This document shows, one piece after another, positions 1 through 48,680 of a DNA stretch of 48,680 nt. Both the position numbers and the translations under genes were made by a program. The notes beneath the pieces were generated by a model. That model made no database searches and was not told the DNA's origin. It saw only the letters and a program-made list of their open reading frames with translations. Position 1 is the first letter of the stretch, and every line of letters starts with the position of its first letter. Location: the NCBI GenBank assembly GCA_013178225.1, contig JABLXE010000016.1, positions 1 through 48,680 of the forward strand, written 5' to 3'. The DNA comes from Methanotrichaceae archaeon (GTDB taxonomy: Archaea; Halobacteriota; Methanosarcinia; Methanotrichales; Methanotrichaceae).

Positions 1-312
1 CAGATCGAGGGCATCCGGTCAACTAAGGCTTGATGATTTCTAGATTCCGGAAAACCGGGCAAACGGGGCGTGCGGCCCGAAGCATACCCCGTCCTTTAGG
101 GCGGGGTGGCCGCACGCAGTTTGATTTTATTGCTATGTTCCTCGCATTTCTTCTCCTAAAACTCTTCTCTGAGCAGCATATTAAAATCCGCATATAAAAA
201 ATGGTACAATGCACTCAGAGATATGCCCGGAGATTTGTGCTAAGTGTAAAATAAATTTAAAATCCTGCTCCATCTGGAGCAATCCTCAGTTCTTATATCA
301 TTTGGATCTCAG
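1..312. other. Gene-poor left edge
   Basis: Apart from the hairpin at 68-117 I see no supported gene. Two plus-strand frames open at the left edge close at TGA 31-33 and TAG 41-43, so the last 10-13 codons of an upstream gene could be present, but they cannot be identified. Positions 120-250 are AT-rich and carry no convincing ribosome-binding site. Confidence 0.4.
68..117. repeat. Two-tier hairpin resembling an IS200/IS605-family (TnpB/omega-RNA) end
   Basis: Positions 68-77 pair perfectly with 108-117 (10 bp). Nested inside, 86-94 pairs with 99-107 (one G-T pair) around a TTTA tetraloop, and an eight-base spacer CGAAGCAT lies 5' of the inner stem. A GC stem closed by CTTTAG, preceded by GAAGC-like bases, is typical of the right end of IS200/IS605 and IS1341-type elements. 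No transposase gene is visible in the window, so this is either a relic or the end of an element lying mostly upstream. A strong terminator or other RNA hairpin is the alternative. Confidence 0.45.
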
Positions 313-993
313 CTACCTCGCAAGCGTCTTCGGAAATGCAATTAACTTTGGAAAGTCTGAATCATTCACGATGCTGCTGCCGGTAGGACATATGCATGTG
401 GCATAAGAGCTGCCAGTGATCCCTTTATGTGTTGCCGGGTAGACGCTGCCGGTAGGACATTTGTAGCTAGTAGGGCGGCTGCTTGCAGTTGGACAGTAAT
501 GGCCTGTAGTGCATTCGATGCCGGTTGGGCAACCGGCATCAGTCAGGCAATTGGTCGCAGTAGGGCAACCTGGACCGGAAGGGCAGCTACAATCGGTGGT
601 GCATTTCCTGCCTGTAGTGCAATTGGGGCCGGAAGGACAGCAGCAGTCGGTCATGCATTTGCTGTCCGTCGGACAGCCTGAGCCTGTGGTGCAACCGCTA
701 TCCGTAGGGCAGTAAGGTCCGGTCGTGCAATATGCACCTGTTGGGCAGCAGGCCCCAGTTGGACAGCCCATTCCGGTCGGACAGCAACTGCCGGTAGGGC
801 TGCTGCCGCCGGTCAAACAGTTATGTCCTGTGGGCATATTGCAGGGAGTCGGACAAACACGCCCGGTGGGTGTATTGCACGCTGCAGGGTCCATCTTTCC
901 TGGTGTGTCAGCCTCCACGCAGGTTGCACATACATTGCCGATCAGCGCCAGGGACATTAATGTTCCCAGGATTGAGATTATATTGATCTTCAT
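313..993 (-). CDS. Secreted cysteine-rich hexapeptide-repeat protein
   Basis: I do not recognise a family. The 226-residue product begins with a signal peptide (charged MK, a hydrophobic stretch to about residue 19, then a small-residue cleavage region). Residues about 35-185 are a low-complexity array of hexapeptides of the form x-x-C-P/T-T-G/D with roughly 30 cysteines, often one every sixth residue and sometimes paired. The start ATG at 993 is preferred over 1008 because a GGTGG ribosome site lies just upstream. Regular cysteines suggest a disulfide-stapled or metal-binding fibre outside the cell; the spacing recalls beta-helical cysteine repeats, but that is inference. The opposite strand is also open in places through repeat-driven composition, and those frames lack a signal peptide. 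Confidence 0.6.
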   Translation of the reverse strand: MKINIISILGTLMSLALIGNVCATCVEADTPGKMDPAACNTPTGRVCPTPCNMPTGHNCLTGGSSPTGSCCPTGMGCPTGACCPTGAYCTTGPYCPTDSGCTTGSGCPTDSKCMTDCCCPSGPNCTTGRKCTTDCSCPSGPGCPTATNCLTDAGCPTGIECTTGHYCPTASSRPTSYKCPTGSVYPATHKGITGSSYATCICPTGSSIVNDSDFPKLIAFPKTLAR

Positions 994-1691
994 GATTCCA
1001 CCGCTCATTGATGATCCGCAATCGCCTGGGCATTATGCAGGCATGATGTCTGGATGAAAGCCAAGAACAGTTTGGCTTTTCAGAGCTTGCACAATTCGCA
1101 ATTGCAAAATTCTCTGTAGATGTTTCTTATTATAATTATATAAAATATTACTAATCAAGAATGCTAATTTTAAAATACTACTATAGTTCCTGTATGAATT
1201 CTAAGATGTTAGGATTTCTTCGATTGCCTGAGCATGCCAGCAATTTTCCTGCATATCCCTGTATATCCGAGAGTATTTTCATCTAATCGGCCTGGTCCTG
1301 CTATTTGCGCGATATGTCGGCGAAACTCAACCGGATCATTCGTCAAAGGCAGAAGGCGAATCGATAGATCGCGGGTGTTAAGACTTCCTTACATTTTCGG
1401 CAGAAGCCATCAGTTACAAACAGAGATAAGGACTTGAGGCACTCGGCCGTTCTATTGACCAGCCTGTCTGCTGATTCCTGTGATCTTTTGCCCGAACCCT
1501 GCCGGATTCAATCTATAAGTGCCCGAAATAGCTGGTATTTCCTATGCTAGCGATTCCAACCAGAGCACAAGTGTTCATTTGGATACACCACATCCAAGAA
1601 TCGAGGTTTTGGCCCTCTCTTTCCCAATCGCTACACCCATGCAGATATGCACGTAGGATGTTTTAATAGCCGCCTATTGCAGACCTTTCCA
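994..1691. other. Intergenic region without a supported gene
   Basis: This stretch of about 700 bases separates the cysteine-rich gene from aglJ; both are on the minus strand. Its left part is A/T-rich and promoter-like. A 67-codon plus-strand frame (1234-1437) has no ribosome site and no recognisable motif, so it is not called. I see no RNA gene or repeat here. Confidence 0.5.
1130..1150 (-). promoter_or_regulatory. Possible TATA region for the cysteine-rich gene
   Basis: An A/T-only run containing TATATAA-like elements lies about 140 bases upstream of the start at 993, which would give a leader of roughly 110 bases. It is the only strong TATA-like match upstream, but A/T-rich DNA makes such matches common. 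Confidence 0.35.
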
Positions 1692-2648
1692 CTATTTTTT
1701 CTCCCGGCGGTAAAGCTCGCGCATGGTTTCGCGCTGAATCGAGGCCATAACGTCCCCCAGGATTCCTATCATTAAGAGCTGAAAGCCCACGATTATCAGT
1801 ATGGCTGTCAGGATGGTCAGGGGGATGTGTTCGATCCGGCCGCTGAGCCAGTCTCTCACCACATAAAGGCCGGTCAGAAAACCCGCCGCCCCAAAAACCG
1901 ATCCGATCAGGCCGAAATAGATCATCGGGTTCTGGGTCTTGGCCATCCGGAAGATGGTCAGTATGATCTTGAGGCCGTCCTTGAGGGGATTGAGCTTGGT
2001 CTTGGTCCCGGCAGTCCTGGGCCGGTAGGTGATGGGGACCTCTGTGATGCGCAGCCCCTTCTTCACACTCTCTATGGTCATCTCGGACTCGATCTCGAAC
2101 CCGGGAGTGGTTAGATCCAGGTGGCTTATCCCGTCGGTGGTGAACGCCCGGTAGCCGGAGAGTATGTCCGTGAGCTGCACGCGGTAAATGATGCGGAAAA
2201 ATCCGTTGATGAGCTTGTTTCCGATCAGGTTAAGGCGTTTGAGTGCGCCTCCTGAGAGGTGGCCGAAGCGGTTTCCGACCACATGGTCAGTCCGCCCTTT
2301 CAAGAGCGGCTCAAGGAGCCTGCCGGCCTCGGCTGGGAGGTAGGTCCCGTCGCCATCGATCAGGAGTATGTAGTCCTGATCGATCATCTCGAAGACCTCT
2401 TTTAAAGCCTGGCCCTTTCCCTTGCCGCTCTGTAGTATCACCTGCGCCCCGGCCCGCTCGGCGATGGCCGCGGTCCGGTCGGTGCTGTGACCGTCTATCA
2501 CCAGGATATTCTTAAAGCCCAGAGACTTGAACTCCGCTATCACGGACTTTATGGACTCTTCTTCGTTGAGGGTCGGGATGAGGACGCAGACGTCTTCCAG
2601 GTTCAAGGGAGTATCAGCTCGATTGCAGCAGCGTTTGGAAAAAGACAA
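1692..2648 (-). CDS. aglJ: AglJ-like dolichyl-phosphate hexosyltransferase (GT2)
   Basis: Family-2 glycosyltransferase of 318 residues that probably loads the first sugar onto dolichol phosphate for archaeal N-glycosylation. The N-terminal GT-A fold opens with CVLIPTLNEEESI; the DGDGTY acidic motif lies near residue 97, followed by a GNRFG segment and an LSGYRAF motif. All of these match haloarchaeal AglJ closely. Two C-terminal membrane helices (about 243-263 and 276-297) anchor it. It follows the phosphohexomutase gene by about 30 bases, fitting a sugar-supply operon. The start is uncertain: TTG 2648 has only a weak ribosome site, and TTG 2606 would give a start just before the GT2 domain, as in AglJ. 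Other polyprenyl-phosphate hexosyltransferases are the alternative. Confidence 0.85.
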   Translation of the reverse strand: MSFSKRCCNRADTPLNLEDVCVLIPTLNEEESIKSVIAEFKSLGFKNILVIDGHSTDRTAAIAERAGAQVILQSGKGKGQALKEVFEMIDQDYILLIDGDGTYLPAEAGRLLEPLLKGRTDHVVGNRFGHLSGGALKRLNLIGNKLINGFFRIIYRVQLTDILSGYRAFTTDGISHLDLTTPGFEIESEMTIESVKKGLRITEVPITYRPRTAGTKTKLNPLKDGLKIILTIFRMAKTQNPMIYFGLIGSVFGAAGFLTGLYVVRDWLSGRIEHIPLTILTAILIIVGFQLLMIGILGDVMASIQRETMRELYRREKK

Positions 2649-2680
2649 TGGGCATTGCGGATAAAATCCTTTGCTCCATC

Positions 2681-3994
2681 TCAGGACGACATAGCTTTTC
2701 CAATGATCCCCTCATACTTCTCCACGAGTTCCTTCAGATCCCCTCCCGAGGTCTCCACGTAAAGGCGTATCAAGGGCTCGGTGTTTGAGGGTCGAATTAA
2801 TACGCTGTGGCTCTGGTCAGTGATCTTCAGCCCGTCGGTCGTGTCTGGGTCCATGCTGGCCAGATCCTCTCGCAGCCTGAGCATGACCCTGCTTGGGTCT
2901 TCTTGCAGGCGAATGCTCTTCTGAAGGTACGGATAGTCTGGTATCTGGTCGGCCAGCTCTGACAGCTTCTCTCCCTTGGAGATGATCTCGGCCAGTGCCA
3001 GGCTCATGGCAAAGGGATCATCGGAGTACTGGAACTCCGGCAGGAAGAAATGGCCGCTCCTCTCCACTCCCAGAACAGCTCCTGTGTTCTTCACGGTGTT
3101 GGCCACGAAGACGTCCCCCACCCGCTCGCGTTTGACCTTGATTCCCGCAGGCTCCAGCTCCTTTTCCAGGATCATGGAGCAGTCGAAGCCTGAGATCACC
3201 AGATCGCCGGGTTTGTATCTTCTCTTGGCCAGTATTACTGCCACTTTCTCCGGCGGAATCACCCTTCCCCGGTCATCGATCACGATCCCCCGGTCGGCAT
3301 CCGGATCAAACCCCACTCCAAAATCCGCTTTTTCCTTCATTACTGTCCGGCAAGCCTCTTTTAGGGTATCTTCTGATGGTGCAGGACCTCTGCCGGGAAA
3401 ACGTCCGTCCATATTGCCGTTCAGCACAATGGACTGCATTCCCAGATCCCGGTAAAAGCCGTTCATGGTACAGGCCGCTCCGTTCCCCATATCCAGGACC
3501 ACCTTGAGCGGTCGTTCGAGGTTCAGCTTTGCCGCTACGAACTGGCGGTACCTATCTATGGCCGAGCCGGCGCTGTGGCTTTCTACGGTCCCCTTGCCGG
3601 TCAGAAATCCGCCTTCCCGGTAATATTTCATGATCGCGGACTCCTGATAAAGAAGGCCGTAGCCATCACCGGTTCGGAATCTTATGCCGTTGTATTCGGG
3701 GGGATTGTGAGACGCCGAGATGTAGGCCGCGGCTGCCAGGCCGTCCTGTTTGGTGATGAAACTCAATACGGCAATGGGAATTACGCCATAGCTCCTGACG
3801 CGGCAGCCGGTGGAAAGCACGCCCTCCAAAAAAGCCTTCTCTATTGCAGGGCCGCTGGTACGGGTATCTCTTCCCAGGGAGACATCTTCTCCGCGAACAA
3901 ATGAGCCGAAAGAAGAGCCCACCCGGGCAGCAAGATCTTCGGTAAGTTCGGTGCCGTAAACACCTCTAACGTCGTAGGCTCGAAAGACTGTCAC
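2681..3994 (-). CDS. Phosphomannomutase/phosphoglucomutase
   Basis: Alpha-D-phosphohexomutase of 437 residues, the usual family length, interconverting hexose 6- and 1-phosphates for nucleotide-sugar synthesis. It opens with FRAYDVRG. The phosphoserine loop SASHNPPEYNG places the catalytic serine at about residue 95. A metal-binding DPDADRG follows near residue 235, the sugar-binding GVERSGH near 310, and the phosphate-binding RPSNTEPLIR near 410. All four domains are therefore intact. The GTG start at 3994 has no ribosome site, but a TATA box 25 bases upstream makes a leaderless transcript likely. It heads the pair with aglJ. Whether it prefers mannose, glucose or glucosamine phosphate cannot be read from the sequence. 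Confidence 0.93.
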   Translation of the reverse strand: MTVFRAYDVRGVYGTELTEDLAARVGSSFGSFVRGEDVSLGRDTRTSGPAIEKAFLEGVLSTGCRVRSYGVIPIAVLSFITKQDGLAAAAYISASHNPPEYNGIRFRTGDGYGLLYQESAIMKYYREGGFLTGKGTVESHSAGSAIDRYRQFVAAKLNLERPLKVVLDMGNGAACTMNGFYRDLGMQSIVLNGNMDGRFPGRGPAPSEDTLKEACRTVMKEKADFGVGFDPDADRGIVIDDRGRVIPPEKVAVILAKRRYKPGDLVISGFDCSMILEKELEPAGIKVKRERVGDVFVANTVKNTGAVLGVERSGHFFLPEFQYSDDPFAMSLALAEIISKGEKLSELADQIPDYPYLQKSIRLQEDPSRVMLRLREDLASMDPDTTDGLKITDQSHSVLIRPSNTEPLIRLYVETSGGDLKELVEKYEGIIGKAMSS

Positions 3995-4015
3995 AAAAAA
4001 GGAGTGGCCGGGAAG

Positions 4016-4022
4016 ATTTAAA
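4016..4022 (-). promoter_or_regulatory. TATA box of the phosphohexomutase-aglJ operon
   Basis: TTTAAAT on the minus strand is centred about 25 bases upstream of the GTG at 3994. This places the transcription start on or next to the start codon, and no Shine-Dalgarno sequence precedes the GTG, so a leaderless mRNA is inferred. Confidence 0.6.
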
Positions 4023-4139
4023 TTCTTTCCGCCGAAGTGCGAGTGAGGCGGATTCTCCTCTTGGAGGCATCCTGAAAAACGAAAATATTATTGCCGGTAT
4101 CTCAATATCGCTAATCAGGCGGCTCCTGGTTCGCCGGGG

Positions 4140-4418
4140 CTACTGCCCTTTGCAGAGCACTATCTCCATCGATGACACGTTCACGGTCCGGCCCTGCTCT
4201 GACGGCATGTTCTCGGTGCCGATGGTAATCCCCGCCACTTTCAAATCGGGAATGAAGCGATTCCTGGCGATCTCCGCGGTGTCCACAGCGCGTGATATGG
4301 ACCTGCCCCTGGCCTTGAGGGTAACGACTCCCGAATCTCCTTTCAGCTGGGTCAGAACGGCCAGGACGTAGTTCATCACCGGTTTGTCTCCTATGTAGAT
4401 CACCGAATTTTCTTCCAT
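4140..4418 (-). CDS. albA: DNA/RNA-binding protein Alba
   Basis: Chromatin protein Alba, a dimeric nucleic-acid-binding protein of archaeal chromosomes. The 92-residue product has the family start [17 protein letters not shown], the following helix, and the basic [15 protein letters not shown] segment, ending in the usual IEIVL-like strand. ATG 4418 is chosen because GGGGTG lies 7 bases upstream and family members begin just before this point; an ATG at 4442 would add eight atypical residues. It lies 39 bases downstream of rlmE on the same strand. The lysine acetylated in Sulfolobus Alba is not obvious here (the loop reads YIGDKP). Either co-transcription with rlmE or its own A/T-rich promoter at 4443-4452 is possible. 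Confidence 0.93.
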
Positions 4419-4457
4419 GCGGAACACCCCTTCAGGTCTCATTTATTTAATAGGTTA

Positions 4458-5234
4458 TTAATCCTTTCTCTCGATGATGCTGGCAAAGGCGAAGTTGGGC
4501 TTGACCGCTCCAACCTTTATTCTCAGCCTCTCGCCGAGTCTTGCCCCCTTGACGATTACCGCAAAGCCGTTTACCATGGCCACACCGTCGCCTGATTTCC
4601 CCAGCGACTCGATCTGAACCTCCAGGACATCGCCGGGCCGAACCGGACCGCTGATGCGCTTTTTAGCCACAACGTACATCTCGGCGCTCTCTTTGCGGGA
4701 GGCTGCAGGGGAATGGGCCTGGACCTGCGAGAACTCCTGCTTGACCTCAGCCAGGAAATCGGTGAACATGTCTCCCTGAAAGACCTTCACCAGGAAATGG
4801 CCGCGCGGCCGGAGCAGCTTCTCGGCCAGGGCCAGGGCAGAGCGGGAAAGGTCGATGGAGCGGGCGTGATCCATGTCCCAGGCACCGGACAGGTTGGGGG
4901 CGGCATCGCAGATGACCACATCGGCTTCTCCTCCTATGGCCTCCTTGATCCGCTCAACTGTGCTCTCCGCGGTTATGTCTGCTCTGAAGGTGACCACTCC
5001 GGGAATGGGCTCGATTGCCTCCAGGTCCACTCCCACAATCCGGCCTTCCTTTCCGGCCAGCTCTTTTGCCACCTGCAGCCACCCGCCTGGGGCCGCCCCC
5101 AGATCCACCACCCGGTCGCCTTTCTTGATCAGGTGGAACTTCTGGTTGATCTGCAGCAGCTTATAGGCCGAGCGAGCGCGGTAGCCCTCCTCCTTGGCCC
5201 GGCGGTAGTAGTGGTCCTTCTGGTCTCTGGCCAT
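4458..5234 (-). CDS. rlmE: 23S rRNA 2'-O-methyltransferase RlmE (FtsJ) with TRAM domain
   Basis: AdoMet-dependent ribose methyltransferase acting on the A-loop uridine of 23S rRNA. Residues 1-190 are the FtsJ domain: RARSAYKL near the N-terminus, the AdoMet-binding VVDLGAAPGGW, CDAAPN, HFLVKVFQG and a late SAEMYVVAKK segment, giving the K-D-K-E catalytic set. Residues about 195-258 form a TRAM domain (GDGVAMVNGFAVIVKGA, then GERLRIKV), a fusion common in euryarchaeal RlmE that helps RNA binding. At 258 residues it is the usual archaeal length. A TATA box about 30 bases before ATG 5234 gives an almost leaderless transcript. Alba follows, so both may be expressed together. Confidence 0.95.
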   Translation of the reverse strand: MARDQKDHYYRRAKEEGYRARSAYKLLQINQKFHLIKKGDRVVDLGAAPGGWLQVAKELAGKEGRIVGVDLEAIEPIPGVVTFRADITAESTVERIKEAIGGEADVVICDAAPNLSGAWDMDHARSIDLSRSALALAEKLLRPRGHFLVKVFQGDMFTDFLAEVKQEFSQVQAHSPAASRKESAEMYVVAKKRISGPVRPGDVLEVQIESLGKSGDGVAMVNGFAVIVKGARLGERLRIKVGAVKPNFAFASIIERKD

Positions 5235-5261
5235 GACAGTATGATCTGCCTGCGGATCAAC

Positions 5262-5269
5262 CTTATAAG
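5262..5269 (-). promoter_or_regulatory. TATA box of rlmE
   Basis: CTTATAAG on the minus strand is centred about 31 bases upstream of ATG 5234, so only a few leader bases are expected. There is no clear ribosome-binding site between them. Confidence 0.5.
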
Positions 5270-5329
5270 CTATTCGTCGCGATCAAAAATAGCCGGCAGA
5301 CCTCATGCGAGGCCTGCTCTTCTTCTGGG

Positions 5330-5346
5330 CGGCGGTTCTGCCGCCG
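5330..5346 (-). terminator. GC hairpin downstream of the DUF11 gene
   Basis: CGGCGG at 5330-5335 pairs with CCGCCG at 5341-5346 around a five-base loop, 16 bases beyond the stop codon at 5362. No U-run follows on the minus strand, so termination is only a possibility. Confidence 0.3.
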
Positions 5347-5361
5347 TTCTGAGCCCTCCTC

Positions 5362-8300
5362 CTAAAGGGAAGCGACACAGCTGCTGCAGATGGCATCGCA
5401 GCGGTCAAATCCCCAGTCAGGAGGCTTCCAGCCGCCCTCAGCTCTGGTGCTTGCGCATCTGCCGTCAGGAGTGCAGCTCAGCCAGTTGTAGTTCATGACA
5501 TGGGCGTCTGTAGCAGTTATCCAGTGACCTCTCTGTCCCGCGGTCACGTCGACAGTGTTCACAGGCACATCTATCACCTGGTAGATGCCCAGCTGGAGAT
5601 ACAGCGTCAGGGAGCTGCCCATAGGAAGGTAGGTGAAGGTCCAGTTGGCGGAGGTCGTTTCCGGGTAGATGTCGGAAGAGGGTCTGGTCGATGCGGTGCT
5701 GTAGAAGGTTCCTGCCGGAAACAGGTCTCTCATGTAGATGGGACCCAATGAGCGGTTGCCGTCATTTAGCAGGCTTACGGTCAGGTTAATGGTATTCTCA
5801 TCAACCCCGGAGATCTCAGAGCTCTGGTAGATGGTGAGGTGCGGCTCGTCGTAGTATCGAACCTCGGTGATGGCGGTGGACCTGTTCTGGTACCTTGAGC
5901 CCAGTTTGTAGACGATCTCGAACGATCCGGAATAGTCCGAGGTCATCTCCTTTAGAGTCGACGAATGTCCTCTGGTGTCAGGAGGCGCCTGTTCCAGGTA
6001 TCCCATGTGGTAAGTACCCTGTAACCTGGCCTCCGTCTCCAATAAAGAGCCGTTCTGATCGGCGAAGATAGTTCTATCCCTTTCGAGCGTATCTGCATAT
6101 CGATAGGACTCGCGAATGGACTCGCGAGAGCCGTAATTCTTGACTTTCACGTCCTCTGCCCATTTGCTGCTGTACTCAAGGTCGCGATCGAGCGGAAGGG
6201 TGACGGACACCGGCTGATAGACGGCCTCCAGAGAACTGTTCTCCCGAACCGAGCTGTTCTTTCTCTGATAGCGCAGCAGATCATCCCGTGAGTAGATACC
6301 GGACCCGCTCTCCCTCTGCTGAAGAGTTGTTCCGCCTTTGCCGCTGACGGTGACATCACTGCTGTAGCTACTGGTTCCGGTCTCCCTGCTGCTGATGGTG
6401 GCCGTGTTTCTCAGGCTGTAGGGCTTGATGCCGGTTGACAAATCCTTCAGGGTCCTCACAAAGCCCTGTCCGCTGACGCTCTGATCAAGGTCGAAGATTA
6501 TCTCCGGATTCTCGGGCACTCTGGCGGTTACAATGATAGTGCCGGCTTCGTCAGGCAGAAGTGTCCCTATGGTCCAGCGGTTGTTGGTTCCGGCATCAGG
6601 AGCCGGACTGACCGCGATGATGGATAGCTCCGGAGGATAATGCTCGGTGATCACCACATCGTGTAGCGCCGTGCCGCCCATATTTTCGTAGCTGATGGTG
6701 TAGGTGACGTATCCTCCGGGGGATACGGTCGAGACTGAGGCGCTCTTGACCAGCCCCAGTTTAGCCTCCGAGGAGGCGAGCACCTCAGTGGTGATGCTGT
6801 CGCATTGCGGGTCTCCGGGGTCCTGCAGGCAGGCGGTGTTCTCCAGCATATCGCCTTCCGAAAGCCCCGGGTCCACGTCGGCTCTGATGAACAAAAATCT
6901 GGTACTTCCGGGTCCCACTTCGTCCAGCACCACCTGGCCGGAATAGGGCATCCAGACGGTCCCATCCAGCGAGCATCGGGGATCGTTCAGCCCCTGCGGG
7001 AGGCTGTCCTCAACCGCCACATCCTCGGCCGCTGCCTTTCCCTGGTTCTGCACCGATATGGTGTAGGTTATGCTTCCGCCTGGGGCCACGCTGCCCGGGC
7101 CATCCATATCGATGGAAAGCTCGGCCTGGACGGATTGAACCGCCGTTTCGGCAGAGTCGCAGATGGAGCCGATGCAGGCAGTGTTGGTCAGGGTTGTTCC
7201 GCCAGGCGTGGTGCTGTCAACAGTGCCTTTAATGAAAACCGTCTTGGGCACGTTGGGCTCGATATCTCCCAGGGAGATCGGATCGTCTGATGTATAGTCG
7301 TGCCAGGTTCCGTCGATTGTGTATTGCGGATTCTTAACGGCATCTGGCAGCTGATCGGTCAGCTCGACATCGGAGGCCGCTTCGGTTCCGGTGTTTGAGA
7401 TCTGAATCTGATAGATGATCTGCCCGCCGGCGGCGATGGTGGCCGGCCCGCTCTTGTCCAGGGAAAGCACCGCCCCGCCAGATGCAACGTTGGTCTGACA
7501 GGTGTCGCAGACAGAACCAATGCAGGCGGTATTGGAGATGGTCGTCCCATCGGCAGCCGAGCTGTCCACAACGCCTTTCATGAGAACTGTCTTGGGGACG
7601 TCGGGCTCTACGTCTCCCAGGGAGATCACGCCTGATGGACAGTTGTGCCAGGAGGTTCCGTCAAGTGAGTATTGCTGGCTCTGAAGTTCATCCGGGAACT
7701 GATCGGTCAGCTCGACATCCGTAGCCGTTTCGGATCCGGTGTTTAAGACTTCAATATCGTAGACGATATCTCCACCCGTAGCAACTGTTGCCGGGCCTGT
7801 TTTTGTAACCGAAAGTTTGGGGCCGTTGATGACGGATGTGCTGGCAACGGCACAGGCAGTTTGGGCGTTTCCATTATCCGGCTGCCATTCAAAGCAGGCC
7901 TGGTCTTCGAGGACTATTCCGTCCTCGATGCCGTCTCCCACCAGGAAGCTGATTATTATACTCTTTGAGCCGCCGGCAGGAACATCCATCCATTCTTTAT
8001 CCCCGCTTTGATAAGGCCACCATTCGTTGAGGTCGAAGGTGTAAATCTTTGCGTCTGTGACGCCGGACGGTAGCGTATCCCAGACAGCTACCTGAGAAGC
8101 GGTAGCGGTTCCTTCGTTGTATACCGTGATGTAGTAGCTGGCTCTCTCCCCGGCATCGATGGTACTGGGACCGGATTTGAATATTGAGAGGGACACATAG
8201 GGTTCTGAGACCTCGGTAAAAGCATAATCGCTTGTGTAGTAATTTTCTCCAACATAGAGATTGGCCGTATTCATAATCGATCCCGAAACAGAATCGGATA

Positions 8301-10326
8301 TCTTGCAGCCGATGGTCGCTGTTTTGGACTCACCTGGCGCGATGTCTCCCAGATCAATCAAGTTGCCTGAAGAGTACCAGTCGTCTTCTGTGGGGTACCA
8401 TGCGTATTCGATCTCATCTGGCAGATCATCCGAGATCTGAACATCATTGGCAGTCGTGGATCGGTAGTTGGTGACGGTAATCATGTACGCAATTTCATCA
8501 CCTGGGGCTGCATCGGCCGGACCGATCTTGTCTATCCCAAGTCCCTTTACCTGGGAGGTGCAGGATTTGCACTCGCCGGTCTGGCTCACACAGGCGGTAT
8601 TGGTTACCGTCTCTCCCTCTGAGACTTCTTCACTGAGCGTTCCCCGGATATCGAGGTACTTTCCCTCATGTGAAATGAGGGTGTAAGTCAGAGGGGTTCC
8701 TGAAGAATACGGTGCCCAGTTCGATCCGCTGGTAGAATACTCGGCGCCCTCAAGCGAATCCGGCAGAGTGTCGACTATAGTAACATCTCCGGGGGCCGTG
8801 CCCGCGTTGCCGAAGAATATCCTGTACGTTACTGGCTGCCCGGCATAGAGGTTTCCCAATGTGTACTTACTGTATATCCGGGGATTGGGACCGCTGGCTG
8901 TGGCCACTTTAGTCTGGAAGGAGGTGCACTTCCCTTCGCCCACCAGGCAGGCCTGATTGGTCATAACCGTGCCGTCGGCGGCATTCGAGCTGACTGTCCC
9001 CTTCACGTAAACGGTCCTCAGCTCGCCCTGAGGGATGGTGCCCAGAGATATGGTGCTGCCCGAGCTGTAGGAGAGCCAGGTAGACCCGTCCAGAGAGTAC
9101 TGCCCTCCTCCCATCTCGCCCGGCAAGGTGTCGGTAACCCTTACCCCTTCGGCGGAAGCCGTGCCGCTGTTGCTGACCAGGATGGTATAGGTAATAGTTG
9201 ACCCGGCTGCGGCCTGAGAGGGGCCGGTCTTTTGGATGTCCAGCAATACCTCTCCGCCGCCGCTGCCAGCCTTGCTGACCTTGGTCGAAGCAGAGGCCTG
9301 TCCGCCTTCGACCAGGCTTGCCTGGTTGATCAGCTCTGTGCCCTCGGCTACCTGGCCGTCAACTGTTGCCCTAAGGTACAAAGTCCGCAGCTCCCGGGCA
9401 GGAATATCTTTCAGCGTAATTGAACGACCGGATGAATAAGGACTCCAGCTTGTGCCATCGAAAGAATACTCGGCACCGCTCAGGCCTTCAGGGAGCGTGT
9501 CACGAACATGGGCGTCTGCCTCTTCGATACCCTGATTCTCGACCACAATCAGATAGGAGATGGATGATCCTGCAGAAACCTTAGCAGGAGCGCTCTTGTA
9601 AATGGCGAGTTCGACCGGAGCCGGAACCGGTGAGGAATCTGCTTGGCCGGCCGGACTCACGGTCTCTATCTCTGCTATGATCGGACTTTTAGAGCACCCC
9701 ACGATAAGAGGTTTTTTGCTTCTCCAGCAGTTGTCTCCAGAATGATCATCGCAGCACGCCTCATCCGAACAGGTGTTGCCTTCCTGCCCGCTCCAGGTCA
9801 GGACCAGATCCATGATCACTAGCTGTTTTCCGCAGATCCATTCTCCGGTGAGCGGGTAATCGTATTCGATGCCAGCCTTGGCGGGAATGGTTCCGAGGCA
9901 GGTGCTGACCCTCTGCCATCTCATCTCCTGGTAAAGGTCGAAGACCAGGTAGCATTGATCCCTGTCCTGGTCTGCCTCATTTTCGATATCGAAATGCAGC
10001 ACGGCTCCTGCGAGGGGTCCGCCCGCTGGACAGTCCCGGCATCCTGCCGAGTCCTGCGATATCTCCCGGCCACTGGAGTCCATGAGGGCCGCTGAATCTA
10101 CAAAAGTTTCTTCGGATGAACAGTCGAATTGACAATTATCAAATATGCAATGATCGCAGGTGGACTGTGCGCATGGCATTATTGATCCTGAAAAGAAAGC
10201 TAGCAGCAAAAGGAGCACAGTATATCTTGACGACAAAATTTTTTCAGATAATAATTGTTGAGACCTGCCACTGGCAGCAATGCGCCTCCCAAGTGCCGGG
10301 GGCGGAAGGTCGGAGAGCCCGTTCAT
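5362..10326 (-). CDS. Giant DUF11-repeat surface protein
   Basis: Predicted exported protein of 1654 residues. After about 34 residues comes a hydrophobic signal segment (VLLLLLAFF). A cysteine-rich N-terminal part follows (about residues 45-210, with CxxC and CCDD clusters). Then there are at least nine DUF11 (CARDB-like) immunoglobulin-fold repeats of about 110 residues. Each begins with a K-x-GP-x-x-x-x-x-G strand and contains a TYTI-x-V-x-N-x-G core and a DTLP motif. A non-repeat region with tyrosine- and arginine-rich sequence follows, then one diverged tenth repeat and a cysteine-containing tail. No C-terminal membrane anchor or PGF-type signal is seen. ATG 10326 is chosen over 10347 for its GAGGG ribosome site. 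Such repeats typically stack into extracellular stalks; adhesion, sheath or S-layer roles are inference. Confidence 0.85.
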   Translation of the reverse strand: MNGLSDLPPPALGRRIAASGRSQQLLSEKILSSRYTVLLLLLAFFSGSIMPCAQSTCDHCIFDNCQFDCSSEETFVDSAALMDSSGREISQDSAGCRDCPAGGPLAGAVLHFDIENEADQDRDQCYLVFDLYQEMRWQRVSTCLGTIPAKAGIEYDYPLTGEWICGKQLVIMDLVLTWSGQEGNTCSDEACCDDHSGDNCWRSKKPLIVGCSKSPIIAEIETVSPAGQADSSPVPAPVELAIYKSAPAKVSAGSSISYLIVVENQGIEEADAHVRDTLPEGLSGAEYSFDGTSWSPYSSGRSITLKDIPARELRTLYLRATVDGQVAEGTELINQASLVEGGQASASTKVSKAGSGGGEVLLDIQKTGPSQAAAGSTITYTILVSNSGTASAEGVRVTDTLPGEMGGGQYSLDGSTWLSYSSGSTISLGTIPQGELRTVYVKGTVSSNAADGTVMTNQACLVGEGKCTSFQTKVATASGPNPRIYSKYTLGNLYAGQPVTYRIFFGNAGTAPGDVTIVDTLPDSLEGAEYSTSGSNWAPYSSGTPLTYTLISHEGKYLDIRGTLSEEVSEGETVTNTACVSQTGECKSCTSQVKGLGIDKIGPADAAPGDEIAYMITVTNYRSTTANDVQISDDLPDEIEYAWYPTEDDWYSSGNLIDLGDIAPGESKTATIGCKISDSVSGSIMNTANLYVGENYYTSDYAFTEVSEPYVSLSIFKSGPSTIDAGERASYYITVYNEGTATASQVAVWDTLPSGVTDAKIYTFDLNEWWPYQSGDKEWMDVPAGGSKSIIISFLVGDGIEDGIVLEDQACFEWQPDNGNAQTACAVASTSVINGPKLSVTKTGPATVATGGDIVYDIEVLNTGSETATDVELTDQFPDELQSQQYSLDGTSWHNCPSGVISLGDVEPDVPKTVLMKGVVDSSAADGTTISNTACIGSVCDTCQTNVASGGAVLSLDKSGPATIAAGGQIIYQIQISNTGTEAASDVELTDQLPDAVKNPQYTIDGTWHDYTSDDPISLGDIEPNVPKTVFIKGTVDSTTPGGTTLTNTACIGSICDSAETAVQSVQAELSIDMDGPGSVAPGGSITYTISVQNQGKAAAEDVAVEDSLPQGLNDPRCSLDGTVWMPYSGQVVLDEVGPGSTRFLFIRADVDPGLSEGDMLENTACLQDPGDPQCDSITTEVLASSEAKLGLVKSASVSTVSPGGYVTYTISYENMGGTALHDVVITEHYPPELSIIAVSPAPDAGTNNRWTIGTLLPDEAGTIIVTARVPENPEIIFDLDQSVSGQGFVRTLKDLSTGIKPYSLRNTATISSRETGTSSYSSDVTVSGKGGTTLQQRESGSGIYSRDDLLRYQRKNSSVRENSSLEAVYQPVSVTLPLDRDLEYSSKWAEDVKVKNYGSRESIRESYRYADTLERDRTIFADQNGSLLETEARLQGTYHMGYLEQAPPDTRGHSSTLKEMTSDYSGSFEIVYKLGSRYQNRSTAITEVRYYDEPHLTIYQSSEISGVDENTINLTVSLLNDGNRSLGPIYMRDLFPAGTFYSTASTRPSSDIYPETTSANWTFTYLPMGSSLTLYLQLGIYQVIDVPVNTVDVTAGQRGHWITATDAHVMNYNWLSCTPDGRCASTRAEGGWKPPDWGFDRCDAICSSCVASL

Positions 10327-10348
10327 GTCGCTTCCCTCATATTTCATG

Positions 10349-10365
10349 TTTTAAATTTTATTTAT
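10349..10365 (-). promoter_or_regulatory. A/T-rich promoter candidate of the DUF11 gene
   Basis: TATA-like sequence (ATAAATAAAATTTAAA on the minus strand) lies 23-40 bases upstream of ATG 10326. The rest of 10366-10560 holds A/T-rich DNA with no gene I can support. Confidence 0.4.
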
Positions 10366-10569
10366 GGATCATGATGGCTCTCACCCGAGGAACTGCCCAA
10401 TCACATCCTTCAGGACGACACCATCTCCACCAAGATACAAATATCTGATAATAAACTTTTCCTTTTGAGTTTAATTATTTAATAAGTGTCTCGAGGAAAG
10501 ATTAACAATTGAAATCTATTATTTAAAACTTATGAAATCAAGGCCTGCGAAAAATCGGCTGGCCAAAAG

Positions 10570-10577
10570 CTTAAATT
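10570..10577 (+). promoter_or_regulatory. TATA box of RNase P RNA
   Basis: CTTAAATT lies about 28 bases before the inferred 5' end of the RNA at 10601, the expected archaeal spacing. A purine-rich AAAAG just upstream could act as the BRE. Confidence 0.6.
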
Positions 10578-10600
10578 AGGGTGTGCAGATGAATTAGCTA

Positions 10601-10910
10601 GCGAGAGAGGAAGGGCGGCTGCCGCTGGCCGGCTATGGCCGGTGAGGAAAGTCCCTCCACCTCTGGACACACAGGCATTCGAAAGGATGCGGGGCGAGAG
10701 CTCCGGCTCTGGCACAGAAACGAGACCGCTCTGCGGAAAAGCGATGATGCCGCAAGGCTGAGGTCACGCAGCACACGCGGATGAAACGGCGAAACCCTGT
10801 GGGTGCAAGCCAAAATAGAGCAGCGAATTTGGTTGTCCAGCCAAGCTCGGGTATGGCGCTATAAGCTAAATGCCGCAAGGAACAGAAGGGGGCTTACTCT
10901 CCTCACTCGC
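10601..10910 (+). ncRNA. rnpB: RNase P RNA (archaeal type A)
   Basis: Catalytic RNA of RNase P, which matures tRNA 5' ends. The universally conserved blocks are present and in order: GAGGAAAGTCC at 10644-10654, ACAGAAACGAG at about 10714-10724, GGTGCAAGCC near 10802, and ACAGAAGGGGGCTTAC at 10882-10897. The ends GCGAG (10601-10605) and CTCGC (10906-10910) pair as helix P1, fixing a length near 310 nt. A TATA box sits 28 bases upstream and a T-rich stretch follows the 3' end. The matching protein Rpp29 is encoded at 35329. Confidence 0.95.
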
Positions 10911-11021
10911 AATCGTTATTTTGAGGTAGGCCTTCCCTCCCTTGATCAGCGTCCTGTGAATTTCTTCCCGTGATAGAAGAGAAGAAAGGCTTATCTTCGG
11001 GCGGTCCACCCTTGATCTTTT

Positions 11022-12212
11022 ATGTCAGGCCTGATTGAGACCTTCCGCGAATCGACGCTTCTGCAGTGCACTTTCTTGGAGAAGCTCCTGGACCTAAAGA
11101 TGGAGGACGTAGGCTCGTTCTCCGACTCGATGGTGAACTTCCTGGCTCCCTCTCCCGGCAATAAATATGTCTACGGGCTGGCTGCAGGCAGAAGCGCTCT
11201 GGCCCTCTACAGCTTTCTGCAGCTGATGCAGAATCATTTCGACAGCGTGTTTCCCTTCACCCTGGAAGACCCCGTGCAGAGGCACTACCGCCAGGGGCAG
11301 AACCTGGGGATTGCCATCTCCGGATCGGGCGAGACCATGTCTGTGAACAAGTACATAGACGACGTCATATCGCGTGGAGGCGAGATCACTCTGATCACTG
11401 CCAACGATCAGGGTACCGCCTACAACATGGTCAACGAATACGACAAGGGATCCGTCCTGCTGCTGCAGGCCCGGACCAAGTATGCAACCGATAAAGAGCA
11501 AAGGGCCCGGCTTTCGCCTCTGGGAACGGAGTTTGAGCTTCAGGTTCTGGCTTTATTAAACGCCCTGTTCAAGGAGATACAGACCCGCCTGACCGGCAGC
11601 TGTGACGCCTCCTGTCCGGAGTACCGCGCCACCATCACCGACTTCCAGGAGAATGCCAGGTTGATCGCCGAGATGGACGCCGACCATCTGAAGTACTGGT
11701 TCTCCCGGCTGCTTCCGAGAAGCGGCAGATACATCATCGGCGGCGTTGGACGTTCCGGCCTTGTAGCCCGGGCCTTTGAGATGAGGTTCACCCACCTCAA
11801 CAAGATCAGCTACTGGGAGCGGGACTTCAACACCCCCAGCTTTCAGATCGGCGACGTTTACCTCCCCATCACTGGAATCGGCAACACCTACGAGGCCCTG
11901 GAGGGAACCGTCAATGCACTTAAAATGGGTGCGGACGTGATGCCGATTACCGCCAACCGCTCTTCCCGGCTGGTCTCCCTGCTGCGAAAGCAGAACCGCA
12001 CTGAAGACATAGCCTTCATTCCGGTAAAGCCCGAGTACGCCGACCTCTTTTCCGGTGACACGAGTTCCACCACCTGGCTGATGTCCGACTATACCAAGTT
12101 CAGATATCCCATATTCGAGATCAACTCCTCCATATTCACCAACAGCGTGGTGGCCGTAGGCGCCGAGTTCCTGGGAATTGTGGAGGCCGGAATGAGACGG
12201 ATGCATGTATGA
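11022..12212 (+). CDS. Double SIS-domain sugar-phosphate isomerase-like protein
   Basis: A 396-residue protein with two sugar-isomerase (SIS) folds. The first (about 45-150) has the phosphate-binding GLAAGRSALALYSF and AISGSGETMSV, as in 3-hexulose-6-phosphate isomerases. The second (about 225-350) has GRYIIGGVGRSGLVARAFEMRF and LPITGIGNTYEALEGTVNA, in which the usual SGSGET is replaced by TGIGNT, so it may bind without catalysis. A sugar phosphate is the likely ligand; the exact reaction cannot be assigned. ATG 11022 follows an A/T-rich leader with no strong ribosome site. The next gene begins inside its stop codon (ATGA overlap), indicating coupled translation. Confidence 0.75.
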   Translation: MSGLIETFRESTLLQCTFLEKLLDLKMEDVGSFSDSMVNFLAPSPGNKYVYGLAAGRSALALYSFLQLMQNHFDSVFPFTLEDPVQRHYRQGQNLGIAISGSGETMSVNKYIDDVISRGGEITLITANDQGTAYNMVNEYDKGSVLLLQARTKYATDKEQRARLSPLGTEFELQVLALLNALFKEIQTRLTGSCDASCPEYRATITDFQENARLIAEMDADHLKYWFSRLLPRSGRYIIGGVGRSGLVARAFEMRFTHLNKISYWERDFNTPSFQIGDVYLPITGIGNTYEALEGTVNALKMGADVMPITANRSSRLVSLLRKQNRTEDIAFIPVKPEYADLFSGDTSSTTWLMSDYTKFRYPIFEINSSIFTNSVVAVGAEFLGIVEAGMRRMHV

Positions 12213-12736
12213 CCCGCGTTCTGGCCCTTTCCGACACCCACCTGGAAGAGGGGCTGCCTCCGGGAATCGAGCAGATGGCAGACGGTGCCGATCTGATAGT
12301 TCACGCCGGAGACTTTGTCTCCATGGAGGTGTTCCGGAGACTGTCCGGCCTGGGCAGGCTGGAGGCGGTCTGCGGCAACAGCGATTCGCCCCAGCTGAAA
12401 AAGCTCCTCCCTTCGAGGAGAGTGATCGAGGTGGAAGAAGTGAGAATCGGCCTGGTGCACCGGGCCTTTCAGGGCCAGGATCTGGTCGGAGCGGAGATGA
12501 TGGCCCGGGAGATGGAGGTCGACGTGCTGGTCTTCGGGCATATTCACAAGCCGGTGGTGGAGAAAGGCAGAAAGCTGCTGGTATGTCCCGGCAGCCCCAC
12601 CCTTCCTCGCCTTTCCGCGCCTTCGGTGGCCATCCTGGATGTTGACGGCAGCACGGTCGCGGGAAAGATCATCCCCCTGGGAAGGCCGGTCTGCGACTAT
12701 TTCCGCTACGCCGAGTCGCTGGCTGAAAAAAAGTGA
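12209..12736 (+). CDS. YfcE/MJ0936-type metallophosphoesterase
   Basis: Small calcineurin-like phosphodiesterase of 175 residues. Metal ligands appear in order: SDTHLE (residues 8-13), HAGDF (about 31-35), CGNSDS (about 55-60), a histidine in VHRAF, and FGHIHKP (about 110-116). The family hydrolyses phosphodiesters in vitro with Mn or Ni; the cellular substrate is unknown. It overlaps the SIS gene by four bases, so the two proteins probably act together, perhaps on a sugar-phosphate compound. An inverted repeat and T-run follow. Confidence 0.88.
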   Translation: MTRVLALSDTHLEEGLPPGIEQMADGADLIVHAGDFVSMEVFRRLSGLGRLEAVCGNSDSPQLKKLLPSRRVIEVEEVRIGLVHRAFQGQDLVGAEMMAREMEVDVLVFGHIHKPVVEKGRKLLVCPGSPTLPRLSAPSVAILDVDGSTVAGKIIPLGRPVCDYFRYAESLAEKK

Positions 12737-12744
12737 CAAAAGGG

Positions 12745-12852
12745 CCTGAAACTTCAGGTCCAGGTTCGGGTCCGGGGCACACGGAAACCCTTTTGGATTT
12801 AAGGCGAACCAGGGACCCTTAAAGCCCAGTACCTAAGTTTGCGACTTTTTTT
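12745..12852 (+). terminator. Hairpin and T-run after the SIS-phosphoesterase pair
   Basis: CCTGAA (12745-12750) pairs with TTCAGG (12753-12758). Further downstream a run of seven T at 12846-12852 ends the interval before the convergent permease gene. Archaeal termination commonly occurs at such T-runs. Confidence 0.45.
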
Positions 12853-12887
12853 GGGGCCCCGTGAGCGTGGTACAGCGGCAGCAGTTG

Positions 12888-14171
12888 TCACCTCCGGTTG
12901 CCGGAGAATGCTGCCAGGGAAAGGATTCCTCCTATTGCTAATAGAACGGTTCCCAGCAGGATCACATCGAAGGTCAGCTGGGAGAGCATGAAGAGGTTGA
13001 AGAACAGGGCCAGAACCGGGATCAGAGGCGTTTTTCCGATCGATACTGGCACGCGAAAAGGCCGGTGAAAAGACGGTTGGCGGTATCTGAGCACTATCAG
13101 TGTGGCGTTGATGACCATAAAGGTCACGAAGATGGTGAAGTTGGCAGCATTGGCCACAAAGCTAATGTCTCCCAGCATTATGAAGGCCAGGGTGGGGATC
13201 ATGATCGCCAGGATGGCGTTCCTGGGGGTCTTGCTGGCGGGGTGAACCCTGGCCAGAGCCGCAGGAAGGGCTGAAGAGGTGGCCATGCCGTAGGTGATGC
13301 GTGAGGCGGCGAGGAGCATCAGCAGCACGGTATTGGTGGTGGCGAATAGCGCGATTACGGAGAGCAGGAAAAATGCCTGCGGTCCGAAGGCGGCATAGGC
13401 GATATCGGCAAACGGAGCAGAAGACTGCCCCAGCCTCTGCCAGCCAAGCACGCTGACCGCGCACAGCGACACTGCCACATAGAGCACAATGCTGGCCAGG
13501 ACGGCAAGAATCAATCCTCGTGGCAGGTTCACCTCAGGATTTACGGTCTCCTCGGAGAGCTTCACCATCTCCTCGAACCCGAGGTAGGCGAAGAAGACCA
13601 GGGCTGCAGCCTGATAGACCCCCTCCAGACCGTGAGGCATCTCCAGGTAGTCGACGCTTCCAAGATACGGGATTCCCAAAGCAATCACGATCAGGAGCCC
13701 TATTGTCTCGATCAGTGTGAACACGATGGCGAGCCAAGCCGACTGCCTGATTCCCAAGAAGAGAACCAGTGAAAGCAGGATCGTCAGGGCCAGGGCCGAG
13801 GGCAGGCTTGGGACCTGAAATAGGGCCTGGAAGTAGCCGGCAAATCCCAGGGCCACGGTAGCGCTGCTGATCACTCCCGAGAGGATGATCAGCCATCCCA
13901 CGATGAAGGCGGCCCGCCTTCCGAAGGCCCGGGAGGTGTACTCGTATTCGGCACTGGCTCTGGGGTACATGGAGGATAGCTCGGCATAGCTGAGGCCGGT
14001 TAGCAGGGCTACCGTTGCCGCCAGGACAAAGGATATCCAGACCGCGTTTCCGGCGAGCGCTGCCGCTTCTCCCAGCAGTGCGTATATCCCGGCGCCAAGT
14101 ATTATGCCCAGGCCAGACAGGGATACCTCCAATAGGCCCAAAGACCGGGAGAGCTCCGGCTTCTGATCCAT
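12888..14171 (-). CDS. APC-family amino-acid permease
   Basis: Twelve-helix secondary transporter of 427 residues. The N-terminal region has the APC signature GLGIILGAGIYALLGEAA in helix 1 (unwound GxG segment), followed by AELSSMYPRASAEYEY and the FFAYLGFEEMVKLSEE substrate-pathway region in the sixth helix. It probably imports an amino acid or polyamine; the substrate is not readable. I start it at ATG 14171 rather than GTG 14228 or ATG 14192: a TATA box lies 29 bases upstream of it, and homologues begin just before this LSRSLG segment. It diverges from glgP and converges with the phosphoesterase gene. Confidence 0.88.
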   Translation of the reverse strand: MDQKPELSRSLGLLEVSLSGLGIILGAGIYALLGEAAALAGNAVWISFVLAATVALLTGLSYAELSSMYPRASAEYEYTSRAFGRRAAFIVGWLIILSGVISSATVALGFAGYFQALFQVPSLPSALALTILLSLVLFLGIRQSAWLAIVFTLIETIGLLIVIALGIPYLGSVDYLEMPHGLEGVYQAAALVFFAYLGFEEMVKLSEETVNPEVNLPRGLILAVLASIVLYVAVSLCAVSVLGWQRLGQSSAPFADIAYAAFGPQAFFLLSVIALFATTNTVLLMLLAASRITYGMATSSALPAALARVHPASKTPRNAILAIMIPTLAFIMLGDISFVANAANFTIFVTFMVINATLIVLRYRQPSFHRPFRVPVSIGKTPLIPVLALFFNLFMLSQLTFDVILLGTVLLAIGGILSLAAFSGNRR

Positions 14172-14195
14172 GAACCTAATTGGGTTCGACATCTG

Positions 14196-14203
14196 TATAA
14201 ATT
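14196..14203 (-). promoter_or_regulatory. TATA box of the APC permease
   Basis: AATTTATA on the minus strand is centred 29 bases upstream of ATG 14171, implying a near-leaderless transcript. It would make the longer reading from GTG 14228 untranscribed. Confidence 0.5.
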
Positions 14204-14330
14204 GATTTGTGCCGGTTTGCCAGGCCACGATAGACGGCCGGGAGTTTTTAGAAACGATCCCGCAAAACGATCCCTGGATTTTGTGATAAAGCCCTGAGCC
14301 TTCCCGGTGCGGCCATCATTCGTTGAAGAT

Positions 14331-14338
14331 TATATAAT
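14331..14338 (+). promoter_or_regulatory. TATA box of glgP
   Basis: TATATAAT is about 70 bases upstream of ATG 14403. Transcription would start near 14360 and give a leader of about 40 bases. It lies inside the upstream open frame from GTG 14307, which argues that the longer frame is not the true start. Confidence 0.6.
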
Positions 14339-14402
14339 TCCTACGGGAAGATATATCTGCAAAAAAAGCGATTTAATTCGCGCACAGGAGTCGTGGGATA
14401 AA

Positions 14403-16592
14403 ATGTACGGCATAAAGGAGAAATTTCCGCACCTTCCCGAGAGTATATCCGGCTTGAGGGAGATGGCCTACAATCTGTGGTGGAGCTGGCATCCGGAGGG
14501 AAGAGCGCTCTTTAAGCTGCTCAGCCGAACCGGCTGGTATCTCAGCAACCACAACCCGGTGAAGATGCTCAACGGCATGGACGAGGGGTCCCTTCAGGAA
14601 GCCTCTCGTGACCCTCACTTTATGCGGCATTACAATTCGGTCATGGCCCGGTTTGAGAGCTACATGGACTCTTCAAACAGCTGGTTTTCCTCCAATGTGG
14701 CCGATCCCAAAAAGGTCAGAATCGGCTATTTCTCAGCTGAGTATGGCCTGCACCACGCCCTGCCGTTTTATGCCGGTGGACTGGGATTTCTGGCCGGAGA
14801 TTTCCTAAAAGAGTGCAGCGACCTGGGGATCCCCCTGGCCGGCGTGGGCTTCATGTATCCTCAGGGTTATCTCCGCCAGAGGATCTCGCCCGACGGCTGG
14901 CAGGTCGGGGCCTGCGAACTCCTGGATCGGGAAAACGCGCCCATCCGCAAGGTGACCACCCCTAACGGAGAACCCCTATCCGTAAAGGTTCCGGTCATAG
15001 ATCCGCCCATCTACCTGGAAGCATGGAAGGTTCAGGTGGGAAAGACCGAGCTTTATCTGATCGACACCTCTGCCGAGATCAACGACCCCTGGAACAGAAT
15101 CATCTCCGACCGGCTCTACACCGGCGACCCTGAACAGCGTCTGCGCCAGGAGATTGTGCTGGGGATCGGTGGCGTCCGCATCCTCAAGGCGTTAGGAATA
15201 GACTGCAGCGTTCTGCACCTCAACGAGGGCCATCCAGCTTTCGCCGTTTTAGAGAGAATCCGGGAGAAGGTGGAGGCCGGGTCGAGCTACAGAGAAGCCT
15301 TCGAGCAGGTCCGGGGAACAACCGTCTTCACCACTCATACTCCAGTTCCAGCCGGTCATGACGTGTTCTCCTTCCAGCTGATGGAGAAGTATTTCGGGTC
15401 TTATCTGCCCACAATGGAGCTGGACCGGGATGCGTTCTTGAAGCTGGGGGTAAACCCCGCCGGCAAGAGCGGCTTCAACATGACCGCCTTTGCCATGAGA
15501 TGTTCAGCCTATCGCAATGCCGTGTCCAAGAAGCACCATGAAGTGACCTGCAAGATGTGGCATCAGCTGTGGCCGGAGGTGACGGAAGACCGGGTGCCCA
15601 TAGATTATGTCACCAACGGAGTTCACATCCCCTCCTGGATCGACCGCAGGATGGGGGATGTAATTCTCAACCGCTACCTGGGCAGAAACTGGCTGGAGGA
15701 GCACGACCAGCCCCGCATCTGGGAGCTGATCGAGGAGATACCGGACGAGGTCTTGTGGAAGCATCACAGCTCCATGAAGGCCCTGCTCGTCTCCCGCATC
15801 CGTGAGAGGGCCAGACAGAAGTGGCTGGACCCGGAGAGGGCTGACCCGCGTCTGGTCATGGCCTCGGGAGTGTTTCTTGACCCTTCCGCTCTGACTCTGG
15901 GCTTTGCCCGCAGGTTCGCCTCCTACAAGAGGCCCACCCTGATGCTGCAGGACCTGGAACGGCTCAGGAGGATCGTCAACGACACCTGGAAGCCGGTGCA
16001 GATAATATTTGCCGGCAAGGCCCACCACGACGACCAGCAGAGCAAGCTCTTGTTGCAGGCGGTCTTCAATGCCGCCAAGGATCAGTCTTTCGGAGGAAGG
16101 ATCGCCTTCGTGGAGGACTACGACGAGCTGCTGGCTCAGTATCTGGTTCACGGCGTGGACGTGTGGCTCAACAACCCCCTGCCGCCAAACGAGGCCTCGG
16201 GCACCAGCGGAATGAAGGCCACCCTGAATGGGGTTCCTCAGCTATCGATTCTTGACGGCTGGTGGATAGAAGGGTACAACGGCCGGAACGGCTGGGCCTT
16301 CCAGGGGGCGGAAGGTGACGGGAGAGACGGAAAGGATGCGGCCGCCATCTACGAGACCCTGGAGAAGCATGTGGTTCCTCTGTACTACGATGTGGACGAG
16401 GAGGGGATACCCCACGGCTGGGTGCAGGTCATGAGGGAATCCATGAAGATGACCGGACCCCATTTCTCCACCCGCCGGATGGCCAAGGAGTACACGGACA
16501 AGTTCTACCGGAGTGCCATAGGCTCTGCCATGAAGTTCCGGGGCAGGACGGCCAGAGAAGGTGCCAAGGTGGACCTGTTCGGGAGAATTTGA
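14403..16592 (+). CDS. glgP: Alpha-glucan (maltodextrin) phosphorylase
   Basis: GT35 phosphorylase of 729 residues that releases glucose 1-phosphate from stored alpha-1,4-glucan. It belongs to the short bacterial/archaeal type: an N-terminal AYNLWWSWHPE domain, FSAEYGLHHALPFYAGGLG, HLNEGHPAF, TTHTPVPAGHD, and the PLP-site segment EASGTSGMKATLNG with its lysine. The frame is open from GTG 14307, but ATG 14403 is preferred: family members begin near YGIKEKFP, a GTGGGAT/GGAG purine stretch precedes it, and the promoter lies between the two. It implies that this methanogen stores glycogen. It is divergent from the permease and followed by a small membrane protein. Confidence 0.93.
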   Translation: MYGIKEKFPHLPESISGLREMAYNLWWSWHPEGRALFKLLSRTGWYLSNHNPVKMLNGMDEGSLQEASRDPHFMRHYNSVMARFESYMDSSNSWFSSNVADPKKVRIGYFSAEYGLHHALPFYAGGLGFLAGDFLKECSDLGIPLAGVGFMYPQGYLRQRISPDGWQVGACELLDRENAPIRKVTTPNGEPLSVKVPVIDPPIYLEAWKVQVGKTELYLIDTSAEINDPWNRIISDRLYTGDPEQRLRQEIVLGIGGVRILKALGIDCSVLHLNEGHPAFAVLERIREKVEAGSSYREAFEQVRGTTVFTTHTPVPAGHDVFSFQLMEKYFGSYLPTMELDRDAFLKLGVNPAGKSGFNMTAFAMRCSAYRNAVSKKHHEVTCKMWHQLWPEVTEDRVPIDYVTNGVHIPSWIDRRMGDVILNRYLGRNWLEEHDQPRIWELIEEIPDEVLWKHHSSMKALLVSRIRERARQKWLDPERADPRLVMASGVFLDPSALTLGFARRFASYKRPTLMLQDLERLRRIVNDTWKPVQIIFAGKAHHDDQQSKLLLQAVFNAAKDQSFGGRIAFVEDYDELLAQYLVHGVDVWLNNPLPPNEASGTSGMKATLNGVPQLSILDGWWIEGYNGRNGWAFQGAEGDGRDGKDAAAIYETLEKHVVPLYYDVDEEGIPHGWVQVMRESMKMTGPHFSTRRMAKEYTDKFYRSAIGSAMKFRGRTAREGAKVDLFGRI

Positions 16593-16639
16593 GGTTTCAG
16601 GAGATCAGGTGCCGCTGTAGTTCGAGGAATTAAATTCGC

Positions 16640-17179
16640 ATGGTCGCCGAGGTCTGCAGCATAGATCTGCATCTTCAGGATATTGGAGAGCTCTTTGTGA
16701 GCCCGGAGCCTGACCCCTTCCAGGAAAGAAAGCTGCGCTCCTCCGGCGTGGAGGAGGCCGCCAACATCCTGCGAATAAAGGGCGGGAAGGCCAGGGCCAG
16801 GTTGAACATTCATCTTCCTGCCGAGAGAATGGAGCCCGGACTGGAGACGAAGGTTCGGGGAGCACTGGAGCGGTACTGCGATTTCAAGATTGAAGAGAAC
16901 CAGAGCCGGCTGAAGATCGAGCGCTCCTTGGGACGGAGATCGGCATTCATCGGTTTGGCGTTCTCGGGCATCTGTGTAGCTATTCTGCTCGTGGTCTTTC
17001 TGCTCGGTTCTTTATCGGATCTCGGCTTTGTGATATTTAACGGCCTGTTTGTGATACTAATTTGGATGGCCATCTGGAATCCGGCAGAGACGTTTCTATA
17101 CGGGTTGCAGACCTTCAGGGTCGACATCAGAGTTTATAGTGCCCTCCGGGAGGCGGAACTCTCCTTTGAAGAAGTGTAG
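16640..17179 (+). CDS. Unknown two-helix membrane protein
   Basis: I do not recognise this 179-residue protein. Residues 1-100 are soluble and charged, predicted as a mixed alpha/beta domain with an arginine/lysine-rich end. Two membrane helices follow (about 102-122 and 128-146), then a short tail. The start ATG 16640 has a GAGGA purine stretch 11 bases upstream. It lies 47 bases after glgP on the same strand and may be co-transcribed. The topology, with a cytosolic domain before a helical hairpin, is common to small sensors or anchors, but nothing specific can be said. Confidence 0.65.
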   Translation: MVAEVCSIDLHLQDIGELFVSPEPDPFQERKLRSSGVEEAANILRIKGGKARARLNIHLPAERMEPGLETKVRGALERYCDFKIEENQSRLKIERSLGRRSAFIGLAFSGICVAILLVVFLLGSLSDLGFVIFNGLFVILIWMAIWNPAETFLYGLQTFRVDIRVYSALREAELSFEEV

Positions 17180-17261
17180 AGCAAGGCCAGGATATTTTGA
17201 ACACGAGCTGTTAGGACCTAAAAGCAAATTATTTTTGCGATGAAATGACACTAATTTTTTG

Positions 17262-18206
17262 ATGACCGATCTGCCCGAAAGACCTGACCAGCAGATAGCC
17301 GACTCCTTCTTGCAGGATTTCGTCCGGGAGCTGTCCCGGATTCACGGCCCGGATATCGACTTCGTGCTTCTTTTTGGCAGCGCGGCCAGAGGCGAGTTTG
17401 TGCTGGGGAAAAGCGACGTGGACCTGGTAATCCAGGTGAAAAGAGAGGACGCGGTTCGGGCGGTGGAGGACTCGGCGGTACCGCTCTTCTGGCAGCTGGA
17501 CCAAAAGCACGGCACTCAGTTCAAGCGGGTTCTCTCCACCGGGGAAGCGGAAGGGTATCTGGAAAGCCTTCTCAAGTCATTGGAGAAGCAGGCCCGGCTG
17601 TACAAGCCCTTCGAGGTCTTCGGGCCCAGGGACATCGACTGGAGCCGGGGAAAGATCCGCCGGCTGGACCTGCTTCCCGGAGCTACGTTCGTGGCCAGCC
17701 AGCTGACGCTTCTATACAAGATGAAGCATGAAGGGGTGATCCTTTTCGGCCGGGACATCCGGCCCGAGATTCATCCTCATTTTAGCTGGTGGGAGAAGCT
17801 TAAGGCCGTCTGGGTGCCGCAGACCCTGGCTTTTTCCGCCATAATCCTGGCACCTCTTCTCCCGCAAAAGGCGGTCGGCTATGCGACCAAGGCCATCTTC
17901 TACGAGCTGGATTCGGTCAATCTGTTCCTGAGCAATCAGATTCCTGCGGGAGAGGCCAAGCTGGAGGGGTTTTTCTCGGCCACCGGGTTCCGGGACTATC
18001 TGCTGGACGACCTGCGGTTTTACCTGGAGCTTAAGCTGGACCTCTTGAGTCCGCAGAAGCGGGAGTTTGTGAGGACGGCGGCGAGGATAAAGAGAGAAGG
18101 GTTTGCCGGAAGCGGCAGAGAGGCGCTCTATTTCTGCCTGAAGGCCTTTCAGGTGATCTTCATCACCAATGCCGCTGCGATCCTGAAAGCTGGTAGCAGC
18201 CTATGA
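17262..18206 (+). CDS. Nucleotidyltransferase-domain protein with large C-terminal part
   Basis: A 314-residue protein whose N-terminus carries the Pol-beta-type nucleotidyltransferase signature: LLFGSAARGE at about 37-46, then KSDVDLVI at 50-57 with the two metal-binding aspartates. The remaining 200 residues contain a hydrophobic stretch (VWVPQTLAFSAIILAPLL) and a helical C-terminus resembling a HEPN-like partner domain, though I cannot confirm that fold. At this size it is longer than typical MNT antitoxins, so a stand-alone transferase is also possible. ATG 17262 is used instead of the adjoining TTG. It stands alone, converging with hdrB. Confidence 0.7.
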   Translation: MTDLPERPDQQIADSFLQDFVRELSRIHGPDIDFVLLFGSAARGEFVLGKSDVDLVIQVKREDAVRAVEDSAVPLFWQLDQKHGTQFKRVLSTGEAEGYLESLLKSLEKQARLYKPFEVFGPRDIDWSRGKIRRLDLLPGATFVASQLTLLYKMKHEGVILFGRDIRPEIHPHFSWWEKLKAVWVPQTLAFSAIILAPLLPQKAVGYATKAIFYELDSVNLFLSNQIPAGEAKLEGFFSATGFRDYLLDDLRFYLELKLDLLSPQKREFVRTAARIKREGFAGSGREALYFCLKAFQVIFITNAAAILKAGSSL

Positions 18207-18231
18207 TGGACTATGCTTTTAAAACGATGCC

Positions 18232-19080
18232 TTACGACTGCTCGGCCATCTTCTCGTAAATTCTCTCCACCATCGGGATCGGCGACACGGCATTCATGTT
18301 GAGCCCCAGCTCGTCCGGACCCAGGCCCAGCGCAATTCCTGCCAGCTGGGTCACATACAGGACAGGAAGGCCGATCTTCTCCCCGCGCTTGATCTCCAGC
18401 GCCTTTTGCTTTGCGTCCAGCATTATGTGGCAGAGCGGACAGACGGTCACAATGGCCTCCGCACCGGCCTTCTTGGCATCCATCAGGATCTTGAAGGTGG
18501 TATCCTCTGCCGCCTTTTGCCGGGGCATGAAGATCGGTCCGCCGCAGCAGAAGGTCTTCAGCCTGAAGTCCACCGGCTCGGCCTGGAGGTCCTTCAAGAG
18601 CTTTTCCAGAACGGTCGGAAATTCGGGGCTGTCCACGCCTCTGGGACGGGTCAGGAGACAGCCGTAGTAGGGAGCGACTTTAATCCCCTGCAGCGGCACC
18701 ACCACCAGGTCCGGGTTCTGGCTCAGTGCCTCCTGGATCACGTCCAGAGCGTGTCTGATCTTGGCTCCGCTGTACTCCTGGGCCAGCACCTGGTTCACCG
18801 TCGCCCGCAGCTTCCGGTCCTCAAGCTTCTGGGCCGCAGTCCTCAGGTTGCTGTAACAGATGGAGCAGGGGGTCATGACCGGCAGGTCGGTCTGGGCCAG
18901 GTTGCGGGCGGCAAGGCCTACTGCCACCAGCTCGTTTGAGACATGGGTGGCTCCGCAGCAGTTCCAGTCCTCCAGCTCTTCAAGGGTAATTCCCAGGGCC
19001 TCGCACACCGCCCGGGTGGAGAGGTCCATCTCCTTTCCCGTGGATCTGGATACACAGCCTGGATAGTAAGCCAGCTTCAT
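18232..19080 (-). CDS. hdrB: CoB-CoM heterodisulfide reductase subunit B
   Basis: Catalytic subunit of soluble heterodisulfide reductase, reducing CoM-S-S-CoB. Both CCG domains are intact in the 282 residues: a first cysteine in AYYPGC, CCGATHV near residue 42 with CSIC near 77, then CCGGPIF near 178 and CPLC near 214. These bind the two noncubane [4Fe-4S] clusters. The start ATG overlaps the hdrC stop by four bases. It is the last gene of the hdrA-fd-pfd-hdrC-hdrB operon. Methanosarcinales also use membrane HdrDE for respiration; this cytosolic set is thought to work with ferredoxin or F420. Confidence 0.95.
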   Translation of the reverse strand: MKLAYYPGCVSRSTGKEMDLSTRAVCEALGITLEELEDWNCCGATHVSNELVAVGLAARNLAQTDLPVMTPCSICYSNLRTAAQKLEDRKLRATVNQVLAQEYSGAKIRHALDVIQEALSQNPDLVVVPLQGIKVAPYYGCLLTRPRGVDSPEFPTVLEKLLKDLQAEPVDFRLKTFCCGGPIFMPRQKAAEDTTFKILMDAKKAGAEAIVTVCPLCHIMLDAKQKALEIKRGEKIGLPVLYVTQLAGIALGLGPDELGLNMNAVSPIPMVERIYEKMAEQS

Positions 19081-19601
19081 TTGCCCAGCTCCTCGATGAT
19101 CTTCTTGACTTCTTCAGGGCGCTTGACCCGGTCGATCTCCAGGGCGATCTTTCCCTTGGGTGCCATCTCCAGGCCCATCTCCATGCTCTGCAGGGCCGAG
19201 CCTGGGGAGGACAGCAGAAATTTGGCGGTCATGGGCAGTTCGGCGATTCGACCGTAGTCCCTGATCTGTTTTAAGAAAAGCTCCTCGTAGGCCGCGTCAG
19301 GACTCCGGATGCCCTCCTTTTCTGCCAGGTCCTTCAGGGCCGCCACCACCGACTTGGGCCTGATCCCTCGCGGGCAGCGCACGGTGCAGAGAAGACAGGA
19401 GGTGCAGAGCCAGATGGTTCTGTTGTTCAGGGCTTCGTCTTTTCGCCCCTCCAAGACCAGCTTGACCAGCTGCCTGATGCTGGGGTGCATGAGATGGGCG
19501 GTGGGACAGCTGGATGAGCAGGTCCCGCACTGTATGCAGGTCAAAACCTCAGAGCCTGCCCGCCTCAGCACCTGCTCGCGGAATTCGGTATCTTCGACCA
19601 T
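19077..19601 (-). CDS. hdrC: Heterodisulfide reductase subunit C
   Basis: Electron-transfer subunit of 174 residues linking HdrA to HdrB. Two ferredoxin motifs, CIQCGTCSSSCPTAH (about 22-36) and CTSCLLCTVRCPRG (about 66-79), bind two [4Fe-4S] clusters; a helical C-terminus follows. The length is normal. It starts at ATG 19601, three bases after the polyferredoxin stop, and overlaps hdrB by four bases, so all are probably translated together. Confidence 0.95.
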   Translation of the reverse strand: MVEDTEFREQVLRRAGSEVLTCIQCGTCSSSCPTAHLMHPSIRQLVKLVLEGRKDEALNNRTIWLCTSCLLCTVRCPRGIRPKSVVAALKDLAEKEGIRSPDAAYEELFLKQIRDYGRIAELPMTAKFLLSSPGSALQSMEMGLEMAPKGKIALEIDRVKRPEEVKKIIEELGK

Positions 19602-19604
19602 GCT

Positions 19605-20813
19605 TTACTCACCTTCCTTCTCTGCCCTTACTGCTTTGGATTTGGCTTCTTTATCATTGCTTTCTTTAGACTTGTCTGCCTTAGCATTGCTTTCTTTAGA
19701 CTTGTCTGCCTTAGCATTGCTTGATTTAGCCCGTTTGGGCCTGGCCTTTTCGACAGAAGCCCCTTCCTCTTCGGCTTTTTTCGCCTCTGCCTGGGCTTTC
19801 TTCATCCTGGCCACGATCTTGGAGGCGGCTTCCTCCGGAGGCTCGTGCTCCAAAATCTGCCTCACCTTGGGCTTCCTGAGGATGGGCACTACCGGCTCTA
19901 AAGCCTGGTTCACCAGCTTTAGCAGCTCGGGGTCGATCTTTGGCATCTTCACCTCGGGAAGCGGCGGCTTTTCAAATTCAGGTGCCGGAATGGCGCGGCT
20001 TACGTCCGGCCGCTTCTTCTCGCCCGTGACCAGTGCGGATATGGCGTCCTTCCACTCCGAGGCCCAGGGAGTCTCCTTGACCTCGGTATGGCGAACCTCC
20101 GACCTCTGCACATCGATTGCCGAGACCGGACAGGCCAGCTCACAGGCCCCGCAGAGGATACACTGCTCCTCGACCGGAGCCGCCTTTCCCTTCTCATCCA
20201 CGTACCAGCACTTGGCGGGACAGACGTTGAAGCAGGCCTGGCAGCCCTGCGGATCGCATTTGGGAAGATTCTTCTCCACCATCCTGATCCGGCCCTCAAA
20301 GGGCTTCTTGACGTCTATGGCCTGGTAGGGACAGACCAGAGCGCACCGGCTGCAGCCTATGCACAGTTCAGGGTCAATCTCGATCTTTCCCTCCAGCTGG
20401 AGCCTCTCCTCCAGCCTCTCGCCCTCAACCTCGATTGCCTCCTCCGGGCACACGTCGGCGCAAAGCCCGCAGTAATCGCACAGCTCCTCGTCCACCAGCA
20501 GCTGATCATAGGGCTTCAGGTCCTGGGGCGTCTTCTCGCGCTCGCCCTTCTCCAGCAGCAGGAAGGCCGGACAGAAGCGAGCGCACCTGCCGCAGAGGTT
20601 GCACTTCTCGGCATCAACCCGTATCTGGCCTTTAATGCCCTCCCGCAGAGGCCCGAAGTCCTCGCGCTTCCGGTCAAAAGTTACTTTGATGGCACCGGTG
20701 GGGCAGACCGTCTCGCAGAGGACGCAGGGGAGGCACTTTTCGTTGGGCACGGCCTCGGCCACCAGCCTCGGATACTCTTCCAGCTCCCGGAAGGCCTTGG
20801 TTTTCTCGGTCAT
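19605..20813 (-). CDS. Polyferredoxin, FwdF-like, with repetitive charged tail
   Basis: Iron-sulfur protein of 402 residues with six four-cysteine motifs (starting near CLPCVLCETVCP, CNLCGRCARFCP, CDYCGLCADVCP, CIGCSRCALVCP, the longer CDPQGCQACFNVCP and CILCGACELACP), so up to six [4Fe-4S] clusters. Together with the two-cluster protein encoded directly upstream this gives eight motifs, the number and arrangement seen in FwdF, the polyferredoxin of formylmethanofuran dehydrogenase. Residues about 270-340 are proline/acid-rich. The last 50 are a Lys/Ala/Glu/Ser tail containing a tandem ten-residue repeat. It overlaps the ferredoxin gene by four bases. It probably carries electrons to or from HdrA; the partner enzyme is not shown by the sequence. 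Confidence 0.88.
   Translation of the reverse strand: MTEKTKAFRELEEYPRLVAEAVPNEKCLPCVLCETVCPTGAIKVTFDRKREDFGPLREGIKGQIRVDAEKCNLCGRCARFCPAFLLLEKGEREKTPQDLKPYDQLLVDEELCDYCGLCADVCPEEAIEVEGERLEERLQLEGKIEIDPELCIGCSRCALVCPYQAIDVKKPFEGRIRMVEKNLPKCDPQGCQACFNVCPAKCWYVDEKGKAAPVEEQCILCGACELACPVSAIDVQRSEVRHTEVKETPWASEWKDAISALVTGEKKRPDVSRAIPAPEFEKPPLPEVKMPKIDPELLKLVNQALEPVVPILRKPKVRQILEHEPPEEAASKIVARMKKAQAEAKKAEEEGASVEKARPKRAKSSNAKADKSKESNAKADKSKESNDKEAKSKAVRAEKEGE
19651..19722. repeat. 30-bp tandem repeat inside the polyferredoxin gene
   Basis: Two full copies (19651-19680 and 19681-19710, one base different) and a 12-base partial copy encode the repeated residues SNAKADKSKE. The unit is a multiple of three, so copy changes would lengthen or shorten the tail without a frameshift. 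Confidence 0.9.
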
Positions 20814-21160
20814 GTCCGGGCGGCCTCGCAGGTGTTATCGGGGTTCTCAGAACCCGTTTCAGCCTCCCTTGGAGGGATCTCTTTTACCGTCATATTGAAG
20901 GCTCGAACCGGGCAGAAGTTGACGCACATGCCGCAAAATACGCAGGAATCTAGGTCGATTAACACCGGCGGAGCGTCCATTCCCTTGGCGATCTCCTGCA
21001 GCGGCCCCTCTTCTAAGGCCTTCTTGGGGCAGAGGGCGACGCAGAGGGAGCAGCCGGCACATTTCTTGTAGTCGTAGTCCAGGACTTTCTCCGTCTTATC
21101 GGTCTTCTGTTTGCAGATGATGTGAGAGTCCTGAACATCCATCTCCTTCTCGATCTCCAT
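20810..21160 (-). CDS. Two-cluster ferredoxin, N-terminal half of a split FwdF-like polyferredoxin
   Basis: Ferredoxin of 116 residues with two motifs, CAGCSLCVALCPKKA (about 34-48) and CVFCGMCVNFCPVRA (about 74-88), joined by a GPLQEIAKGMDAPPVLID linker. That linker matches the first cluster pair of FwdF-type polyferredoxins, so this looks like the N-terminal part of a protein that is continuous elsewhere, with the remaining six clusters in the next gene. ATG 21160 shares one base with the hdrA stop and follows GGAGG by 8-9 bases; GTG 21163 is an alternative. It overlaps the polyferredoxin by four bases. Confidence 0.88.
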   Translation of the reverse strand: MEIEKEMDVQDSHIICKQKTDKTEKVLDYDYKKCAGCSLCVALCPKKALEEGPLQEIAKGMDAPPVLIDLDSCVFCGMCVNFCPVRAFNMTVKEIPPREAETGSENPDNTCEAART

Positions 21161-23520
21161 CACGTCGCCTCCTGTGCCTCCCCGGCCCGAAGCTCCGTTC
21201 CTATCGGGCCCATCTCCTTTAGTTCATCCACAAACCGCTTGAGCTGTCGGGCGAAGATCTCTCCTTCGCTGGCTGCGCACCAGATTATCTTCACCCTGCC
21301 GGGATCAAGTCCGATCTTTCCCAGGACCTCCTTTAACACGTTCACCCGCTGCAGGGCCTGATCATTTCCGCTCACGTAATGACATTCGCCGATGCGGCAG
21401 CCGGCGATCAGCACTCCGTCCGCTCCGCGCCTGAGCGCCTCCAGCACGAAGTCCGGGTCCACCCGTCCGGCACACATCACACGTATATTGCGGGCGTTGG
21501 TGGGATACTGGATGCGGGAGGTTCCGGCCAGGTCGGCTGCTCCGTAGCTGCACCAGTTGCACAGGAAGGCCACGATCAGGGGGAACTCGTCCTTCTTCTC
21601 GGTGGCAGCCCTGACCTGGGCCATGATCTGCGCATCGGAGAAAAGGCGCATGTCTATGGCGTTTACCGGGCAGGAGGCAGCGCAGCTTCCGCAGCCCTTG
21701 CAGGCAGCCTCGTCCACGTAGGCCGGGCTCTCGACTGCTATGGCCTTCTTGGGGCAGATGTCCACACACAGCTTGCACTGAATACATTTATCCCGGTCCA
21801 CGAAGGCCGAGGTGGGCTCCAGCTCCAGCTCTCCTTTTTGCAGAAGCTTGAAGGCTTTTGCCGCTGCTGCCGACCCCTGGGCGATGGAGGTCTGAATCTC
21901 CTTGGGCCCAGAGGCACAGCCTGCTATGAACACCCCATCGATATGGGCCTCCACCGGCCTCATCTTGGGGTGGGCGATCTCGAAGAAGCGGTCCGGACGC
22001 CGGGAAAGGCCCAGGATGTTCCCGATCACGTCGGCGCTCCGGTCGGGCTCAAGGCCGATGGAGAGCACCGCCAGATCGTGTTTGACCCTCTTTACCTCGC
22101 CGGTGTTGGTATCCTCGAAGATCAGGTACAGATCTCCATCCTCCTGCTCGATTCTGGAGACCCTGGCCCGCACGAAGTTTATGCCCAGCTTCTGCGCCCG
22201 GACGTAAAATTCCTCATAGCCCTCGCCGCCAGCCCGCAGGTCAATGTAATATATGGTGATGTCTGTGTCCGGATACTTCTCCTTGACCAGCTGGGCGTTC
22301 TTGAGCGAGGCCATGCAGCAGATGCGGGAGCAGTAGATGTTTCCCACAGTCGCGTCCCGCGAGCCCACGCACTGCAAAAAAGCTATAGACCTGGCGATCT
22401 GGCCGCTGCTCGGGCGCACCACCTCTCCCTTGGTCGGGCCGGCGGCGTTCAGCAGCCTTTCCAGCTGCAGGCTGGTGATCACATCCCTGTACCGCCCGTA
22501 GCCGTACTCCTCTTTACGCGTTGCATCGAAGGGCTGCCAGCCGGTGGCAACGATTATGGCCCCCACATTGAACTTGAACTCCTCGGGCTCCTGTTCCAGC
22601 TTGACTGCGTCTGCCTGGCAGGCCTCCACGCAGCGGCCACAGCCTATGCAGGCCTTGGGGTCCACGCAGGCCACCAGCGGGACTGCCTGCGGATAGGGCA
22701 CGTAAATGGCTTTTCGCTTTCCGATCCCGAAGTCGTATTCGCTCGGAACCTCCACCGGACAGACGCTGGCGCACTGGTCGATGCAGCCCTTGCACAGCTT
22801 TTCGTCGATATACCGGGCCCTCTTCTGGCCCTGCACCATGAAGTTGCCGACCGATCCCTCGACGTTCAGGATCTCGGCATAGCTGATGAGAGTGATGTTG
22901 GGGTGGTTGAAGACCTCGGACATCTTGGGCGCGAGGACGCAGATTGAGCAGTCGTTGGTTGGAAATACGTCGGTCAACAGCGCCATGTATCCGCCGATGG
23001 TCGGCCTCCGTTCCACCAGGTAGACGTGCATTCCGGCATCGGCGAGGTCGAGAGCGGCCGCGATTCCGGCGACTCCTCCCCCAATCACCAGGACCTCCTG
23101 GCTGACCGGGACCGTCTCCCTCTCCAGAGGACGCAGCAGGGCGGCCTTGGCCACGGCCATTCTTATCAGATCCCTGGCTTTTTGTGTGGCCTGTGCCGGC
23201 CGGTCCATGTGCACCCAGGAGCACTGCTCCCGGATGTTGGCCATTTCCAGCATGTACGGGTTCAGCCCGGCTTTGGCAATGGCCCGGCGGAAGGTAGGTT
23301 CATGCAGCCGCGGGGAGCAGGCCGCCACAACAACCCGGTCCAGCTTGAACTCGGCGACGTCCTTCTGGATCTGCTCCTGACCGATGTCTGAGCAGGAGAA
23401 CGGCAGGTCTCGAGCCACAGCTACATCCGGAAGCGTCTCAGCATAACGCTTCAGCTCATCCATATCCAGTACGCCTGCGATGTTCAGGCCGCAGTGACAA
23501 ACGTAAACACCTATGGGCAT
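21160..23520 (-). CDS. hdrA: Heterodisulfide reductase subunit A fused to an MvhD-type domain
   Basis: Flavoprotein of 786 residues, the electron-bifurcating core. An N-terminal cysteine-containing domain (CHCGLN, later CSPRLHE) precedes the FAD fold (IGGGVAGIAAALDLADAG near 145). An inserted ferredoxin region follows (CKGCIDQCASVCP and CIGCGRCVEAC), then two C-terminal [4Fe-4S] motifs (CIQCKLCVDICP, CKGCGSCAASCP). The last 140 residues (FLCNWCSYGAADLAG, VMCAGRVDP, GCRIGECHY) form an MvhD-like [2Fe-2S] domain. This fusion occurs in HdrA2 of Methanosarcina and lets HdrA take electrons from F420-dependent or hydrogenase partners. ATG 23520 follows a GAGGTC ribosome site. A TATA-like CTTTAAG lies about 33 bases upstream. 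It heads a five-gene operon. Confidence 0.95.
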   Translation of the reverse strand: MPIGVYVCHCGLNIAGVLDMDELKRYAETLPDVAVARDLPFSCSDIGQEQIQKDVAEFKLDRVVVAACSPRLHEPTFRRAIAKAGLNPYMLEMANIREQCSWVHMDRPAQATQKARDLIRMAVAKAALLRPLERETVPVSQEVLVIGGGVAGIAAALDLADAGMHVYLVERRPTIGGYMALLTDVFPTNDCSICVLAPKMSEVFNHPNITLISYAEILNVEGSVGNFMVQGQKRARYIDEKLCKGCIDQCASVCPVEVPSEYDFGIGKRKAIYVPYPQAVPLVACVDPKACIGCGRCVEACQADAVKLEQEPEEFKFNVGAIIVATGWQPFDATRKEEYGYGRYRDVITSLQLERLLNAAGPTKGEVVRPSSGQIARSIAFLQCVGSRDATVGNIYCSRICCMASLKNAQLVKEKYPDTDITIYYIDLRAGGEGYEEFYVRAQKLGINFVRARVSRIEQEDGDLYLIFEDTNTGEVKRVKHDLAVLSIGLEPDRSADVIGNILGLSRRPDRFFEIAHPKMRPVEAHIDGVFIAGCASGPKEIQTSIAQGSAAAAKAFKLLQKGELELEPTSAFVDRDKCIQCKLCVDICPKKAIAVESPAYVDEAACKGCGSCAASCPVNAIDMRLFSDAQIMAQVRAATEKKDEFPLIVAFLCNWCSYGAADLAGTSRIQYPTNARNIRVMCAGRVDPDFVLEALRRGADGVLIAGCRIGECHYVSGNDQALQRVNVLKEVLGKIGLDPGRVKIIWCAASEGEIFARQLKRFVDELKEMGPIGTELRAGEAQEAT

Positions 23521-23549
23521 GAGACCTCGAATAACTGATCTTTTCCCAA

Positions 23550-23557
23550 GTCACTTA
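23550..23557 (-). promoter_or_regulatory. TATA-like box of the hdr operon
   Basis: CTTTAAGT on the minus strand lies about 33 bases before ATG 23520, in the 63-base gap after the RNase J gene. The leader would be short but long enough to hold GAGGTC. Confidence 0.45.
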
Positions 23558-23583
23558 AAGTTATGGCATTCTGGGGACGTGCC

Positions 23584-24921
23584 CTAACCCAGCACCAGCT
23601 CCTGGCCGTTTCGAATCAGGTGGATGTTGGAGCCGAGGCTGTATCCGGTCTCCTCGGCAATGCGCAGGTAATGGCCGTGAGTGATCAGGTTGCCGTGGCT
23701 GGGGATGACGTGCTCGGGGTTGATCATACGCAAAAGCTCCCAGTGATCCTCGCGGCAGGCATGGCCGGAGACATGCACGTTATCGTAGATGCGGGCTCCG
23801 CGCATCTTGAGCTTGGTCTCCATAGCATGGCGGTTGGACACGTTCAGGGGTTGAGGAATGACTCCTGCCGAAAAGATCACCTTGTCGCCGGACTCAATCA
23901 GATAATCGGTGTCCCCGTTTGACACCCGGCTCAGAGTGGCTCCGGGCTCGCCCTGATGGCCGGTCATGATGGGCAGGTACCGGTCTTTGCCTTCAGAGAC
24001 TATCCTCTTTAAAGCCCGGTCTATGTTCTTTCTCCGGCCGCAGACCCACAGGCCGTTCTTCTCGGCATAGCCGGTTCTGGTCGCCGTATGCCAGTACTTC
24101 TCCATGCTTCTTCCCAGTAGAACTGGCACCCTTCCCATCTTCTGCGACGCTTCGATTATGGAGCGAATGCGCGCTATGTGTGAGGAGAACGTGGTTACCA
24201 AAACGCCGGACCGGGTCTCCTCAGTTCCCACCAGGACGTCCTTCACCAGGTCCTTGGCAATCTGCTCGGAGGGCGTCTTTCCCGAGACTCCGGCATTGGT
24301 GGTCTCGGTGATCAGTGCACGCACTCCTTCTCTTCCCAGGGCCCTCAGCCTGGCAAAATCCGGAGCCTCGCCCAGTGTCGGCGTCCGGTCGATCTTGAAG
24401 TCGTTGGCGTAGAGGATGGTGCCTTCCCTGGTGTGCAGGGCGGCAAACGCGGCATCCACAATGCTGTGCTGCACGCGAATGAACTCCAGCTCCAGATCCT
24501 GGGTGATCAGATAGCGTTTTCCAGGGTCAAGGGGCACGACGGGGTTGTTTACGGCGCCGCATCGTTCCGATTTGATCTCCTGGGCGATCAGATCGGCCGT
24601 GAAAGGTGTGGCGATTATCGGGGCCCGGTATTTATGGGCCAGCTTGGAGATTGCACCTATGTGATCCAGATGGCCGTGAGTACAGGCGATGGCGCGAACC
24701 CTTCCGTCCACCCCCTCCAGGATTCGATCGTCCGGGATGGCCCCCATGGCGATCAGATCTGATGCGGGCATCGATTCCACATCCGTGTCCTCATGGATCT
24801 GGACCCGGTCCAGCCGCAGTCCCATGTCCATGACCACGATGTCTTTACCTATCCTAATGGCCGTCATATTGCGGCCGATTTCGTTATAGCCGCCTATGGC
24901 GACGATTGAAATATCTGGCAT
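23584..24921 (-). CDS. rnj: Ribonuclease J
   Basis: Beta-CASP metallo-beta-lactamase RNase of 445 residues, the length of euryarchaeal RNase J, a 5'-3' exonuclease in RNA decay and rRNA maturation. It opens with GGYNEIGRNMT. The zinc motif THGHLDHIG lies near residue 80, followed by the DFKID segment, the beta-CASP region, and late HVSGHA and PSHGN motifs with metal-binding histidines. ATG 24921 sits next to an A/T-rich promoter region. It ends 63 bases before hdrA on the same strand, so read-through into the hdr operon is possible. Confidence 0.93.
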   Translation of the reverse strand: MPDISIVAIGGYNEIGRNMTAIRIGKDIVVMDMGLRLDRVQIHEDTDVESMPASDLIAMGAIPDDRILEGVDGRVRAIACTHGHLDHIGAISKLAHKYRAPIIATPFTADLIAQEIKSERCGAVNNPVVPLDPGKRYLITQDLELEFIRVQHSIVDAAFAALHTREGTILYANDFKIDRTPTLGEAPDFARLRALGREGVRALITETTNAGVSGKTPSEQIAKDLVKDVLVGTEETRSGVLVTTFSSHIARIRSIIEASQKMGRVPVLLGRSMEKYWHTATRTGYAEKNGLWVCGRRKNIDRALKRIVSEGKDRYLPIMTGHQGEPGATLSRVSNGDTDYLIESGDKVIFSAGVIPQPLNVSNRHAMETKLKMRGARIYDNVHVSGHACREDHWELLRMINPEHVIPSHGNLITHGHYLRIAEETGYSLGSNIHLIRNGQELVLG

Positions 24922-25295
24922 TTATTATTGGATGCTGCGTAATTATTGTTGGCCAGGATCTATTCATGCACGAACTAAATATTACTAACTTCCAGTTACT
25001 GCCTTCTAATATTTATATATTTCGCGAATTCCTGCAAAGGATGCAATCATTTGAAAAGTTTCAAAAGTTGTCGGTGACATAGTTAGCAATAATAATATTG
25101 ATGTATAATATGGATGGTACAACTATTGATGAAAATTGATGCAAAAGATCATTTCGGAAACCGGGTGGGCCCCTGGTACACGGAACTGCTAATTTATAGA
25201 TCTCAAGCATTTATAGGTCTCAAGCAATTGTCATAAATCCTTCCTGAGCAGATACCGTCTCGAAAAAGAATCTGGTTTCTTCGAACGCAGGCATC
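24922..25295. other. Divergent promoter region between rnj and the cotransporter
   Basis: No gene is visible in these 374 bases. The left part is very A/T-rich, with TATATA-like boxes for rnj near 25010-25020 and scattered plus-strand TATA-like sequences. The right part holds a tandem repeat (25192-25225) that may control the cotransporter gene. Confidence 0.5.
25192..25225 (+). repeat. Tandem 17-bp repeat with TATA-like core
   Basis: Two adjacent copies of ATTTATAGRTCTCAAGC differ by a single base. Each contains TTTATAG. The array lies about 70 bases upstream of the cotransporter start, where a promoter or repressor site would be expected. Confidence 0.8.
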
Positions 25296-27572
25296 ATGAA
25301 GTTCAATATCCGTAAATTATTTAAAAATACCGAAGGCGGGCGCGCTGATACCGCAGATCGGCCGGGAGGCGAGACTCTGCAAGAGCAGATCGAAGAGCAA
25401 AAGACCTCCTCCAATCAATTCGGAACTTTTGCCGGAGTGTTTACCCCCACTCTTCTCACCATTCTGGGGGTGATTATGTACCTCAGAGAAGGGTGGGTGG
25501 TGGGAAACGCTGGCCTGTTGGGGGCCTGGTTCATAATCCTCATCTCATACGCCATTACCATCTCCACAGGTCTCTCCCTTTCATCCATCACCACAAATAT
25601 CCGTATTGGCGCTGGAGGTGCCTACTCCATCATCTCCCAGTCGCTGGGCCTGGAAGTTGGTGGAAGCGTCGGACTTCCTCTTTATCTCTCTCAGACTCTG
25701 GCAGTGGCCATGTACATCTTCGGATTTCGCACCGGCTGGCTGTGGATCTTTCCCGATCATCCGGCAATCCTGGTGGATTTAGGTACATTTACAATATTAT
25801 TCATAATAGCATATATAAGCGCAGGTTTGGCCTTTCGCGTTCAGTACATAATCCTGGCCATCATTGCAGCTTCACTAATTTCTGTAATTTGGGCGGCAGT
25901 TTCCGGCTCGTTGATATATCCTGTGACCTGGTGGGGCTCGTTTCCCGGCTCTCCGGAGGACGGATTTTCCGGAACCAGCTTCTGGTTTGTCTTCGCCGTC
26001 TTCTTCCCGGCAGCAACAGGCATTATGGCCGGTGCCAACATGTCCGGGGAGCTCAAAGACCCTCGCCGGAGCATTCCGATCGGCACCATGTCCGCCATAC
26101 TGTTGAGCCTGGTCATTTATCTGGGCCTGGCCTACTGGCTGGCGGCGTCAGCCAGCACCGAAGAACTGGTTTCCAACTATACGATTATGATCGAGCGAGC
26201 CGCCTGGGGGTCCCTGGTACTGGCAGGTTTGTTGGGTGCCACGTTTTCATCAGCTCTCTCCTCAATCGTTGGCGCTCCCAGGATACTTCAGGCCCTGGGA
26301 GAGCACCGGGTCCTGCCAGAAGGAGAATGGTTTGCCAAGAGGAGCCGCAAAGGAGAGCCCAGGAATGCCATGTTGTGCACAGGGGCAATAGTCTTCGGTG
26401 CTCTGATGCTGCGCGATATCAATGTCATAGCCCCCCTGATCACGATGTTCTTCTTGATCTCCTATGGCATGATCAACATAGTGGTGCTGATAGAGCAGAG
26501 TCTGAAGCTTCTTAGTTTCCGGCCTCTCTTAAAAATACCGCGCCTGGTTCCTTTCATCGGAGCCGCAGGCTGCCTGTTTGCGATGTTTATCATAAATCCC
26601 GCTTTCAGCTTGATTGCGGTTGCGGTCATACTTGTGATTCACTGGACATTGATCAGGCGCCATCTGCAGGCTCCCTTTGGTGATGTGAGAAGCGGTCTCT
26701 TTGTGGCTGTGGCAGAGTGGGCTGCCAGGAAGACCAACGACCTTGCCGTCTCGAAGCAGAAGACCTGGACTGCCAGCCTCTTGCTGCCGGTGGAAAACCC
26801 GCAGGAGCTGCGCAAGAATTTCAACTTGATCGCAGATATCGCTTATCCCAAGGGTTCAATAAAAATACTGGGGCTGGCAGGCATTGATAGAGACAAGGCC
26901 CTTTCCGATAGGCTCTCCTATTTGGCAAAGGCCTTTCAGAAGAGAGGCATTTTTTCGTCCTGGACCATCATAGATGTCGGCCAGTTCGAAGAAAACCTGA
27001 TTGCGGGAATGGAGGCTTTAGGCGGTGCCTTCTTCCGGCCAAGCGTTATATTCCTGACCCTGCCCGGCTCCCCGGAAAGGGACGAATCCATCAAAAGCAT
27101 CATCACAAAGGCATCCCAAAACCGCATCGGGGTCCTGCTCTTTGCCGATCATCCTGAAGGCGGGCTTGGCATGCGAAAGACCATCAATCTGTGGATCGAA
27201 GACAAGAGCCCCAAATGGGAGCTCAGCATGGATCTGGGCAATCTGGACCTGGCACTGCTAATAGCCTACAAGCTCAAGATCAACTGGAAGGCATCGCTTC
27301 ATCTCATCGCTCAAGTGAAGGACTACAATCTGGCTCCCGCGGCAGAGACATTCCTGAAATACCTGGCTGAGGCTGCTCGCATCCCCAACGCAGAATCTCA
27401 TGTGGTAGTGGGGAAGATGGAGGATTTCGTGGAGTACCAGCCTATGGCATCGCTCAGCATATTCGCCCTTCCCAGCGATCCTGATCTCGATTTTGTCAGG
27501 GACATGGTCAAGAAGACCGGCACTGCATGCTTATTTGCTCTCGACTCTGGTGAAGAGAACGCGCTGGCCTGA
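25296..27572 (+). CDS. Cation-chloride cotransporter (SLC12/NKCC-like)
   Basis: APC-superfamily transporter of 758 residues. A short cytosolic N-terminus is followed by FGTFAGVFTPTLLTILGVIMYLREGWVVG, the helix-1 ion site shared with animal NKCC/KCC proteins. Then come GAGGAYSIISQSLGLEVGGSVG and, in the sixth helix, FFPAATGIMAGANMSGELKDPRRSIPIGT. Twelve helices end near residue 455; a 300-residue soluble C-terminal domain follows, as in the animal proteins. It is close to the characterised Methanosarcina acetivorans cotransporter. It probably moves Na, K and Cl for osmotic balance; ion selectivity cannot be fixed here. The ATG start lacks a strong ribosome site. Confidence 0.9.
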   Translation: MKFNIRKLFKNTEGGRADTADRPGGETLQEQIEEQKTSSNQFGTFAGVFTPTLLTILGVIMYLREGWVVGNAGLLGAWFIILISYAITISTGLSLSSITTNIRIGAGGAYSIISQSLGLEVGGSVGLPLYLSQTLAVAMYIFGFRTGWLWIFPDHPAILVDLGTFTILFIIAYISAGLAFRVQYIILAIIAASLISVIWAAVSGSLIYPVTWWGSFPGSPEDGFSGTSFWFVFAVFFPAATGIMAGANMSGELKDPRRSIPIGTMSAILLSLVIYLGLAYWLAASASTEELVSNYTIMIERAAWGSLVLAGLLGATFSSALSSIVGAPRILQALGEHRVLPEGEWFAKRSRKGEPRNAMLCTGAIVFGALMLRDINVIAPLITMFFLISYGMINIVVLIEQSLKLLSFRPLLKIPRLVPFIGAAGCLFAMFIINPAFSLIAVAVILVIHWTLIRRHLQAPFGDVRSGLFVAVAEWAARKTNDLAVSKQKTWTASLLLPVENPQELRKNFNLIADIAYPKGSIKILGLAGIDRDKALSDRLSYLAKAFQKRGIFSSWTIIDVGQFEENLIAGMEALGGAFFRPSVIFLTLPGSPERDESIKSIITKASQNRIGVLLFADHPEGGLGMRKTINLWIEDKSPKWELSMDLGNLDLALLIAYKLKINWKASLHLIAQVKDYNLAPAAETFLKYLAEAARIPNAESHVVVGKMEDFVEYQPMASLSIFALPSDPDLDFVRDMVKKTGTACLFALDSGEENALA

Positions 27573-27580
27573 GGGCAGCA

Positions 27581-27602
27581 CCCGAGGCTCTACGGGCTTT
27601 TT
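27581..27602 (+). terminator. Hairpin-T-run terminator of the cotransporter gene
   Basis: CCCG at 27581-27584 pairs with CGGG at 27593-27596 and is followed by CTTTTT (five T at 27598-27602), nine bases after the stop codon. Confidence 0.55.
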
Positions 27603-27744
27603 CTGTCGTCAAGCGGCTCTCGATCTCATGAAGGTCTTTCTTGAGTAATGGTTAACTATGATGCCGGACAGAAATGAAGTCTAAAAATCTTGAACTGTAT
27701 AGCTCAACCAAAGAGGACGAATCCATATCATTGGAGCAGAGACC

Positions 27745-28440
27745 GTGTCTGCCATCATAACGGAGGATCCTGAACTCCGGAACAAGCTGCGGGCTTTTCA
27801 AGACCGGGACCAAGCCGGGTCTTGCCTTGCCGGGATGCTGGAGAAATACAGGAAATCGGATGCCATAGTGCTGGCCATTCCCTCGGGAGGGGTTCCTGTA
27901 GGGCTGGTCGTCTCATCTCGTCTGGATCTGCCTTTCGATTTGCTGATAATCCGGAAGATACCGATACCTGGAAATCCCGAGGCAGGTTTTGGAGCCGTCA
28001 GCCTGGAGGGAGATATGGTCCTCAACGATTCCATTGTCAGAATGCTGGGGCTTTCCAGGGATGAGATCGTGGAGCTGGCCGGGTCGGTCCAGAGGGAGCT
28101 TTCAGCGAGAAACCGGATATTCAGGGAGGACGCGCCCTTCCCGGATCTGCATGGCAAGGTGGCCATACTGGTTGATGACGGACTGGCCTCCGGCTACACC
28201 ATGATCACTGCAGTTCGTCTGGTGAAAAGGAAAAAGCCTGCTCGGATCGTAGTGGCGGTGCCTACAGCTTCGGCCAGCACGGCAAAGCTCCTGGCGGAGG
28301 AAGTGGATGAAGTGGTCTGTCCCAACATCCGCAGCGGCTATAGCTTTGCCGTCGCTGACGCATACTGGAACTGGTATGATCTGTCGCGCGACCAAGTGGT
28401 AGACATGCTCCGGCAGCGTGGCTTTCTCAAAGCCGGCTAG
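27745..28440 (+). CDS. Phosphoribosyltransferase-domain protein
   Basis: Type I PRT-fold protein of 231 residues. The PRPP-binding loop VDDGLASGYTM spans about 143-153. An N-terminal AIPSGGVPVGLVVS and IIRKIPIPGNPEAGFGAVS segment matches the family often annotated as predicted phosphoribosyltransferases of archaea and of dienelactone-hydrolase fusions. The substrate is unknown. The GTG start has GGAG nine bases upstream; a TATA-like region lies in the preceding A/T-rich gap. It stands as a single gene, converging with the next one. Confidence 0.85.
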   Translation: MSAIITEDPELRNKLRAFQDRDQAGSCLAGMLEKYRKSDAIVLAIPSGGVPVGLVVSSRLDLPFDLLIIRKIPIPGNPEAGFGAVSLEGDMVLNDSIVRMLGLSRDEIVELAGSVQRELSARNRIFREDAPFPDLHGKVAILVDDGLASGYTMITAVRLVKRKKPARIVVAVPTASASTAKLLAEEVDEVVCPNIRSGYSFAVADAYWNWYDLSRDQVVDMLRQRGFLKAG

Positions 28441-28506
28441 AATATTTGAAACCTGCCTACGACTGGCATTCGCGAAGAGCTGAAATGCAAGTCGAAACCG
28501 GTGACG

Positions 28507-28875
28507 TCATCGCTCCAGGTCGACCAGCTGGGTGAAATAGTAGCCGTCTTCCTGGTCGGGGCAATCATGAGGCCACTCGCAGATCAGACTGCGCATGGGG
28601 GGCATATTGATCAGAATTTGAAATACAGTTGAGGAATGGTCTTTGGGAAAGCTCATCAGCTTGAGAAGCTCATTCTTCTGGGCCTTGGTCAGCCATTCCC
28701 CAACTTCCACGCGGCCTCGAAAAGATGAGATTTTGGGGCAATCGGCTTCGATGGCGGAGTTTATGTACTGCAATCTCTTAACCGGGAAGCTCTCTCCATA
28801 GATCAAGACCTGGATATCGCCCGGAGATCTGGCCACTATCTCGTCTGACTGAGAAGCCCCCCCGCTTGATTCCAT
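28507..28875 (-). CDS. Unknown small protein, divergent from the TIR gene
   Basis: I do not recognise this 122-residue soluble protein. It has no signal peptide or membrane helix, and it has scattered cysteines (one in EADCP, others in CEWPHDCPDQ) near the ends. ATG 28875 is preferred over 28914 because a TATA box at 28915-28925 is only a few bases from the upstream candidate but about 45 from this one. No ribosome site is obvious. It converges with the phosphoribosyltransferase gene and diverges from the TIR-like gene, a position that could indicate a functional pair. Confidence 0.6.
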   Translation of the reverse strand: MESSGGASQSDEIVARSPGDIQVLIYGESFPVKRLQYINSAIEADCPKISSFRGRVEVGEWLTKAQKNELLKLMSFPKDHSSTVFQILINMPPMRSLICEWPHDCPDQEDGYYFTQLVDLER

Positions 28876-28914
28876 GATAGTATAAATGCCTTTCTGTTTC
28901 TTAAACATTTGCAT

Positions 28915-28925
28915 TATTTTAAATA
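28915..28925 (-). promoter_or_regulatory. TATA box of the small divergent gene
   Basis: TATTTAAAATA on the minus strand. A start about 25 bases downstream (near 28893) leaves only ATG 28875 as the first usable codon. Confidence 0.5.
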
Positions 28926-28962
28926 CGAATCAAAACTAAGGATTAATGTTATTGGTGTTTAT

Positions 28963-29004
28963 GGGCCGCGGATTCTTTCGCGGGGGGGCCATCGAACGCG
29001 GCCC
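28963..29004. repeat. Perfect 8-bp inverted repeat
   Basis: GGGCCGCG (28963-28970) is repeated as CGCGGCCC (28997-29004) with a 26-base GC-rich spacer, in the gap between two divergent genes. It is a candidate operator or hairpin. Confidence 0.7.
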
Positions 29005-29032
29005 CGCGCTTTCACACTTTCACCAATTGGTC

Positions 29033-29178
29033 TTTATATCACCAGTGGGAGAATATTAACATCAGACCGTAACCTCAAGCGCCGCCCCGACAGTGAGGCC
29101 GGGGGGGCGGGAAAATGGCGGCACCCGTATCGCCGCCGGCGGAAAGCGCCGTTTCAGGATTTGCGACCTTATGGGCCT
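29033..29178 (+). promoter_or_regulatory. TATA box and GC-rich structured leader of the TIR-like gene
   Basis: TTTATA (29033-29038) would start transcription near 29060, giving a leader of about 120 bases with several stems: CCGCCCC 29082-29088 with GGGGCGG 29104-29110, CCTCA 29073-29077 with TGAGG 29094-29098 (competing), and GGCGGC 29117-29122 with GCCGCC 29132-29137. It could be a regulatory leader or a separate small RNA. Between 28876 and 29178 I see no protein gene. Confidence 0.45.
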
Positions 29179-29739
29179 ATGATCTCCAGGATTTATATCG
29201 CACATGATCGGATGAACGAGGGCCTGGCTTTGGAGCTTGCCAGGTCACTGGGAAGGATTGGAATAGAGAGCTTTGCTGCCATGTACGGCCTCTGTCCCGG
29301 TATATCCCGCAGGGAACGGGTCTCCTTTGCCATGAGGAACTCGGAGTGTCTGGTGCCGCTTCTGACCGTAGAGGGGTCAAGGAGCGAGAGCGTGAACCAG
29401 GAGATAGGGCTGGCCTATGGGCTTAATCTGTTGATCATACCTCTGCGGGAGACGGGAGCAGAGATGCCCTTCCTGATAGACGGCCTCAACCCCATCGATT
29501 TTGCCGTCAGCCGCTACGAGGACGCCATCGGCCAGCTGATCAGGACCGTCCGGGATCTGAGCCAGCTGCAGTGGCTGAAGGTGGCCTGCCCCAGCTGCGG
29601 GGAGGAGATGACCCAGTATTTAACGCCGCAGGAAGAGGTGGACGAGGCCCTGAAGAAGGGCGGCTTTTTGGAGACCGTCTGCACCTACTGCCAGAACAAG
29701 ATCTCCCTCGACCCCAGGACATTTTCGCCCCGTTACTAG
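29179..29739 (+). CDS. TIR-like domain protein with C-terminal zinc ribbon
   Basis: A 186-residue protein. Residues 1-125 resemble a TIR/TIR-like (SEFIR, DUF1863-type) fold: RIYIAHDRMNEGLALELARSLGRIGIESF, then SECLVPLLT and a VNQEIGLA segment whose glutamate (about residue 75) sits where NADase-type TIRs have their catalytic glutamate. Residues 130-175 carry CPSCGEEM and CTYCQNK, a four-cysteine zinc ribbon. The open frame extends upstream to 28909, but that part is GC-rich leader sequence, so ATG 29179 is used. Whether it has NAD-cleaving defence activity or is only a nucleotide-binding relative cannot be decided here. Confidence 0.6.
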   Translation: MISRIYIAHDRMNEGLALELARSLGRIGIESFAAMYGLCPGISRRERVSFAMRNSECLVPLLTVEGSRSESVNQEIGLAYGLNLLIIPLRETGAEMPFLIDGLNPIDFAVSRYEDAIGQLIRTVRDLSQLQWLKVACPSCGEEMTQYLTPQEEVDEALKKGGFLETVCTYCQNKISLDPRTFSPRY

Positions 29740-29794
29740 AGCCGAGAAGTGATCGGGAAATTGCTGGAAACAAGGCTGATTTCGCCTCCAAACC

Positions 29795-29803
29795 TTTTTA
29801 TAT
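29795..29803 (+). promoter_or_regulatory. TATA box of the ribosomal protein superoperon
   Basis: CTTTTTATATA-type sequence sits about 35 bases before ATG 29833, with GGAGG (29817-29821) between them. It is the only strong promoter visible before the 16-kb block and is expected to drive it. Confidence 0.6.
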
Positions 29804-29832
29804 AGGCAATTTCTTTGGAGGATGGAAATCTG

Positions 29833-30669
29833 ATGACCGGTTGTTGCGAGAGAGCCATCCTCATCCCGTCCTCTCTCATCATGGAGTCGAGGGATAGGCG
29901 TGTGAACACGCTCAAGGTTGGCGCAATCGCCCGGGCAGCAGCAGTCTTCGGCATGGACCGGATCGTCATCTACAGAGATCCTGAGTTCGACGATTCCCGC
30001 TTCATGAGCATGATACTGCGCTACATGGAAACGCCGCAGTACCTGCGAAAGCTGCTCATCCCTCGCAGGGAGGAGTTAAGACACGTGGGAATGCTGCCGC
30101 CTCTGCGAACCGCTCATCATCCCGTGAACTCAAGGACAGAAGCGCTCAAGATCGGCGAGTACCGAGTCGGAGCAGTTGTCGAAAGCGTCGGATCTGATGG
30201 TGGCGCATGGGTGGAAATCGGTGTCGATCGCCCAATACCCCTCCGCACAGATGAAAACTACCAGGTGGGGAAACGCCTTAATGTCAGAATCTTTTCGCGC
30301 AATCCGCTCGCCGCTGAGCCTGTAGACCGGAAGGCGATCCCCGGATACTGGGGATATGAGGTAGAAGTAGCGGGTGGTCTGGAGGACCACCTCCGGAGCA
30401 TGAACTCCTTTGTGCTGCTTACCTCCCGTAAGGGAAAGACCGTCACTTCCGGCCTGCTGCAGAAGATCGCAGAAATGGGCAAAAGGCGTGATCTCGCGGT
30501 GGTATTCGGCTCCCCTGCCCGAGGCGTTGATGCGTTCTTGAGAAAAGAAGCATTGGACAGGTATTGCATGATTAACACCATTCCGCATCAGGAAACTGAA
30601 ACCGTAAGAGTCGAAGAGGCGGCCTGGGCCACCTTAGCTCTGCTCAACCTGGTGCGCGTGGAGGATTAA
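29833..30669 (+). CDS. SPOUT-fold RNA methyltransferase (DUF171/PF02598)
   Basis: Putative RNA methyltransferase of 278 residues that precedes rpl3 in many archaeal genomes. Sequence features include ILIPSSLIMESRDRRVNTLKVG, RIVIYRDPE, an inserted RNA-binding-like beta region (about 95-190), and a late VVFGSPARGVD AdoMet loop characteristic of SPOUT knots. The eukaryotic relative is CENP-32/SPOUT1. The target is unknown; rRNA is likely from the context. ATG 29833 is chosen over TTG 29815 because GGAGG overlaps the latter. It ends one base before rpl3, so it is the first gene of the ribosomal operon. Confidence 0.85.
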   Translation: MTGCCERAILIPSSLIMESRDRRVNTLKVGAIARAAAVFGMDRIVIYRDPEFDDSRFMSMILRYMETPQYLRKLLIPRREELRHVGMLPPLRTAHHPVNSRTEALKIGEYRVGAVVESVGSDGGAWVEIGVDRPIPLRTDENYQVGKRLNVRIFSRNPLAAEPVDRKAIPGYWGYEVEVAGGLEDHLRSMNSFVLLTSRKGKTVTSGLLQKIAEMGKRRDLAVVFGSPARGVDAFLRKEALDRYCMINTIPHQETETVRVEEAAWATLALLNLVRVED

Positions 30670-31671
30670 ATGGCAAAGATTCACCGACCTAGACGAGGTT
30701 CGCTGGCCTTCAGCCCCAGGAAGCGGGCGAAGAGCGAAGTTCCCAGGACCAGAACCTGGGCACAGGGAGATAAAGCCAAGATGGCGGGCTTTGCGGGATA
30801 CAAGGCCGGCATGACCCACGTCATGATGATCGACGACAGACCGAGAAGCCTCACCGAAGGCATGGAGATATCCGTGCCAGTAACTGTTCTAGAAGTGCCG
30901 CCCATGAACGTGATCGCCGTCAGAGCCTACGAGAAATATAACGGCGGCCTGCGGCCCGTGGGCGAGACCTGGGCCGAGAGCCTGAGCGCTGAGCTGGCCA
31001 GGGCAATCACAGTTCCCAAGAAGACTAGGGGAGCGTCTCTTGGAGACCTGCAGGCACTCGAAGATCTGACGGATATCAGAATTATCGCTCACACCAATCC
31101 CAAGATCATCACCGGAGTTCCCAAGAAGGTTCCGGAATTGATGGAGATACCAATCACAGGCGGATCGATCTCCGATCGGCTTTCTTATGCTGGGGGCATT
31201 TTGGGTCAGCAGGTACCCATCAATTCGGTATTCAGCTTAGGCGATCTCCTGGACGTCTCAGCCGTGACTTCCGGCAAGGGGACGCAAGGCCCGGTGAGGC
31301 GCTGGGGAATCGCTATGCAGAAGAGAAAACATGCTCGAACCGGAAAGATGCGGCATGTCGGAAATCTGGGACCCTGGCGTCCGGCTCACATCAGCTGGAG
31401 AGTTCCTCAGCTCGGCCAGATGGGTTACCAGCAGAGAACGGAGTTCAATAAGAGGTTGATGGCAATCGGCGCAGACGGCGGAGAGATCAATCCCGAGGGA
31501 GGATTCCCCGGCTACGGCCTGGTCCGAAACCAGTACGTTTTGATCAAGGGCAGCCTGCCCGGTCCGGTCAAGAGGATCGTGAGGATGAGAGAGGCCATAC
31601 GGCCGGGACAGAACTTTGTGAAAGAGCCGCAGCTCCTCCACGTAAGCAAGGAATCTAAGCAGGGATTGTGA
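30670..31671 (+). CDS. rpl3: Ribosomal protein L3 (uL3)
   Basis: Early-assembling large-subunit protein near the peptidyl-transferase centre. The 333-residue length is the archaeal/eukaryotic form. It begins [19 protein letters not shown] and contains [14 protein letters not shown], and the tip loop reads [23 protein letters not shown]. The ATG follows the previous stop codon directly, and the TGA shares one base with the rpl4 start. Confidence 0.97.
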
Positions 31672-32441
31672 TGAAGGCGAACGTTATCGATCTATCTGGA
31701 AATAAGGTGGGAGAGGTCGAGCTGCCTCCCGTCTTCGATGAGGAGTATCGGCCGGACCTGATCAAAAGGGCGGTACTGTCGGCTCAGGCCAACAGGCTGC
31801 AGCCCTACGGTCCTCACTTCTACGCTGGCATGAACACCTCTGCTCGCTCCTGGGGTCCGGGACACGGCGTCTCCAGGGTGCCGAGAGTGCTGAACGGCCG
31901 CAGAGCTGCAGGAATTCCCATGGCTCGCGGCGGCAGGAGATCCCACGCACCCCAGCCCGAGGCTGACCGGAGCGAGAAGATCAACATCAAGGAGAGGCGC
32001 AAGGCCATCCGTTCGGCGATTGCAGCTACCGCCTGCACAGAACTGGTATCTGCCCGGGGCCACCGTTTCGCCAGAGAGCTTCCGGTAGTGGCCAACGATG
32101 CTCTGGAGAGCATGGCCAAGACCTCGGAGATCAAGAACTTCCTGGTTGCAGCCGGACTGTGGAACGATGTGGAGCGGGCCAAGCAGGGCAGAAACATCCG
32201 CGCCGGCCGCGGAAAGATGAGAGGCCGGAAGTACAAGGGCCGGAAGAGCCTGCTCATCGTGGCCGGCCAGGATCAGGGTCTGGGACGGGCGGCCAGAAAT
32301 CTTCCCGGCGTGGACTTCGTGACCGTAGACGGGCTCAATGCTGAGCTGCTCGCACCTGGCACTGTAGCCGGAAGGCTCACCGTCTGGACGGAGTCGTCCT
32401 TGCAGCGATTGGCCGAGAAAAACAGCCAGGGGACGAGATAA
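31671..32441 (+). CDS. rpl4: Ribosomal protein L4 (uL4)
   Basis: 256-residue archaeal L4 lining the exit tunnel. It contains the [22 protein letters not shown]-terminus and the [13 protein letters not shown]-like loop (here [20 protein letters not shown]). ATG 31671 overlaps the L3 stop (TGATG); the GTG one codon earlier is rejected. It ends directly before rpl23. Confidence 0.97.
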
Positions 32442-32690
32442 ATGATAATCAAAAGCCCATTCATCACAGAGAAGGTCACCGGGATGATTGATGCCGACAA
32501 CACGCTCGAGTTCCTGGTGGACATGAAGGCCCGAAAGCCTGAGATCAAGAAGGCCCTGCAGGAGCTCTACGATGTGGAGGTCGTCTCGATCAGGACCATG
32601 ATCACTCCTCGGGGTGAAAAGAAGGCAGCAGTTAAGCTGGCCGGAGATGGTGCAGCCAATGAGCTGGCCACCAGGCTGGGACTCTTGTAG
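32442..32690 (+). CDS. rpl23: Ribosomal protein L23 (uL23)
   Basis: 82-residue protein at the tunnel exit that docks SRP and the translocon. It starts [12 protein letters not shown] and ends with the [18 protein letters not shown] strand. It begins at the base after the L4 stop and is followed eight bases later by rpl2, with GGTGGG as its ribosome site. Confidence 0.97.
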
Positions 32691-32698
32691 GTGGGATC

Positions 32699-33412
32699 AT
32701 GGGAAAGCGAATCATATCTCAAAACAGAGGCAAAGGAAGCCCCACATACCGGGCGCCATCTCACAGGTACAGAGCTGATATAACTCACATCAGAGTTGAC
32801 GAAAACCAGACCATAACCGGCGTGATCGAGGACATCGTGCGCGATCCGGCCCGGAGTGCGCCGGTGGCATTGGTGGCCCTGGAAAACGGCGAAGAGAGGT
32901 ACGTTCTGGTGCCGGAGGGAGTGTGCGTCGGCCAGGAGATCGCCTGCGGCATCTCCGCTCCAATTGAACCCGGCAACACTCTGCCTCTGGCGGAAATACC
33001 GGAAGGAGTCCCCATCTGCAACGTGGAGTCCAAGCCCGGACACGGAGGACAGTTCGCTCGCTCCTCTGGGGTGTGCGCCATTCTGGTGGCCCACGATGTG
33101 GGTTCAACGGTGGTCCAGCTCCCCAGCGGGGAGATGAAATGGCTGAACCCCAAGTGCATGGCAACCATCGGCGTCGTGGCTGGCGGAGGCCGGCTGGAAA
33201 AACCGCTGGTGAAAGCCGGCAGCAGCTTCCACAAGTTCCAGTCCAAAGCCAAGAAGTGGCCCATTGTGCGGGGCGTGGCCATGAACGCCATTGACCATCC
33301 CTTCGGCGGTGGCGGGCGTCAGCATCCAGGCCGGCCCAAGACTGTAAGCAGGAACACATCACCCGGCCGGAAAGTGGGATCGATAGCCGCAAGGAAGACC
33401 GGTAAGCGTTAA
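32699..33412 (+). CDS. rpl2: Ribosomal protein L2 (uL2)
   Basis: 237-residue archaeal L2, essential for subunit association and the peptidyl-transferase centre. It contains [23 protein letters not shown] at the start and the conserved loop [18 protein letters not shown] near 200-215 with the catalytic-region histidine. GGTGGG lies five bases upstream of the ATG. Confidence 0.97.
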
Positions 33413-33425
33413 AGGGGTAATAGTT

Positions 33426-33836
33426 TTGGCGAAGAAAGCAGGATCCAAGCTTCCCAAGAGAAAGGAAGAATTTATGTACCGGGGCCGGAAGGTCGCCGAC
33501 CTCGCTAAACTTAGCATGGATGAGCTTGCCGAGCTGTTTCCAGCGCGGCAGCGCAGAACGATCAAGAGAGGCATCTCCAAGGAGCACAAGAAGTTCCTGA
33601 CCAGGCTCCGGAACAAGGACTCGGTCAGGACGCATCTCCGGACGCTGATAGTGCTTCCTGAGATGGTGGGAAAGAACGTAGAGATATACAATGGCAAGAG
33701 CTTCGAGCGGGTTGAGATCATGCCTGAGATGATAGGACACTATCTGGGCGAGTTCGCACTGTCAAGGGGACGGGTCCAGCATGGTGCTGCAGGCGTGGGC
33801 GCAACCAGGTCGAGCAAGTTCGTGCCGCTGAAGTGA
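33426..33836 (+). CDS. rps19: Ribosomal protein S19 (uS19)
   Basis: 136-residue archaeal/eukaryotic-type S19 with the EEFMYRGRKVADLAKLSMDEL extension and a GHYLGEFALSRGRVQHGAAGVGATRSSKF end. The start is TTG 33426, with GGGGT about eight bases upstream. It contacts the decoding-region A-site finger. Confidence 0.96.
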   Translation: MAKKAGSKLPKRKEEFMYRGRKVADLAKLSMDELAELFPARQRRTIKRGISKEHKKFLTRLRNKDSVRTHLRTLIVLPEMVGKNVEIYNGKSFERVEIMPEMIGHYLGEFALSRGRVQHGAAGVGATRSSKFVPLK

Positions 33837-33845
33837 GGTGTGAGA

Positions 33846-34307
33846 GTGGGAAGACTGAATTATTCACTTTCGCCTGCAGGACGCTCCTCAAAGGCTATGG
33901 GCAATGAGTTTCACATCTCACCCAAGCACGCCCGCGAGATCTGCAGGACGCTTAGAGGCATGCGCGCAGAAGCGGCCAAGTCCCTTTTGGAGGACGTAAT
34001 AGCTCTGAAGCGGCCCGTACCTTTCAAGCGCTACAACAGAAACGTGGCTCACAGACATGGTCTGGTGAGGGCTGATGCCGGACGCTATCCGCAGAAGGCG
34101 GCAAAAGCAGTCCTGACAGTTCTTCAAAACGCCATGGCCAATGCTGAGTACAAGGGCCTTGAGGCAGAGAAGTTGAAGGTTTATCACGCCGGGTCTCTGA
34201 AGGGCAGAACCATTCGGGGCTGGATGCCCAGGGCCATGGGCCGGGCAACTCCCAAGAATACAGAGACCGTGTCGATAGAGATGATTCTGGCCGAGGTGAA
34301 GAACTGA
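33846..34307 (+). CDS. rpl22: Ribosomal protein L22 (uL22)
   Basis: 153-residue archaeal L22 whose beta-hairpin lines the exit tunnel. The start GTG 33846 (MGRLNYS) is preferred to GTG 33840: GAGGTG lies five bases before it, and homologues begin [19 protein letters not shown] follows. It shares the A of TGATG with rps3. Confidence 0.96.
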
Positions 34308-35122
34308 TGGCTGTAGAGAAGAAGTTCGTACAGGAAGGGATCACCAAGGCACTGGTCCATGAGTACCTGGCAGAAGAGCTGGAGCGCGCCGGATACGGCG
34401 GAATGGTCATGAACCGCACGCCTATGGGCACCCAGATCACCGTTTACGCGGAAAAGCCGGGAATGGTCATAGGCAAGGGCGGCAAGTTGATCCGGAAGAT
34501 CACCCGCGACCTGGACCGCAAGTTCCGCCTGGACAATCCGCAGGTGGACGTGCAGGACGTGGGCAGGGGTGACCTCAACAGCCAGGTGGTAGCTAACCGG
34601 CTAGCCAGCTCTCTCGAGCGCGGCTGGTACTTCAGGAAGGCCGGCCAGTCCATGATGCGCAGAGTGATGGACTCCGGAGCCCTGGGCTGCGAGATCATAA
34701 TCAGCGGCAAGCTGACCGGACCCCGGTCCCGTACCGAGAAGTTCGTCTCCGGTTACATCAAACATTCAGGCAAGCCGGCTGATGATATCGTGCAGACCGG
34801 TTACTCCATTGCCGTGAAGAAGCTGGGCGTGATCGGATGTCAGGTAAGAATAATACCTCCCGACTCTCAGCCGCCTGATAAGTTCAATATCAACCAGCCG
34901 GAGGCCGTACCAGAACCGGTCGAAAAGCCCGCGGTGGCGGCAGAAGCACCTGCTCCGGCGCCTGCGCCTGAACCGGCAAAGCCCGCCCCTGAGAAGAGCG
35001 AGCTGGATCAACTCCTGGAGTCTGAGCCTGCACCTCAGGAAGAGGCCGCTCCTGCGGTCGAAGAGGCGGCTCCCGTCGCCGAGAGTCCGGAGCCTGCTCC
35101 CGAGAGCAAGCCCGAGGAGTGA
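34307..35122 (+). CDS. rps3: Ribosomal protein S3 (uS3) with long acidic Pro/Ala tail
   Basis: 271-residue S3 of the mRNA entry site. The KH domain spans about 35-85 ([15 protein letters not shown], the GxxG loop GKGG), followed by the S3 C-terminal domain to about 205. The last 65 residues are an extension rich in Pro, Ala and Glu, repeating [13 protein letters not shown]-like and [12 protein letters not shown]-like units. The tail is not required by the core fold and is longer than in bacteria; comparable extensions occur in some archaea. Confidence 0.97.
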
Positions 35123-35128
35123 TCGCAC

Positions 35129-35323
35129 ATGGCCATATTCAAGATCGACGAGATTCGAAACATGAGCGAGGATGAGATCGCCGAGGAGCTGCAGAAGCTG
35201 ACCAGCGAACTCATCCGCGAACGTGGCGTGGTCACTGCCGGCGGTGCTCCTGAGAAGCCTGGGCGGATCAAAGACCTGCGAAGGACCATCGCCCAGATCA
35301 AGACGGTTCAAAAGGAGCGTTAG
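35129..35323 (+). CDS. rpl29: Ribosomal protein L29 (uL29)
   Basis: 64-residue two-helix protein at the tunnel exit, with the signature IRNMSEDEIAEELQKLTSELIRERG and the terminal KDLRRTIAQIKTVQKER. The gap from rps3 is six bases. Confidence 0.96.
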   Translation: MAIFKIDEIRNMSEDEIAEELQKLTSELIRERGVVTAGGAPEKPGRIKDLRRTIAQIKTVQKER

Positions 35324-35328
35324 AAGAG

Positions 35329-35622
35329 TTGAGCATCAAGCCGGAGAACCTGGCCAGGCAGGAGCTGATCGGTCTTTTGGCCGAAGTTGAAGACAGCACC
35401 AACCCAAGCCTGGTTGGCCTTTCCGGATTGGTGGTGGACGAGACCAGGAACACGTTCCTTTTGGAGACCGCGCGCGGCATCAAGCGCATCCCCAAGCAGA
35501 ACACAAGCCTGATCTTCACCCTGCCCGACGGGCAGAGGGTGCGGGTCCGGGCTTCGATCTTGATCTCACAACCCGAGAACAGAATAAGCAAGAGAATGCA
35601 GAGGACGAGGTGGAAGTTATGA
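35329..35622 (+). CDS. rnp1: RNase P protein component 1 (Rpp29/Pop4)
   Basis: 97-residue Sm-like beta-barrel subunit of archaeal RNase P. It contains the conserved [18 protein letters not shown] and [14 protein letters not shown] strands and the [12 protein letters not shown] end. The start is TTG 35329, five bases after the rpl29 stop, with GGAGCG upstream. Location between rpl29 and rps17 is standard in archaea. Its RNA partner is at 10601. Confidence 0.95.
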
Positions 35623-35939
35623 GGGATATCGGACTGGATGTTGCAGCACCTGCCAAGGAGTGCAACGATCCAAAGTGTCCCTTCCACGGGAGCTTGCCGG
35701 TACGCGGTCAGGTCTTCGCCTGCACTGTCGTGAGCGACAAAATGGAAGGCACCGTGGTCGTCATGCGCGAGTTCGAGAAGAAGGCAACGAAATACGAACG
35801 ATTCGAGAAGAGAAGGTCCAAGATTCATGCGCACAACCCCCCGTGTCTGAACGCGAAAGCGGGGGATCGTGTCAGAATAGCGGAGTGTAGGCCTATCTCC
35901 AAGACCAAATCCTATGTGGTGGTGGAGGTCCTGAAATGA
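35619..35939 (+). CDS. rps17: Ribosomal protein S17 (uS17)
   Basis: 106-residue archaeal S17 with an N-terminal [19 protein letters not shown] and the OB-fold. ATG 35619 is chosen over GTG 35610: it overlaps the rnp1 stop (ATGA) and GAGGTG lies six bases upstream. It overlaps rpl14 by four bases at its end. Confidence 0.96.
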
Positions 35940-36334
35940 GGGGACTCAAGGCCCAGATCCCGAGGGCGATCAACACTGGCGCATACCTGGATTGTGTAGA
36001 CAATACAGGTGCGCGGACGCTACACGTAATTTCGGTAATGAAGTACCGTGGCGTGAAAAACCGGCAGCCCTGCGCTGGAATCGGGGACGTGGTAATAGTA
36101 TCGGTGAAGAAGGGAACACCAGAGATGAGAAAGCAGATCTTCAAGGCCGTAATCGTCCGCCAGAGGAAGGAGTTCCGGAGGCCGGACGGCCTGCGGGTGA
36201 GCTTCGAGGACAATGCTGCAGTCATCGTGGACGATGACGGCGTCCCGAAGGGCTCGGAGGTCAAGGGACCGGTGGCTAGAGAAGTAGCCGAGCGGTTCGG
36301 CAAGATCGCTTCAGCTGCATCTACGATAGTGTGA
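35936..36334 (+). CDS. rpl14: Ribosomal protein L14 (uL14)
   Basis: 132-residue protein forming intersubunit bridge B8. Signatures: [15 protein letters not shown] and, later, [21 protein letters not shown] with [15 protein letters not shown] overlaps the S17 stop (ATGA). Confidence 0.97.
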
Positions 36335-36339
36335 TGATT

Positions 36340-36699
36340 ATGACGAGCATTCAGCCAAGAAAGCAGCGCAAGGAGCGATACAACGCGCCGCTTCACAGGC
36401 GACAGAAATACATGCATTCCCTTCTCTCCAAGGAGCTTCGAGCTGAGCTGAAGAAGCGCAACGCCCAGGTCAAAAAGGGCGACACCGTAAAGGTGATGCG
36501 CGGGGATCATGCCGGCACGGAGGGCGAGGTCGAAGAGGTGGACCTGAAGAGGTGCACCATCAAGGTTGCAGGAGTCAGCAACTTCCGCGCCGACGGAACC
36601 GAGGTTCCGCGCCCGATTCATCCGTCAAATGTGATGATCGTCAAGCTCGATTTGGAAGACAGCAAGAGAGAAGAGATCTTCGCGAGGCGGTCGCAGTGA
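36340..36699 (+). CDS. rpl24: Ribosomal protein L24 (uL24)
   Basis: 119-residue archaeal L24. The start ATG 36340 ([14 protein letters not shown]) matches homologues; GTG 36331 and ATG 36334 are further upstream candidates in frame. The KOW motif ([24 protein letters not shown]) lies near 45-70. It overlaps the S4e start by four bases. Confidence 0.95.
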
Positions 36700-37400
36700 G
36701 CAGACATCAGAAGAGGGTAACCATACCCGTGAGCTGGCCCATTTCCAGAAAGACTCACGCCTGGGTGGCCAAGACCAGTCCCGGTCCGCATTCAGCGGAT
36801 GAGAGCATACCGCTCGTAAGCATTGTCCGGGATATGCTCAAGCTGGCCGATAACGCCCGTGAGAGCAAGAGAATCCTCTACGAGGGCAAGGTGCTGGTTG
36901 ACGGCCGTGTCCAGAAGGACCACAAGCTTCCTGTGGGCATATTCGACGTCATCTCCTTGCCGCTCTTGAACCAGCAGTACAGGATGCTAAAGGATGACCG
37001 CGGCCGATTCTACCTGAGCCAGCTCGAGTCAGGACAGGTGCGAAAGCTGGCCCGGATCGAGAACAAGACCATCATCAAGGGTGGCCGCCAGCAGTTGAAC
37101 CTATCCGATGGCTCCAATATCCTGGCAGATGGCGAATATAAGGCCGGTGATTCCCTGGTGCTGTCGGTCCCTGACAAGAAGGTCGAGGACCGGATCGAAT
37201 TCAAGGTCGGAAACCTGGCCATGGTGGTGGGCGGAAAACATACCGGCCAGATGGGCAGAGTGAAGGACATAATTGTGGTCAAGAGCTCTCAGCCCAACCG
37301 GGTGGTCATCTCTGGCGAGACGGATTTCGAGACCATTGTGGATTATGTGTACATGATCGGCCGTGAAGAGCCGGTGATCAAGCTGGGGGCAGTTAGATGA
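36696..37400 (+). CDS. rps4e: Ribosomal protein S4e (eS4)
   Basis: 234-residue archaeal/eukaryotic S4e. An N-terminal [21 protein letters not shown] precedes an S4 RNA-binding domain ([20 protein letters not shown]), a central domain and a C-terminal KOW region ([14 protein letters not shown]). The start is GTG 36696 (GTGA overlap with rpl24, GAGGCGG upstream); the open frame extends further upstream within rpl24. Confidence 0.96.
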
Positions 37401-37912
37401 ACGTCATGCTCGAGCCCCGCATCGATAAGGTAGTGGTGCACGTGGGCGTAGGCGAAAGCGGCCAGAGGCTGGTCAATGCGGAATCCATCCTGCGGGAGAT
37501 TACCCATCAGGAGCCGGTCCGGTCCATTGCCAAGAAGACGCTTCCCACCTTCAGCATAAAGAAGAAGGAGCCCATCGGGACCAAGCTGACCCTCCGCGGC
37601 AAGGCTGCAGAGGACTTCCTGATCCTGGCTCTGAAGGCGGCCGGAAACACTCTCCGGGTCAGCCAGTTCGATCGCCTGGGCAACTTCTCTTTCGGAATAG
37701 AGGAGCATACCGATTTTCCGGGAATGAAGTACGATCCCGACATAGGCATCTTCGGCATGGATGTGTCTGTGGCCCTCAAGAGAGCCGGCTACAGGATCTC
37801 TCAGAGGCGGGTGGCCATGAGAAAACTCCCTGCCAGGCAGAGGCTGAGCAAAGAAGAGACGACCAAGTTCATAGCCGCTAAGTTCGGCGTGGAGATCTTG
37901 GAGGCAGCATGA
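37397..37912 (+). CDS. rpl5: Ribosomal protein L5 (uL5)
   Basis: 171-residue 5S-rRNA-binding protein. It has [21 protein letters not shown] near the N-terminus, a [18 protein letters not shown] loop and the [20 protein letters not shown] segment. It overlaps S4e and S14 by four bases each. Confidence 0.97.
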
Positions 37913-38061
37913 AGAAAAGCAAGAAGGTCTTCGGAAGGGGCGCAAACCAGTGCAAGCGTTGCGGCAGAAACAACGGCCTGGTAAGGAAGTACGGCATTTA
38001 CCTGTGCCGGCAGTGCTTCAGAGAGATTGCCCCTGAGATGGGCTTTGAAAAGTATTCGTAG
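37909..38061 (+). CDS. rps14: Ribosomal protein S14 (uS14), zinc type
   Basis: Short 50-residue protein. Four cysteines, CKRC (15-18) and CRQC (33-36), form the zinc site that marks the C+ form. It opens [13 protein letters not shown] and ends GFEKYS. The ATG overlaps the L5 stop, and GGAGGC lies seven to eight bases upstream. Confidence 0.96.
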
Positions 38062-38071
38062 GTGGTATCAA

Positions 38072-38461
38072 GTGTTGCTGGATCCGCTGGCCGACGCTAT
38101 GTCCATCATAAAAAATGCGGAGAGCGTTGGCAAACCCGAGTGTATCATCCATCCGGCCTCCAAGCTCATCGGAAGGACGCTGAAGGTTATGGCCGATCGG
38201 GGATACATCGGCGAATTCGAGTTTGTAGATGACGGAAAGTCGGGTATGTTCAGGGTAAAGCTCTTGGGACGGATAAACCGCTGCGGCGTAATCAAGCCCC
38301 GGTTTGCCACCAAGGTGAGCGAGCTGGAGAGCTGGGAGCAGAGATATCTCCCGGCCAAGAACTTCGGAGTGCTGATTCTCAGCACCAGCAGGGGAGTCAT
38401 GGCTCATTCTGACGCCAGGGCTCAGTCCCTGGGCGGCCAGCTCCTGGCATACGTCTATTAG
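38072..38461 (+). CDS. rps8: Ribosomal protein S8 (uS8)
   Basis: 129-residue archaeal S8 binding 16S helix 21. It starts at GTG 38072 ([17 protein letters not shown], as in homologues) with GGTGGT five bases upstream; the frame is open to 38027 but that part overlaps S14. The late [12 protein letters not shown] matches the S8 signature. Confidence 0.96.
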
Positions 38462-38469
38462 GTGGTCTC

Positions 38470-39000
38470 ATGGTTAAAGAAATTGCACGGCAGGTTGAGA
38501 TCCCGGAAGGAGTCGAGGTTTCCGTGAAAGGAGCAAGCGTCACGGTGAAGGGGCCGAAAGGCGAACTCACCAGAAAGCTGTCCTACCCGGAGATAGTGAT
38601 CAAGAAAGAGGATTCTTACCTGGTCGTGAATTCGAGGCTCGATCGGAAGAAGCACAGAGCGATGGTGGGAACCCTGGCGGCTCATATAGCCAATATGACC
38701 GCTGGCGTGACCCGGGGCTTTGAGTACCGGATGAAGGTAGTCTATTCTCACTTCCCCATACAGCTCAAGGCTGCCTCCGACGAGCTGGTTATAAACAACT
38801 TCCTCGGCGAGAGGAAACCGAGATCTGCCAAGATCCTTCCTGGCACCAAGGTCGAGGTTTTGAAGGACGAGGTAGTGATTACAGGTATCGACAAGGAGAG
38901 CGTGGGCCAAACCATGGCCAATATCGAGCAAGCGACGAGAGTCAGAGGGTTCGATATCAGGGTGTTCCAGGACGGAATATACCTGGTGGACAAGAGGTGA
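38470..39000 (+). CDS. rpl6: Ribosomal protein L6 (uL6)
   Basis: 176-residue protein with two L6 domains near the factor-binding site. It begins [20 protein letters not shown] and includes [17 protein letters not shown] and [20 protein letters not shown] at the end. GGTGGT precedes the ATG by six bases. Confidence 0.97.
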
Positions 39001-39005
39001 CGGCG

Positions 39006-39383
39006 ATGGCACAGAGATTGCTGAAAGTGAGAGCCAGACAGAAGGCCAAGAAGCCCGAGTTCAATCGTCACGATTCTCATAAGAAGAAGAAACTCTCCGC
39101 CAGCTGGAGGAAGCCCCGTGGCCTTCACAACAAGCTCCGGCAGCAAGTGGCTGCCAAGGGCAGACTGGTTCAACCGGGATTCGGCAGCCCCAGGGCAGTA
39201 AGGGAATTTCATCCCTGCGGCCTGAGGGAAGTCCTGGTGAACAACGTGAAAGAGCTGGAAGGTGCCCAGGGCTGTGCAGTGAGAATTGCCTCCTCGGTCG
39301 GCATGAAGAAGCGCCTGGAGATTCAGAGCAAGGCGTCCGAGATCGGCCTGAAGGTTCTCAACAGCCGCAAGGGAGGGGCCTGA
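39006..39383 (+). CDS. rpl32e: Ribosomal protein L32e (eL32)
   Basis: 125-residue archaeal/eukaryotic protein with KKPEFNRHDSHKKKKLSASWRKPRG and PGFGSPRAVREFHPCGLREVLVNN. ATG 39006 is preferred over GTG 38997 because GAGGTGA ends five bases upstream. It overlaps nothing but lies against the L6 stop. Confidence 0.96.
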   Translation: MAQRLLKVRARQKAKKPEFNRHDSHKKKKLSASWRKPRGLHNKLRQQVAAKGRLVQPGFGSPRAVREFHPCGLREVLVNNVKELEGAQGCAVRIASSVGMKKRLEIQSKASEIGLKVLNSRKGGA

Positions 39384-39384
39384 G

Positions 39385-39846
39385 ATGCCCGACTTCAAAA
39401 CCCAGAAAAAGCTCGCCGCGTCAGAGCTGGCTGTCGGCAAGAGCAGAGTGTGGATCAACCCTGATGCTGAAGCAGCAGGCGAGATCGCCGAGGCCATCAC
39501 CCGTGAGGACATCCGCGCACAGATCGAGTCCGGGAACATCAAGGCCAAGCCCAAGAAGGGCAACAGCCGAGCCAGGTTCCGGGTGCGGGCGGCCAAGAGG
39601 GCTTACGGACACCAGAAGGGTGCCGGAAGCCGGAAAGGTGCCAAGGGCGCAAGGTCGCCGCGAAAAGAGCAGTGGATGGCCAAGATCAGAGCGCAGCGGA
39701 AACGGCTCCGGGAACTGCGCGAGAGCGAGCAGATCGACCAGCATACCTACAGGATGCTGTATCGGAAATCCAAGGGCGGAGAATACCGGAGCATTGCACA
39801 TCTTGACGCCTATATTAAGGCCAAAGGCCTAGCCAGAGGTGAATGA
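39385..39846 (+). CDS. rpl19e: Ribosomal protein L19e (eL19)
   Basis: 153-residue protein with [22 protein letters not shown] at the start, a basic [18 protein letters not shown]-like middle, and the helical [33 protein letters not shown] end. It begins one base after the L32e stop. Confidence 0.96.
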
Positions 39847-39847
39847 G

Positions 39848-40357
39848 ATGGCTACAGGACCTAGGTACAGAGTGCCCTTCCGGAGGCGCCGAGAGGGTCG
39901 GACCAATTACCACGTTAGATACAAACTTATACTATCAAAGAAACCCCGGGTAGTGGTGCGGAAGAGCAACGCCAATACGGTGCTGCAATTAGTGGTGGCC
40001 GAGCAGAAAGGCGACCGGACTCTCCTCACTGTCAACTCCAAGGAACTGAGGAAGTTCGACTTTGGTGCCAGCACCGGCAATCTGCCTGCAGCTTACCTCA
40101 CCGGCCTGCTCTTCGGCAAGAAGATGCTGGCCCTGGGCCAGACTGAGGGGATTGCAGACATCGGCCTTCACGCCTCCACTCGTGGCGGCAGGATTTATGC
40201 GGCCATAAAAGGCGTTGTGGATGCGGGAGTGGATGTTCCTCACAGCCCGGAGATCTTCCCGGATGACGAAAGAATCCGCGGAGGGCACATAAAGGACTAC
40301 ACTGGAGCGGATATCGTGGCCCAGTTCGAGGCTGCCAGGGAGAAAATACTGGGGTGA
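39848..40357 (+). CDS. rpl18: Ribosomal protein L18 (uL18)
   Basis: 169-residue 5S-rRNA-binding protein of archaeal type. ATG 39848 ([21 protein letters not shown]) matches homologues and has GAGGTGA about five bases upstream; GTG 39839 is rejected. The glycine-rich [19 protein letters not shown] segment is conserved. Confidence 0.96.
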
Positions 40358-40361
40358 GACC

Positions 40362-40997
40362 ATGGCGGATACAAGAGATAGACGACAAAAGCGCGATTAT
40401 TACGAGGAAGCATGGGTCCCCAAGACCAGGCTGGGCAGGCTCGTTTATGAGGGTCAGGTGACCAACTTTGAGGAGGCCGTTAAATCCGGGCTCCCCATAA
40501 AGGAACCCCAGCTTGTGGACGTGCTGGTTCCGGGGCTAGAGGACGAAGTTCTGGATATCAACATGGTTCAGAGGATGACCGACTCCGGAAGGAGGGTCAA
40601 GTTCAGGACCACGGTGATCGTCGGCAACCGGGATGGGTACATAGGCTTGGGCGAGGGAAAGGATGTCCAGGTGGGAATGGCCATCAAGAAGGGCATCGAA
40701 AACGCCAAGCTCAACCTGCTGAGGGTTAAGCGCGGCTGTGGCAGCTGGGAGTGCGGCTGCGGTCAGCCACACACCGTACCCTACGAGGTTATGGGCGAGG
40801 CCGGCTCTGTTCGCATCGTGCTGATACCCGCACCTCGCGGCCTGGGGATCGCGGCAGGCGATACTGCCAAGAAGGTCATGGAGATGGCCGGCATCAAGGA
40901 TATCTGGACCAGGACTGAAGGGTCTACCAGAACCACGCTGAACTTTGCCAAGGCGACCTACAACGCGCTCTTGAACACGGTCACAGTGAGGGCTTGA
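40362..40997 (+). CDS. rps5: Ribosomal protein S5 (uS5)
   Basis: 211-residue archaeal S5, part of the mRNA helicase site. It has the dsRNA-binding segment [22 protein letters not shown] and the archaeal insert with CGSWECGC (cysteines typical of archaeal S5), then [23 protein letters not shown]. Confidence 0.96.
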
Positions 40998-41000
40998 ATC

Positions 41001-41456
41001 ATGTTTGCTATAGTCAGACTCAGAGGCGGGGTGAACACCAGGCCCGAGACCAAGGACACCTTGCAGATGCTGCGGCTCAACCGCATCAACCATTGTGTGG
41101 TAGTCAACGAGGATCCTCACTATCGCGGCATGATTCAGAGGGTTAAGGACTATGTGGCCTGGGGCCAGATCGACGACTCCACCCTCGCGCTTTTGTTAGA
41201 GCGCCGGGGAAGGCTCAGTGGTAACCAAAGGCTAACAGAGCAATTCATAAAGGAGAAGACCTCTTATAATTCCTTTGCAGAGCTGGCCCGGTCCCTGAAC
41301 TCCGGAGCCACCAGCCTGAAGGATCTGGGCATCAAGCCCGTGTTCAGGCTCCATCCGGCGCGGAAGGGTTTGAGGAGCACCAAGAAGACTGCTGCTCAGG
41401 GCGGAGATCTGGGCTGGCGTCAGGACATAGCAGATCTTATCAAGAAGATGAGGTAG
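41001..41456 (+). CDS. rpl30: Ribosomal protein L30 (uL30)
   Basis: 151-residue archaeal form (longer than the bacterial 60 residues). Signatures: FAIVRLRGGVNTRPETKDTLQMLRLNRINHCVV, and later FRLHPARKGLRSTKKTAAQGGDLGWR. It follows S5 by three bases and precedes rpl15 by four. Confidence 0.96.
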   Translation: MFAIVRLRGGVNTRPETKDTLQMLRLNRINHCVVVNEDPHYRGMIQRVKDYVAWGQIDDSTLALLLERRGRLSGNQRLTEQFIKEKTSYNSFAELARSLNSGATSLKDLGIKPVFRLHPARKGLRSTKKTAAQGGDLGWRQDIADLIKKMR

Positions 41457-41460
41457 AATC

Positions 41461-41835
41461 ATGGTTAGACCAAAAACCAAGGAACGCAGGGGTCACAGAA
41501 CTTATCACGGTAAGCATAAGAACGCTCGCGGAGGCGGCTCTCGTGGTGGAAGAGGGGACGTGGGCAAGTGCAAACACCACTTCATGCGTTCCATTCTCCT
41601 CGGAACCGAGATGGGCCGGCACGGATTTGTGCAGCCCAACAGCGTGGACCTCGAGGTCATAAACGTCGATGTGCTGGACCAGGTGGCCGGCGCAGACGGC
41701 AGCATTGACCTGGGCGACATGAAGGTTCTCGGCCGGGGCAGGGTAACCAGAAAGCTTACGGTGAACGCCGCCGGCTTCTCAGCCGCGGCCCGATCCAAGA
41801 TTGAGGCTGCTGGTGGTCAAGCAGTAGTGGTATGA
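41461..41835 (+). CDS. rpl15: Ribosomal protein L15 (uL15)
   Basis: 124-residue protein with VRPKTKERRGHRTYHGKHKNARGGGSRGGRG near the start and a VLGRGRVTRKLTVNAAGFSAAARSKIEAAGG end. It is shorter than many archaeal L15 (about 140-150). GAGGTAG precedes the ATG. The stop overlaps the SecY start by four bases. Confidence 0.95.
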   Translation: MVRPKTKERRGHRTYHGKHKNARGGGSRGGRGDVGKCKHHFMRSILLGTEMGRHGFVQPNSVDLEVINVDVLDQVAGADGSIDLGDMKVLGRGRVTRKLTVNAAGFSAAARSKIEAAGGQAVVV

Positions 41836-43445
41836 ACCAGCAGAGTTTCTTTTATGCGATAGAGCCCTACGTGAGGCGGCTGCCTGCGGTGCAGCGCCCC
41901 GTAGGGCATGTCCATTTCAAGAAGAAGCTGAGCTGGACGCTGGCCATATTGCTGCTTTACTTCGCCCTGGGCAACATACCCCTTTTTGGGTTATCAGCGG
42001 AATCCGTTGATTTCTTTGCCTCTTACCGGGCCTTCTTTGCCGGCTCCTTCGGCTCGCTCATGCTCCTTGGTATCGGCCCTATAGTCACGGCTTCAATCGT
42101 TCTGCAGCTACTTGTGGGCGCAGAGATAATCAAGCTCAACCTGAGCGATCCCCGGGACCAGGCGGTATTTCAGGGAACACAGAAGGCCCTGGTCTTTGTG
42201 ATGATAGTAGTTGAGGCTTTGCCGCAGGTTATGGGCGGATATTTGCTGCCTGACGCCAACCTGGCAACGATGATGGGCGTGTCGGTAGGTTTTCTCTCTC
42301 TGCTGATATTCCTGCAGGTGTTCCTGGGCGGGGCACTGATCCTCTACATGGACGAAGTCGTCTCCAAGTGGGGCGTGGGCTCCGGAGTAGGTCTGTTCAT
42401 TGTGGCTGGAATCAGCCAGCAGCTGGTGACCGGACTGATCAATCCGGCAACAGGCGATGCTGGACTGCCTGTGGGAGTAATTCCCAAGTGGATAGACATC
42501 ATCCGGCTGCAGCTCATCAGCTTTGATACCCTGTTCACGGCAGAAGGCCTTCGATTCGTGCTGGTCACCGGTGGAATCCTGGCGCTCATATCAACGGTCG
42601 TCATCATTCTGCTGGTAGTGTTCGTCGAATCTACCAGAATCGAGATACCGCTCGCGCACAGCCGGGTTCGCGGCGCTCGCGGGCGCTTCCCGGTGAAGCT
42701 GGTGTACGCAAGCGTTCTTCCCATGATCCTGGTCCGGGCCATACAGGCCAACATCCAGATGATCGGGGCGCTCTTAGCCGGACGCCTGGGAACGGTGAGC
42801 ACGGCCACTGTTACCGGAGATGGCATGACCACCATTTATACCGGCTACTCCAGCCTGCTGGGAAATTTCATCGCCACCGCGCGCTACGATGCTGCAACTG
42901 GAAACCCGCTCAGCGCCACATCTCCGGAGCCAATCTCCGGGTTGATGTATTATCTGTCGCCCATTTACGGGCCCAGCAACTGGATTCCGAGCATGGTCTC
43001 TCAGTCCACGCCCGGGATGATCGAGCTGGGGTTCTCGCCCATCGCCAACTGGCAGATATTCCTGCATGTACTGGTGGATGCCACATTCCTGATTATAGGG
43101 GGTGTAATCTTCGCCATATTCTGGATTGAGACCACCGGCATGGGTGCCAAGAGCGTGGCGGCCAAGATTCATAACTCAGGCCTGCAGATCCCGGGATACC
43201 GGAGAAATCCGGCGTCAATTGAGCGCCTGATGGAGAGGTACATTCCCAAAGTGACGGTGATCGGCGGTGTGGTCATAGGACTTCTCACCCTGATTGCGAG
43301 CCTGCTGGGAACTCTGGGCGGAGCGGGAGGAACCGGACTGTTGCTGGCCGTTTCCATCGTATACCGTCTCTATGAACAGATTGCCAGCGAACAGATTCAG
43401 GAGATGTACCCCATGATGCAGAAGTTCTTCGGAGCGTCGGCATGA
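41832..43445 (+). CDS. secY: Preprotein translocase subunit SecY
   Basis: Channel subunit of the Sec translocon, 537 residues with about ten membrane helices. Visible features include the helix-2 plug region (FGSLMLLGIGPIVTASIVLQLLVG), GGYLLPDANLATMMG, the cytosolic ESTRIEIPLAHSRVRGARGRFPVKLVYASVLPMILVRA loop that contacts the ribosome, and the RNPASIERLMERYIPKVTVIGG C-terminal region. This is longer than SecY of other archaea by a loop near 340-395. It begins within the rpl15 stop codon. Confidence 0.97.
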   Translation: MNQQSFFYAIEPYVRRLPAVQRPVGHVHFKKKLSWTLAILLLYFALGNIPLFGLSAESVDFFASYRAFFAGSFGSLMLLGIGPIVTASIVLQLLVGAEIIKLNLSDPRDQAVFQGTQKALVFVMIVVEALPQVMGGYLLPDANLATMMGVSVGFLSLLIFLQVFLGGALILYMDEVVSKWGVGSGVGLFIVAGISQQLVTGLINPATGDAGLPVGVIPKWIDIIRLQLISFDTLFTAEGLRFVLVTGGILALISTVVIILLVVFVESTRIEIPLAHSRVRGARGRFPVKLVYASVLPMILVRAIQANIQMIGALLAGRLGTVSTATVTGDGMTTIYTGYSSLLGNFIATARYDAATGNPLSATSPEPISGLMYYLSPIYGPSNWIPSMVSQSTPGMIELGFSPIANWQIFLHVLVDATFLIIGGVIFAIFWIETTGMGAKSVAAKIHNSGLQIPGYRRNPASIERLMERYIPKVTVIGGVVIGLLTLIASLLGTLGGAGGTGLLLAVSIVYRLYEQIASEQIQEMYPMMQKFFGASA

Positions 43446-44047
43446 ACGGGAAGCTGACCAAGTCCCTGGACAACCTGGCTCTGGCCATAGGCTTCTTTTT
43501 CTTTTTTGGGATTATGGTCAGCGCGGAGCTGCGAGATGGAATCGGCGCGGTCATGGATTTCGGCCTGGGGTGGCTTCCCGGCATACTGCCATTCCATGTG
43601 GTGCTGCTGATTCTGGCAGCTATCACCGGACTTTACGCAAGCCTCATCCAGAAGTACACCATGGACTGGGATTTCATGCGAGAGCAGCAGCAGAACATGA
43701 GGCGGGTGCAGAGGGAGATGAAGGAGGCACAGCTGTCCGGGGATAAAACCCGGCAGCAGCAGCTGCAAAACGAGCAGATGAAGATGGTATCCGAGCAGGG
43801 CAAGATGATGCAGATGCAGTTCAAGCCCATGCTCTACATCGGCATAGTCTCCATACCTCTCTTCATGTGGGCCTATTTCTATATCGGCCAGCATACTCCC
43901 TCCATGGTCTTTCCCTTCTGGGGCGAGCAGAAGATCACTGACGCCATTTTGGGGCCGGTCGTCCTCTGGTTCTACTGGTATTTCGTCTGCTCGATACCCG
44001 TCTCGCAGATCATCAGGAAGGCCCTGGACATCGGGCGGATGAGCTGA
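43442..44047 (+). CDS. EMC3/DUF106-family membrane insertase
   Basis: 201-residue protein of the Oxa1 superfamily (archaeal Ylp1/EMC3-like), helping insertion of membrane proteins. Features: an N-terminal helix (ALAIGFFFFFGIMV), a second helix (FHVVLLILAAITGLYASLIQKY), a Q/M-rich cytosolic coiled coil (MREQQQNMRRVQREMKEAQL to MMQMQF, about 80-130), then two further helices with a WYFVCSIPVSQIIRKAL end. It overlaps SecY by four bases, and no adenylate kinase gene lies between them. Confidence 0.93.
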   Translation: MNGKLTKSLDNLALAIGFFFFFGIMVSAELRDGIGAVMDFGLGWLPGILPFHVVLLILAAITGLYASLIQKYTMDWDFMREQQQNMRRVQREMKEAQLSGDKTRQQQLQNEQMKMVSEQGKMMQMQFKPMLYIGIVSIPLFMWAYFYIGQHTPSMVFPFWGEQKITDAILGPVVLWFYWYFVCSIPVSQIIRKALDIGRMS

Positions 44048-44054
44048 GGTCCAG

Positions 44055-44579
44055 ATGATAATAACCGTGAGCGGTGCGCCCGGGACGGGGACTACTACTC
44101 TTGCCCGAAGTCTGGCGGCAGAGCTGGGAATTCGCTGGATCAACTCCGGAGAGCTTTTCCGGAAGATTGCCAGCGAGAGGAACGTCTCGGTAAAAGAGCT
44201 TAACCGGCTGGCAGAACGCGGGCCGGAGATAGACTACCTGATCGACGACGCTCAGAAGGCCCTGGCCAAAGAGGGTTCCGGGGTATTCGAAGGGAGGCTG
44301 TCCGGACACCTGCTCCCTGCCGACCTGACCATACTGCTCAAGACCGATCTGCGGCTGAGGGCCGAGCGCATCGCCAAGCGCGAGTCGAAGCTGCTGGAGG
44401 ATGCGCTGCAGGAGACGCGGAGCCGTGAGGAGAGCGAGGCCCGGCGCTACAAGAAGTACTACAACATCGATATCAATGACCTCAGCGTTTACGACCTGGT
44501 GCTGGATTCAGGCCGGTTCGATGAGCGCGGCACCTTTGCGGTGGCTCTGGCTGCGGCCAGGGCGAGGCAGAAGCAGTGA
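44055..44579 (+). CDS. cmk: Cytidylate kinase
   Basis: 174-residue archaeal type II CMP kinase. The P-loop SGAPGTGTTTLAR begins at residue 6. An INSGELFRKIA segment, the FEGRLSG region and a RRYKKYYNIDINDLSVYDLVLDSGRF C-terminus match the family. It starts eight bases after the insertase gene. Confidence 0.95.
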   Translation: MIITVSGAPGTGTTTLARSLAAELGIRWINSGELFRKIASERNVSVKELNRLAERGPEIDYLIDDAQKALAKEGSGVFEGRLSGHLLPADLTILLKTDLRLRAERIAKRESKLLEDALQETRSREESEARRYKKYYNIDINDLSVYDLVLDSGRFDERGTFAVALAAARARQKQ

Positions 44580-44598
44580 GCCCCAGAGCTGAAGCCCG

Positions 44599-45624
44599 AT
44601 GAGCCCATCCCCCAATACTCTTCCTTCCGAAAAAGTGCGAAGGACGCTGGTTAAGAGGTCGGCCCGGACCGACCCCTCTTTTGGAACGCCTCCGGAACAG
44701 CGGAGCCTGGATGCGCATCTTCGTCTAGGTGCCATAAACCTGGACAAGCCCTCTGGCCCCACCAGCCATGAAGTGGTGGCCTGGGTCAAGAGGATACTGG
44801 GCCTGGAGAAGGCAGGCCATTCGGGCACCCTGGACCCCAAGGTCAGCGGCATTCTGCCGGTCCTGCTGGGGGACGCGACCAGGGTGATGGATACTCTGCT
44901 CCTCGCCGGAAAGGAGTACGTATGCCTCATGAGGATCCACAAGCCTGTGCCTAAGAAACGCATCCTGGAGGTGTGCGGGGAGTTCGTGGGTCCCATCCAT
45001 CAGAAGCCGCCGCTCAAGTCCTCGGTGGTCAAGCAGCTCAGGACGCGCGAGATCTACTACCTGGAGGTGCTGGAGATCGAGGAGCAGCAGGTGCTGATGC
45101 TGGTGGGCTGCGAGGCCGGAACCTACATCCGCAAGCTCTGCTTCGACCTGGGGCTGGCTCTGGGCACCGGAGCGAACATGGAGGAGCTGCGGAGGAGCCG
45201 CGCCGGGCCGTTTTCGGAGGATGATACCCTGGTCACGCTTCACCAGCTGACGGATGCCTACGAGCTGTGGCGCGAGAGCGGAGATGAGAGCGAGCTGCGG
45301 CGGATCATAAAGCCGGTGGAGTTTGCTCTGCGCCACTTGCCGCGGCTGGTGATCGCAGACAACGCGGTGGACGCGGTCTGTCACGGCGCGCCCCTGGCCG
45401 CGCCGGGGCTGGTGAGCCTTGAGACCGACGTAAGCAAGGGCGAGATGGTGGCCCTCTTCAGCCTGAAAGGAGAGGCAGTGGCCATTGCCATTGCTGAGCT
45501 TACAAGCGCGGAGATGGCGGAGGCCAAGGCCGGAATTGTGGCCAGGACCGAAAGGGTAATAATGGAGCCGGGCACCTATCCCAGAGCGTGGAAGCTGGCC
45601 GAGAGGCAAGCTCTCACCAAGTGA
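44599..45624 (+). CDS. cbf5: tRNA/rRNA pseudouridine synthase Cbf5 (TruB family)
   Basis: 341-residue catalytic subunit of H/ACA RNPs; it also makes pseudouridine 55 in tRNA. Features are the archaeal N-terminal LPSEKVRRTLV, the LDKPSGPTSHEVVAWVK strand, the GHSGTLDPKVSGILPVLLG motif with the catalytic aspartate, the KPPLKSSVVKQLRTREIYYLEVLE thumb, CEAGTYIRKLCFDLGLALG, and a C-terminal PUA domain from about 260. Twenty bases separate it from cmk, and a tRNA gene follows six bases after its stop. Confidence 0.95.
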   Translation: MSPSPNTLPSEKVRRTLVKRSARTDPSFGTPPEQRSLDAHLRLGAINLDKPSGPTSHEVVAWVKRILGLEKAGHSGTLDPKVSGILPVLLGDATRVMDTLLLAGKEYVCLMRIHKPVPKKRILEVCGEFVGPIHQKPPLKSSVVKQLRTREIYYLEVLEIEEQQVLMLVGCEAGTYIRKLCFDLGLALGTGANMEELRRSRAGPFSEDDTLVTLHQLTDAYELWRESGDESELRRIIKPVEFALRHLPRLVIADNAVDAVCHGAPLAAPGLVSLETDVSKGEMVALFSLKGEAVAIAIAELTSAEMAEAKAGIVARTERVIMEPGTYPRAWKLAERQALTK

Positions 45625-45629
45625 ACGAT

Positions 45630-45728
45630 GCCGAGGTCGTCTAGCGGTAGGGCGCCAGCCTGGAGTGAAATCTCCTGGAAAGCTGGTGACTCGCAAGGGT
45701 CTCGTGAGTTCGAATCTCACCCTCGGCG
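45630..45728 (+). tRNA. tRNA-Ser(GGA) with a 15-nt intron
   Basis: Class II tRNA of 99 bases as transcribed. The acceptor stem GCCGAGG (45630-45636) pairs with CCTCGGC (45721-45727), followed by discriminator G. The T-arm is GTGAG-TTCGAAT-CTCAC. The long variable arm GACTC-GCAA-GGGTC, the GTCT/GGGC D-stem and the G discriminator identify serine. The anticodon stem CCAGC/GCTGG encloses 22 bases instead of seven; splicing out 15 gives a loop C-T-GGA-x-A. A 4-bp GGAG/CTCC helix inside recalls a relaxed bulge-helix-bulge. The exact splice points are uncertain because CTGGA is duplicated. It is likely transcribed with the cbf5 operon, and a T-run follows. Confidence 0.85.
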
Positions 45729-45750
45729 TTTTGTTACCCGTAAGAACGGG
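45729..45750 (+). terminator. T-run and small hairpin after the tRNA
   Basis: TTTT (45729-45732) follows the tRNA directly, and CCCGT (45737-45741) pairs with ACGGG (45746-45750) around AAGA. Together they could end the long ribosomal transcript. Confidence 0.45.
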
Positions 45751-45800
45751 CACCAGGAAAGCGATTTAAGCTGATAAAATAGATCACAGTCATCTTCAGT

Positions 45801-46028
45801 TCACCAAACGGGATGACCGGGAAGCACCAGGGGGGCCCTACAAGGGTCCTCTTCGTTTCCTGTCTTCTTTGAGGATTCTATTTCTATTCCCTCTTCTTGG
45901 AAGTAACGCCGCAGAGCAGCATCGATTACAAGGCTTGCGCCTCTTAGTTTCCCAAATTTCTTCAATGCGGTTTCACGTAGCGTTCTTGCCAGGTCCTCGT
46001 CAATAACAATGTTCATTCGTTCTGGCAT
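45801..46028 (-). CDS. Ribbon-helix-helix-like regulator
   Basis: 75-residue protein with an N-terminal beta strand (MNIVIDEDL), a helix (LARTLRETALKKFG) and a second helix (ASLVIDAALRRYFQEEG), the layout of RHH/CopG-type DNA-binding proteins. A charged or disordered tail follows. AGGAT just before ATG 46028 serves as ribosome site. It diverges from the small-gene operon at 46121 and could repress it. No toxin partner is seen beside it. Confidence 0.6.
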   Translation of the reverse strand: MPERMNIVIDEDLARTLRETALKKFGKLRGASLVIDAALRRYFQEEGIEIESSKKTGNEEDPCRAPLVLPGHPVW

Positions 46029-46120
46029 ACTATCCTGTTATCTCTTTTTGCATTAATACATTTCTACACCAAAACCCATAAATACAAATTTGTGTGTATA
46101 TGTGTATTGGTGAACTGAAG

Positions 46121-46489
46121 ATGTCCGGAAGGACTGTTTTGGAAGTAGTTAGCCCGGTCACGCAGACCGCGGAAGCCGTAAAGCAGTTGATAGCCTACTA
46201 TAACCACGGCCAGCAGCCAGCGGAGATGCCGCCTTTCTTCAGGCTCTCCGCTGAGATGGTCCTGGTGCGGAATAACAAAGGCGATGCCTATTATGTGACC
46301 ACGCCCCGGGATTGCTCCTGCCCTGCCAAGTGCTACAATCCCGGGAAGCCCTGCAAGCATCAGCGCAAGTACTTCCCTGTCGCGAAGATGGAGAGGCCAC
46401 AGGAAGAGCCGAGCCTGATAAGCAGACAGCCCTTCAAGCCCTTCCTGGAGTCAGATAGTGGACGGCAGCAGAGAGCGGAGGTGGTCTGA
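46121..46489 (+). CDS. SWIM zinc-finger protein
   Basis: 122-residue protein. Residues 58-85 match a SWIM zinc finger: Y-Y-V-x-x-P-x-D-C-S-C ... C-K-H, i.e. CxC (65, 67) then CxH (78, 80), with an extra cysteine at 71. The N-terminal part is a helix/strand region and the C-terminus is polar. ATG 46121 is chosen over GTG 46094 because GGTGA lies seven bases upstream. SWIM domains bind DNA or protein and occur in transposases, MULE-type proteins and some viral proteins. It is the first gene of a tight run of small genes. Confidence 0.75.
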   Translation: MSGRTVLEVVSPVTQTAEAVKQLIAYYNHGQQPAEMPPFFRLSAEMVLVRNNKGDAYYVTTPRDCSCPAKCYNPGKPCKHQRKYFPVAKMERPQEEPSLISRQPFKPFLESDSGRQQRAEVV

Positions 46490-46490
46490 G

Positions 46491-46574
46491 ATGGCTGCCG
46501 AAATTTTTTTGGTGCTCTTCTCGGGTGAAATAACTGCATTCGTGGCCATAGTGCTGAGCAAGATGGTGATCTAG
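46491..46574 (+). CDS. 27-residue single-helix membrane microprotein
   Basis: The product begins MAAEIFLVLFSG and ends VLSKMVI: almost one hydrophobic helix. GGAGGTGG precedes the ATG by about six bases, stronger than at most genes here. It starts one base after the SWIM stop, and the next gene follows its stop directly, so co-translation is very likely. A role in membrane binding or lysis is inference. Confidence 0.65.
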   Translation: MAAEIFLVLFSGEITAFVAIVLSKMVI

Positions 46575-46757
46575 ATGGCCGAGTCTAAAGAAGTCCATCA
46601 CGTGCACGATCAGCCAATAAAAGTGATTCTGCAGACCACGAAAAGCGGTTATAAGTGGGAGATCACGGTTCAAGGATCGACCACGGCAGCGATCATGCCA
46701 GTGCTTCGCGAGACTAACGAAAAACTTAAGAGAGAGTATGGGAAAGGGGGTGCCTGA
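46575..46757 (+). CDS. Small unknown protein (60 residues)
   Basis: The N-terminus is histidine-rich (EVHHVHDQP); a strand pair (IKVILQTTKSGYKWEITVQG) and an amphipathic helix (AAIMPVLRETNEKLKREYGKG) follow, resembling a small alpha/beta adaptor. I do not recognise the family. It begins at the base after the previous stop codon. Confidence 0.6.
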   Translation: MAESKEVHHVHDQPIKVILQTTKSGYKWEITVQGSTTAAIMPVLRETNEKLKREYGKGGA

Positions 46758-46759
46758 AG

Positions 46760-46870
46760 ATGGCCCTCCGCAACCTCATTTTGCTCAGAATCAAACAGAA
46801 CCGGGAAGCTGGCAACGAGGAACGAGCCCGCAAGCTTGAGGCTGCCCTGGCCCACTTGGAGGGGTCCTGA
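46760..46870 (+). CDS. Small unknown protein (36 residues)
   Basis: A short helical product beginning ALRNLILLRIKQNREAGNEE and ending AALAHLEGS. GGGGGTG precedes the ATG by about six bases. It starts three bases after the previous stop and shares the A of TGATG with the next gene. Confidence 0.5.
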   Translation: MALRNLILLRIKQNREAGNEERARKLEAALAHLEGS

Positions 46871-46980
46871 TGCCCCACTCTGGCCGGATGAGGATTCGTA
46901 GGGATCGGCGGGCTGTGGCTGATAGGCGGCACGTGGTCAGGCGATGGAGACAGGCCATAATCCTGTCAACTCTTTTTTAG
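46870..46980 (+). CDS. Small arginine-rich protein (36 residues)
   Basis: About one third of residues are arginine (RMRIRRDRRAVADRRHVVRRW), so nucleic-acid binding is plausible. Its ATG overlaps the previous TGA, with GGAGGGG upstream. Not recognised. Confidence 0.45.
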   Translation: MPHSGRMRIRRDRRAVADRRHVVRRWRQAIILSTLF

Positions 46981-46992
46981 GAGGGCTCAAAG

Positions 46993-47658
46993 ATGCAAGA
47001 GCCGTCTATTTTAGCGGAAGCCATCGAGATACCTGTCTCCGAGTTCCAGCATGTCCTGGAGGTTGCTGTGGATCTTTTCAACTACACGGCCGAGATCGCC
47101 AGGGACGCCGGTATCCTCCGCGGCCGAGAACTTGCCAATCTGGTCACGAGGGCCACAGAGGCCATCAAGGCCACTCACAGCCCCATGGAGAAGCTTCATC
47201 TCATTATTGCCTACATCCGCCAGATTCTCACCAGGATTTGCGAAGCCTTGAAGGCCAGACCTCCCGCCTCTCCAGCTGCTGAGGGTAAGATCCGCCAGGC
47301 TATCACCAAGATTCAGTTGAGGGCCCAGGCCCTGGTGGAGCACATCACGGTGATTGCTGTGGGCAAGAAGGAGATTGCTTTCAACTCCTGCCAGGCGCGG
47401 CAGTTCCTGGCAGGCAGGGAAGGCAGGCCACCATCACGGAGGGACACCATAAGGGCTCTGAGGAGAGCCGAGAGGCTTTGCCCTGCCCTGGTCTGCAACC
47501 ACACGCCCAACGATGGCAGGCAGACCATGAGGCTCACAGGCCGGGCCGAGGACCTGCAGGGTGCGGGGATCGCTCATGAAGACCTAGACCGTGACAGAAG
47601 GCAACGGTTGAGGATGGAGGAGGCCAGGATTATTTTCTTCAAGGAGGGTGCGTTTTAA
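46993..47658 (+). CDS. Unknown helical protein (221 residues)
   Basis: I do not recognise it. The N-terminal 100 residues are strongly helical (FQHVLEVAVDLFNYTAEIARD, LHLIIAYIRQILTRICEALKA), a proline/alanine linker follows, then a second helical segment and a basic C-terminal part with cysteines (RAERLCPALVCNHTPNDGR) ending in DRDRRQRLRMEEARIIFF. GGAGGG precedes the ATG by seven bases, after a 12-base gap from the small genes. A DNA-binding or structural role in a mobile element is possible but not shown. Confidence 0.65.
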   Translation: MQEPSILAEAIEIPVSEFQHVLEVAVDLFNYTAEIARDAGILRGRELANLVTRATEAIKATHSPMEKLHLIIAYIRQILTRICEALKARPPASPAAEGKIRQAITKIQLRAQALVEHITVIAVGKKEIAFNSCQARQFLAGREGRPPSRRDTIRALRRAERLCPALVCNHTPNDGRQTMRLTGRAEDLQGAGIAHEDLDRDRRQRLRMEEARIIFFKEGAF

Positions 47659-48084
47659 AGGCAGCAATGCCCTAAGTTGTGCATTAAAATTATTTAAATC
47701 CAATAAGTAAATTAGATATTTTGCTATGCTTAGCTTTAGCTATATCGACTGATCGGGTCGTGATCTATTATAATAGCTGACGAATATTATTCTTGAAGGT
47801 GGATGGATATTCTCTCCGGACCGTTGCCAAGGGAAACGATAGAGGTTATGTCATTCCGCTGACAGAGGCACGTCCATCCCGGCCATCTGGGACAGAAGCA
47901 GGATCATAGCCGCGCCCCAGGCTGAGCGCTCCGAGGAATATCCGCCAGGGCCCGTACGTCGTCCCCCACGCGCCCCAGGTAGGCCTTGGCGGGCAGGGTT
48001 ATCAGGGTTCTGATGAAGCCGGCGAGTCAGAAAAGGATGTGGATGGAGGCAGCCGGGTTGGCGGGCATGTTTTCCCTGATTAAT
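47659..48084. other. Intergenic region with decayed gene
   Basis: No intact gene is visible. The left part (47690-47800) is A/T-rich with TATA-like sequences; the right part holds the relic listed separately. No RNA gene or direct repeat is apparent. Confidence 0.5.
47841..48068 (-). pseudogene. Decayed gene fragment
   Basis: Read on the minus strand, a frame from ATG 48068 is interrupted by TGA at 48029-48027 yet continues in protein-like sequence (FIRTLITLPAKAYLGRVGDD). It then appears to shift frame into GRRTGPGGYSSERSAWGAAM and LLLSQMAGMDVPLSAE before a stop. One in-frame stop plus one frameshift in GC-rich, codon-like DNA indicate a relic. The GxxxxxxxAWGAA pattern recalls sugar-kinase C-termini, but this is too short to assign. 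Confidence 0.55.
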
Positions 48085-48450
48085 TTAAGTCGCATTTATA
48101 AGTTTGGAAGTGCTTCTGATGAGTTGCCGCGTGAGATCTCGTTCGAACTCTCTTGATAAAGCGCACGGCAATGTACGAACGATATGCCTGGCTATGGCAA
48201 CAATTGGATTCAATAAGCCATTTGTAGCTTTAACTGCCGGAGATCGGATTGGCGAGAAGAATAATACGAACTCCAGTACAAAGAATGCCAATACTGCAAT
48301 GATGCCTATTTCGTAGGACAGCCCGAGCTGAAGACAGACCCAAACTATTGCTCCGCCGATAAGAGATAAGACAAACGCGTAGATGCCAAATGCTACTAAG
48401 GTAAGCAAGACCATCCAACCCGATGTCCTTTGCTTGTCTTGTTGTTTCAC
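48085..48450 (-). CDS. Unknown two-helix membrane protein (121 residues)
   Basis: A short polar N-terminus, then two membrane helices (about 12-40 and 47-68) separated by a few residues, and a basic cytosolic C-terminal half (RTLPCALSREFERDLTRQ). The GTG start at 48450 is supported by GGAGTGAT five to six bases upstream. Not recognised. It is oriented toward the relic and away from the gene at 48646. Confidence 0.6.
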   Translation of the reverse strand: MKQQDKQRTSGWMVLLTLVAFGIYAFVLSLIGGAIVWVCLQLGLSYEIGIIAVLAFFVLEFVLFFSPIRSPAVKATNGLLNPIVAIARHIVRTLPCALSREFERDLTRQLIRSTSKLINAT

Positions 48451-48645
48451 CCAGCATCACTCCACATGTCTAGTTTACTAATCTACTCCACTATACAATA
48501 CTAGTATAATACTCTATACTTAACTCATTTACGGTCCATTTTTGATTACATCGGGCAGTGTAACTATTTGTCTGTAATTTGATAATAAGGAAGATATAGG
48601 CCCTGCATCCTATCCTGTATTTGGCACAAAGGAGGAAACAGGACC

Positions 48646-48680
48646 ATGATACCCTTAGAACTGCTAGAAGATTACCTTAT
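48646..48680 (+). CDS. Start of a gene cut by the window edge
   Basis: Eleven whole codons (MIPLELLEDYL) run to the edge from ATG 48646, with GGAGG at 48631-48635 and GGACC next to it. The family cannot be told. A/T-rich DNA (48480-48600) upstream could hold its promoter; 48451-48645 shows no other gene. Confidence 0.5.
   Translation, partial: MIPLELLEDYL

Follow-up and report, generated by a model that had tools for sequence, protein, structure and literature searches.

A family of apparently exported cysteine-hexad repeat proteins in two genomes of the Methanotrichaceae

Known repeat proteins and the gene of the window

Keratin-associated (high-sulfur) proteins build the intracellular matrix of hair from short, disulfide-linked repeats that are rich in cysteine, proline, and threonine and come in pentapeptide units. 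In collagen-like GPT-repeat proteins such as BclA of Bacillus, a three-residue repeat without cysteine forms a triple helix. The beetle antifreeze family has the 12-residue repeat TCTxSxNCxxAx with a disulfide from C2 to C8 in each coil (PMC8038014). Sheath (SH) proteins are described widely in Methanothrix (PMC11576556), and the integrity of SH proteins in archaeal sheaths is said there and in PMC10593813 to depend on disulfides. The latter source gives two cysteines for the Methanospirillum SH monomer, and the published fold of SH proteins has an amyloid-like core of two β-sheets.

The gene described here occupies positions 313–993 (minus strand, stop codon included) of the window, by which we mean the whole analyzed stretch of 48,680 nucleotides from a Methanotrichaceae archaeon. 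Its translation is a protein of 226 residues with 31 cysteines, in agreement with an earlier note on this DNA, which had counted about 30. An alternative in-frame ATG at 1008 would extend the protein to 231 residues, but the ATG at 993 is the likelier start because a putative ribosome-binding site, GGTGGA, recognized by eye at 997–1002 (minus strand), directly precedes it; GGAG-type sequences were also seen near the starts of most paralogues when their upstream regions were inspected. Residues 1–23 (925–993, minus strand) look, by eye, like a signal peptide of the kind expected for the exported protein proposed earlier, with a hydrophobic stretch that ends in A and is followed by TCVEAD, and Cys22 falls inside this segment. 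Behind it run tandem hexads of the form C-[P/T/x]-T-[G/S/D]-x-x, in which position 2 may also be T, L, M, or another residue and position 4 is G, D, S, or A. Judged from the cysteine positions and the hexad register, the array covers residues 39–202 (388–879, minus strand), and by register it is most regular at residues 66–171 (481–798, minus strand). The six-residue periodicity noticed earlier is beyond chance: the protein has 16 C-x5-C pairs, whereas 5000 random reorderings of its residues averaged 4.0 and never exceeded 11 (0/5000 reach 16), and further peaks of cysteine pairs lie at distances of 12 (20 pairs) and 18 (17 pairs).

By description, these short Cys-, Pro-, and Thr-rich repeats resemble those of keratin-associated proteins, from which they differ in unit length and in cellular setting. 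A repeated P-T-G is common to the hexads and the collagen-like proteins, whose unit is half as long and free of cysteine. Like the SH proteins, the present protein would be of a surface type. The SH monomer of Methanospirillum has no cysteine repeat array, and the array seen here, together with the published two-sheet fold, makes similarity to SH proteins in sequence or fold unlikely.

The gene is isolated. A glycosyltransferase (PF00535) gene lies 683 bp upstream and is itself preceded by a phosphoglucomutase/phosphomannomutase gene. Elsewhere in the window, a 30 bp tandem repeat (2.6 copies, 93% matches) was found at 19647–19730, and two short AT-rich tandem repeats with periods of 13 and 17 at 25092–25226. 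The window also encodes an rRNA-methyltransferase-like protein, named by eye, whose identity is 78% in genome G015 and 59% in Methanosarcina sp. KYL-1, which fits the Methanotrichaceae as the probable family.

Reading frame, family, and distribution

Comparison of the window gene with its closest paralogue, on contig C27 of the same genome, gave a dS of 1.46 and a dN of 0.30 (dN/dS about 0.2; 162 codons, 62% identity), and the differences number 41 at the first codon position, 38 at the second, and 86 at the third. The C22 paralogue gave a dS of 1.50 and a dN of 0.42, and dS was saturated when the window gene was paired with each of the remaining five relatives. Stops, 5 to 11 per frame, interrupt all five alternative frames of the gene. 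Because dN/dS is low and every other frame is interrupted, the minus frame is the selected one, and neither a lack of selection on it nor a conserved frame on the opposite strand, both of which the earlier note had considered, was found. The cysteines are encoded by 11 TGT and 20 TGC codons, all four threonine codons are used, and 29/29 DNA hexads are distinct; the codons vary, but C and T are maintained by purifying selection.

The homologue search proposed earlier yielded a family. In the source genome (G000; 2.98 Mb in 28 contigs), a protein search returned 28 fragments, a number of which were weak matches or lay on the opposite strand; after translation these resolved into seven array loci, namely the window gene and six paralogues, one each on contigs C27, C22, C5, C24, C7, and C4. 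One array locus, encoding an eighth protein, was found in G001, a relative from the same taxonomic family. Scanned with a DNA pattern for four C-x-T hexads, G000 gave 130 exact matches, against none for the reversed control. The unbroken copies have open frames of 239 to 709 residues and a common plan, in which a leader, hydrophobic by eye, is followed by the array. No common blastn match was found in the flanks of the eight genes (upstream 400 bp, downstream 315–400 bp).

Several copies have features of their own. The C5 copy (L011:4836–5885; about 26835–27884 of the contig) carries one in-frame TGA within the hexad array, which appears to be a recent loss or a case of read-through because the frame is regular on both sides. 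The C24 copy ends in approximately 229–230 residues without repeat (L012:5960–6646) and is adjoined by two secreted-looking proteins (L012:6882–7787 and 8025–9089) that are possible surface proteins; neither this end nor the two neighbors had a Pfam match. Next to the C4 and G001 copies, and oriented divergently from each, lies a gene for a secreted-looking protein that matches DUF4785_3rd (L014:5815–7230 and L015:2277–3344); the two neighbors share 44% identity across 343 aligned positions. This common position suggests an ancestral status for the C4 copy. The DUF4785_3rd neighbor was matched in 25/50 family genomes, and among 25 fetched loci, a set that leaves out the remaining G000 matches, a cysteine array accompanied it within the examined stretch only in G000 and G001.

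The arrays are rare. A three-hexad pattern matched four of the 50 family genomes, of which G000 and G001 have true arrays and G014 and G062, judged from the matched letters, have simple DNA repeats. A profile of seven proteins matched 6/237 genomes of the class and 5/392 genomes sampled evenly from the phylum (the family, class, and phylum sets overlap), and the inspected hits in G014, G278, G211, G437, and G502 were judged to be simple or low-complexity repeats. Those at L286 (G211) and L285 (G278) are low-complexity cysteine repeats with weak profile matches, which we regard as simple repeats and not as relatives. After inspection, real arrays remained in 2/50 family, 2/237 class, and 2/392 phylum-sample genomes, so that the rarity in archaea claimed earlier holds within this phylum. 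A search of a wider collection of genome contigs returned no relative of the window protein. A pattern scan gave at least 116 stretches in genome contigs and at least 120 in viral contigs; among the matches listed, no frame above the entropy filter held such an array outside G000 and G001, and most were of low complexity. Plasmid hits came from 14 records, five of which were inspected and showed Pro-Thr-Gly or other repeats and no cysteine array, and phage hits came from 10 records and were weak. Pfam gave no match for the window protein at E 10 and none over the curated cut-off for six relatives, and no NCBIfam model passed its cut-off for the window protein (the collagen-like adhesin Lcl scored 17.4 bits where 500 are required). 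No account of such a family came up in the literature searched, mostly at the level of search listings, and a search on keratin-associated proteins likewise gave nothing.

This distribution bears on the sheath, with which the earlier note had connected the protein. Because most family genomes are without the arrays, these cannot be a general part of the sheath, and the connection is weakened by the 48/50 family genomes that have no real array; a tie to some additional surface layer in this lineage is possible.

Hexad register and predicted fold

The number of C-x5-C pairs is beyond chance in all eight proteins (for none of them did any of 5000 shuffles attain the observed number). Among 339 complete hexads, counted with X bridging the break in the C5 frame, the non-repeat part of the C24 protein mostly omitted, and broken hexads dropped, position 1 is cysteine in 296. 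Over all position-assigned residues, position 2 is proline in 51%, position 3 threonine in 84%, position 4 glycine in 54%, and position 5 serine in 40%. Cysteine occurs elsewhere in the 339 hexads 0, 1, 11, 26, and 12 times at positions 2 to 6, respectively, a placement that looks as if the hexad sites were ordered. In four proteins (window, C27, C5, and C7), these extra cysteines give rise to C-x-C and CC groups. With leaders and flanking residues counted, five of the eight have an odd cysteine total. Compensation for lost cysteines was considered and dropped as too weak an effect: where the previous hexad has an extra cysteine, the next position 1 is lost in 9/45 cases, compared with 23/271 otherwise (Fisher p 0.03).

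Above the hexad, longer repeats span 12 residues in the C27 protein, 24 in the C7, 30 in the C4, and 18 in the G001 protein, and none is clear in the four others. A pooled test of the eight proteins favored a two-hexad period (p 0.0013), but this signal came from the C27 protein and was lost without it (p 0.53) as well as in the four proteins lacking longer repeats (p 0.39). We therefore do not claim a common 12-residue coil; with longer repeats that vary from one protein to the next, the eight proteins point to no single coil size.

AlphaFold2, run on the single sequence, a mode that frequently fails even where a real fold exists, gave a pLDDT of 37.8 for the whole window protein and 42.9 for residues 66–171, and at these values no fold is supported. 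The disulfide-stapled solenoid suggested earlier, for which a structure prediction had been proposed as a check, is still a good model, although no fold was confirmed.

Possible states of the cysteines

In our judgment, there is about an even chance that the window gene and its relatives encode exported structural proteins of a lineage-specific family, whose cysteine ladder forms disulfides that staple or cross-link surface material. The signal peptide would direct export, and the hexads, written as C-x-T-G-x-x, would then place a thiol every six residues. Oxidation would join these thiols in disulfides, bridging each turn of a narrow solenoid in the manner of the C2–C8 bonds of the beetle coils or else linking neighboring chains. 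The outcome would be a stiff rod or matrix at the cell surface, resistant to proteases and denaturants and possibly attached to the sheath. We favor this reading because it combines regular thiols, apparent export, and the reported importance of disulfides in sheaths. Several observations count against it, among them the low prediction confidence, the lack of a common coil size, and the odd cysteine totals of five proteins. Proline at half of the position-2 sites would be awkward for a regular β-strand. In addition, neither DsbB nor VKOR was found in G000 at E 0.001, where of this machinery only DsbD_TM matches are present, one of them about 7 kb from the C5 copy. PMC11576556 reports "DbsB" and "DbsD" in sheath-containing Methanotrichales.

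It is possible, though we doubt it, that the disulfides are intermolecular and that the protein is a flexible chain rich in P-T-G turns, forming a matrix of the keratin-associated or gluten type with no defined solenoid. The frequent proline at position 2 and glycine at position 4, the very low confidence of the structure prediction, and the hexad as the sole common unit beneath variable longer repeats would all fit such a chain. Its strict register, however, with no cysteine at position 2 in any of the 339 hexads, suggests a specific geometry, and low single-sequence confidence is often seen with true folds as well.

We consider it unlikely that the cysteines are kept reduced to hold soft metal ions (e.g., Cu, Zn, Ni, and Co) or metal-sulfur clusters in a row, for metal storage, detoxification, or surface electron transfer. 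Methanogens are strict anaerobes, which speaks for this possibility together with the undetected DsbB and VKOR and the C-x-C and CC groups of four proteins. Known metallothioneins, however, have dense C-x-C and C-x2-C clusters, whereas the main motif here is a regular C-x5-C ladder. No metal-related family appeared among the 19 neighbor genes scanned, the closest being matches to FmdE and cupin next to the C7 copy. In a still more speculative form, to which we give little credence, a reduced ladder that had independently evolved the thiol spacing of the beetle proteins would serve as a surface metal-thiolate string for metal capture or for electron uptake from partner cells. Binding of heme, also raised in the earlier note, is not suggested in the manner of c-type cytochromes, because their motif is CxxCH and the dominant unit here is C-x5-C.

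A beetle-type antifreeze or ice-binding protein is very improbable. Some features are shared: beetle antifreeze proteins (Tenebrio molitor 1EZG and Dorcus DhbAFP) are exported, repetitive, and Thr-rich with a small residue at Cys+3, and 1EZG, in which cysteines are likewise six apart, aligned cysteine to cysteine with the family profile. A search of the PDB with this profile (E up to 10) gave only two matches, 1EZG (E 0.33) and BclA (E 0.35), and the window protein alone had no match at E 1. The match to 1EZG is non-significant and does not establish homology. Moreover, TCT, present in every coil of the beetle consensus, occurs only three times in the eight proteins (284 C-x5-C steps) and never in the window protein. 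The hexad proteins differ further in having proline after cysteine in half of the hexads, threonine at Cys+2, a longer chain, and a variable longer repeat. On the profile match and the TCT count, membership in the beetle type was rejected; the thiol spacing is similar, ice binding is not indicated, and a 12-residue period like that of the beetle repeat is clear in the C27 protein only.

Least of all do we credit a simple DNA repeat or opposite-strand artefact without a functional protein: overlapping plus-strand ORFs do exist in the window and tandem repeats do make such frames in other genomes, but the codon evidence rejects an opposite-strand artefact, Tandem Repeats Finder gives no DNA tandem array at the gene, and the seven loci in G000 are dispersed.

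If disulfides are indeed formed, a strict anaerobe in which DsbB and VKOR were not detected must form dozens of them per chain, and oxidative folding in methanogens would therefore become a testable question. If the cysteines are instead reduced, the ladder would be an unusual ordered metal-thiolate array. Whichever state holds, the hexad would be a simple, designable unit, and this seven-copy cysteine-ladder family, unnamed in Pfam and present in two genomes of one methanogen family, would be a new surface material.

Follow-up and report, generated by a model that had tools for sequence, protein, structure and literature searches.

A covarying leader/anti-leader pair suggests that an archaeal, satellite-like element integrated at tRNA genes may be clamped against read-through transcription

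Protection from transcription entering from outside is known for bacterial insertion sequences, IS50 among them. For the transposases of IS10/Tn10 and IS200 it is cited in PMC2965389 (from Davis, Simons and Kleckner 1985; Beuzon et al. 1999). A sequence near the end of these elements would sequester the ribosome-binding site only in transcripts started outside, and by analogy this is the nearest known mechanism to the one proposed here. In the locus described below, the complement of the ribosome-binding site of a gene for a SWIM-type protein, P1, likewise lies outside the gene's own transcript and towards the element end, if the transcript start is placed from the spacing of the TATA box. In contrast to IS10 and IS200, the gene that would be protected is not the transposase of a bacterial insertion sequence but P1 of an archaeal element integrated at a tRNA gene; the partner sequence is separated from it by ~300 nt and by a divergent regulator gene, and its clamp function is predicted. 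The integrase of these tRNA elements is encoded at the end opposite P1.

The elements themselves invite comparison with virus satellites. Integrated archaeal elements without capsid genes have already been proposed to be satellites (Makarova et al. 2014, PMC4158269). Those elements resemble ours in being flanked by tRNA genes and direct repeats, in carrying an integrase at the far end and a primase-polymerase, and in the apparent absence of capsid genes, whereas in that text "SWIM" and "terminase" have 0 occurrences each and neither the RHH/SWIM/P6 module described below nor the leader clamp was found in it. With the PICI-like and P4-like phage satellites our elements have in common a size of ~14-16 kb, an integrase, a replication gene of their own, a terminase, variable cargo that includes defence genes and, to judge from one capsid candidate, the lack of a recognisable capsid gene; they differ in having archaeal hosts, in the tape-measure-like genes of some members and in that no shared regulatory genes are known. 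A literature search that covered few subscription papers returned no report of this element family or of the clamp.

The window, that is, the whole stretch of 48,680 nucleotides analysed, is the entire contig C8 of the source genome (G000), a Methanotrichaceae archaeon, and it ends 1.0 kb past a block of small frames at 46121-47658. A preliminary description had reported six such frames on one strand, a tRNA-Ser gene ahead of them and an RHH-like regulator divergently upstream. All six are present with the sizes and spacings given there; the tRNA gene is tRNA-Ser(GGA) with a 15-nt intron, and the regulator corresponds to a frame on the minus strand (P7), the best family match of which, VapB, is weak and below the cut-off (E=0.072). 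An Rfam search of the window matched the tRNA alone. The features are as follows.

45630-45728, plus strand: tRNA-Ser(GGA) gene, interrupted by an intron of 15 nt; target of integration, with its 3' end as the attachment core
45713-45728, plus strand: attL core AATCTCACCCTCGGCG; its partner, with one mismatch, lies at C1:300530-300545 beside an integrase gene
45734-45743, no strand assigned: palindrome TTACCCGTAA, found just within both the left end and the C1 end; may be an arm site for the integrase
45789-45817, plus strand: stem-loop holding the anti-leader copy, with the anti-SD CACCA in or near the apical loop
45791-45807, plus strand: anti-leader copy CATCTTCAGTTCACCAA; its 17 nt are perfectly complementary to the leader and start codon of P1
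45801-46028, minus strand: P7, RHH-like regulator, 75 aa, divergent, with a 7-nt overlap with the anti-leader copy
46078-46085, plus strand: TATA box of the P1 promoter; its spacing places the transcription start at about the TTGG of the leader
46107-46123, plus strand: P1 leader TTGGTGAACTGAAGATG, from ribosome-binding site to start codon, complementary to 45791-45807
46121-46489, plus strand: P1, 122 aa, zinc-finger protein of SWIM type; opens the operon
46491-46574, plus strand: 27-aa frame, doubtful gene, no homologue found
46575-46757, plus strand: P3, 60 aa, homologues in three other elements
46760-46870, plus strand: first 36-aa frame, doubtful gene, no homologue found
46870-46980, plus strand: P5, 36 aa, Arg-rich, kept beside P6, dN/dS 0.16
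46993-47658, plus strand: P6, 221 aa, predicted to be helical in its N-terminal part, with a winged helix at the C-terminal end; dN/dS 0.08 relative to the twin copy
47600-47609, plus strand: box GGCAACGGTT within the P6 3' end
47764-47840, plus strand: conserved AT-rich non-coding stretch, ending in the inverted box GACCGTTGCC (47819-47828)
47841-48680, no strand assigned: beginning of the variable cargo, truncated where the contig stops; the element would continue at C1:300546-314087

The count of six genes holds for four of the frames. P1, P5 and P6 are under purifying selection relative to a twin copy on contig C28 of the same genome (dN/dS 0.27, 0.16 and 0.08), and P3 has homologues in several loci, whereas the 27-aa and first 36-aa frames are probably not genes, because they have no homologue in any related locus and no alignment with the twin copy. 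The SWIM zinc finger ascribed to the first protein stands as a motif, CxC-x10-CxH, with C65, C67, C78 and H80 invariant in 15 homologues, but not as a family assignment, P1 having no match to the Pfam SWIM model at E<=1. For P7, reading it as an RHH/VapB antitoxin found neither a PADLOC match nor a recognisable toxin-like neighbour; more generally, a toxin-antitoxin or defence system was considered and set aside, the window proteins being without PADLOC or NCBIfam matches. Short direct repeats containing GTG occur between the TATA box and the leader in some elements (e.g. window 46086-46107) and may possibly be the operator of the RHH protein. The AlphaFold2 model of P6 (mean pLDDT 76) is helical in its N-terminal part and forms a winged helix at the C-terminal end; a fold search gave weak winged-helix matches only, none at E<=0.001, and no sequence relative of P6 was found in the PDB. 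The main-type elements that bear P6 carry one pair of inverted boxes, GGCAACGGTC/GACCGTTGCC, which stand ~220 bp apart and enclose AT-rich DNA at the 3' end of P6; the pair is absent from the corresponding place in elements with a divergent P6 or none. The AT-rich non-coding stretch itself (47764-47840) is common to the elements and to a full virus, L039. We infer that P6 may bind at the boxes, which would then be a candidate origin, partition or packaging site.

The block is not a set of core genes that all related methanogens keep away from tRNA genes: of 100 relatives, 17 have P1 and 13 have P6, and these belong to a single family. In named public records, P1 is found in metagenome-assembled genomes of Methanothrix/Methanosaeta, in a few apparently mis-binned contigs and in IMG/VR contigs, mostly of 13-17 kb. 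Relatives of P1 under the record titles Parabacteroides, Nanosynbacter and "bacterium" (L139, L141, L145) are probably such mis-binned contigs. Origin by integration of a virus or plasmid at a tRNA gene, as first proposed, is borne out by the other tRNA genes of the relatives, where the P1 module lies directly 3' of eight different isodecoders, tRNA-Ser(GGA), Ser(GCT), Ser(TGA), Gly(GCC), Gly(TCC), Glu(CTC), Leu(CAG) and Met(CAT), and by complete relatives with an integrase and repeats of 14-16 nt. A further module, outside these eight, lies behind tRNA-Pro(GGG), with P1 ~1 kb away and the inverted copy of its leader absent. Immediately downstream of the tRNA, the Ser, Gly and Glu sites begin with similar bases. 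P1 is co-directional with the tRNA and points away from it in each of the 18 cases tallied; leakage from the tRNA promoter would therefore always enter in the sense direction. Comparison of module-less tRNA-Ser sites of relatives with the window junction gave only a 21-bp match of tRNA end and flank, because the downstream flanks are not conserved. Palindromes resembling TTAC(n)GTAA follow directly on tRNA-Ser(GGA) in many module-less relatives (L061-L079), which suggests that elements may have integrated at this site and been lost from it repeatedly. A deletion derivative of ~450 bp adjoins tRNA-Ser(TGA) in one relative (L032, G001:C29, 9445-9919); none of its genes is intact, but both the left end and the right site remain, as does the C-terminus of P6.

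The block appears to be the end of a longer structure. In Methanothrix/Methanosaeta, its relatives are whole elements of 14-31 kb bounded by repeats of the tRNA 3' end, which encode integrase, replication proteins and, in most cases, terminase proteins; such attL/attR direct repeats were found in C28, L081, L100 and L101 as well as in the window with its partner on contig C1. Three of these (L081, L100 and L101) are complete at 13.8-16.2 kb, with the tRNA at one end and a 14-15-nt repeat of its 3' end and an integrase at the other; the L081 integrase matches Phage_integrase at E=3e-26 and its homologues on C28 and C1 are 62-76% identical. Their gene content includes Phage_integrase and a TerS-like protein, and the terminase is divided between two genes; an NrS-1-like primase-polymerase (L081), PolA, TerS-like and TerL genes occur among the complete relatives, and tape-measure-like proteins are encoded in L100, in the G038 element (L099) and in the C1 part. 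Near the integrase end of L101 (1592-2066), adjacent frames of 84 and 75 aa resemble by eye a HicB/HicA pair, with no PADLOC match. The twin in the source genome runs for 30.6 kb from tRNA-Gly (C28:19560) to a 16-bp repeat at C28:50155-50170 (L119, L120). Between its P6 site and TerL it holds a complete type I-B CRISPR-Cas system (Csa1, Cas4, Cas2 by eye, Cas1, Cas8b/Cst1, Cas7, Cas5 and Cas3) with an array of 74 repeats, the spacers of which matched no foreign target among all the loci gathered.

No second copy of the tRNA 3'-end repeat was found within the window, because its partner is on contig C1: the core lies at C1:300530-300545, followed at 301106-302017 by an integrase 76% identical to that of L081, and TTACCCGTAA stands beside the core at both the C8 and the C1 ends. 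Contig C1 ends at 314087, inside the element, as does C8. That the window's element is split over C8 and C1, with a length of at least 16.5 kb, is something we infer rather than observe, since no read joins the contigs and no sequence overlap between their ends was found. The block would thus be the attL-side module of an element running past the contig end, and not the self-contained six-gene cargo system that had been envisioned; of the suggestion that it is the remains of an integrated virus or plasmid, the origin in a mobile element stands but the remnant state is not clear, the element continuing beyond the contig. The gene relic reported to flank it was not recovered, as 47841-48680 has no translated match in any related locus. 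One could still envision a stand-alone relic or a mobile unit of ~2.1 kb, the C1 segment stemming from another event, given that DNA similarity between loci falls at ~47840 and that deleted forms keeping both ends are known (L032, ~450 bp). However, the border at ~47840 is interior in the complete elements, for which reason a stand-alone 2-kb unit ending at 47840 was rejected; the C28 twin runs on to TerL, the integrase and an attR 30.6 kb away, and the C1 end has the matching att core and the same TTACCCGTAA arm without a left end of its own. We regard this smaller unit as very unlikely.

A virus contig of 43.8 kb (L039) and several proviruses have TerL, P6 and the non-coding P6 site in common with the elements, and carry a capsid candidate in addition. 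No homologue of that one candidate was found in G000, G035 or G038, a search that could miss other capsid types, and with no capsid recognised the elements look like virus satellites. The assembled part of the element in the window yielded no TerL. Mobilisation by a helper is hinted at, suggestively only, by the TerL and P6 site that they share with L039. In related viruses (L026, L029, L039, L096), unrelated proteins and micro-ORFs begin with a common peptide, roughly M..IALA.INSFAS, which is possibly a shared start-site element.

The central observation concerns the start of P1. Positions 45791-45807 are the exact complement of 46107-46123, which span the P1 ribosome-binding site and start codon. 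This inverted copy lies ~300 nt upstream of the P1 leader, between the tRNA and the RHH gene, and the version of the pair differs element by element. Among 10 core elements, complementarity between left end and P1 start scored 14.6 within and 7.0 between elements (permutation p <=5e-6), with shuffle maxima of 9-12. With the copies hand-trimmed to a common length, one row (G001c) re-registered by hand and the best match taken as the register of each element, which inflates the paired percentage somewhat, a 14-pair helix over 18 elements had 99.2% paired cells against 71.1% when shuffled, 66 cells changed on both sides against 16.9 +/- 3.2, and a covariation of 0.757 against 0.173; slid registers were all <46% paired. 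The shuffle and cross-element controls show that the inflation is small. The copy was present in loci that had no part in forming the idea (L087, L089, L091, L084, L098, L086 and L027, and more weakly L054), usually at 280-325 nt, and in nine IMG/VR contigs (L147, L148, L149, L151, L152, L154, L155, L157 and L158). The covarying pair is seen in more than 25 elements; the copy is absent from the more distant P1 loci L030, L045, L088, L090, L153, L156, L159 and L160. Since some contigs with the copy have no visible tRNA, read-through from a tRNA is not its only context. In L086 and L151 it lies ~200 nt upstream of P1, and in L086 it follows directly on an integrase gene of the same strand, for which reason a clamp may act against any upstream promoter.

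Of the internal mismatches at 29 loci, 8 leave G.U on the mRNA strand, none is of the mirror type (p=0.004 for the comparison of these two classes) and 4 are transversions. This bias points to RNA pairing, because a DNA operator or an invertible repeat would favour neither strand, and selection for pairing between leader and anti-leader RNA is strongly supported by the comparison of sequences. The two copies could otherwise be taken for DNA operators of the RHH protein that co-evolve with repressor specificity, as immunity groups do: one of them overlaps the predicted P1 transcription start, the RHH gene sits between them, and they match within elements while differing between elements. The 8 to 0 strand-specific transitions do not fit, nor do the L086 copies, which have no RHH gene between them, or a match bounded by the ribosome-binding site and the start codon, and we think such operators quite unlikely. 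Inversion of the segment with the RHH gene and promoters, as a phase-variation switch for P1, would account for inverted repeats of 13-17 nt that are near-identical within each element; yet the RHH gene was never found in the opposite orientation among the loci examined and the G.U mismatches would be unexpected, which makes a switch of this kind extremely improbable.

A closer competitor keeps the RNA pairing and places it in trans. The left copy might lie within a discrete antisense RNA, such as a tRNA 3'-trailer or another small RNA of the plus strand, which would bind in trans to P1 mRNA from the gene's own promoter and maintain the integrated state. The local fold of the left copy is a stem-loop that exposes the anti-ribosome-binding sequence at or close to its loop, the complementarity runs from the predicted start site to the start codon and stops at the predicted transcription start, and the G.U bias is on the plus strand, all of which would suit such an RNA. 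However, the hairpin was not seen to be followed by a terminator-like run of T, a separate promoter could not be identified, and a spacing of ~300 nt permits pairing in cis as well. We consider action in trans rather unlikely.

The best reading, in our judgement, is a clamp that would block translation of the SWIM protein from tRNA read-through transcripts. In an alignment of 27 loci, a TATA box precedes TTGGTG at a nearly constant distance, and this spacing suggests that the transcript from P1's own promoter starts at the ribosome-binding site, ~14 nt before the start codon. The RHH protein, a putative repressor, would face an operon that extends from P1 to the winged-helix protein P6 and the putative P6 site. 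Transcripts leaking into the element from the co-directional tRNA gene, or from another upstream gene, would first cross the stem-loop with the exact complement of the P1 leader and then the RHH gene in antisense; on reaching P1, their ribosome-binding site and start codon would be locked in a duplex of 13-17 bp, and P1 would not be made. Transcripts from P1's own promoter would lack the complement and be translatable, and P1 may be the switch to excision or replication. Predicted folding is consistent with this scheme, the ribosome-binding site and start codon being 1-18% unpaired in read-through RNA vs 36-72% in own-promoter RNA; in G034 the ribosome-binding site is buried mostly by other pairs. 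Taken as a whole, it seems to us fairly probable, if well short of certain, that the block represents the early module at the tRNA-proximal (attL) end of a virus-satellite-like element at tRNA-Ser(GGA), with P1 clamped against read-through.

It is tempting to speculate further that this archaeal virus-satellite family senses or neutralises its integrated state by RNA: leakage from the tRNA would supply an RNA able to stop the element's SWIM activator from being translated, whether in cis or in trans, and so would couple tRNA-gene activity to dormancy. We offer this wider view tentatively, as possible though on the unlikely side. The elements are candidate satellites of Methanothrix viruses, and the complete CRISPR-Cas system in one element of the source genome would extend to methanogens the bacterial pattern of satellites that carry defence genes. 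Integration behind tRNA genes is common among archaeal elements and, to our knowledge, how they avoid activation by the strong tRNA promoter has not previously been addressed. The covarying leader/anti-leader pair would provide a concrete, testable answer to this problem and, as far as we have found, the first example in archaea at the level of RNA.
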